Of a DNA stretch of 35,314 nucleotides, positions 1-35,314 are shown one piece after another (position 1 is the first letter of the stretch; the number at the start of each line of letters is the position of its first letter). Made by a program: the position numbers and the translations under genes. Source of the stretch: Cyanobium sp. CACIAM 14 (lineage in GTDB: Bacteria > Cyanobacteriota > Cyanobacteriia > PCC-6307 > Cyanobiaceae); assembly GCA_000708525.1 (NCBI GenBank), contig JMRP01000029.1:1-35314 (forward strand), read 5' to 3'. The notes beneath the pieces are model-generated. The model saw nothing but the letters and a program-made list of their open reading frames with translations, had not been told where the DNA came from and did no database searches.

Positions 1-410
1 GAGAGGTCGCATGTAGAGGATCTGGATATATCTGGTCCCAAGAATATGTATATGTGTGAGAGAACAGAGCAAGGGCAGTGCAGAGCGTCAGCAGAGCAGG
101 AGAACTCCGAGCATGGCTGCCGGCGCGTTGAATGGCGCTCTCGGGGGAGCAGCTGCAAAGGATGGGCTCGGGGCTTGAGGGCGACAAGGCACCCTTGAGA
201 GCCCCCATCCTCAAGGAGCCCCATTCCGATTGGGCAAGCTCTGCGGGGTGCCAGGGGGGTCCGTTCGTAGAGGCCAGACCAGCCGGTTCAGGGTGCTCCA
301 AAGGGTCCAGCAGGAGCGAAGGATGCTGCCTGCACAGTGAACAGAGCCTGCAGAGGCTGTGAGGGGTGGCCTGACAGCAGGGAAGCGAGTTGATCAGGAT
401 TCCTTATGTC

Positions 411-454
411 AGTAGTTTCCGGAATTCGTCGGAAATGGATGTCCGAAAACTACC
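411..454. repeat. Nested imperfect inverted repeat
   Basis: An outer pair of 13-base arms (411-423 and 442-454) matches at 11 of 13 positions when one is reverse-complemented. Inside it sits a perfect 6-base pair TTTCCG (416-421) and CGGAAA (430-435) around an EcoRI-type GAATTC core. This could be a protein-binding site or a cruciform. No flanking gene explains it. Confidence 0.4.
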
Positions 455-1035
455 GATGTTTTCCGTTTCTGTTGATGGGCATCAGCAGTCTACTGCTGGT
501 CAGCGGCTGGGCATCTCCATGAAGCCCTGGGGGATCGGCGCATGGGCTAGCATCCCTCTAGGCTTCATCCATACAACAGGTCATCACTAGGATGAGTGGC
601 TTGGGCGCCTGGAGCAGCACCTTCCGATGAGTGGCAACGAATAGCGCCCCCGCGAGAGACAACTCTCTTGTTGGCTCCTTGTAGAAAACAGGCACAAGTG
701 ACTATGTCCTGAGGGAGTGAAGCACATCGTTCACGAGCAGAGCATGTAGAGATAACTCTGAGTACTGCATGCAACAGGTGGTGCAACATGGGCATCCCAG
801 GTGCGTCGTTCGACCGATGGCCCCAGACTGCCCATTCTGGTCGGTGCCGCAGCAGCCTCAACAAGCCCTCCGCCTCTATGAGCCATTGCTCTGGCGAAGC
901 TGTGCCGAGAGATTCTGGCAGAGGGGGCAGTGGCGGCCATGGTTTTGACGTCGAAGCGCCGGCCCACCTTTAGCCAGCACGGGGGGCGGAGCCGTGGCGG
1001 ATCGTGATGGATAGTGACTGGTGGGTAACGGATGG

Positions 1036-1273
1036 GTGACGTCAAGAACCAAGCAGTAGCGGGGGCAGTGGTGAATGTGACGGTTTTTCCCAACCTCATT
1101 GTCCCCATACAGGGGGACTTACTCCTTGCCCACCCTGTCTGTCCCTACCTTCCTCTCCCGAGAAACATCTCAATAGAAGAAAAGCATCACATCCGTCACA
1201 ACCCTTGATCCGACTTGGATATTGACGTCACAGATGAATGCCGCACCCGTCACGCCGTGCCAGGATTCGTCAC
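1036..1273. repeat. Cluster of CGTCAC hexamers beside the primase gene (iteron-like)
   Basis: CGTCAC occurs on the plus strand at 1194-1199, 1226-1231, 1248-1253 and 1268-1273. As GTGACG it occurs at 1036-1041 and 1077-1082. Three of the plus-strand copies read CGTCACA. Six copies in under 250 bases is far above the roughly 0.1 expected by chance for a hexamer on two strands. The spacings of the right-hand copies are 32, 22 and 20 bases, close to two or three helical turns. The position directly beyond the 3' end of the replication gene suggests iterons of an origin, but this is inference. Confidence 0.4.
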
Positions 1274-1320
1274 ACCCCTTGCCACGAATCCCCCCCCCCG
1301 CTCGCAACTATGGCCCCTAG

Positions 1321-4300
1321 TCACGATGCCAGCGAATGGCCTCCAAGCTTCCGCTGCAGTGCATATCGAATCACTCCAGGGATCTCAGTGTCTTCACTTC
1401 TCCTCCGCGGACGAAGCATCGGGATCCGTGCCCCATCCCGTGTCCTGTAGGGGTGCTCGCTCATCATACCCGCCGGCAGCGGCAGACCCAACCGATCGCG
1501 CAACAGTTCCACCAGCGCGGTTTTGAAGCGCTTAAGAGACAGTTCCTTGCCTTTCAGCCCGCAAGACTCCATCCAGTCGCGGTAAGAGGTGTAAGCGAAC
1601 TTATATACCTTGAATCTCTGTGCATCGAGCTCGTAGTCCTCACCAGATGACATAGAGCCGATCTTGAGCTGGTGATATTTGCCGTACTCATTGGCGGTGT
1701 CATCGAAGATCAGATACTGCTCCGCCCAGTCCGCCAGCGGGTTGGTCAGCTCCGCATCGAACAGTGCATCCAGCTGAGCCAGCCCTCCGGGTTCCTCCAT
1801 CGCCTCCCTGGCCTCCTGGGGGTCCATGGCCAACACCCATGACACGACGGCCCCCAGCTCGTCCGCCAACTCGCCTTCCCAGTGATCGACTCGCCAGGAC
1901 AGCATGTCCCTCCGTTCCTCCAACGGGATGGGCTGATCAAGGTGGATACTCCTCCTTCGGTTGAACACCGCCGATGAGTCGTCCTTCGCCTTGACCGCTG
2001 CGTTCCCCACCAGTAGCACCAACCCGCGGAAGGTGAACTCGAACCGCTCGATCGAGTTCTTGCGCTCAGCCACGATGGTGTCCCCACCGGTGAAGGCCTT
2101 CAGTCGCTCCAGCGGTCCCGCATAGTCCTGACTCTCCGCAAACAGCAGCAGCGCCATCCCCCGCGCCTTGAAAGTCTCGAACCGCTGGTTCTTGTCTTCC
2201 ATGAGATGGAGCTGACTGCTGGCCGTACATTCCTTCCCAACAATTGCTTCCAGCAGCCGCGCCAGCACCGACTTCCCGGAGTCACCGACACCGGTCAACT
2301 CGACAAAGCCCTTGCCCCCCAGCCGCCGCAGCGCTTGTGAGCAAGCCGCCCGAAACAACCGCTGCTGATGCAGCTTTGGCAGCAACTGCTCGACGCAAGC
2401 GATGGTCTTCATGGGCAGTTCGTCCGGTCTGTACTCGTAGGGCAGCACCCAGGTGTTGCCGTACTTCCGGTCATGGGGCAGCAGCACTCCATCCGACAAC
2501 CTGACAACCCCATTCCGCATCGGCAGTACCCCGTGCTGCACCACAGGATCAAGGGACAGTGCCCGCCGCCCTGGGTGATCGCGCAACTCGGCGATCAAGG
2601 CCGTGGTCGCCTTGCTGTCAAGGGTCAGCTCGGTGCGCCATTGCATCGCCCCTACCCACCGCTGCAGAGGCTGCTCGATCGCCGTGCTCGCTTTACCCGG
2701 TAACGGTAACCAGCGATTACCCACCCATTCGTAGAGGCGATCCTCGGATCCCTCAACGACGAACCGCTCCTTGAAAACAGACCAGGCGATGGTGGCCTGA
2801 ACCGGGGTCTCCTGTTTACCGCAAGACCACTCCCACAACCACTTCTTTCTCTCACTATCCCATTTGCAGCACCTCTTCGCTCGATCCGCCAGCAGCAGCA
2901 GCGCCTCCCTTCCATGTCGTGTGAGGAAGGTGATCGGTGTATTCGCACTCGCGTCGGGGTCCAACCCACCCCGCGCCTCCGGCACCTCACAAGGCAGATG
3001 AATCAGCCGGGGCTCCCCACCACGGCCAGCAAACTTCAGTGCAATTTCTTTCAAGGCGTTCGGGACCTTCACCATCGCCCGGCTGCTCCAGCAGAGGAAC
3101 ACCGTCCGTCCCTTGAAGTCCTTGCCCTCCATCCCTTCAGCGCTGGCAAAAGCTGCAGCTACCAAGGCAGCCTTAGCCTCTTCGCTCTCCGCCCAGAACA
3201 CCGCTGTCCCCCAGTTGATTTCGGGGTTGCCGGTGACACCCAGAGCGGGAGCCTCCTCTTGAGTGGGCGCCTCCTGTGGAGGCGAAGCCACTGCCCCATC
3301 CTCCTGCTGCAGCCATGTTGAAGCCAGTGCTTTAGTCAGGGCCTGTTCCTCCTGCTTGGCATTGCGCAGCGCTACCTCAGCCCCCACCTGCTTGAACTTC
3401 GCCGCCGGTCGCCCCCAGCTCCCCTTGGCCGATTCCCCTGCATAGGCCCACCGAGTCGAAGGATCCACCTTCCCCGCGATCACATCTCCCAAGGTCAGAT
3501 CCGTCGGCGGGCTGAAGCTCTTCCCGCGGTGGCACACCACCACCACCCGATCGGTATTGTCGAAGATCGTGCAATCGGCGTCGGAATCGCGCCCACAGAT
3601 CGGGCAGGGATCTCCCTCGCCCGAATGCCACACATCACCTGCAGCGGCGCGTACCCGGCCCACCGCCTCGGACTCGGCTTTGGTGAGCTCCGGTAGCACC
3701 GCCTCAAGCTCCTCGATCGAGTAGCGCCGCTCGCGATCGGCTCCATCCAGGACCTGGGCATAGCCAATGGCCTTGCCGGCCCGCGGGTTCTCCGGCTGCC
3801 CCTTCTTCGCGGGCTTGCCGATGTAGAGCAATCCGGCCAGCCGCATCGGCTGCGACCTGCCCACTACCGCCGGGTCCGAGGGGAAGCCCGCATCGGTGGC
3901 CAGCTTCACCAGACGCCGGGCGGCCAGCTCCCCTCGCAGAGGATCCACTCCTTCGCTGAGCACCCAGTAGCTGTGGACGCTGTTCCCACCGGTCATCACC
4001 TGGAAGGTGGGCTCAGGCAGGCCCAGCACACTCCAGGCCGTGATTTGCCATTCGATCGGTTGATCGTCCCACTCAGCCCTGATCGACCTGACCTCGGTGA
4101 TCTCGTCCTTCTTATTACCGCCCGGATTTGGCAGCACAAAAACAGCAGCCCCGTGTAGCACGTACTTCGCCAGCTCTTGTGTGATGGTGTCCTCCAGACA
4201 TCGATCGCCCTCCTCGCCTTTGAAGCTGCGGCGCAGGTGAATGTCTTTCGGGTTGACGGGCACCGTTCGGAACCGCACTTCATCACGACTCAGACCCAGC

Positions 4301-4719
4301 AACTCGATGTGCCGCAGCGCCTCCTCAAGAATTATGTAAGGCTCCGGACTGAGGCCCCCTTCCTTTCTGGATTTCGCCCTTGCTGCGTCTCCCAACGGCA
4401 CATCCAAGACGGTGGGCACCAACGTGGCGGAGGGCATTTCTTTGTCTCCCGGCTGGGGGGCAACGTTCTTCGGGAGATCAATCCGGTCATTGGAGTCCAC
4501 CGGGTGAAGCCCCTTCGCTCTCCTTGCCCGGTTCGGCTGCACATCCGCCCGCAATGCCTCGGCGATGGCTGTCCACCCTTGAACGATGCTCTTGGGCTTG
4601 TTGTCTCCGGCAGTGTCGTGATCATTGCCGTCCTCGGTGTCCTCCTGTGGGCTGATACTGGGTCGCCCCATGGAGGCGTCCTCAGGAGCAGCCACGTTGC
4701 TTCGGATGAGGTCGTCCAT
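1321..4719 (-). CDS. Primase-helicase of a mobile element (AEP-type primase, zinc cluster, SF3 helicase)
   Basis: An 1132-residue replication protein. Residues 1-120 look disordered. Residues about 120-340 resemble an archaeo-eukaryotic (RepB/PrimPol-like) primase: an acidic AEWDDQP motif near 215 and an NSVHSYW (S-x-H) motif near 245. A cysteine cluster follows at about 371-398 (CPICGR ... CHRG) and is probably zinc-binding. The C-terminal part is a D5/P4-type superfamily 3 helicase: Walker A GVGDSGKS near 809, a Walker-B-like ALLLFAES near 852, and a motif-C-like LVLLVGN near 899. The start is supported by a strong GGAGGTGA ribosome site about 6 bases upstream, and overlaps the stop of a possible upstream frame (TGATG). 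Such proteins prime and unwind DNA for phage, plasmid and satellite replication. The domain reading is by motif only; confidence in a replicative primase-helicase is high. Confidence 0.88.
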   Translation of the reverse strand: MDDLIRSNVAAPEDASMGRPSISPQEDTEDGNDHDTAGDNKPKSIVQGWTAIAEALRADVQPNRARRAKGLHPVDSNDRIDLPKNVAPQPGDKEMPSATLVPTVLDVPLGDAARAKSRKEGGLSPEPYIILEEALRHIELLGLSRDEVRFRTVPVNPKDIHLRRSFKGEEGDRCLEDTITQELAKYVLHGAAVFVLPNPGGNKKDEITEVRSIRAEWDDQPIEWQITAWSVLGLPEPTFQVMTGGNSVHSYWVLSEGVDPLRGELAARRLVKLATDAGFPSDPAVVGRSQPMRLAGLLYIGKPAKKGQPENPRAGKAIGYAQVLDGADRERRYSIEELEAVLPELTKAESEAVGRVRAAAGDVWHSGEGDPCPICGRDSDADCTIFDNTDRVVVVCHRGKSFSPPTDLTLGDVIAGKVDPSTRWAYAGESAKGSWGRPAAKFKQVGAEVALRNAKQEEQALTKALASTWLQQEDGAVASPPQEAPTQEEAPALGVTGNPEINWGTAVFWAESEEAKAALVAAAFASAEGMEGKDFKGRTVFLCWSSRAMVKVPNALKEIALKFAGRGGEPRLIHLPCEVPEARGGLDPDASANTPITFLTRHGREALLLLADRAKRCCKWDSERKKWLWEWSCGKQETPVQATIAWSVFKERFVVEGSEDRLYEWVGNRWLPLPGKASTAIEQPLQRWVGAMQWRTELTLDSKATTALIAELRDHPGRRALSLDPVVQHGVLPMRNGVVRLSDGVLLPHDRKYGNTWVLPYEYRPDELPMKTIACVEQLLPKLHQQRLFRAACSQALRRLGGKGFVELTGVGDSGKSVLARLLEAIVGKECTASSQLHLMEDKNQRFETFKARGMALLLFAESQDYAGPLERLKAFTGGDTIVAERKNSIERFEFTFRGLVLLVGNAAVKAKDDSSAVFNRRRSIHLDQPIPLEERRDMLSWRVDHWEGELADELGAVVSWVLAMDPQEAREAMEEPGGLAQLDALFDAELTNPLADWAEQYLIFDDTANEYGKYHQLKIGSMSSGEDYELDAQRFKVYKFAYTSYRDWMESCGLKGKELSLKRFKTALVELLRDRLGLPLPAGMMSEHPYRTRDGARIPMLRPRRRSEDTEIPGVIRYALQRKLGGHSLAS

Positions 4720-5096
4720 CAGCGGTCACCTCCGATGGAAGAGCCTTCGGCGGCCTCGTCGAACGGTGACGGCCCAGCAGGTGACAGTGCCCTGCGCCGC
4801 ACAGGCACGAGTGGTACAACATCTCGATCACGCCACCGATTCCCGCCGCTAGCGCCTGCCCAGGCGGAGTCACTGATCCAGCAACCCATCAATCCGTAGG
4901 AGGGGATGCCGTGCCGCGGGTGACTGCTGTAGGCGAGTAGACCGCCTACTACAAGAAGGTCATGTGCAGAAAAGAGTGCCGGGAAAGCCATAACTAAACA
5001 CGATAGTTGCAGGGGGATGGTGCTCCCCGCCGTGGCCCTTCCATTTGAGCCCGAACTCGGTTCAGTTGCGCTCTCTAAAACCGTGCAACCGTGCAT
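4719..5096 (-). CDS. Possible small protein upstream of the primase gene
   Basis: This frame ends in a TGA that overlaps the primase ATG as TGATG, the arrangement expected for translational coupling. The first ATG (5096) lies inside the palindromic operator region, so the true start is more likely internal, for example at 4991 (90 codons) or 4889 (56 codons). Neither has a clear ribosome site. The C-terminal part is Arg- and Ser-rich and matches no family known to me. It may be a spurious frame. A second, 63-codon GTG-started frame at 4682-4873 in another phase competes for the same DNA. Confidence 0.25.
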   Translation of the reverse strand: MHGCTVLESATEPSSGSNGRATAGSTIPLQLSCLVMAFPALFSAHDLLVVGGLLAYSSHPRHGIPSYGLMGCWISDSAWAGASGGNRWRDRDVVPLVPVRRRALSPAGPSPFDEAAEGSSIGGDR

Positions 5097-5127
5097 TCGT
5101 GCTGACTGCGCACGGTTTGCACGGTTT
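5078..5127. promoter_or_regulatory. Palindromic double AAACCGTGC operator between primase and excisionase genes
   Basis: The left half holds AAACCGTGC (5078-5086) followed at once by AACCGTGC (5087-5094). The right half holds two GCACGGTTT copies (5110-5118 and 5119-5127), the reverse complement. The halves form an almost perfect inverted repeat of about 17 bases around a 15-base centre. A TATTAT box at 5127-5132, overlapping the last base, could be the -10 element for the rightward gene at 5186. A bound protein would then block that promoter. A further copy, AAACCGTGC at 6582-6590, lies just upstream of the integrase. Likely ligands are the excisionase-like protein, the integrase or a repressor. 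Confidence 0.6.
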
Positions 5128-5185
5128 ATTATCCTCCATCTGCAGATCCAATGGGCTCAAATATGTATGTGCCAATTCATCTGTC

Positions 5186-5485
5186 ATGCCTTCTTCTCTG
5201 ACGCCCACAGACGACATCACTCAGCTCTTCGATCTGATCAGTGCTCAGCTGAATCTGATCCAGGCGCGACTTGATCTCAAGCCCAGGCTCAGCAGCAGCC
5301 CCTGGCTGCCCCTGGCAGAGGCTGCTAGGGCCCTGCACTTTCCCAGCAGCCGTGCGCTGCGCGCCGCCATCAACCGCGGTCGCATCCCTACCCAGTTCGT
5401 GAGTGCCACAACCGGCGAGAGCGGCAAGCGGCGAACTCTCTACGTTGACGTCGAGGGTTTCGCCTCACATCTGCGCAACAAGTGA
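5186..5485 (+). CDS. Excisionase-like / helix-turn-helix DNA-binding protein
   Basis: A 99-residue protein. The chosen ATG begins MPSSLTPTDD; the frame is open further upstream to 5045, but that runs through the palindromic operator. Residues 1-35 are a probable helical lead. Residues about 36-95 resemble a MerR/Xis-type winged helix: SPWLPLAEAARAL (first helix), FPSSRALRAAINRGRIP (recognition helix and wing), then a YVDVEGFASHL end typical of excisionase-family proteins. It faces the integrase gene and the two coding ends overlap by 21 bases. The position beside integrase and primase suggests a role as recombination directionality factor or regulator. The family call is by pattern, not by a profile search. 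Confidence 0.65.
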   Translation: MPSSLTPTDDITQLFDLISAQLNLIQARLDLKPRLSSSPWLPLAEAARALHFPSSRALRAAINRGRIPTQFVSATTGESGKRRTLYVDVEGFASHLRNK

Positions 5486-6568
5486 CGCCATCGAGGCGCT
5501 GTCGAACCAGCGCTGATACAGCGATGTGTGCACCATCAACGAGTGCCCGAGGCTCTTGGCCGCCAGAGAAGGGCTGATCTGTGGGTTGTGAATCGCCCGC
5601 ACCGCCCAGGCATGGCGCAGGTCGTAGGCCAGAAAGGGCGCTCCGTATCTCTTCAGCGCCACCCCTAGCTGGGATCCCACCGTGCGGTGGTCCCGCTCCA
5701 GGTTGATGCCTGGGAGGCGCTTGTTCAGGAGCCCCCACCGCTCGATCCAGGCCTTGGGAAGGGGCAACCCCTGGCGAGCTCCTGTCTTGCCTCCCCTGAT
5801 CGCCACTAGCCCATTGCGCTGCACTTCGGCCATCAGCAGGGCCTCATGGGGCCGGGCGCCGTAGGTGGCGCAGACCCCAGCCACCCATTGCCAGCCCGAT
5901 GGCAGGGCATCCACCACCTCCACGATCATCTCATCGGCTGGGAGATCCCTCGGAGCTGGATCCTTCAGTGGGCTGTACCCCTTCCCCAGCTCCCTGAGCT
6001 GCTGCACCGCCTCCGGGCCGAGATCAAGGGCCTGGGCCACGGCCGTGGCCGCGATGGAGGCTCTTCTACGACTGCAGGTGCCAGCGGGCTTGCTTTCCAC
6101 GATCGCCTTCAGCGTCTCGATCCCCACCACCGGCTGCTCCAGCAGGGGCTGCAAAGGCAGGGCGTAGGTCGTTCGCCAGGAGACCTCGGAGCTGGGACCG
6201 CGCTTGCGCCTGCCCTGCCACCAGCTCTCGGTCCGTCGCAGGGCTTCGATGCCGCTGATGCCATTCACGGTGGCGGATGGGGCCTGCGTGGCCTGCAGCC
6301 AGCGGTCGAAGGGGAAAGGATCCAGCCCCATCCGATGCAGCTCCAGATCCCGCCCCAGCTCCTCAGCCAGCTGCCTGGCCTTGTCCACCCCATTGGGGTA
6401 GGGGAGAGACGTTGTGATCCGCCTCTGCTTCCAGCTCCCATCGGGAAGGGGGATCGTCGCCCGCAGCCGGATCCTGGAGCCCGAGGGCGACACCTCCAGG
6501 CTGACGGAGGAGCCAAGATCCCTCAGGGCCCTGTTCACCCGAGCCAGGTAGGGGTCCCGTGGAGCCAT
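5465..6568 (-). CDS. int: Tyrosine recombinase (phage-type integrase)
   Basis: A 367-residue integrase. Catalytic-domain residues are visible: Arg239 in YGARPHEALL, the beta-hairpin Lys in RGGKTGARQG near 258, Arg318 in YDLRHAW, His342 in SLGHS and the nucleophile Tyr351 in HTSLYQRW. The His-Tyr spacing of nine is canonical. The usual His of the HxxR box is replaced by Tyr315, a substitution tolerated in the family. The N-terminal 150 residues would carry the arm-binding and core-binding domains (IRLRATIPLPDGSW is a typical arm-binding strand). It would integrate and excise the element at the tRNA 3' end 130 bases upstream. No ribosome site is obvious at the ATG. Its 3' end overlaps the excisionase gene on the other strand. 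Confidence 0.93.
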   Translation of the reverse strand: MAPRDPYLARVNRALRDLGSSVSLEVSPSGSRIRLRATIPLPDGSWKQRRITTSLPYPNGVDKARQLAEELGRDLELHRMGLDPFPFDRWLQATQAPSATVNGISGIEALRRTESWWQGRRKRGPSSEVSWRTTYALPLQPLLEQPVVGIETLKAIVESKPAGTCSRRRASIAATAVAQALDLGPEAVQQLRELGKGYSPLKDPAPRDLPADEMIVEVVDALPSGWQWVAGVCATYGARPHEALLMAEVQRNGLVAIRGGKTGARQGLPLPKAWIERWGLLNKRLPGINLERDHRTVGSQLGVALKRYGAPFLAYDLRHAWAVRAIHNPQISPSLAAKSLGHSLMVHTSLYQRWFDSASMASLVAQM

Positions 6569-6574
6569 GGAGGC

Positions 6575-6635
6575 GTGCCTAAAACCGTGCCTACTTTGGC
6601 CCGAAAGTTGCCTGTTTGTGCCTAATGGGTGCCTA
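6575..6635. repeat. Four GTGCCTA direct repeats upstream of the integrase
   Basis: GTGCCTA occurs at 6575-6581, 6587-6593, 6618-6624 and 6629-6635, as two pairs with 12- and 11-base periods. A related GTTGCCTG lies at 6607-6614. An AAACCGTGC (6582-6590) overlaps the second copy. They lie between the integrase start and the tRNA 3' end, where arm-type integrase sites or accessory-protein sites of an attachment region are expected. Function is inferred. Confidence 0.55.
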
Positions 6636-6668
6636 GGACAGTGGGCGACGAATTGGACGGAAGAGTCG

Positions 6669-6693
6669 AAAACCCTGTGCTGGCAAGGGTTTT
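6669..6693 (-). terminator. Hairpin after the tRNA gene, possible terminator
   Basis: AAAACCCT (6669-6676) and AGGGTTTT (6686-6693) form a perfect 8-base stem with a 9-base loop, 6 bases beyond the tRNA 3' end. Read on the minus strand the stem ends in TTTT, so it could terminate the tRNA transcript. The GC part is short (three G-C pairs). It also lies where an integration site would extend past the tRNA. Confidence 0.45.
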
Positions 6694-6698
6694 GAGGA

Positions 6699-6723
6699 TG
6701 GGGGCCCCGGGGATCGAACCCGG
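6699..6723 (-). other. Presumed attachment site at the tRNA 3' end
   Basis: The T-arm and 3' acceptor strand of the tRNA lie nearest the integrase, the usual crossover segment for tRNA-targeting tyrosine recombinases. I looked for a second copy of this 3' end in positions 1-6600 and saw none, so the partner site is probably to the left of the window. The site is inferred from context. Confidence 0.35.
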
Positions 6724-6771
6724 CTCAGGCGAATTATGAGTTCGCTGCATTCACCAGATTGCTAGACCCCC
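6699..6771 (-). tRNA. tRNA with CAT anticodon (elongator Met, or Ile2)
   Basis: It folds as a full cloverleaf of 73 bases. The acceptor stem GGGGGTC pairs with GGCCCCC (one T-G pair) and the discriminator is A. The anticodon stem GCGAA/TTCGC has loop CTCATAA, so the anticodon is CAT (plus strand 6736-6738). The variable loop is CTGAG and the T-arm is CCGGG-TTCGATC-CCCGG. CCA is not fully encoded. The paired first base and the lack of three G-C pairs at the base of the anticodon stem exclude initiator tRNA. Elongator methionine is favoured. A lysidine-modified isoleucine tRNA cannot be excluded by eye. Confidence 0.93.
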
Positions 6772-6803
6772 TCACGTCGGCCAACCGCCGACGACCGACA
6801 GGT

Positions 6804-7385
6804 TCACCAGAGGCCCCGGATCGGAGGGGACCAGGTGGTGCTGGCCGGCTGCCGGACGTAGGTGGTCGCCGGGGCCGATCCGAGACTCGAACCGTAACCG
6901 TTGCCGATGTCGGAGGTGCGCAGGGGCATCGTGGGGCTCTGGTCGGTCACCATCACCGAGTAGGTGTTCTCCACGGCGGTGCCGTCCCAGACGATGTTCT
7001 GGTCGGGGAAGCCGAAGGCGACGATCTTGCCGCCGTCACGACCCGGGATCGACAGGCCGAGGGCATCGGTGATCTGGTGCATCAGGTTGATGCCCTGGGC
7101 GAAAGGAGGAGAAAAGCTGTAGTAGCGGCGCTCCATCACCTCGGGAGCGGAACTGGTGACGCCGCAGCGGGTGACCTCCACCGGGCCGGTGCCCGGCGCG
7201 CCCGCGGGTGGGGCCTCGAGAGTGGTGGTGCAGAGCACCGGACCGGCGAGGGCCGGAGCCCCGGGAGCCAGGATCGCGAGCGGAGCCAGGGCGGCCAGGG
7301 GAAGCAGGGCTGCGAGGGCCGCACGGGAGACGGGCGCCGATGGGGAGGCGGGAGGAACGGGCACTGCCAGGATCGGTGCAGTCAT
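6804..7385 (-). CDS. Exported protein of unknown function
   Basis: A 193-residue protein with a long hydrophobic Ala/Leu/Pro segment at about residues 22-47, ending in APALA-GP, which fits a signal peptide cleaved near residue 47. The mature part of about 145 residues has two cysteines (VLCTTT, VTRCGVT) that could pair, and reads like a small beta-rich secreted domain (ERRYYSFSPPFAQGINLMHQITDALG; FGFPDQNIVWDG). I do not recognise a characterised family. It may be a cyanobacterial periplasmic protein. It ends 32 bases from the tRNA 5' end and is divergent from pyrE, with about 120 bases between them. Confidence 0.75.
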   Translation of the reverse strand: MTAPILAVPVPPASPSAPVSRAALAALLPLAALAPLAILAPGAPALAGPVLCTTTLEAPPAGAPGTGPVEVTRCGVTSSAPEVMERRYYSFSPPFAQGINLMHQITDALGLSIPGRDGGKIVAFGFPDQNIVWDGTAVENTYSVMVTDQSPTMPLRTSDIGNGYGSSLGSAPATTYVRQPASTTWSPPIRGLW

Positions 7386-7508
7386 GGGGTCTTGCGGCCC
7401 CGGCTCAGGGGCGGTTTGCCCGCAGGTTAGCGACCTCCGACGGCCTCAACCATTGCTGACGGCCTCCACCATCCCGTTCCGCCCGTGCCCGCCGATCCGC
7501 CTCCACCG

Positions 7509-8102
7509 ATGGTCACCCTGCCCTCCAGCCACAGCCAGCAGCGCACCGCCCTCCTCGCCCTGCTGGCGGAGCGGGCCTATCGACTCGGCGACTTCACGCT
7601 GGCCTCGGGCCGCCACAGCGAGCACTACGTGAACTGCAAGCCGGTGAGCCTCAGCGGCCCGGGCCTGGCCCTGCTGGGCCGCCTGATGCTGGAGCAGGTG
7701 GAGCCGGAGGCGGCCGCGGTGGCCGGTCTGACCCTCGGGGCCGACCCGCTGGTGAGCGCGGTGGCGATGCAGGCGGCATTGGATGGCCGCCCGCTCGACG
7801 CCCTGATCGTGCGCAAGGAGGCCAAGGGCCACGGCACCGGCGCCTGGCTGGAAGGCCCCCTGCCGCGCGCCGGCAGCCGGATCACCGTGCTGGAGGACGT
7901 GGTGACGACCGGCGGCTCGGCGCTCAAGGCCGTCAAGCAGCTTCAGGAGGCCGGCTACACGGTGGCCCGGGTCGTGGCCATCGTCGATCGCCAGGAGGGC
8001 GGAGCCGAGGCGATGGAGGAAGCGGGACTGGAGCTGCGCAGCCTCTTCCTTCTGGAGGAGGTGGCCGCCACGGCCGCCGGGCTGGACGGCGCGGCAGGCT
8101 GA
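7509..8102 (+). CDS. pyrE: Orotate phosphoribosyltransferase
   Basis: A 197-residue enzyme that joins orotate to PRPP to make orotidine monophosphate in de novo pyrimidine synthesis, in the cytoplasm. The PRPP-binding motif [12 protein letters not shown] spans about 127-138. The N-terminal [17 protein letters not shown] segment is typical of PyrE, and [12 protein letters not shown] carries the flexible-loop lysine region. I chose the ATG at 7509, which gives a family-like lead of about a dozen residues. An in-frame GTG at 7485 would add eight residues (MPADPPPP). It is followed after 20 bases by the ygfZ-like gene and probably shares its transcript. Confidence 0.93.
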
Positions 8103-8122
8103 TCCCCGTCCCCACCGCCGCC

Positions 8123-9088
8123 ATGACCATTGCCACGACCCCGACGAGCGTCGTCGATCCGCCCTGGGACTGGGCACCGCCGGCAGGCAGCCGCTGGGAG
8201 CGGCCGGTGGGTCTGCTGCGGCTCGACGGGCCCGACACCCTGCGCGTGCTGCATGGCCAGACCAGCCAGGCGATCGAGGGGGCCTCGCCGGGCCAGTGGC
8301 TGGGCACCTGCTGCATCGGCCCCACCGCCCGCATGCGGGCGGTGGCAGAGGTGCTGGTGGATGGGGCCGGCGCCTGGCTGGTGATCGTGGCGGGCGATCC
8401 CGAGGCCGTGCGCACCGCCCTCGACCGGGTGCTGTTCCCCGCCGACCGGGTGCGGCTGGGAGAGGTGTCGCGGGCGACGCTCCACCAGCCCCTGGGAGCG
8501 ACAGGACCTGACCCCACACCCGCCGGCACCTGGGCGGCGCTCGGGGACACGCCGGGATGGCGGCTCGGGGAGGCCGTGCTGCTGCCGGCCGGGGAGACCC
8601 CGCCGCCGTGGCTGGCCGGGCTCCGCCCGCTGGAGCCGCAGGAGCAGGAGCGCTGGCGACTCCAGCAGGGCCTGCCGGCGGCACCGGCGGAGATCAACGA
8701 GGAGACCAATCCCTTCGAGCTGGGGCTGGCCGCACGGGTGAGCCTCGGCAAAGGCTGCTACGTGGGCCAGGAGACGCTGGCCAAGCTCGCCACCTACGAC
8801 GGCGTGAAGCGGCAGCTGCGGCGCTGGCACGCCAGGGACGTTGGCAACGGGGCCATCCTCCCCGGCACGCCCCTGCTCGACGGCGGCGGCGGCCGGGGCG
8901 GGCTGATCACCTCCAGCCTGGAACTGCCCGCGGGCGAGGGCTGGATCGGTCTGGCCCTGGTGCGCCGGGCCTGCCTCCAGGAGCCGGAGCTGCGGGCCGG
9001 CGACGCCACTGGCCCCCTGCTGAGACTCTCCGTGCCGCCGGCGTTTCAGGCTCCGCCATCGGGAGCCGGGGACAGGGCATCGTCCTGA
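8123..9088 (+). CDS. ygfZ: YgfZ/GcvT-fold tetrahydrofolate-binding protein
   Basis: A 321-residue protein with the YgfZ signature KGCYVGQE at about 210-217, which sets this family apart from the glycine-cleavage T protein. YgfZ helps assemble or repair certain iron-sulfur clusters with folate. The N-terminal half (LRLDGPDTLRVLHGQTSQ) matches the aminomethyltransferase-like folate-binding fold. The C-terminal part (ITSSLELPAGEGWIGLALVRR) matches the GcvT C-terminal barrel. The substrate in cyanobacteria is not settled. It lies 20 bases after pyrE. Its 3' end overlaps the convergent nuclease gene by 43 bases. Confidence 0.9.
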   Translation: MTIATTPTSVVDPPWDWAPPAGSRWERPVGLLRLDGPDTLRVLHGQTSQAIEGASPGQWLGTCCIGPTARMRAVAEVLVDGAGAWLVIVAGDPEAVRTALDRVLFPADRVRLGEVSRATLHQPLGATGPDPTPAGTWAALGDTPGWRLGEAVLLPAGETPPPWLAGLRPLEPQEQERWRLQQGLPAAPAEINEETNPFELGLAARVSLGKGCYVGQETLAKLATYDGVKRQLRRWHARDVGNGAILPGTPLLDGGGGRGGLITSSLELPAGEGWIGLALVRRACLQEPELRAGDATGPLLRLSVPPAFQAPPSGAGDRASS

Positions 9089-10593
9089 TCCAGCAGCCAG
9101 CGAACCACCGTCCAGGTGGCGAGGCTGTCGTCCTGGTTGTAGCGGAAGATGCGCTGCAGCTTGCGGCTCAGGGCCCGGCGGCTGGGTCGCCGCGGGCCGA
9201 CCGAGCCATCGCGCCACTGGCGCCACCAGAGCAGGCAGCGGGCACCGTCGATGCCCTTCTGGCTCCAGCGGAAACCGAGCCAGCCCGCCACCGCCTTGAG
9301 CCCGTAGCTGTTCACCGGCAGCAGCCAGTGCCGCCGCAGCCGCTGGTGGACGTCCACCAGGCGGGCCCGCAGCCGTTCCCGCTCGCGCGCTGAGGCGCCC
9401 TGGCGTTCGGCCAGGCGCAGCAGGGCGATCGACTCGGTCTCGCCGTAGTGCAGCACGGGCCAGTCGGGATAGCGGGCCAGCAGGGTGCGCAGCCGCCGCC
9501 AGAGGCGCTCCTCGCCATGCTCCTGGAGCGCCATCAGTGGCTGGTAGCGGCCCAGGCTCTCCCCTGGCCGAGGAGCCTCGGGCCAGCGGCCATCGGGCCC
9601 GCGCTCCAGCCGCACCAGACCGTGGAGGAAGTCGTCGCGGGCATCGGGGTCGGATTCGATGTCGTAGAGCAGCACACCGGGGGCGGCGGCCAGTTCCGGC
9701 AGGGCCAGGGCCTGTGCGGGCAGCGAGTCGGCCTCCGCCAGGATCCGCCGGGGACGACCGTCCTGCTGCACCCGGGCCTGGGCCACCAGCCTGGGGGCCA
9801 CCTCGCGGTGCTGCTCGCCATGCTCGGCCAGGTCCTCGGCCAGGCGGTCCGGATCGGCCGCCGCCAGTTGGTCGAGGCTGCCGATGCCGAGCTGCAGCAG
9901 CAGGTCGCGGCGCTTGCCGCCGATCCCGCTCACCTCGCTGAGGTGGCCTTCCGCCGCGGCCACCCGATCACAGGCCCCGCGCCAGCTGCAGAGGGTGCAT
10001 TTCTTGCGGTCGCTGACCAGCGGCGGCGGCTCGCTGCGGCGCAGATCGAGGGCCAGCCGCTCGAGGCTCTCATCGAGCTGGCGCTGAAGGGTGCTGCCGA
10101 GCGGCAGCCGCTCCCGCTCCAGAGCCCCCTCGGTCCCCGCCACCACCAGGCCATGGGACACGGGCGCCCGCTGCCGCTCCGCCAGCAGGCGCCCCCAGAG
10201 GGCCAGGAGCACGCGGTGCTCACGGGTGAGGCGCCGCCCCTGGCGGGCCAGCACGGGGCGGTAGCTGTGGGCGCCCCAGCAACTGGAGCCCTCGACCCGC
10301 TCCAGCAGGCTCGGATGGGCCTCCAGGCGCAGGCCACGGGGGCCGGAGCCCACCAGCCTCAGACCCACCACGCCGGGCCTGCCTTCCCGGCAGGCCGCCT
10401 CACCGTGGCCTGGGCGCTGGGGGAGCAGGCTCTGGAAGCTGCGCAGCTGATCGTCGAGGGCCAGGGCACGGTGGGCGCTCCACAGGCGCTCCTCGGGCGG
10501 CCCGTGGCGATCCAGCCAGGCCCTCCGGCGGCAGCGCACCCAGCTGCGCAGCAGACGGTCGGTGAGGACGGGAGCGTCCGGGGACGGGGACAT
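9046..10593 (-). CDS. TM0106-type RecB-like nuclease with RNase H-like domain
   Basis: A 515-residue protein. The N-terminal part resembles RecB/Cas4-type nucleases (LTDRLLRSWVRCRRRAWLD) and carries a Cys cluster CTLCSWRGAC near 197-207 that could bind an iron-sulfur cluster or zinc. Next comes a helix-hairpin-helix-like GIGGKRRDLLLQLGIGSLDQL. The C-terminal half has an RNase H-like exonuclease pattern: LLYDIESDPDARDDFL (D-x-E), then HYGETESIALL, and a terminal RYNQDDSLATWTVV. This order matches the TM0106 family of putative nucleases. Its role is unknown; DNA or RNA processing is likely. It is convergent with ygfZ and divergent from the phosphohexomutase gene. Confidence 0.85.
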   Translation of the reverse strand: MSPSPDAPVLTDRLLRSWVRCRRRAWLDRHGPPEERLWSAHRALALDDQLRSFQSLLPQRPGHGEAACREGRPGVVGLRLVGSGPRGLRLEAHPSLLERVEGSSCWGAHSYRPVLARQGRRLTREHRVLLALWGRLLAERQRAPVSHGLVVAGTEGALERERLPLGSTLQRQLDESLERLALDLRRSEPPPLVSDRKKCTLCSWRGACDRVAAAEGHLSEVSGIGGKRRDLLLQLGIGSLDQLAAADPDRLAEDLAEHGEQHREVAPRLVAQARVQQDGRPRRILAEADSLPAQALALPELAAAPGVLLYDIESDPDARDDFLHGLVRLERGPDGRWPEAPRPGESLGRYQPLMALQEHGEERLWRRLRTLLARYPDWPVLHYGETESIALLRLAERQGASARERERLRARLVDVHQRLRRHWLLPVNSYGLKAVAGWLGFRWSQKGIDGARCLLWWRQWRDGSVGPRRPSRRALSRKLQRIFRYNQDDSLATWTVVRWLLDQDDALSPAPDGGA

Positions 10594-10707
10594 GGGATCA
10601 GGCTAGGGGGACCGGTGGCCTGCCATCAGGCCGGCACCCGCTCCGGCCGCGGGGTGGGGTCGGCCTGCTACGACCGGCCTGCTCCTCCCTCGCGTCCGCG
10701 CCACGCC

Positions 10708-12177
10708 ATGGCCTCCGCCCCCCTGCCCCTCGAGGCCGGACCGATCCACTTCGGCACCGACGGCTGGCGAGGCATCCTCGGCGTGGACATCACCATGGAA
10801 CGGCTCCTGCCGGTGGCGGCCGCGGCCGCCAGGGAGCTGGCCGCCAGTGCCCCCGCGGACCTGACCAGCCGGGAGGTGGTGATCGGCTACGACCGGCGCT
10901 TCCTGGCACCGGAGCTGGCCGAAGCGATCGCCGCGGCCGTCCGCGCAGCCGGGCTGGTGCCGCTGCTGGCGGCCAGCCCCGTGCCCACACCGGCCTGCAG
11001 CTGGGCCGTGGTGGAGCGGGGCGCCCTGGGCGCCCTGGTGATCACCGCCAGCCACAACCCGCCGGAATGGCTGGGTCTGAAGATCAAGGGGCCCTTCGGC
11101 GGCTCGGTGGAGGGCGATTTCACCGCTCGGGTGGAGACCCGTCTGGCAGCGGGCGGCATCAGCGTGCCGATCCCCGGCCCCACCGAGCGCTTCGATGCCA
11201 TGGGCACGTACCTGGCGGGGCTCGGCGCCAAGATCGACGGGGCGGCTCTGGCGAAGGGCCTGGCGGCCATCGGCCTGCAGGTGATCGTGGATCCGATGCA
11301 CGGCTCCGCCGCCGGGGGACTGCCGGCGCTGCTGGGGGAGGCCGGCCGGACCTCCGGCGTGATCCGGGAGATACGCAGCGAACGGGATCCGCTCTTCGGC
11401 GGCCATCCGCCCGAACCGCTGGCGCCCTACGTGGAGCGGCTGATCGCCGAGGTGCGGCGCGAGACGGCGGCGGGGCGGCCGTCGGTGGGCATCGTCTTCG
11501 ACGGCGACGGCGACCGCATCGCGGCGGTGGACGAGCAGGGCCGCTTCTGCAGCACCCAGCTGCTGATGCCTCTGCTGATCGATCATCTCGCCCGGGCCCG
11601 CCGGCTCGGCGGCAGCGTCGTGAAGACCGTGAGCGGTTCCGACCTGATGGCACTGGTGGCGGAGGACCTCGGGCGGGAGGTGATCGAGATGCCGGTGGGC
11701 TTCAAGTACATCGCCGCCGAGATGCTGAACGGTGATGTGCTGGTGGGGGGCGAGGAATCGGGCGGCGTGGGCTTCGGCATCCACCTGCCGGAACGGGATG
11801 CCCTGTTCGCCGCCCTGCTGCTGATCGAAGCGCTGGTGGAGGGGGGGCTGCCGCTGGGGGCGCGGCTGGAGGCCCTGCAGCAGCGCTGCGGCGGCGCCAG
11901 CGTCTACGACCGCCTCGATCTGCGCCTGCCGGACATGGCCAGCCGCGGCCGCCTGGAGGCGCTGCTGGCCCAGGAGCCGCCGCAGGAGGTGGCCGGGGCG
12001 GCGGTGCTGGAGGTGAATCGCACCGATGGCGTCAAGCTGCGGATGGGCCCCAGCCACTGGCTGATGCTGCGCTTCTCGGGCACCGAACCGCTGCTGCGCC
12101 TCTACTGCGAGGCCCCCGACGACGAGCGGGTGCAGGCGGTGCTCGACTGGGCGCGGCAGCTGGCCGAGAGCATCTGA
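10708..12177 (+). CDS. Phosphoglucomutase/phosphomannomutase family protein
   Basis: A 489-residue alpha-D-phosphohexomutase. It shows the four family motifs: the phosphoserine loop TASHNP (Ser115), the metal loop DGDGDR (265-270), the sugar-specificity loop GGEESGG (about 347-353) and the phosphate-binding loop RFSGTEP (455-461). It interconverts hexose 1- and 6-phosphates and so feeds glycogen or cell-surface sugar synthesis. GEESGG fits phosphoglucomutase/phosphomannomutase use, but specificity cannot be fixed from sequence. The frame is open far upstream through the nuclease antisense, so I took the ATG at 10708 (MASAPLPLE), where family similarity begins (FGTDGWRG). rdgB starts 21 bases downstream. 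Confidence 0.92.
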   Translation: MASAPLPLEAGPIHFGTDGWRGILGVDITMERLLPVAAAAARELAASAPADLTSREVVIGYDRRFLAPELAEAIAAAVRAAGLVPLLAASPVPTPACSWAVVERGALGALVITASHNPPEWLGLKIKGPFGGSVEGDFTARVETRLAAGGISVPIPGPTERFDAMGTYLAGLGAKIDGAALAKGLAAIGLQVIVDPMHGSAAGGLPALLGEAGRTSGVIREIRSERDPLFGGHPPEPLAPYVERLIAEVRRETAAGRPSVGIVFDGDGDRIAAVDEQGRFCSTQLLMPLLIDHLARARRLGGSVVKTVSGSDLMALVAEDLGREVIEMPVGFKYIAAEMLNGDVLVGGEESGGVGFGIHLPERDALFAALLLIEALVEGGLPLGARLEALQQRCGGASVYDRLDLRLPDMASRGRLEALLAQEPPQEVAGAAVLEVNRTDGVKLRMGPSHWLMLRFSGTEPLLRLYCEAPDDERVQAVLDWARQLAESI

Positions 12178-12198
12178 TGCCGGCGGCCCCGCACCCGG

Positions 12199-12834
12199 AT
12201 GCCCACCTCCCCCAGCGTGCTCGTGATCGCCAGCGGCAACGCCGGCAAGATCAGGGAGTTCGCCCACCTGCTGGCGTCCCTGCCGCTCACGCTCCGGCCC
12301 CAGCCGGACGACCTGGAGGTGGAGGAAACGGGCGACAGCTTCGCGGCCAACGCCCGCCTCAAGGCCGAAGCGGTGGCCCGGACCACCGGGGAGTGGGCCC
12401 TGGCCGACGACTCCGGTCTGGCGGTGGAGGCCCTGGGCGGGGCCCCCGGGGTCCACTCGGCCCGCTACGCCGACAGCGACGCGGCCCGGATCGCCCGTCT
12501 GCTGAGGGAACTGGATGACGCCGGCCGGGAGCGGGCGCAGCGGGGCCTGCCGGCCGATCGCCGGGCGGAGTTCGTGGCGGCGCTGGCGGTGGCCGACCCC
12601 AGCGGAGCCCTTCGCCTGGCGGTGGAGGGCCGCTGCGCGGGAGAGATCCTGGAGACCCCGCGGGGCAGCGGCGGCTTCGGCTACGACCCTGTGTTCCTGG
12701 TGCCGGAGGCGGGACTCACCTATGCGGAGATGGACAAACCGCTGAAGAGCCGCCTGGGCCACCGGGGCAGGGCGTTCGCCCTGCTGGAGCCCCAGCTGCG
12801 CCGGTTGCTCGGGGTCCCCGGCGGCTCCGCCTGA
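12199..12834 (+). CDS. rdgB: XTP/dITP diphosphatase (RdgB/HAM1)
   Basis: A 211-residue house-cleaning nucleotidase that hydrolyses ITP, dITP and XTP to monophosphates and keeps deaminated purines out of nucleic acids. The N-terminal SGNAGKIREF (12-21) is the phosphate-binding motif. DDSGLAVEALGG (from residue 70) carries the catalytic acidic residues, and FGYDPVFLVPE and SRLGHRGRAF are conserved C-terminal blocks. Length and motif order are normal for the family. It is probably co-transcribed with the upstream phosphohexomutase and is convergent with the YciI-like gene. Confidence 0.93.
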   Translation: MPTSPSVLVIASGNAGKIREFAHLLASLPLTLRPQPDDLEVEETGDSFAANARLKAEAVARTTGEWALADDSGLAVEALGGAPGVHSARYADSDAARIARLLRELDDAGRERAQRGLPADRRAEFVAALAVADPSGALRLAVEGRCAGEILETPRGSGGFGYDPVFLVPEAGLTYAEMDKPLKSRLGHRGRAFALLEPQLRRLLGVPGGSA

Positions 12835-12836
12835 GC

Positions 12837-12853
12837 GGCGCCCCCAGGGCGCC
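12837..12853. terminator. GC hairpin between convergent genes
   Basis: GGCGCCC (12837-12843) and GGGCGCC (12847-12853) form a perfect 7-base stem with a CCA loop, starting 2 bases after the rdgB stop and 22 bases from the end of the convergent YciI-like gene. There is no T-tract, so it would be an atypical, perhaps bidirectional, terminator. Confidence 0.35.
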
Positions 12854-12874
12854 CGGTCCGGCCGTCGCCGGCCG

Positions 12875-13171
12875 TCAGTGGACCCCCAGATCCCCCACGG
12901 CCGGCTTCCAGCCCTGCAGCCGCCAGTCGACGCCGCCGCTGAGGACCATGGGGTCCTGCCGCACCAGAGCCTCGGCCGCGGCGTGATCCTCCGCCTGCAG
13001 CAGCAGCAGGCCGCCGCCGCCGGGACGGCTTTCGTCATCGACGAGGTAGCCGCTGCTGATCACCACCCCCTCCCCTCGAAGACGCTCCACCCAGCGGTGG
13101 TGGGCACGCAGATGGGGAAGGAGCTGGCTGTGAGGCCAGCGGAAGGTTTCCGTCTTGATGAACCAGGCCAT
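12875..13171 (-). CDS. YciI-like (dimeric ferredoxin-like fold) protein
   Basis: A 98-residue protein that starts MAWFIKTETF in the ATG I chose. An ATG four codons earlier (13183, MLAG) is also possible, and the frame is open to 13360 with a non-conserved Arg-rich lead. The pattern of an N-terminal beta strand, LLPHLRAHHRWVERL (helix with a His that matches the YciI active-site position), GGLLLLQAEDHAAAEALVRQDPMVLSG and a closing strand fits the YCII-related domain. Such proteins are small dimeric enzymes or regulators of mostly unknown reaction. It ends opposite rdgB and precedes nothing on its own strand, so it is probably monocistronic. Confidence 0.75.
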   Translation of the reverse strand: MAWFIKTETFRWPHSQLLPHLRAHHRWVERLRGEGVVISSGYLVDDESRPGGGGLLLLQAEDHAAAEALVRQDPMVLSGGVDWRLQGWKPAVGDLGVH

Positions 13172-13233
13172 GCCGGCCAGCATGATCGAGAGGTTCCGCC
13201 GGCGCGGCCTCCGAGGATCGCGGCCTGTTGGCG

Positions 13234-14715
13234 CTAGGCCGCCACCCAGCTGCCGTGGAGCCCGTGGGGAATGGCGAGCGGCAACTCCAGCACGGCCTGC
13301 TCCCGCATCGTGGCGGCCTCGAGGATCACCAGGTCGCTGGCGCAGCGGGCCCCGTTCCACACCAGGTCGAGCACCCAGCCGTCATCCTCGGCGGCAGCCC
13401 CGGGACGGGGCACCATCACCGGCTCGCTGACGAAACCTCGGGGCGCGGCGCTCCAGAGCCGCTGCTCGCCGCTGACCAGATCGAGCTTCATCAGGGCCTG
13501 CAGCGGGTCGTTGCCCCGTTCTCGCTCGGCCACCGCCATCCAGGCGTGGCGGCTCTCCAACCCCACCCGGGCGGGGGGAACCATGGCGAACTCACAGGTG
13601 CGTTCGCTCAGCCGGGTGGTGGTGACGCGGCCCGTGGCGAGATCGAGGCGGGAGCGCTCCAGCAGGCCCTCGGGGATGCGCTCGAAGTCCACCTCCCGGA
13701 AGTCCTGGTCCGGCCCGACCGAGGGGAAGTCGGCGTAGACGATGCTGTCGATCACCACCGCGCCGCCGTCCTCCCAGGCGTTGAGGTGATGGAAGACGAA
13801 ACCTTCCGGCGCCTCGAGCCGCCGCGGTGGCTGTCCGCCGAAGGCACCGTCCCGGCGGGGAATCAGCCAGTACTCGCCCCTGGCACCGGGCCGGGATTTC
13901 AGGCACTGGGCGGCCCCCTTCAGACCCAGCACGTAGGGAAGGGGGTTGAAGTCGATGGCGTTCCGCAGAAACACCGCCCAGTTGGGGGTGATGGCGAAGT
14001 CGTGCAGGAAGGCGAAGCCCGGGAAGGCGTGGCGGCTGTCGGCGATCAGGCGTCCGGCGTCGGGCCCGGCGGCCTCGAATTCCATCAACCGGATCGTGCT
14101 GCGGGGGCCCGCCTTGACGCCGAAGGTCACCATGCGCGGAGAGCCGTGGTGGCCGGGGTCGAAGCGGGGGTGGGCGCTGAAGGCCTCGCCTGGGGCAAGG
14201 ACGCCGTCGAGGAGGGTCAGGCCGCGGGTCTCGAGGCTGACGGGATCGAGGGCATGCGGGGAGCTGGCTTCCCAGAGCGCCAGCAGCTGGTCGCCGAGAC
14301 GCACCACATGGGTGTTGGCGATGTTCTTGAGCCGCAGGTCGAAGGCATTGGCCAGCGGGCCGCCGGGCTTGGGCGTGCCGAACACGCCCCGGTGGAGGAA
14401 CCGGCCGGCCTGCTCCTCGGCCCGCCAGCCTTCGGTGCGCACGAAGCGGTTGCTGAGCCGGGCGCCACCCGCCTCGAAGCGCAGGGCCGTGATCATCCCG
14501 TCGCCGTCGAAGGGGTGATGGACCCATTGGCCGGCTCGCTCGAGACGACCGGGACCGTTGCGGTAGAGGCTGCCGCTGAGCTCCGTGGGGATGGCGCCCC
14601 GGGAGGCGACGACGGGCACGTCGCTGAGCTCCTGGCTCACGTTGCGGAAGGCGCTTGCCCAGTCGGCGCGGTCGTAGGCCGACGGAGCAGCGGCGGGAAC
14701 GGGAGCAACGGTCAT
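13234..14715 (-). CDS. Carotenoid oxygenase (apocarotenoid 15,15'-oxygenase type)
   Basis: A 493-residue member of the RPE65/carotenoid cleavage dioxygenase family, non-heme iron enzymes that cut carotenoids or apocarotenoids to aldehydes such as retinal. The four iron-ligand histidines can be placed in FSAHPRFD, FLHDFAIT, FHHLNAWED and the C-terminal IPHGLHGSW. GSLYRNGPGRLE and HHPFDGDGMI near the N-terminus are strongly conserved blocks. The length is normal. Substrate and cleavage position cannot be read from sequence. A 9-base-pair hairpin lies just upstream of the start and may act in the 5' leader. The neighbouring upstream gene on the same strand is a small exported peptide. Confidence 0.92.
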   Translation of the reverse strand: MTVAPVPAAAPSAYDRADWASAFRNVSQELSDVPVVASRGAIPTELSGSLYRNGPGRLERAGQWVHHPFDGDGMITALRFEAGGARLSNRFVRTEGWRAEEQAGRFLHRGVFGTPKPGGPLANAFDLRLKNIANTHVVRLGDQLLALWEASSPHALDPVSLETRGLTLLDGVLAPGEAFSAHPRFDPGHHGSPRMVTFGVKAGPRSTIRLMEFEAAGPDAGRLIADSRHAFPGFAFLHDFAITPNWAVFLRNAIDFNPLPYVLGLKGAAQCLKSRPGARGEYWLIPRRDGAFGGQPPRRLEAPEGFVFHHLNAWEDGGAVVIDSIVYADFPSVGPDQDFREVDFERIPEGLLERSRLDLATGRVTTTRLSERTCEFAMVPPARVGLESRHAWMAVAERERGNDPLQALMKLDLVSGEQRLWSAAPRGFVSEPVMVPRPGAAAEDDGWVLDLVWNGARCASDLVILEAATMREQAVLELPLAIPHGLHGSWVAA

Positions 14716-14730
14716 CGGATCAGCCCGGGA

Positions 14731-14751
14731 GAACGGCGCAAAGCGCCGTTC
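14731..14751 (-). terminator. Strong hairpin between small peptide gene and carotenoid oxygenase gene
   Basis: GAACGGCGC (14731-14739), loop AAA, GCGCCGTTC (14743-14751): a perfect 9-base stem. On the minus strand it comes 45 bases after the stop of the small exported peptide and 15 bases before the carotenoid oxygenase ATG. It could terminate the first gene or sit in the leader of the second, where it may affect ribosome access. There is no T-tract. Confidence 0.45.
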
Positions 14752-14796
14752 CCATCATCACGTAACGGAGTGTGAAGGCGCGGGCCGACGCAGCCG

Positions 14797-14967
14797 TCAG
14801 ACCTGGCAGGGCAGCTCCACCACCGGGCAGGGAGGCTGGGGAGCGGCGCAGGGCGCCTCCAGTACCTGGTCCGGCGGGCAGTCAGCAGCGTGTGCGGGCG
14901 CGGCGACGGCCATGGCGCAGGCCGTGACGGCAGCAAGGCCTGCAGGCAGCAGGAGAGAGCGGCGCAT
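14797..14967 (-). CDS. Small cysteine-rich exported peptide
   Basis: A 56-residue frame: MRRS, then a hydrophobic Leu/Ala segment to residue 25, then AHA-AD as a good signal peptidase site near residue 27. The mature peptide of about 29 residues has four cysteines (ADCPPDQ, EAPCAAP, PPCPVV, LPCQV) spaced by prolines and acidic residues, so it may be disulfide-linked in the periplasm. No family is recognised and no ribosome site is seen. The textbook signal peptide followed by a regular Cys/Pro pattern makes chance unlikely. It lies 81 bases upstream of the carotenoid oxygenase gene on the same strand. Confidence 0.55.
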   Translation of the reverse strand: MRRSLLLPAGLAAVTACAMAVAAPAHAADCPPDQVLEAPCAAPQPPCPVVELPCQV

Positions 14968-15044
14968 GGAACGACAACGGTTCGGCCCATGCTAGGTGGC
15001 GACTCTCGGCCTGCGGCACCGGCATCCGGCAGCTGCCGGAGAGG

Positions 15045-15701
15045 TCAGCCGGCCTGGCCCGCCCGCTCCAGCACTCCTTTGCTGCTCGGCACCGCGCCGC
15101 CGCGGCGGGGGTCGATCTCCACCGCCTGGTCGAGGGCCCGGGCGAAGGCCTTGAAGCAGGCCTCGACGATGTGATGGGAGTTCACTCCCGCCAGTTGCCG
15201 GATGTGGAGGGTGAGGCCGGCGTTGTTGACCACCGCCACGAAGAATTCCCGCACCAGTTCGGTGTCGTAGGTGCCGATGCGCGCGGCGGGGATGGCGAGG
15301 TCGAAGCTGAGGTGCGGCCGGCCGGAGCAGTCGAGGGCCACCTGCACCAGGGCTTCGTCGAGGGGGGCCAGGAAATGGCCGAAGCGGCGGATGCCCCGCC
15401 GGTCGGCCAGAGCCTGGGCCAGGGCCTGGCCCAGGGCGATGCCCACGTCCTCGTTGGTGTGGTGGTCGTCGATGTGGGTGTCCCCCCGGGCGGTGATCTC
15501 GAGATCGATCAGCCCATGGCTGGACAGCTGGTGAAGCATGTGATCCAGGAAAGGCACCCCCGTGGCCACCTGGCAGCGGCCGCTGCCATCGAGATCGAGG
15601 ACCACGCGGACGTCGGTTTCGCCGGTGACCCGGTGGATCTCGCCGGTTCGCGGGGGGCTGGAGGACACGCGCAGGCTGGCGATGGACCGGACCTGAATCA
15701 T
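15045..15701 (-). CDS. hisB: Imidazoleglycerol-phosphate dehydratase
   Basis: A 218-residue enzyme of histidine synthesis that removes water from imidazoleglycerol phosphate to give imidazole-acetol phosphate. Metal-binding motifs are clear: [25 protein letters not shown] and [17 protein letters not shown]. Family length is about 195-210 residues; the first 18 or so residues ([20 protein letters not shown]) are a variable lead. The frame continues upstream, but MIQVRS at 15701 is the first sensible ATG and avoids the divergent glycosyltransferase gene. This is a monofunctional HisB, without the phosphatase domain found in enterobacteria. Confidence 0.95.
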
Positions 15702-15821
15702 GCCAAAGCCTCCGGAAGCACGGCATCGCCAGGTTCGGCCGAGGGATCCCCGGCGCCCGAGCGAGCCCCGCCCCGGGAACGCACCTAGGTTGGCCGGGCA
15801 TCGGCGGACGAAGGCGCGGGC

Positions 15822-16970
15822 ATGGTCTCTCCACTCCTGCGGGAGGGTCGCGGGGTGGTGGCCCTGCCCGACTGGCCCATCACGGTCCAGGGGAGATACA
15901 CCGACGGCGTTCTCTGGGACCCAGGAGCTGTGGGTCCCGTGATCGAGGCGCTGCATGCCGTCTCCCGGCCGCCGAGCCTGCAGGACACCGATCTGGACCC
16001 GGGCGGGCTCTCCTCGGCGGCACCGCTGGGGGACCCAGGAACGCGGAGCATCGACGGCACGTCCATCTTCGGCGGCAATCTGATCAAGCATTTCGGCCAT
16101 TTCCTGCACGAATGCCTGGGGCGGCTCTGGTGGCTGGGCGATCCGGGCGGGTTGCCGGAAGCGGCCAGGGAACCCGCCGGTGAACTGAGGGCCAGGCTGC
16201 AGAAGGACGACGCCTGCGTCTATTTCTTCGTCTCCCGCTGGCTGGAGCCGACGCGCGAACTGGCGCCCTACATGGAGGAGGTGCTCGAGGGCCTCGGCCT
16301 GCCCCGCCAGCGCATCCGGATCGTGGGCGAACCGACCCGCTTCGAGCGGCTGATGATCCCCGGCCAGGGCTGGGGTTTCGACTTCGATGAGCGGGCCTGG
16401 GACGCCCATCTCGGCTGCAGCTGCCGGCGGCTGATGCGCTGCCTGCTCGGCGGCTGGCGGATGGCGTCGGCGCCGCCGGCCCCGGGGCAAGCGACGCCGA
16501 CCCGCCTTTACGTCAGCCGCAGCGGGCTGCCCCCAGCCATGGGGCGCCTGATCGGCGACGTCCTGCTGGACGGGATGCTGACGGCAGAGGGGTACGCGCT
16601 CTATCACCCTGAGCGGCACAGCATCGCCGACCAGATCCACGCCTACTCCCAGGCCCGCGATCTGGTGTTCATGGATGGCAGTGCCCTCTACCTGCTCTGG
16701 TTCTGCCGGCTGCAGCCGGGCACCCGGATCAGCGTGATCCTGCGCCGCCGCCAGGGGCACTGGATGTGCGACCAGCTGCAGCGGCTCCTGCCGGTGACCG
16801 AGGGCCTGCAGTGGCACGTCCTCGATGCCCTGCTCGCCGAGGGCCTCACCTCCGGAAACGACTGGGAATCCCACAACCTCGCCGACATCAGCGCCCTGGC
16901 CCGGGGCCGGGCTTCTGCGACGGCTGAGCGGGCGGATCCGGCGCCGGCTCACATCCCGGTGATGCAGTAG
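15822..16970 (+). CDS. Glycosyltransferase family 61-like protein
   Basis: A 382-residue protein resembling the GT61/DUF563 group. The [14 protein letters not shown] segment near residue 92 corresponds to the conserved His/Glu block of the family. The C-terminal [39 protein letters not shown] and [12 protein letters not shown] follow the usual order (nucleotide-sugar half). No membrane segment is seen. It probably adds a sugar to a surface polysaccharide; donor and acceptor are unknown. Start is at ATG 15822, about 120 bases from the divergent hisB start. Its 3' end overlaps fabI on the other strand by 22 bases. Confidence 0.75.
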
Positions 16971-17731
16971 CCCGCGTCCACATAGATCACCTGGCCGGTG
17001 ATGCCGCTCGCCAGCGGGCTGGCCAGGAAGGCGGCCGTGCCGCCCACCTCGTCCTGGGTGACGGTGCGGCGCAGAGGGGCCTTCTCCTCCACGTTGTGGA
17101 TCATCTCGAGGATGCCGCCGATGGCCGAACTGGCCAGGGTGCGGATCGGGCCGGCGCTGATGGCGTTCACCCGCACCTGCTTTTCGGGCCCAAGCTCCGC
17201 GGCCAGATAGCGCACCGAGGCCTCCAGGGCGGCCTTGGCCACGCCCATCACGTTGTAGTTGGGGATGGCCCGCTCGGCGCCCAGGTAGCTGAGGGTGATC
17301 ACGCTGGAGCCCTCGTTGAAGAGCGGCTTGGCGTGGCGGCAGAGGGGGGCCAGGGAATAGGCGCTCACCTCCAGGGCGCGGGCGAACCCTTCCGGCGTGA
17401 TCGCCGAGTAGTCGCCCACCAGCTCCTCCTTGTCGGCGAAGGCGAGGCAGTGCACCAGCACGTCGAGGCTGCCCCAGGTCTCGCCGATGCGGGCGAACAC
17501 CGCCTCGATCTGGGCCGGATCCTGCACGTTCAGGGGCTCGAACAGGGTGGGGGTCAGGGGCGCGGTGAGCTCCCGCACCTTGGCCTCGAAACGGCCCTTC
17601 TCGTCGGGCAGGTAGGTGATGCCCAGCTCGGCGCCGGCGGCGGCCAGCTGCTGGGCGATCCCCCAGGCGATCGAGCGGTTGTTGGCGATGCCGGTGACGA
17701 GAGCCTTCTTGCCGCGCAGATCGAGGAGCAT
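16949..17731 (-). CDS. fabI: Enoyl-[acyl-carrier-protein] reductase (NADH)
   Basis: A 260-residue short-chain dehydrogenase that carries out the last reduction in each round of fatty-acid elongation. The cofactor loop [13 protein letters not shown] is near residue 13. [20 protein letters not shown] holds the catalytic Tyr-x6-Lys pair, and [16 protein letters not shown] is the substrate-binding loop. The [14 protein letters not shown] start is typical; the open frame further upstream is not conserved-looking and runs across the divergent photolyase-like gene. Its end overlaps the convergent GT61-like gene. Confidence 0.95.
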
Positions 17732-17789
17732 GGGGGTCGGGGCGCCGGAGGGCGAAGCAGTGCGATCCGGCGATTCTCCCTTACCTGCC

Positions 17790-19250
17790 GTGCCCCCTCC
17801 CCTGCGCTGGCGCGAGTCCGCCGCAGACCTGCCCCGCCACTTCCCCGGCCGCCTGGCCCTGATGGAGGAGCTGGGACGCCGGATGCCGTCGCTCGGGAGG
17901 CCAGCCAGCGAGGGCGGGGGACTCCATCCCGCGGGCCCCATCCGGGGCGGCCGGCGGGAAGCCGAGCGGCTGCTCGGGCGGATCGATCCGGCGGCCTACG
18001 GCGCCAGCCGGAACCACCTCGATGGCGCCGTCACCCGGCTGTCCCCCTACATCCGCCACGGCGTGCTCACCCTGGCCGAGGTGAGGGACGCCGTGTTCCG
18101 GCGGCTCCGCCAGGATGGCTTGGATGCCACCACGGCCAGACGTCTGGGCGGCAGGCTGATCAGCGAACTGGGCTGGCGCGACTACTGGCAGCGCCTCTGG
18201 CGGCGCTGGGGCGACGGCATCTGGCACGACCGGGAACCCCTGAAGACCGGGCTTCCCGCCGCGGCCTACGCCGCCGAACTCCCCGCGGACATCCGTGAGG
18301 GCTTCACCGGCCTGGCCTGCATGGACGCCTTCGCCGCCGATCTGGCGCGGATCGGCTGGCTGCACAACCATGCCCGCCTGTGGCTGGCGGCCTACGTGGT
18401 GCACTGGCGCCGGGTGCGCTGGCAGGCCGGGGCCCGCTGGTTCCTGCGGCATCTGCTCGATGGCGACCCGGCCAGCAACAACCTCAGCTGGCAGTGGGTG
18501 GCCAGCAGCTTCGGCGCCAGGCCCTACCTGTTCAACCGGGAGAATCTGGAGCGCTTCAGCGGCGGCCGCCACTGCCGCTGCTGTCCCCGGGCAGCCGGCG
18601 GCTGCCCCTTCGAGGCCAGCTACGACGCCCTGCAGGCCCGGCTGTTCGCGCCGGAGCCCGCGGCGGCCATGGCCGCACCCGCGTCGCCCGGCGCCCCCGG
18701 CAGGCCGAGCGAGGTGCCGGCAGACTCCGGCAGCCCCGCCGCCGCCCCGCCCCGGCAGCCGGTGCTCTGGATCCACGCCGAGGCCCTGGGACCGGCAAAT
18801 CCCGCCCTGCGGCAGCATCCGGAACGGCCGGCCCTGTTCGTCTTCGATGGGGAGCTGATCGCCGGGGGCACGGCCACCACCGGGGGAGTCGGCGAGGCCC
18901 CCAACCCTCCCAGCCCTGGACGGCTGGCGTTCCTCTATGAGTGCCTGCTGGAGCTGCCCGTGACGATCCGCTGGGGGGACGTGGCGGAGGAAGTGCTGGG
19001 CTTCGCCCGCCGGCACGGGGCCGACGGGGTGGTCACCACCCAGGCGGTGGATCCCCGCTTCGAGCAGCTCCGGGCCCGGATCGCCGCGTCCCTGCCGGTG
19101 CAGGTGCTGGAGCCCGAACCCTTCGTTGCGCTGCCGGACGACCCGGCCCGGCCCCTCGATCTGCGCCGCTTCAGCCGCTACTGGAAAGTCGCCGAACCCG
19201 CCGTCTGGAGCCTCCTGCCGGCGGCAGGCGAGCGGCTGGCCGGGAGCTGA
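17790..19250 (+). CDS. Photolyase/cryptochrome-family protein with swapped domain order
   Basis: About 486 residues from the GTG at 17790 (MPPPLRWRES). An ATG at 17730 would add 20 residues but overlaps the fabI start. Residues about 60-285 match the FAD-binding helical domain of photolyases: TRLSPYIRHGVLTL, SELGWRDYWQRLW, GWLHNHARLWLAAYVVHW and LLDGDPASNNLSWQW. A Cys cluster (HCRCCPRAAGGC) follows. After an Ala/Pro-rich linker (about 288-322) comes a segment like the photolyase N-terminal antenna domain: PVLWIHAEALGPANPAL, then RLAFLYECLLELP and a closing VQVLEPEPFVAL. The order FAD domain then alpha/beta domain is the reverse of normal. Whether it repairs DNA or senses light is unknown. The next gene overlaps by one base. 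Confidence 0.78.
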   Translation: MPPPLRWRESAADLPRHFPGRLALMEELGRRMPSLGRPASEGGGLHPAGPIRGGRREAERLLGRIDPAAYGASRNHLDGAVTRLSPYIRHGVLTLAEVRDAVFRRLRQDGLDATTARRLGGRLISELGWRDYWQRLWRRWGDGIWHDREPLKTGLPAAAYAAELPADIREGFTGLACMDAFAADLARIGWLHNHARLWLAAYVVHWRRVRWQAGARWFLRHLLDGDPASNNLSWQWVASSFGARPYLFNRENLERFSGGRHCRCCPRAAGGCPFEASYDALQARLFAPEPAAAMAAPASPGAPGRPSEVPADSGSPAAAPPRQPVLWIHAEALGPANPALRQHPERPALFVFDGELIAGGTATTGGVGEAPNPPSPGRLAFLYECLLELPVTIRWGDVAEEVLGFARRHGADGVVTTQAVDPRFEQLRARIAASLPVQVLEPEPFVALPDDPARPLDLRRFSRYWKVAEPAVWSLLPAAGERLAGS

Positions 19251-19969
19251 TGGATCTCCTCCCCGAACGCTGGCCACAGGCGCGCACCGGCCGCCTGGAG
19301 CCACCGCCAGGGCCGTTGCCGGCACCCGAGGCTCCCCCCCGGCTGCTGCTGCTGGATCGCGGCGACCCCCTGGCCAGGGCGCAGCTCACCCCCCTGGGCA
19401 CCCTGCTGGATCCCCGGGAGGAGCGGCGGCTGGGACAGCTGCGGCGGCAGGAGGACCGGGAGCGCTTCCTGCTGGGGCGGGGGCTGCTGCGGCTGCTGCT
19501 CGGGCCCTGGCTGGGGCGTGATCCGGCCGAGGTGGTTCTGGGGGAAGGGCCCCACGGCAAGCCCCAGCTCATCGCCCCGGAAGGCCCCGGGCTGGCCGGA
19601 GCACCCTGCCGGCCCCGCTTCAACGTGGCCCACTCGGGCGATCTGATCCTGCTGGCCTTCCACCCCTGCCGGGAGGTGGGGGTGGATGTGGAGGAACTCC
19701 GCCCGGTGCCGGGGTGGGAGGGGATCGCCCGCCGCTGCCTGCCGCCGCAGGTGCGGGAGGCGATCCGGGCCCTGCCGGAGCAGCGCCGTCACGCCGCCTT
19801 CCTGGAGGCCTGGTGCCGGCTGGAGGCGGGGCTGAAGGCCAGGGGCCTGGGCCTGTTCGGCGCCGCCCCGGACCCAAGGGAGCCAGCCCCGGCGGCGCCG
19901 GACTCGGGTCCCGTGGTCTGGCCCGTGGCCCTGCCGGAGGGCTACGTGGGTGCCGCGGCCCTGCTCTGA
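19250..19969 (+). CDS. 4'-phosphopantetheinyl transferase (Sfp type)
   Basis: A 239-residue enzyme that moves phosphopantetheine from coenzyme A to carrier proteins. The key blocks are RPRFNVAHSGDLILLAF, GVDVEELRPV (magnesium-binding Asp and Glu, about 143-150) and FLEAWCRLEAGLKARG, the equivalent of the W-x-x-KEA block with Arg-Leu in place of the usual Lys. An upstream segment REERRLGQLRRQEDRERFLLGR is also typical. Start ATG overlaps the stop of the photolyase-like gene (TGATG), so translation is probably coupled. Many cyanobacteria rely on one such enzyme for fatty-acid synthase; whether this is the only copy cannot be seen here. Confidence 0.85.
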   Translation: MDLLPERWPQARTGRLEPPPGPLPAPEAPPRLLLLDRGDPLARAQLTPLGTLLDPREERRLGQLRRQEDRERFLLGRGLLRLLLGPWLGRDPAEVVLGEGPHGKPQLIAPEGPGLAGAPCRPRFNVAHSGDLILLAFHPCREVGVDVEELRPVPGWEGIARRCLPPQVREAIRALPEQRRHAAFLEAWCRLEAGLKARGLGLFGAAPDPREPAPAAPDSGPVVWPVALPEGYVGAAALL

Positions 19970-19993
19970 GAGGGGGGCAGCCGCCGCCAGCCC

Positions 19994-20611
19994 TCAGGTC
20001 CCCCCGGGGTGGGGCTGCGGCGGTTCCTCGAGATCCTCCGGCGTGAGGGGGAGCCCCAGCAGGCGCTTCTCGGCCCGCCGGATGGCCCGGGGATCGCTGA
20101 GCAGATCGGGTTCCTCCAGCAGGGGGAGGTCCGGGGGCCGGTAGTCGGCCGTGCTGCGGGGCGGCGGATCCCAGACGAAGACGCTGCGGGGAGCGCGCTG
20201 ACGGCAGAGGCCTTCCGCCTGGCGGCGCAGGGCCACGCGCACGCGGCCCCTCTCCTGGGCCTGGAAGAACTCCTGCCGCGGGGCCAGTCCGAAACTGGTG
20301 GGCCGGGGACCGTTGCCGCCGCGCAGCCGGGCCGCGTCGGGAATCCAGCGGGGCCGGCAGGTCCCCGGCCGGCTGGTGTCGGTCTCGATCCAGATGTGCA
20401 GGCCTTCCCCACCGGGCCGGGTCACCACGGCCAGGCCGTCGTCCGGCTGGTGCCTCGGCAGGGGGTAGACCCAGCCGCTCGGCCGCTGCGCCGCCGGCAC
20501 GCAGCCGGTCAGCAGCAGGGCCAGCAACGGCAGCGACAGGCGCGGGGCCGGCGGGAGCGAAGGCGACACGGCGGAGGGAGGGCGGCGGCGGCGATGATCC
20601 TTGTTCCTCAT
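19994..20611 (-). CDS. Putative lipoprotein
   Basis: A 205-residue protein starting MRNKDHRRRRPP. A basic N-terminus is followed by a hydrophobic stretch ending in LLALLLTGC, a good lipobox, so the protein is probably lipid-anchored at Cys37 or so. The rest (GWVYPLPRHQPDDGLAVV, GEGLHIWIETD, FQAQERGRVRVALRR, SVFVWDPPP) does not match a family known to me. The frame is open further upstream but would cover the divergent thioredoxin-like gene. It ends 24 bases from the convergent phosphopantetheinyl transferase gene. Confidence 0.72.
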   Translation of the reverse strand: MRNKDHRRRRPPSAVSPSLPPAPRLSLPLLALLLTGCVPAAQRPSGWVYPLPRHQPDDGLAVVTRPGGEGLHIWIETDTSRPGTCRPRWIPDAARLRGGNGPRPTSFGLAPRQEFFQAQERGRVRVALRRQAEGLCRQRAPRSVFVWDPPPRSTADYRPPDLPLLEEPDLLSDPRAIRRAEKRLLGLPLTPEDLEEPPQPHPGGT

Positions 20612-20645
20612 CCGCCCGCGCTCGGCAGCAGGGGCGGCCGATCCC

Positions 20646-21233
20646 ATGGTCCTCACCGCGTCCACCATGCTGCCCCTGGGCACGCCGCTGCCGCTGGCGG
20701 CGATGCAGGCGGGGCTGCGGCCCGTCTCGGGCGGCCCGCTGGAGGGCGCCCTTCTCGCGGACCGCCCCGTGCTGGTGCTGTTCCTCTGCCCCCACTGCCC
20801 CTTCGTGAAGCACATCGAGCCGGAGATCACCCGGCTGCAGCACGATCTGGCCGGCAGGACGTCCCTGATCGGCATCTGCAGCAACAGCACCGCCACCCAT
20901 CCCCAGGACGGTCCCGACGGGATGCGCGCCCAGGCCCTGGCCCACGGCTGGACCTTCCCCTACCTGCAGGATCCGGATCAGCGCGTGGCCTGCGCCTTCC
21001 ACGCCGCCTGCACCCCGGACCCCTTCCTGTTCGATGCCGCCCACCGGCTCGCCTACCGGGGGCAGCTGGACGGCAGCCGTCCCGGCGGGGAGGCGCCCTG
21101 CGACGGCAGCGATCTGCGCGACGCCCTGGCCGCCGTCCTGGAGCGGCGGCCCGTTCCCGAACCGCAGCGACCGGCGATCGGCTGCAACATCAAGTGGCAT
21201 CCGGGGGCCGAACCCGCCTGGTTCGGGAGCTGA
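20646..21233 (+). CDS. Thioredoxin-like (AhpC/TlpA-type) protein
   Basis: A 195-residue protein with a C-x-x-C pair in FLCPHCPFVKH, where the flanking sequence fits the redox-active turn of thioredoxin-fold proteins. SLIGICSNSTATHPQDGPDGM, then FPYLQDPDQRVACAFHAACTPDPFLFD (with the cis-proline region) follow the peroxiredoxin-like cyanobacterial family. There is no signal peptide, so it should be cytoplasmic. A role in thiol-disulfide exchange is likely but the partner is unknown. The start ATG at 20646 is preferred over a TTG at 20601, which overlaps the divergent lipoprotein start. The aminotransferase gene starts 53 bases downstream. Confidence 0.82.
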   Translation: MVLTASTMLPLGTPLPLAAMQAGLRPVSGGPLEGALLADRPVLVLFLCPHCPFVKHIEPEITRLQHDLAGRTSLIGICSNSTATHPQDGPDGMRAQALAHGWTFPYLQDPDQRVACAFHAACTPDPFLFDAAHRLAYRGQLDGSRPGGEAPCDGSDLRDALAAVLERRPVPEPQRPAIGCNIKWHPGAEPAWFGS

Positions 21234-21286
21234 CCCAGCCGCCGGCGGACTCCCCAGGCCGGTTCCGCAGGCTTAATGTTGCGGCC

Positions 21287-22489
21287 ATGCATGTGCCCCC
21301 CTTCAGTCTCACCGAGCAACTGCGGCAGCTCGGAGACACCCTCGATCACGCCGTTCTCGACGTGTTGCGCAGCGGTCAGTACATCGGGGGGGCCACCATC
21401 AGCGACTTCGAGGCCGCCTTCGCCGCCTCCTGCGGCGTGCCCCACGCCATCGGCTGCAACAGCGGCACCGACGCCCTGGTGCTGGCCCTGCGGGGCCTGG
21501 GCATCGGGCCCGGCGACGAGGTGATCACCAGTTCGTTCAGCTTCTTCGCCACCGCCGAAGCCATCAGCGCCGTGGGCGCCACGCCGGTGTTCGTGGACGT
21601 GGACCCGGACACCTACCTGATCGATCCGGACAGGATCGAGGCCGCCATCACCCCCGCCACCAAGGCCCTGATGCCGGTGCATCTGTTCGGCCGCCCGGTG
21701 GACATGGAGCGGATCGGCGCCATCGCCGCCGCCCACGGGCTGCGGGTGATCGAGGACTGCGCCCAGGCCAGCGGCGCCAGCTGGGCCGGCCGGCCGGTGG
21801 GCAGCTGGGGCGATGCCGGCGCCTTCAGCTTCTTCCCCACCAAGAACCTGGGGGCGGCAGGGGACGGTGGCATGGTGACCTGCCGCGACCCGGAACTGGC
21901 CCAGCGGATCCGGGAACTCGCGGTGCACGGCATGCCGCGCCGCTACCTGCACACCGAACTCGGCTACAACAGCCGCCTCGATGCCCTGCAGGCCGCGGTG
22001 CTGGCCGTGAAACTGCCCCACCTGCCCCGCTGGGTGGAGCGCCGGCGGGCCATCGCCGAGCGCTACCAGCGGGAACTGGCAGGGCTGCCCGGACTGCTGC
22101 CCGCGGCCCCCGGTCCGGAGGGGCACAGCTGGAATCAGTTCGTGGTGCGGGTGCTCCACTGCCCGGCCGCCAGCGCCGCCTGCGGGGGGCGCTGCACCCC
22201 CGCGGCCGACAGTGCCAGTTACGGACTGCCCGAGGCCCGCTGCCGCGACTGGCTCAAGCTGCAGCTGCAGGAGGCCGGGGTGACGACGATCATCTACTAC
22301 CCGATTCCGATCCACCGCCAGCCGGCCTACGCCGACCTGGGCTACGGGCCCGGCAGTCTGCCGGTCACCGAACGGCTCTGCGCCGAAGTGCTCAGCCTGC
22401 CGATCTTCCCCGAGCTCAGCGCCGAACAGCAGGACAGCGTGATCGCCGCCGTGCGACGGCTGGTGGGGGCCCAAGCCCTGGCCGCCTGA
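21287..22489 (+). CDS. DegT/DnrJ/EryC1/StrS aminotransferase
   Basis: A 400-residue PLP enzyme that transaminates keto-sugars to amino-sugars for surface polysaccharides. It shows SGTDALVLALRGLGIGPGDEV (PLP phosphate binding), LRVIEDCAQASGA (Asp under the PLP ring) and SFFPTKNLGAAGDGGM, whose lysine forms the Schiff base. ELGYNSRLDALQAAVLAVKLPHL and the C-terminal YYPIPIHRQPAYADLGY are typical. An insert rich in Cys near 300 (CPAASAACGGRC) is unusual. The frame continues far upstream antisense to the lipoprotein gene, so I took the ATG at 21287 (MHVPPFSLTEQL). Sugar substrate unknown. Confidence 0.92.
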   Translation: MHVPPFSLTEQLRQLGDTLDHAVLDVLRSGQYIGGATISDFEAAFAASCGVPHAIGCNSGTDALVLALRGLGIGPGDEVITSSFSFFATAEAISAVGATPVFVDVDPDTYLIDPDRIEAAITPATKALMPVHLFGRPVDMERIGAIAAAHGLRVIEDCAQASGASWAGRPVGSWGDAGAFSFFPTKNLGAAGDGGMVTCRDPELAQRIRELAVHGMPRRYLHTELGYNSRLDALQAAVLAVKLPHLPRWVERRRAIAERYQRELAGLPGLLPAAPGPEGHSWNQFVVRVLHCPAASAACGGRCTPAADSASYGLPEARCRDWLKLQLQEAGVTTIIYYPIPIHRQPAYADLGYGPGSLPVTERLCAEVLSLPIFPELSAEQQDSVIAAVRRLVGAQALAA

Positions 22490-22526
22490 GGCGCCGATCG
22501 CCTGAATTCCGCTCCCCTGACGCCCC

Positions 22527-24029
22527 CTACCCCCTGGGCAGGCTGGCGTGCAGGGCCTTGAAGCGGGCCTGCTGCTGCCGGTGGCTGACGATCGGCTCCG
22601 GGTAGCCGCGCCGCTCGAGAGGGGTGATCTCGCCGCCGATCAGATCGGCGGTGGCCACATGGGCCAGTTCCGGCAGCCAGCGGCGGATGTAGGTGGCCTC
22701 CGGATCGAAGCGGGCGGCCTGGGCGGCGGGATTGAAGATGCGCAGGGGCTTGGGATCCATGCCGCTGCTGGCGCTCCACTGCCAGCCCCCGTTGTTGGCG
22801 GCCAGATCCCCGTCCACCAGGCGGGCCATGAAGGCCCGCTCGCCGTGGCGCCAGTCGATGATCAGATCCTTCACGAGATAGGAGGCGACGATCATGCGGC
22901 AGCGGTTGTGCATCCAGCCGCTGGTGTCGAGCTGGCGCATGGCGGCGTCGATGATGGGCACGCCGGTGAAGCCCTGCTCCCAGGCCGCCAGCCGGACCGG
23001 ATCGTTCTCCCAGGGGAAGTGGCGCCACTGGGGCCGGTAGGGACCGTCGGCCAGCTCGGGGAAATGGAAGAGGGCCTGCTGGTAGAACTCGCGCCAGGCC
23101 AGCTCCTGCTCCCAGACGCCGATGGAGACGAGGGACTCCTCGCTGCGGGCGCGCTCGCGGGCGGCGCGGGCGGCGGCCCAGGCCTGGCGGGGGCTGAGGG
23201 TGCCGAACTTGAGGGCGGCGGAAAGTCCTGAGGTGCCGGCGTCGCCGGGGAAGTTGCGCCCCGGCTCGTAGGCGGCCAGGGCGCCGCCGTTCACCCCGCC
23301 ATCGGCGAAGGCGGCCAGCTGACCCATGGCCGCCGCTTCCCCGGGGCGACAGGGGCAGAGGTCGGCACCGGCGAAGGCGAAACCCAGGTCCTCGGCGGCG
23401 GGCAGCGTCTCCAGCCGGGGCAGCCGCGCCCAGAGGCCGGCTGGCTCCGCGGGAAGGCCGGTGGGATCGAGGTCCAGCAGGGCGGATGGGGCGGCCACGG
23501 GCTCAAGGCCGCCGGCCGCTGCGCAGCCCACGGCGGAGCGGGCCTGCAGCTGGGCGCGCCAGTTGCGCAGGAAGGGGCCGTAGACCCGGTAGGGCTCGCC
23601 GCCACCGGTGCGGATCGCCTCAGGCGCCACCAGCAGCTGATCCCAGTCGACCTGCACCCTGATGCCCTGGGCTCGCAGGGCAGCCGCCACCTGCCGGTCG
23701 CGGGCGCGGCCGTAGGGCTCCACATCCCGGTTCCAGGCCACCACGGCGGCACCCACCGCCCGGGCTGCCTGGGGCACCAGTGCGGCCGGCTCCCCCCGCA
23801 GCAGCAGCAGGCGGCTGCCGGCCTGCCGCCAGCGCTCCGCCAGCTCCCTGAGGCTCTCGCAGAGAAACCAGATCCGGGCCGGCGCCATGGCGGGATCCGC
23901 CAGGATCGCCGGATCGAGCACGAACAGGCCGGTGACCGCCGGGGTGGCCGCGGCGGCCGCCGCCAGGCCCAGGTTATCGGCGAGGCGCAGATCGCGGCGG
24001 TGCCAGAACAGCCAGCGCTCGGGGGGCAT
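22527..24029 (-). CDS. phrB: Deoxyribodipyrimidine photolyase
   Basis: A 500-residue photolyase of normal domain order. The N-terminal antenna domain begins LFWHRRDLRLADNLGL. The FAD domain has GTLSPRQAW, ELAWREFYQQALF, SGWMHNRCRMIVASYLVKDL and DGDLAANNGGWQW, the latter containing the Asn/Asp and Trp contacts with FAD and the lesion. It repairs UV-made pyrimidine dimers using light. It is the last gene of a minus-strand cluster after folK and the NUDIX gene; its ATG overlaps the NUDIX stop (TGATG). It is convergent with the aminotransferase gene. Bioinformatic calls cannot separate CPD from other photolyase specificities with full certainty. Confidence 0.93.
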   Translation of the reverse strand: MPPERWLFWHRRDLRLADNLGLAAAAAATPAVTGLFVLDPAILADPAMAPARIWFLCESLRELAERWRQAGSRLLLLRGEPAALVPQAARAVGAAVVAWNRDVEPYGRARDRQVAAALRAQGIRVQVDWDQLLVAPEAIRTGGGEPYRVYGPFLRNWRAQLQARSAVGCAAAGGLEPVAAPSALLDLDPTGLPAEPAGLWARLPRLETLPAAEDLGFAFAGADLCPCRPGEAAAMGQLAAFADGGVNGGALAAYEPGRNFPGDAGTSGLSAALKFGTLSPRQAWAAARAARERARSEESLVSIGVWEQELAWREFYQQALFHFPELADGPYRPQWRHFPWENDPVRLAAWEQGFTGVPIIDAAMRQLDTSGWMHNRCRMIVASYLVKDLIIDWRHGERAFMARLVDGDLAANNGGWQWSASSGMDPKPLRIFNPAAQAARFDPEATYIRRWLPELAHVATADLIGGEITPLERRGYPEPIVSHRQQQARFKALHASLPRG

Positions 24030-24589
24030 CAGAGGGCAAGCAGCTGACGGGCGCGGAACCAGGCGGTGACGGTCTTTCCATCGAGGGCCTCGTCACCGCT
24101 GGCCAGAGCGGCGTCCAGCTCGGCCGGCTCCAGCAGCAGCACCTCCATGTCCTCGTCGTCGTCGCCGGGGGGACGATCGGCGAGGAGGGTGAGATCGCGG
24201 GCCAGGAAGAGGTGGATCACCTCGTCGGAGTAGCCGGGGCAGGGGTGCATGGCGCCCAGGGAATCCCAGCGGCTGGCGCTGTAGCCGGTCTCCTCCTCCA
24301 GTTCCCGCCGCATCGAGCCCAGCGGGTCCTCGCCGTCCTCCAGGGTGCCGGCGGGGAACTCCAGCAGCCGGCCCGCCACGGCGAAGCGGTACTGGCGCAG
24401 GATCACCACCCGGCCGTCCTCGAGCACCGGCACCGCCAGGGAGGCGCCCGGATGACGGATCACGCCGTAGGTGCCCTCGACGCCGATGGGAAGCCGCACG
24501 CGGTTGAGCTCGAAGCGCACCTTGCGGGCATCGAGGGCTGCGGTGGTTTCCAGGTGGGTGGAAGGCTCGGGGGGCGGCAGGGGAGCCAT
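24029..24589 (-). CDS. NUDIX hydrolase (ADP-ribose pyrophosphatase-like)
   Basis: A 186-residue hydrolase with an intact Nudix box, GTLEDGEDPLGSM followed by RRELEEETGY, which holds the metal-binding glutamates. The pattern before it (VVILRQYRFAVAGRLLEFPAG) is that of ADP-ribose/ADP-sugar pyrophosphatases, which cleave ADP-ribose to AMP and ribose 5-phosphate. Start at 24589 (MAPLPPPEPSTH) is the first ATG before the conserved fold; the frame is open upstream through folK. It lies 53 bases after folK and overlaps phrB by one base, so these three probably form one operon. Confidence 0.88.
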   Translation of the reverse strand: MAPLPPPEPSTHLETTAALDARKVRFELNRVRLPIGVEGTYGVIRHPGASLAVPVLEDGRVVILRQYRFAVAGRLLEFPAGTLEDGEDPLGSMRRELEEETGYSASRWDSLGAMHPCPGYSDEVIHLFLARDLTLLADRPPGDDDEDMEVLLLEPAELDAALASGDEALDGKTVTAWFRARQLLAL

Positions 24590-24642
24590 GGGGCGTGCCG
24601 GGAGGGCCCCCAGTGTGACCGGCTCCGGGACGCTGGTGCGGC

Positions 24643-25236
24643 TCAGGGACCTTCGGGCCAGCCGGCCCGGCCCGGAAGCCGCTCCGGAGGGATCTCGCCG
24701 GGCCGGGCCAGCAGGGCCGCCAGCCGCTCGGCCACGCTCACGTCCTCTCCCGGCAGGGGTCGGTGGGGATCGATCGCCGCCAGGGGGGCGAGCACGAAGG
24801 TCCGCTCCCCCAGGCGCGGATGGGGCAGCACCAGCTCCGGGCTCCGGCAGCACAGGCCGCCGCACCAGAGCAGATCGAGATCCAGGCTGCGGGGTCCCCA
24901 GCGCTCGCGCCGCTCGCGGCCGAAGCGCCGCTCCAGCTCCAGCAATCGCCCCAGCAGAGCTTCGGGCGCAGGCCAGGGAGGGAGGTCGGGCACGGCGGCG
25001 TCCCGCTCCAGCAGCAGCACGGCGTTCAGGTACTTCGGCTGACCCGGCGGGCCGCCCACCGGCGCCGTCATGAAGAGCGGCGACCAGTGCTGCCGCAGCG
25101 GCCAGGCGCCGTCCGCCGGCCCCTCGCCATGGGCCAGCCATGCGCCGACGGCTTCGCTCAGCAGTGGCCGCACGGCCACGAGCGTGGCCGCCGGATCGCC
25201 GAGGTTGGCCCCCAGGGCGATGGCGAGAGAGGACAT
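24643..25236 (-). CDS. folK: 2-amino-4-hydroxy-6-hydroxymethyldihydropteridine pyrophosphokinase
   Basis: A 197-residue HPPK that transfers pyrophosphate from ATP to 6-hydroxymethyl-dihydropterin in folate synthesis. Conserved: [13 protein letters not shown] at the start, [33 protein letters not shown] (catalytic Arg and the DLDLL motif), and [19 protein letters not shown]. Length is slightly above the family norm because of an extended C-terminus. The ATG at 25236 (MSSLAIALG) fits the family better than the ATG eight codons earlier. It is divergent from chlD with 83 bases between starts. Confidence 0.93.
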
Positions 25237-25319
25237 CGGGACGGCGCTGGCAGACGGCATCGGCGGATCCTCCCGCCACCCGGTCGGCGAGACTGACCTG
25301 CCCCACCCAGCCTCCGCCC

Positions 25320-27428
25320 ATGGTCGTCAGCGGGTCCACTGCCACGCCCGCCGGAGCCGGCCCCACCGGCACCTTCCCCCTGGCGGCCATCACCGGCCAC
25401 GGCACCCTGAAGCTGGCCCTGCTGCTGGCGGCGGTGGATCCGGGCCTGGGCGGGGTGGTGATCGCCGGCGGTCGCGGCACCGGCAAGTCGGTGCTGGCCC
25501 GGGGGCTCCATGCCCTGCTGCCGCCGATCGACGTGATCGACCTGGCGGACGGACCGGGGCAGCGGCAGGCCGACCCGACCCGGCCCGACGAGTGGGACGT
25601 GGCCACGCGGCGCCGCATCACCGAACTGGGGGGCGATCCCAGCGGCGCCGACACGAACGCGCTGCTGCCCACCCGGGTGATCCCGGCCCCCTTCGTCCAG
25701 GTGCCGCTGGGCGTCACCGAGGACCGGCTGCTGGGCTCGGTGGACGTGGCCGCCTCCCTCAACGCGGGGGCACCGGTGTTCCAGCCGGGGCTGCTGGCGG
25801 AGGCGCACCGGGGAGTGCTCTATGTGGATGAGATCAACCTGCTCGACGAGGGCATCACCAACCTGCTGCTGGCCGCGGTGGGCTCGGGCGAGAACCGCAT
25901 CGAACGGGAGGGTCTGAGCCTGTCCCATCCCTGTCGCTGCCTGCTGATCGCCACCTACAACCCGGAGGAGGGGGCGGTGCGCGATCACCTGCTGGATCGC
26001 TTCGCCATCGCCCTGTCGGCCAACCAGCTGCTCGACACCGGGCAGCGGGTGGCGATCACCCGCTCGGCCCTCGAGCACGGCGAATCGAGCGGCGCCTTCC
26101 GCGCCCGCTGGCAGGAGGAGACCGAAGCGCTGGCCACCCAGCTGCTGCTCGCCCGCCAGTGGCTGCCGGACGTGACCATCGAGCGGGAGCAGATCCGCTA
26201 TCTGGTGACCGAGGCCATCCGCGGCGGCGTGGAGGGCCACCGGGCCGAGCTCTACGCGGTGCGGGTGGCCCGGGCCCACGCGGCCCTGAGCGGCCGCGAC
26301 CGGGTGGAGGCCGACGACCTGCAGGTGGCGGTGCGGCTGGTGATCGCCCCGCGCGCCCTGCAGCTCCCCCCTCCGGACCCGGACCAGCCGCTGGAGCCGC
26401 CCCCCCCGCCGCCCCAGGGGGAGCAACCGCCCGAGCCGGAGCAGGAGCCCGAGGACACCGACAACGACAAGCCCGAGGACGACGAACCCGACGAACCCGA
26501 GGACGACGCGCCCGAGGACCGGGCGCCCCCGCAGATCCCGGAGGAGTTCCTGCTCGATCCGGAGGCCACCGCCATCGACCCCGACCTGCTGCTGTTCGCT
26601 TCGGCCAAGGCCAGGAGCGGTGGCAGCGGCAACCGCTCGATGGTGCTCAGCGACAGCCGCGGCCGCTACGTGAAGCCGATGCTGCCCCGCGGTCCCGTGC
26701 GCCGCATCGCCGTGGACGCCACCCTGCGGGCCGCGGCGCCGTACCAGAAGGCCCGCCGCGAGCGGGAACCGCAGCGCCGGCTGATCGTGGAGGAGGGCGA
26801 CCTGCGGGCCAAGCAGCTGCAGCGCAAGGCGGGGGCGCTGGTGATCTTCCTGGTGGACGCCAGCGGCTCGATGGCCCTGAACCGGATGCAGAGCGCCAAG
26901 GGCGCCGTGATCCGGCTGCTCACCGAGGCCTACGAGAACCGCGACGAGGTGGCCCTGATCCCGTTCCGCGGCGAGCAGGCCGAGGTGCTGCTGCCCCCCA
27001 CCCGCTCGATCACCGCCGCCCGGCGGCGGCTGGAGGCGATGCCCTGCGGCGGCGGCTCGCCCCTGGCCCACGGCCTCACCCAGGCCGCCCGGGTGGGGGC
27101 CAATGCCCTGGCCACCGGCGGGCTGGGCCAGGTGGTGGTGGTGGCGATCACCGACGGCCGCGGCAACGTGCCCCTGAGCCGCTCCCTCGGCCAGCCGGTG
27201 CTGGAGGGGGAGGAGCCGGTGGACCTGCGGGAGGAGCTGCGGCAGGTGGCGAGCCGCTACCGGGCCCTGGGGATCCGCCTGCTGGTGATCGACACCGAGC
27301 GCAAGTTCATCGGCAGCGGCATGGGCAAGGAACTGGCCGAGGCGGCCGGCGGCCGCTACGTGCAGCTGCCGAAGGCGAGCGACCAGGCCATCGCCGCGAT
27401 CGCCCTGGAAGCGATCAACGGTTTCTGA
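25320..27428 (+). CDS. chlD: Magnesium-chelatase ATPase subunit D
   Basis: A 702-residue subunit of the enzyme that puts magnesium into protoporphyrin IX, the first committed step to chlorophyll. N-terminal AAA+ domain: Walker A GGRGTGKS at about 50-57 and the [10 protein letters not shown] Walker B. As usual for ChlD this half is ChlI-like. Residues about 350-411 form a proline- and acid-rich linker that is a family hallmark. The C-terminal von Willebrand/integrin-I domain has the MIDAS motif FLVDASGSM (Asp513, Ser515, Ser517), and [11 protein letters not shown] and [11 protein letters not shown]. It should work with ChlI and ChlH in a large complex. Its stop codon directly abuts the stop of the Mce gene on the other strand. 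Confidence 0.96.
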
Positions 27429-28451
27429 TCAGCGGTTTCTGACGGTGGGGGCCAGCCGTTCCTGGGCCGCCCGGCGGGCGTCCTTCACCTCCTGCTGCAG
27501 GGCCTCCTCACGGGCCTGCCGCTGGCGTGCCGCGTCCACCTGGGCGGGGTAGAGCTCCTCGAAGAACTTGCCCAGGCCGATCGACAGGCTGCGGATGCCG
27601 TCGAGGAACTTGGGATCGCCGGTGAGCTTGCTCACGTCGCCACCCACCGCCGACCAGCGGTCGGTGAGCTGCTTGGCGTTGGCGAGCGTGGCCTGGAGAT
27701 CGGCCACCGTCCTGGGATTGTCGAGGGAGCCGGTGAGGTTGCGGACGTGCCGGGTGGCCCGGGCGGCATCGGCGCTGGCGACGTTGAGGTTGCTCAGGAT
27801 CGGGTCCACCTTGCCCATCGAGCGGTTGAGCTCCCTGACCAGCCCCTGGGCGTCGGAGAGGAAGGCTTCGCCGGTCTTGGTGAGCTTCTCGGTCTCCCGG
27901 GCGGTTTTCGCGAAGGCGGCGGTGGCGGCCACCATCTGGGGCACCAGCTTCTCCCGCTCGGCCTGATCGAGCAGGTTCTGCACGGTCTGGGTGACGGTGT
28001 CGAGATTCGCCGCGGACACGCCGGTCACCTTGCCGCCGTTGCACACCAGACGGGTGTCGTCGCAGCCCCGCTCCCGCGGGCCGGGCAGGCCGGGGGGCAG
28101 GGGCCCGCCGCCGGCCAGCAGCGACACCTGGGCATCGCCGCCCAGCAGGGACGCGGCGGCGACCCGGGCCACCAGGGGCCGCGCCAGCTTCAGCCGCGGG
28201 TCGGTGATCTCCAGGTCGGCCACCACGGCCGCATCGGTGACGGTGACGGCGCGGACGTTGCCCACCAGCACCCCCCGGAACGTGACCGGCGAGCGGACGG
28301 CCAGGCCGCCGGCATCGGCGAAGCTGGCCCGGATCGTCCAGGTGTTGCGGCTCAGGGAGATGCCGCGCAGCCAGAACCACAGCAGCAGGCCGCTGCTGAC
28401 GGCGGCCAGCAGGGTGAATCCGACCAGGGCTTCACGGACACTCCGGCGCAT
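27429..28451 (-). CDS. Mce/MlaD-family lipid-transport substrate-binding protein
   Basis: A 340-residue protein with one N-terminal membrane anchor (VGFTLLAAVSSGLLLWFWL, about residues 10-28), then an MlaD domain: VRSPVTFRGVLVGNVRAVTV is the conserved block. The C-terminal half is predicted helical, with VTQTVQNLLDQAEREKLV and a long stretch that could line a channel or form a coiled coil. Such proteins deliver lipids between membranes through an MlaFEDB-like ABC importer; in cyanobacteria and plastids the family includes the TGD2 group. It lies 4 bases after the ABC ATPase gene, so the pair is an operon. No permease gene is seen nearby. Confidence 0.88.
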   Translation of the reverse strand: MRRSVREALVGFTLLAAVSSGLLLWFWLRGISLSRNTWTIRASFADAGGLAVRSPVTFRGVLVGNVRAVTVTDAAVVADLEITDPRLKLARPLVARVAAASLLGGDAQVSLLAGGGPLPPGLPGPRERGCDDTRLVCNGGKVTGVSAANLDTVTQTVQNLLDQAEREKLVPQMVAATAAFAKTARETEKLTKTGEAFLSDAQGLVRELNRSMGKVDPILSNLNVASADAARATRHVRNLTGSLDNPRTVADLQATLANAKQLTDRWSAVGGDVSKLTGDPKFLDGIRSLSIGLGKFFEELYPAQVDAARQRQAREEALQQEVKDARRAAQERLAPTVRNR

Positions 28452-28455
28452 GGGC

Positions 28456-29310
28456 TCAGTTCTCGGCCGGCTGCATCGGCCCGTGCAGGCTACCGGTCCG
28501 AAACTGCAGCACGTAGGGGTTGGTGGTCACGCGGAAGTCCTCCACCGTCCCGGCCCAGCGGAAGCGACCGTCGTAGAGGAGGGCCACCCGCTCGGCGCAG
28601 CGCTCGATCGTGCTCATCACATGGCTCACCACCAGGGAGGAGGCGTGCGCCAGCTCCGAACTGCGCACGATCAGGTCCTCGATGCGGGTGCAGGCCACCG
28701 GGTCGAGACCGGCGGTGGGCTCGTCGAACAGCAGCAGGGGGGTGCGGGCCTTGGGGGCGGTGGGATCCTCGATCAGGGCGCGGGCGAAGCTCACGCGCTT
28801 CTGCATGCCGCCGCTGAGTTCGCCCGGCATCCGCTCCTCGATCCCCGCCAGCCCCACGGCCTGGAGGGCCTGGTCGACACGCTCGGCGATCTCCCCTTCG
28901 CTGAGGCGGCTGAAGCGGTACAGCAGGAAGCCCACGTTCTCCCGCACGGTGAGCGAGGCCAGCAGGGCGGGGTTCTGGAAGACCAGACGCACGTCGGGGG
29001 GATGGCGCTGATCCAGGCGCAGGTAGGTCTGCGGTTCGCCGTGGATGCGCAGCACGCCGGAGGTGGGCAGCTGCAGCCCCGCCAGCAGGCGCAGCACGGT
29101 GGACTTGCCCGACCCGGACGGCCCCACCACCACCAGCCGCTCGCCCGGGTAGAGGCTGAGGTCGATGGCGTCGAGCACCAGGTTCGCCCCCCAGCGCATG
29201 GTGAGCTTCTCCATCTGGGCCGCCGGCACGGTGGCGGGCGAGGCCGGCAGGGGGGAGGGGCTGGAGAGCAAGGAACGGCGGTGAACGGGCCCCGGGGGCC
29301 GGACGCCCAT
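28456..29310 (-). CDS. ABC transporter ATP-binding protein (MlaF-like)
   Basis: An ABC ATPase of about 284 residues. Walker A is GPSGSGKST, the Q-loop LVFQNPALLASLTVRENV, the signature LSGGMQKRVSFARAL, Walker B PLLLFDEPTAGLDP, and the switch His is in VVSHVMST. GMQKR rather than GQQQR is typical of the MlaF/Mkl (Mce-linked) group. The start is unsure: I list ATG 29310 (MGVRPPG); 29337 and 29214 (MEKLTMRW) are also in frame. A Pro/Ser-rich lead precedes the conserved part. It is followed after 4 bases by the Mce/MlaD gene, whose protein would use this ATPase. Confidence 0.9.
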   Translation of the reverse strand: MGVRPPGPVHRRSLLSSPSPLPASPATVPAAQMEKLTMRWGANLVLDAIDLSLYPGERLVVVGPSGSGKSTVLRLLAGLQLPTSGVLRIHGEPQTYLRLDQRHPPDVRLVFQNPALLASLTVRENVGFLLYRFSRLSEGEIAERVDQALQAVGLAGIEERMPGELSGGMQKRVSFARALIEDPTAPKARTPLLLFDEPTAGLDPVACTRIEDLIVRSSELAHASSLVVSHVMSTIERCAERVALLYDGRFRWAGTVEDFRVTTNPYVLQFRTGSLHGPMQPAEN

Positions 29311-29486
29311 CCTGCCGGTTCCGGACGGGCTTTTCATCCGTACAGTTCGAGTGGTCCCTGCCGCGTCGTCACGCCCTGCCCTTGACGGTTCGAGGCCCTG
29401 CTGCGAACGGTCGGCGTCGCCGAGGCGGCCCCCGCCCGGGGCGCCCCCGCTGGGTGGGCCGGGGGGATCTGCGCCAGCGGGATCTG

Positions 29487-30803
29487 ATGAGCCGCTCACG
29501 GCGTGCGGCCCGCTGGCTGCAGCCGGGGCTGGTGGTGAAACGCTGGATGATCACCTCGGGCCTGGGGCTGGTGATCGCCCTGCTGGGGGCGGCCGTGTGG
29601 GCCGACCTGCAGCCGATCTACTGGACCCTGGAGACGATCAAGTGGGGCCTGGCCCGCATCACCCAGGTGATGCCCCGCAGCATCACCGGTCCGCTGGTGC
29701 TGCTGGTGGGCGGCGGGCTGATCTGGCTGGGGCAGAGCCGCAGCTTCGGCTCCATCCAGCAGGCCCTGGCCCCTGAAAAGGACACCTTGCTGGTGGATGC
29801 GCTGCTGGCCCAGCGGCGGCTGAACCGGGGCCCGAACATCGTGGCCATCGGCGGCGGCACGGGGCTGGCCACCCTGCTGAGCGGGCTGAAGCGCTACAGC
29901 AGCAACCTCACCGCCATCGTCACCGTGGCCGACGACGGCGGCAGCAGCGGCGTGCTCCGCCGTGAGCTGGGGGTGCAGCCGCCGGGCGACATCCGCAACT
30001 GCCTGGCGGCCCTGGCCCGGGAGGAGCCCCTGCTCACCCGGCTGTTCCAGTACCGCTTCAAGGCGGGCAGCGGCCTGGAGGGCCACAGCTTCGGCAACCT
30101 GTTCCTGAGCGCCCTCACCGCGATCACGGGCAGCCTGGAATCGGCGATCATCGCCAGCAGCCGCGTGCTGGCGGTGCAGGGGCAGGTGGTGCCGGCCACC
30201 AATGCCGACGTGCGCCTCTGGGCCGAACTCGAGAACGGTGAGCGGATCGAGGGGGAATCGCAGATCGGCCATGCCCCCCGCCCGATCGTGCGTCTCGGCT
30301 GCACACCGGAGCGGCCGCCGGCCCTGCCGCGGGCGCTCGAGGCCATCGCCCACGCCGACCTGATCGTTCTGGGCCCGGGCAGCCTCTACACCTCCCTGCT
30401 GCCCAATCTGCTGGTGCCGGAACTGGTGAGCGCGATCAGCGCCAGCAAGGCGCCGCGGCTCTACATCTGCAACCTGATGACCCAGCCCGGCGAGACCGAC
30501 GGCCTCGACGTGGGCGGCCACCTGCGGGCGATCGAGGCCCAGCTGGCCAGCCTGGGGGTGGAGCAACGGCTCTTCGGAGCGGTGCTGGCCCAGGAGCCCC
30601 TGGCCGACTCCAGCCTGCTCGACGTGTACCGCCTGCGGGGCGCCGAGCCCGTGACCTGCGACATGGAGGCGCTGACGGCGCAGGGCTACGAGGTGATCCA
30701 GGCGGCGTTGCAGGGGGCCCGCCCCAGCGCCACCCTGCGCCACGAACCGCGCAGCGTGGCCAAGGAAGTGATCCGCTATTACCGCAGGCACAAAAGGGAT
30801 TGA
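29487..30803 (+). CDS. CofD/YvcK-family protein with membrane anchor (gluconeogenesis factor-like)
   Basis: A 438-residue protein. Residues about 15-45 and 65-85 are hydrophobic (ITSGLGLVIALLGAAVWADL; GPLVLLVGGGLIWLG) and suggest membrane segments. The domain that follows starts IVAIGGGTGLATLLSGLKRY, with VADDGGSSGVLRRELGVQPPGDIRNCLAAL: the YvcK pattern. FNGHS-like EGHSFGNLFLSALT, VLGPGSLYTSLLPNLLV and NLMTQPGETDG follow. In Bacillus YvcK affects cell shape and growth on gluconeogenic substrates and binds UDP-sugars; the role in cyanobacteria is not established. The stub of a gmd-like gene begins 21 bases downstream. Confidence 0.9.
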   Translation: MSRSRRAARWLQPGLVVKRWMITSGLGLVIALLGAAVWADLQPIYWTLETIKWGLARITQVMPRSITGPLVLLVGGGLIWLGQSRSFGSIQQALAPEKDTLLVDALLAQRRLNRGPNIVAIGGGTGLATLLSGLKRYSSNLTAIVTVADDGGSSGVLRRELGVQPPGDIRNCLAALAREEPLLTRLFQYRFKAGSGLEGHSFGNLFLSALTAITGSLESAIIASSRVLAVQGQVVPATNADVRLWAELENGERIEGESQIGHAPRPIVRLGCTPERPPALPRALEAIAHADLIVLGPGSLYTSLLPNLLVPELVSAISASKAPRLYICNLMTQPGETDGLDVGGHLRAIEAQLASLGVEQRLFGAVLAQEPLADSSLLDVYRLRGAEPVTCDMEALTAQGYEVIQAALQGARPSATLRHEPRSVAKEVIRYYRRHKRD

Positions 30804-30824
30804 TCCGCCGATGAGCCGCCTCCC

Positions 30825-30881
30825 ATGAGCCGCACTGCCCTAACCCTCGGCGTCACCGGACAGGACGGCGCGAAAACTTAG
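30825..30881 (+). pseudogene. gmd: Truncated start of a GDP-mannose 4,6-dehydratase-like gene
   Basis: The frame reads MSRTALTLGVTGQDGAKT and stops. The first 16 residues match the N-terminus and NAD-binding glycine loop (GVTGQDGA) that open GDP-mannose 4,6-dehydratase. In intact genes Tyr-Leu and about 320 more residues follow. Similarity breaks off at about base 30872, where AAAACTTAG follows and the DNA turns AT-richer. So this is a remnant cut by an insertion, deletion or recombination event. An ATGAGCCGC copy 14 bases upstream (30811) repeats its first codons. Confidence 0.7.
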
Positions 30882-30891
30882 CAACTTACAC

Positions 30892-31683
30892 ATGGACGAA
30901 GATCCGTTCAGGGGTGGAACACTCCGAGAACCTCAGTCGTCCCGAATGAATCCCCGCAGCAGCGAGCTAGAGTCATTCCACCATCTCTGGCCAATGAGAG
31001 TGCTGAACAGAACAATCAGAGCAGTGCGAAGGATTCTCAGGAAGGTCCCTGATGGCTCCGATCACTTCCTGAGCGAAGTCTCAGGAGTTGTCCATGTAGG
31101 CGCCAATACTGGACAGGAGCGCGATGTCTATCGCTCCCGTGGGCTATGCGTCGTCTGGATAGAACCGATTCCCGAAGTCTATCGCCAGCTAAAGGCCAAC
31201 ATCAGCAAGCTGAGCGATCAAGTTGCGCTGCAGGCGCTCGTCGCAGAAGTCGACGGCAAGAACTATGAATTCCATATCTCCAATAACAACGGAGAGTCAT
31301 CCTCCATTCTGGATCTCAAGGAGCACAAAGACATCTGGCCTGACGTCGACTACACAACGACCATCTCCCTTGAGAGCATAACCTTGTCCACTCTATTCAA
31401 AAGGGAACAGCTTGATCCCAGCAGATATCAAGCGCTGATCATGGACACACAGGGCTCGGAACTGCTCGTGCTCCAGGGGTCCCTTCCAATCCTTAGATAC
31501 TTTCAATACATCAAGACAGAGGTTTCAGACTTTGAGTCATACCAGGGCTGCTGCCAACTTTCAGACATCAATGCATTCATGGAAAAGCATGGGTATCAAG
31601 AGATCTATCGCGAAAAGTTCGCCAGCCGGCCCGAGGGCGGAAGTTATTTCAATGTTGTTTACAAGAAGAGGATGAGATGGTAG
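30892..31683 (+). CDS. FkbM-family methyltransferase
   Basis: A SAM-dependent methyltransferase, likely of surface sugars. GVVHVGANTGQERDVYRSRG (near residue 65) is the SAM-binding glycine motif. WIEPIPEVYRQLK, a SNNNGESSSIL block, ITLSTLF and MDTQGSELLVLQGS (near 184) follow the FkbM order. The listed ATG gives 263 residues. Residues 1-34 do not look conserved, and the true start may be at 30946 or, more likely, 30994 (MRVLNRTIRAVRRIL). No ribosome site decides. Base composition is more AT-rich than the core genes to the left. It directly follows the gmd stub. Confidence 0.85.
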   Translation: MDEDPFRGGTLREPQSSRMNPRSSELESFHHLWPMRVLNRTIRAVRRILRKVPDGSDHFLSEVSGVVHVGANTGQERDVYRSRGLCVVWIEPIPEVYRQLKANISKLSDQVALQALVAEVDGKNYEFHISNNNGESSSILDLKEHKDIWPDVDYTTTISLESITLSTLFKREQLDPSRYQALIMDTQGSELLVLQGSLPILRYFQYIKTEVSDFESYQGCCQLSDINAFMEKHGYQEIYREKFASRPEGGSYFNVVYKKRMRW

Positions 31684-31948
31684 AGGGCGGCGATTTCGAG
31701 CTGCGACCATTTAGACATTCGCCAGCCAAAAGCCATGCAATCAATCAATGCAAGTAAGCTCACTAAAGCCATGCTTTCCAATTTCCCCTCAGGCGATGAC
31801 GCGGAGTAGAAACAGGAAACGCATTGTCGACGGCGGCCCTTGAGAACACGCACCACCAGATCCCCGATTGAAATAGATGCGACTTTCTGAATCCACCCAT
31901 GCTGAAGGAGGCATGGCCGGATAGATTAAGGAGACTCACCTTTTCAAC
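31684..31948. other. Non-coding gap between two methyltransferase genes
   Basis: About 265 bases between the two FkbM-type genes hold no frame worth calling. A short AAGGAG lies about 15 bases before the next ATG, a little far for a ribosome site. The long gap inside what would otherwise be an operon suggests lost DNA. Confidence 0.4.
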
Positions 31949-32977
31949 ATGCTCACCTCTGAGAATGCCTTCCAGCACAAGCTGGCCAATCGGCTCACCG
32001 ACATCTTGATCATGAAACCCAAGCCTTCTCCTCACCCATTAATCAGGGTTGGAGGCAATCAAGATGGAGCCTATCTGCTGCCAGATGATCTTCAAGGAGT
32101 CATGGCTTGCTTTTCTCCAGGGGTAAATAACACAAAAAGATTCGAAGATGATTTGGCCTTGAATTACAAGATAATCTGTCATCTTTGTGACTTTTCCAGT
32201 GACGAAGACAAACTGGAGACCGCTATTATTGAAGGCCTCCAGACATTCAAGAAGAAATGGCTAGATGTGGACCATGGGGAAGACAGCATCACTCTTGATG
32301 AATGGGTTGAGGAGATGTCCCCCAATGCTGACGATGACCTGTTGCTTCAAATGGACATAGAAGGCGCAGAATACAGAAATCTCATTGATTGCAAGAAGAG
32401 CACCCTAAGCCGGTTCAGAATCATCGTCATTGAGCTTCATGATCTGGATGTCGCCAATGATCCAGACAAGTTTGAGGCGGGACTGGGCCCAGCCCTAAGA
32501 AAGCTTGACGAAACCCACGTCTGTGTTCACGCCCATCCCAACAACTGTTGCGGGGATTTCATTGTCAAGGGCTCTACCCTCGTTGTACCAAGAGTGATGG
32601 AATTGACATTTTTACGGAGAGATCGATTTCATCAGAGCGGCAGCGGAGATTGCTACCTGCCACTATTGCCGCATCCTCAGGATCTTACCTGCAATGTCGA
32701 TGAGATGCCTCCCCTTGTTCTGGAAGGAGAATGGATAGACGAAAGAAGCCTTGCGTCCGGATCTCCGATGGAGAGGACGACCTGGAAAAAGCTCTCCATG
32801 GTCTCAAAAAGACTGGAACTTATTCTTGAAAAGGAAAGCAGGGCAACTGAGGCACTTCAGGCTGAGATCGAGGCAGCGAAAGCAAGAATAGCCTATCTAG
32901 AGGGTTTATTGGGCGAACTAGATCGCCCAATCAAGACCTACCTTGCGATCAAAAGAGTGCTGAGATCAAGAAAATAA
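31949..32977 (+). CDS. FkbM-like methyltransferase with C-terminal coiled coil
   Basis: A 342-residue protein. Residues about 30-160 resemble a Methyltransf_21/FkbM fold: LIRVGGNQDGAYLLPDDL as a variant cofactor-binding region, CHLCDFSSDEDKLE, and LLLQMDIEGAEYRNLID (acidic motif near 136). The middle (IIVIELHDLDVANDPDKFEAG; HAHPNNCCGDFIV) is as in family members that act in sugar-island clusters. Residues about 288-325 (LILEKESRATEALQAEIEA) form a coiled coil, and the end is basic. The likely role is methylation or modification of a polysaccharide; substrate unknown. A perfect 8-base inverted repeat (32909-32930) lies inside its 3' part. Composition is AT-rich. Confidence 0.72.
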   Translation: MLTSENAFQHKLANRLTDILIMKPKPSPHPLIRVGGNQDGAYLLPDDLQGVMACFSPGVNNTKRFEDDLALNYKIICHLCDFSSDEDKLETAIIEGLQTFKKKWLDVDHGEDSITLDEWVEEMSPNADDDLLLQMDIEGAEYRNLIDCKKSTLSRFRIIVIELHDLDVANDPDKFEAGLGPALRKLDETHVCVHAHPNNCCGDFIVKGSTLVVPRVMELTFLRRDRFHQSGSGDCYLPLLPHPQDLTCNVDEMPPLVLEGEWIDERSLASGSPMERTTWKKLSMVSKRLELILEKESRATEALQAEIEAAKARIAYLEGLLGELDRPIKTYLAIKRVLRSRK

Positions 32978-33268
32978 GATGATCGAGGTCACTATGTTTG
33001 TAGTCTCACCACGTTGTTCACCTGATGATTGGGTGTGAGGTCGGAATGCTTGGGGTGCCACCGCCTGTCCTTGGGCCTCACCAGCCGTGCATAGACAGAC
33101 ACCCCCTGGCACGGCTGACCCCATCTGGTTGTTGTGTCTCACTTCCTTGGTCACCCGAGAGGCTAAACGCCCAAGGGAAGGACGTAGCCGAAGTCTGCCA
33201 CGTCATCGAGGTGGTGCCGCCAGCGTATCAACGCTGGTGTCAACAGTGAGGCGACATGCAGGCCTGAG
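32978..33268 (+). other. Non-coding flank with possible transposon debris
   Basis: About 290 bases without a credible gene lie between the second methyltransferase and the transposase fragment at 33269. Short frames on both strands (e.g. 33025-33249) have no recognisable family text. The composition is richer in GC than the genes on either side, so this may be upstream remains of the same insertion sequence that are too decayed to read. Confidence 0.35.
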
Positions 33269-33475
33269 ATGCACTGGATCCGTAACACCCAGCTCCATGA
33301 GGATGAGCACCGCTACTTGGGCAATGGCGCTGGATAGATGACAACACTCCGCTCGGCCGCAATGAACCTCCTGAAGCAGGCCGGTTGTGAGCCGATCCGA
33401 ACCGGCCTGCAGGCGGTGATGCCTGACATCACAGCTCTGCTGGTGATGGCGCAGCGCCAGCCAAAACGGAACCCG
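33269..33475 (+). pseudogene. Decayed ISAs1-family transposase, C-terminal fragment
   Basis: Reading from 33269 gives MHWIRNTQLHEDEHRY, then LGNGAG, a TAG stop at 33335-33337, and on in the same frame MTTLRSAAMNLLKQAG, then IRTGLQAVMPDITALL and a MAQRQP end. This is the end of an ISAs1-type transposase, where the usual text is IENxHWVRD...EDxHR...GVMATLR. The fragment starts inside the gene, has a nonsense codon, and lacks the N-terminal two thirds, so it cannot be active. It marks past transposition in the island. Confidence 0.7.
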
Positions 33476-33609
33476 ATTTGGAAATTTAAATTAGCCTTGG
33501 GGCGGCCTAAGATCCTCGGCGGCATGAGCGAGCCGAAGCACGACGATTGGCTCAGAAGTTGGCAGTGGGCGGCGGCTTTACGGGCAACAGGCTCCTAGAA
33601 TTGGCACCA

Positions 33610-34656
33610 ATGAACACCTCACCAAGATCCGATATGAACTATGGGATGGGGATTCGACAAGCAATTCCAAGTTCTCTGCGGCGCTTAAAAAGCCAGCTTT
33701 TATCAAGCCTTTGGAGCAACTCTAAGCTCGCAGCTCAAACAGCCCACAAAGGAAGCAAAGCATCTTTGCCGGTGAGTCGCCACACTTCGCGCAAGCGGCA
33801 AGGTCTTGGCCTCATTATGCTAGCTGTTTTCAAAAACGAATCTCACGTTTTGAGAGAGTGGATTGCCCATTATCTTTCTCAAGGGGTGGATCGAATTCAT
33901 CTCGTCAACAACAATAGCACCGATAACTACCTCGCGATTCTGAAGCCTTTCATCTCTACGGGAGAAGTAGTTCTTCACGAGGATCCACGCCCACATGCTC
34001 AGTTTGAGATTTACAACAGCTTGCTCCCGACGCTCAAGGAGGAAGCTCATTGGCTGATTGTCTGTGATCTCGATGAATTCATCTACGCACGCAAGGGACA
34101 TGCTTCAATAGCAAGCTATCTATTGTCGGTGAGCGACAATGTCAGCTCGATTCTAATTCCGTGGAAAATGTTTGGGTCCTCGGGCCACATCAGCCAGCCT
34201 GTCGCGGGCGTCATCTCGGGATTTTGCCAACGAGCTGACTATGCAGTTCCCAAGGAAGAATGGAGGTTCATGCAAGACTTAAGACTTACACCTAGCAAGT
34301 ATATTGCAAGGCTCTCACATACAGAAGCACTTGACATTCATTTTTGCCACACAAGAGAGGGCCACACGATCACAACAGATGGTCACCTCTACGAGCCCAC
34401 GTCTTGGTGCCCCGTCAGCGAGGAGATCATTGCGAATTCTGCGCTTAACCTCAATCATTACACCATCCAGTCGAAGCAGTTTTTTCAGAGCGTCAAGATG
34501 ACACGGGGGGCTGCTGATCACCCCAAGCATGACTTGGTTCGAGATTGGAGCTACTTTGAAAGCTTTGATGTAAATGAGAAAGAAGATACAGAACTGGCTA
34601 AGCTAACCCACAGACTCGTCGCGAGAAGTGGGGCAAGCCGGAATGCGTCTCCATAG
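33610..34656 (+). CDS. Glycosyltransferase (GT92/GT2-like)
   Basis: A 348-residue protein from the ATG at 33610. The frame opens at 33547, and an ATG at 33634 is also possible. FKNESHVLREWIAHYLSQG, then VDRIHLVNNNSTDN, is the conserved nucleotide-sugar-binding start of Glyco_tranf_2_4/GT92 proteins. VCDLDEFI (near 153) supplies the DxD-like metal site. LNHYTIQSKQFFQ (near 282) is the C-terminal family motif. No membrane segment is clear. It probably transfers a sugar during surface-polysaccharide synthesis. The gene is AT-rich like its neighbours and lies between transposase remnants. Confidence 0.83.
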   Translation: MNTSPRSDMNYGMGIRQAIPSSLRRLKSQLLSSLWSNSKLAAQTAHKGSKASLPVSRHTSRKRQGLGLIMLAVFKNESHVLREWIAHYLSQGVDRIHLVNNNSTDNYLAILKPFISTGEVVLHEDPRPHAQFEIYNSLLPTLKEEAHWLIVCDLDEFIYARKGHASIASYLLSVSDNVSSILIPWKMFGSSGHISQPVAGVISGFCQRADYAVPKEEWRFMQDLRLTPSKYIARLSHTEALDIHFCHTREGHTITTDGHLYEPTSWCPVSEEIIANSALNLNHYTIQSKQFFQSVKMTRGAADHPKHDLVRDWSYFESFDVNEKEDTELAKLTHRLVARSGASRNASP

Positions 34657-35018
34657 GTCGGCTACGCACAGTTGAAGATCAAGAGTCTGCTGAAGAACCC
34701 AGCCAAGCGAGGAATTCACCCCTATAATCATCATGACATTATTGCTCTTACCCTGCTGCCTCGACCTCATGGGTGAATCAGGTGTAACGCTGGTTCCGCT
34801 CCGAAGGCCTTCAGCAACTGGAATATCCCTCTACGAGCAATTCGCCAAGGTAGCTATTCCGTCGTCGACGATCTGATTGCCCGATTCTAGCAGTTCGTGG
34901 AGGCTTACCAAGAACGGCCCCATTCATCAGGACCGCAACGGCGGACTGCATCCTGGAAATGCTCCAGCGACTTTGCTTGAGCATTTCCGGGACGGCACAC
35001 TAGCTGTGAAAAGCGTAG
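34657..35018. other. Non-coding stretch, no gene recognised
   Basis: About 360 bases after the glycosyltransferase gene have no long frame and many stops in all frames. Fragments could be traces of insertion sequences, but none could be assigned. Confidence 0.35.
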
Positions 35019-35165
35019 GGGACTCAAGAAACTCCACGTGCCCAAAACCAGCGGGAGATCAAACGGCTGCAGAATGAGCTGCGCAAGAAGAAAAAGGCTA
35101 TGGGCCAAAAGCGGCTGCATCGCTGCAGGGGGAGCTGTACAGGGCACTCATGGCTATACGCCAAC
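35019..35165 (+). pseudogene. Decayed IS3-type OrfA transposase fragment
   Basis: One frame reads GTQETPRAQNQREIKRLQ, then NELRKKKKAM, and after about 35,103 the matching text continues in another frame as PKAAASLQGELYRALM. Intact IS3-family OrfA proteins of this group end with a helix like RIKELERELRRKEKALAEAAALLVLRKK. An in-frame stop at 35016-35018 and the frameshift show decay. The remaining DNA to the window end (35166-35314) holds no recognisable gene. The family call is by resemblance only. Confidence 0.42.
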
Positions 35166-35314
35166 AATGAAGTTGTCTGGCTGCCAAGGATCTTGACGCA
35201 GGACCTAGGGCTATACCGTTTTGCGCAAACCTGATGGATGCACCAATCTTTTCCACCCCTCGGTCAAGCCCAGGGAGACGTTTCGTGAGGGGCCAAACTC
35301 AGTCATCGGCACTA

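Follow-up and report, generated by a model that had tools for sequence, protein, structure and literature searches.

A probable tycheposon-like integrative element with its own PrimPol-SF3 replication protein at a tRNA-Met gene of Cyanobium sp. CACIAM 14

A tRNA gene, a recombinase gene and a replication gene lying close together raise the question whether they belong to one mobile element and, if so, to which kind. Here, this question is addressed for a stretch of 35,314 nucleotides of Cyanobium sp. CACIAM 14 (“the window”; contig JMRP01000029.1, our contig C29), in whose first part an earlier note had recognised a compact, tRNA-anchored integrative element with its own primase-helicase. Our analysis indicates that the window very likely includes one terminus of a mobile integrative element that is inserted in a tRNA-Met(CAU) gene and encodes its own replication protein. 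The sequence is best read as a cargo island of a tycheposon-like kind, and not as a compact satellite; its integration module is related to that of phages, and it presumably replicates itself.

Attachment sites and element boundaries

ARAGORN places an intact tRNA with a CAU anticodon (called tRNA-Met) on the integrase side of the element, at positions 6699..6771 on the minus strand, and its 3′ end faces the integrase gene (5465..6568, minus strand), in agreement with the earlier description. A second copy of this 3′ end had been predicted beforehand as a test of integration, and it is present: the 45-bp att core at 6697..6741 matches contig C16 of the same assembly in 44 of 45 bases (G000:C16:55787-55831, equivalent to L051 15788-15832), and a 31-mer of the core has two matches in the whole genome at up to three mismatches. 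Seven genomes were compared for synteny, six of which align at the C16 break and are collinear with C16 up to the exact base at which the second att copy sits. The tRNA-Met(CAU) site itself is uninterrupted in six of the seven relatives compared, and in the seventh (G019) it is occupied by an integrase of the same family. Because of the 44/45 identity and the exact position at the synteny break, the att pair is not a chance match; together with the empty sites, the position of the C16 copy therefore identifies the window as the integrase end and C16 as the other end. Directly repeated copies of the tRNA 3′ part, an empty site and the active-site residues described below are thus all present, as in tRNA-targeting tyrosine-recombinase elements.

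The middle of the element is unassembled, and comparison of the end of C16 with the start of the window, at lengths of 10 to 150 bases, shows no exact overlap. The term “compact” did not survive the comparison, as at least 1.9 kb more of the element lies on C16 and bounded sister elements measure 46.5 and 48 kb. Both assembled pieces are lower in GC content (61.6% and 59.6%) than the adjoining chromosome (69.8% and 70.8%). Several elements may lie in tandem between the two att copies.

Base 6705 is a C in the window and a T in the C16 copy as well as in ten loci of nine relatives compared, and the tRNA 3′ end in the window is therefore probably element-borne. In the proposed course of integration, the tyrosine recombinase would recombine the 45-bp core, which reaches from the anticodon loop to the tRNA 3′ end, with the core on a circular form of the element, and the tRNA would be rebuilt with the element-borne 3′ end while the original one would be displaced to the far side, on C16.

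Recombination and replication proteins

Profile searches recognise the 367-aa integrase only weakly (Pfam E 0.23; PHROG integrase phrog_1, E 1e-3). In an alignment of the window protein with 13 proteins from IMG/VR, R239, K261, R318, H342 and Y351 occur in every one of the 14 sequences, with Y315 in place of the usual His, and the predicted model (pLDDT 84.8) matches the fold of lambda integrase (best E 3e-5), so that the assignment as tyrosine recombinase stands. The integrase tree splits by tRNA target (support 95/91) and places the window protein on the tRNA-Met side (support 93/89). Plain identity puts it nearer to the tRNA-Leu integrases (71-73%) than to the phage ones from IMG/VR (68-69%), counter to the placement in the tree. 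The INPHARED phage collection contained no match to the integrase.

Converging on the integrase gene with a 21-bp overlap of the 3′ ends is an ORF for a 99-aa winged-HTH-like protein (5186..5485, plus strand), which by its position is a candidate excisionase or regulator. The excisionase identity implied by the earlier label “excisionase-like” is only suggested, by a PHROG recombination directionality factor at E 0.14; a fold search returned no significant match, the non-significant ones being mostly MarR-like. Homologues of 81-90% identity occur in six other element loci and one of 43% in G020, counterparts of 41-52% identity adjoin six related integrases in IMG/VR, and loci whose integrase is broken yielded none. 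In G095, the sister element keeps the 99-aa protein next to an integrase of unrelated sequence, an argument against a dedicated excisionase of the window integrase.

The replication protein (1132 aa; 1321..4719, minus strand) combines an archaeo-eukaryotic primase (AEP) domain with a superfamily 3 (SF3) helicase, as had been proposed from the letters: residues 125-296 match the PrimPol of cyanophage S-2L (PDB 6zp9_A, E 2e-19), and D5_N (PF08706) and DUF5906 (PF19263) score above the Pfam cut-offs. A Cys-rich, zinc-knuckle-like stretch, recognised by eye at residues 372-396, lies between the two halves. The AEP domain is alignable with 6ZP9 over 172 residues and carries its catalytic motifs; in our mapping, E85, D87, D88 and S116 of S-2L, as named in the excerpt of PMC8065100, lie opposite E216, D218, D219 and S247, and no counterpart is assigned to D146. 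In contrast to the S-2L enzyme as that excerpt describes it, the AEP domain shares one polypeptide with a D5_N/DUF5906 SF3 helicase and is encoded on an integrative element. The SF3 region also resembles P4-type primase-helicases (TIGR01613, E 4e-20), but the score of 71.9 bits stays below the family cut-off of 108.7, and the AEP half resembles the S-2L PrimPol. After excision, the PrimPol-SF3 protein would prime and unwind the circle, so that the element would copy itself.

Homologues of the replication protein are 79% identical in G022 and 78% in G095, thus spanning two genera. Pattern scans with the primase, which are no proof of absence, revealed no close relative in the genome contigs, with the protein alone or as a three-row alignment, and none in the IMG/VR viral contigs, where one match of 26% identity covered the helicase region. 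Positions 1..1320 hold no convincing gene and may contain an origin or a regulatory region, although a search of positions 1-1400 for iterons and tandem repeats yielded only short two-copy repeats and nothing convincing as an origin. Bases 1-496 recur at 89% identity on contig C15, next to the DUF932 module that belongs to another element. A conserved stretch of 63 bp on the same contig contains the 3′ part of a tRNA-Pro and has no Rfam match above the family's own threshold.

These data also bear on the idea of a stable genomic island that was integrated long ago and is now fixed and immobile. Broken or partial integrases of the same family do exist (G002 contig C82, G021 contig C4, G024 contig C29), but in the present copy the reading frames of all three recognised core genes are uninterrupted, the catalytic residues of the integrase are retained, and a single base separates the att copies; between two genera, the replication protein shares 78-79% identity. 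We regard a fixed island as quite unlikely.

Sister elements, cargo and comparison with tycheposons

Exact tRNA repeats bound two sister elements that share the core of the window element. In G022, 58-bp repeats of tRNA-Leu(UAA) lie 46.5 kb apart, and both flanks meet at the tRNA-Leu repeat in four of five comparison loci; in the fifth, from the genome of the window (G000), the right flank picks up again about 1.9 kb beyond it. In G095, 44-nt repeats of tRNA-Pro(UGG) lie 48.2 kb apart. The replication core is thus exchangeable, being found with integrases at tRNA-Met, tRNA-Leu and tRNA-Pro. A 405-aa gene at the left end on C16, which has no match in plasmids, is found again in both sisters, at the end far from the integrase. 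Their cargo comprises metal-resistance, defence or anti-restriction, and IS genes, including AbiTii and SIR2-type defence matches in G022 and an ArdC-type anti-restriction protein in G095, and we infer that the unassembled middle of the window copy holds cargo as well. Four contigs of the same genome (C62, C48, C10 and C58) resemble the G022 cargo; nothing joins them to the window element, and they are not claimed as part of it.

The absence of capsid, lysis and conjugation genes reported earlier is confirmed for the scanned ORFs (6 with Pfam, 4 with PHROGs). An integrative mobilizable or conjugative element, moving by conjugation, would be in line with the size and cargo of the sisters and with the ArdC-type protein of G095, a kind often found on conjugative elements. 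Against it, the first 25 Pfam families listed for the two sisters include no relaxase and no type IV secretion family. We regard a conjugative route as very unlikely. Similarly, a prophage reduced to a defective or remnant state by loss of its structural genes could explain why the integrase and att core are held in common with phage contigs, but the sisters are bounded and cargo-filled, and the first 25 PHROG families listed for them (32 and 38 ORFs) include no head, tail, lysis, packaging or capsid-remodelling family. Moreover, none of the 12 proteins of phage contig L142 matched the host-genome loci compared; the replication and left-end genes are therefore not those of this phage. The prophage reading is already disfavoured, and we consider it highly improbable.

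A cargo island at a tRNA border recalls the tycheposons, reportedly described by Hackl and colleagues in Cell in 2023. According to excerpts of the literature, these are cargo islands of 4-200 kb with tRNA-Met among the tRNAs named (PMC10872708; tycheposons are also covered in PMC11389934, PMC10803314, PMC10187409, PMC10654061, PMC12416821 and PMC11481560). Judged by anatomy alone (tRNA-Met border, tyrosine recombinase, cargo of the sisters), an assignment to this class appears reasonable: the tRNA border and tyrosine recombinase are present, the size of the sisters falls within the described range, the broad host group is probably the same, and ecologically relevant cargo is seen in the G022 and G095 sisters, the middle of the window copy being unassembled. 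Likened by description, the excerpts differ in reporting nutrient genes, whereas the recognised cargo of the sisters is metal resistance, defence/anti-restriction and ISs, and here a single core is combined with integrases of three types. Islands of picocyanobacteria that have a novel integrase and lie at tRNA-Phe or tRNA-Cys (preprint PMC10187409) are, as the available part describes them, similar in their profile-poor tyrosine integrase, in clades that follow the tRNA target and in variable cargo. They differ in these targets, which are Met and Leu here, and in a small serine recombinase, which does not appear among the families listed for our elements. With limited search terms, no description of the present elements was found among the literature matches listed.

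Relation to temperate phages

The integration module has relatives on phage contigs. IMG/VR contigs encode integrases 68-69% identical to that of the window, and six of 12 such loci have, upstream of the integrase gene, 44-47 nt from the 3′ part of tRNA-Met, resembling an attP; two are located at a full tRNA-Met and four have neither. The one contig checked for structural genes, L142, codes for tail proteins, some of them lambda-J-like. By sequence, the phage link consists of a related integrase, the 99-aa protein and a matching attachment core. The freshwater cyanosiphovirus S-LBS1 of Synechococcus likewise has an integrase and potential for lysogeny (PMC6157547), but its proposed att is, in the excerpt of that paper, a 14-base motif in phage genes and not described as a tRNA end.

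Transfer of the element from cell to cell by a helper phage is possible on these grounds. The corresponding reading as a phage satellite (P4-like, PICI or PICMI) is a self-replicating island that would be packaged by a temperate tailed phage, one that integrates at the same tRNA-Met with a related integrase. Besides the integrases, attP-like pieces and tail genes, it draws on the restriction of close matches in the phage stretches to the integrase and the 99-aa protein (up to 10 kb covered on each side). Within the same limits, however, element and phage stretches share no 17-mer outside the integrase/99-aa region that would hint at a packaging site, the primase has no IMG/VR match except the one at 26%, and packaging or capsid-remodelling genes are absent among the families listed for G022 and G095. 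Most known phage satellites are also smaller than the 46-48 kb of the sisters. With no packaging, capsid or helper-dependence feature found in the scanned part of the window or among these families, the satellite class offered by the earlier note was not borne out, and we regard it as unlikely. The tycheposon-like cargo island remains the preferred reading, and we give little credence to the extended proposal that such islands took the integration module of temperate lambda-like cyanophages, excise and travel with them.

How islands are exchanged among small cyanobacteria is an open question, for which these elements provide a testable chain: one replication core, three interchangeable integrases, identified tRNA targets, sisters with metal resistance and phage contigs with a matching core. 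Phage-borne movement of these islands can be tested directly in culture and, if true, would make them a large self-replicating satellite that spreads metal resistance among picocyanobacteria.

Integration at the tRNA-Met site

The element occupies the left end of contig C29 (window 1–6771), in a genome of 3.21 Mb on 71 contigs. It comprises a tRNA-CAU gene (6699–6771, minus strand), an integrase ORF (5465–6568, minus), a 99-aa ORF on the plus strand (5186–5485) that shares 21 bp with the 3′ end of the integrase ORF, and a 1,132-aa primase ORF (1321–4719, minus), while positions 1–1320 hold no convincing gene. Chromosomal genes, including pyrE at 7485–8102, lie to the right of the tRNA gene. 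The earlier note had read this arrangement as a tRNA-anchored integrative element, and both a second copy of the tRNA 3′ end and an empty site in relatives were found. The 45-bp att core (6697–6741) recurs on contig C16 (C16:55787–55831) with 44 of 45 bases identical, the one difference being at 6705; a 31-mer of the core has two matches in the genome with up to three mismatches allowed. When C16 was compared with eight loci from seven relatives, it proved collinear with G022, G008, G006, G004, G013 and G017, and in all six the alignment stops at the last base of the att copy; two G019 loci gave no alignment to C16. The right side, from the att piece into pyrE, is unbroken in the same six genomes. 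The tRNA-Met site is therefore uninterrupted in these relatives. Base 6705 is C in the window copy; C16 has T there, as do all ten loci compared from nine relatives. This is as expected if the window copy arrived with the element and the one on C16 is the original end, pushed aside. The two element pieces have GC contents of 61.6% and 59.6%, the adjoining chromosome 69.8% and 70.8%.

Window 1–496 matches, at 89%, a stretch adjoining a DUF932 module on contig C15, which suggests that a similar module may lie just left of window position 1; a search of the genome for a second DUF932 module found none. Contig C15 also bears a second element (L019 6095–17885; G000:C15:21094–32884), in which a DUF932 module and a 1,005-aa Prim-Pol/AAA_25/zinc-finger replication protein are accompanied by a distant integrase and a piece carrying the 3′ part of tRNA-Pro; next to it is a type I restriction gene (L019 2066–4522), and related loci occur twice on contig C45 of G006. 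A third island is possibly present on contig C59 (L020; G000:C59:1–12543), where a PrimPol-like match (1547–1930) lies near a tRNA-Arg(UCU) gene (4502–4575), with a distant integrase match at 3185–3967. Elsewhere in the window, an ARAGORN tmRNA call (11941–12515, minus), probably false, overlaps a long opposite-strand ORF resembling phosphoglucosamine mutase, and a carotenoid/lignostilbene cleavage dioxygenase-like gene (13234–14715, minus) has NCBIfam matches below cut-off.

Sister elements, their size and cargo

The description of the element as compact in the earlier note was not borne out. C16 runs 1.9 kb past the att copy, and this stretch holds a 405-aa ORF lacking a Pfam match. A search of 40 genomes, its own among them, gave matches in three: its own, G022 (39% along the full length) and, for a short segment, G024. 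In the closed genome G022, 45 kb separate the homologue from a tRNA-Leu(UAA) gene, beyond which come an integrase, the 99-aa protein and the primase (71, 90 and 79% identical to those of the window). A 58-bp sequence made up of the tRNA-Leu 3′ part and one further base is repeated exactly, at 3247273–3247330 and 3293826–3293883. At four of five loci compared (G017, G008, G004 and G006) both G022 flanks join at this repeat; at the fifth, in the CACIAM 14 genome, the left flank and repeat align and the right flank picks up about 1.9 kb later. The G022 island is a bounded element of 46.5 kb. G095, of another genus, carries a primase (78%), a 99-aa protein (86%) and a DUF932 protein (92%), and its counterpart of the 405-aa ORF is 32% identical across residues 69–404; its integrase differs and adjoins, at 51946, 44 nt that exactly repeat the 3′ end of tRNA-Pro(UGG), with the complete tRNA-Pro gene at 100135–100208. 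Compactness is therefore not demonstrated for the element in the window.

For G022, a simple script called 53 ORFs, of which 34 were scanned (32 jointly and ten singly, two of the ten new). Among the matches are RND efflux, a multicopper oxidase, two P-type ATPases, two MerR regulators, a two-component pair and Nramp, as well as an IS1595-type transposase, AbiTii and SIR2-type hits (PADLOC). G095 (38 ORFs scanned of the 43 that reach 100 aa) has mostly the same metal genes, plus an ArdC-type anti-restriction protein and transposases. Bearing on the rival readings of a decayed prophage and a conjugative element, no head, tail, packaging, lysis, relaxase or secretion family appeared among the best 25 families of each search of the two sisters (best 25 of 38 and 35 PHROG families, and of 51 and 42 Pfam families). 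A small contig of the CACIAM 14 genome (L118; G000:C62:1–10182) has stretches 70–80% similar to G022 cargo, multicopper oxidase and EamA included, and could come from the unassembled middle of the window's element.

Probable module exchange and link to phages

The window integrase is closest to those of G019 and G021 (78% both), also at tRNA-Met, followed by the tRNA-Leu group (71–73%) and G020 (54%). The 99-aa protein is closest to G022 (90%) and G095 (86%) versus 81–84% for the other four, and the primase, matched by 89 of 300 sampled family members at E ≤1e-3, has near-whole-length matches among them only in its own genome, G022 and G095. From these differing nearest relatives we infer a break between modules near the integrase border. 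In a tree of 16 integrases, three of them with no known tRNA, ten tRNA-Met users split from three tRNA-Leu users (support 95/91), with the window integrase branching off first within the tRNA-Met side (93/89). Integrases of this family that are broken or incomplete lie close to tRNA-Met in G002 (C82), G021 (C4) and G024 (C29), and are probably remnants of earlier integrations at this site; G024 also has a homologue of the 405-aa ORF, on C34.

Scanning IMG/VR with the integrase alignment returned 39 loci, eight of them 68–69% identical over almost the full length, so that by plain identity the window integrase is slightly nearer the tRNA-Leu elements than these phages. Twelve loci were examined for tRNA: in six (L139–L144), 44–47 nt of the tRNA-Met 3′ part stand upstream of the integrase gene, in two (L145 and L146) a full tRNA-Met adjoins that gene, and neither was present in the other four. 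Against the window core, the best 45-mer of every one of L139–L146 shows 4 differences, as against 20–21 in three shuffles of one locus. Past its tRNA, L146 resembles these hosts over short stretches (70–78%, some including the tRNA); the signal at L145 is ambiguous. Of ten ORFs scanned on L142, three match tail families (best, a lambda J-like central tail fibre, E 2e-140) and two match replication initiation and Erf-like families; none of 12 L142 proteins had a match in the host-genome loci compared. L139–L146 are probable temperate tailed phages with an integrase and an attP or tRNA-Met matching the element, virion genes being seen on L142, the one locus examined for them, and together these features suggest that such phages probably use the element's attachment site, a link that also touches the rival reading of a phage satellite. 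Separately, a 99-aa-type protein (76% identical) is encoded at L178 528–821 (IMG/VR 3300042554_003122), on a 10.5-kb contig classed viral where other core proteins were sought and none found.

Core proteins and proposed cycle

Primase residues 125–296 match the AEP domain of the S-2L cyanophage PrimPol (PDB 6zp9_A, E 2e-19; 6ZP9 is so described in PMC8065100), and its C-terminal half matches D5_N and DUF5906 above Pfam cut-offs and a P4-family primase below the NCBIfam cut-off. The integrase is barely detectable in profile searches; in an alignment of 14 proteins R239, K261, R318, H342 and Y351 are invariant and Y315 stands where His is usual, and its predicted model (pLDDT 84.8) resembles lambda integrase (E 3e-5). 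For the 99-aa protein, the prediction is a long helix and, after it, a part resembling a winged helix (pLDDT 77.9); because a fold search gave no significant match, its candidate role as an excisionase rests on gene position.

Site-specific integration into the tRNA is the most likely origin of the island; excision would be carried out by the integrase with an accessory factor, the excised circle would be copied by the PrimPol-SF3 protein, and the element would spread between cells. A phage satellite, a decayed prophage, a conjugative element and a fixed island were weighed as rival readings. A cyanobacterial host is suggested by homologues from cyanobacterial plasmids and cyanophages, which appeared among the hits alongside many from other hosts. 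The nearest known kinds are tycheposons and the islands described in PMC10187409, of which the element, likened by description rather than by sequence comparison, would be a variant.
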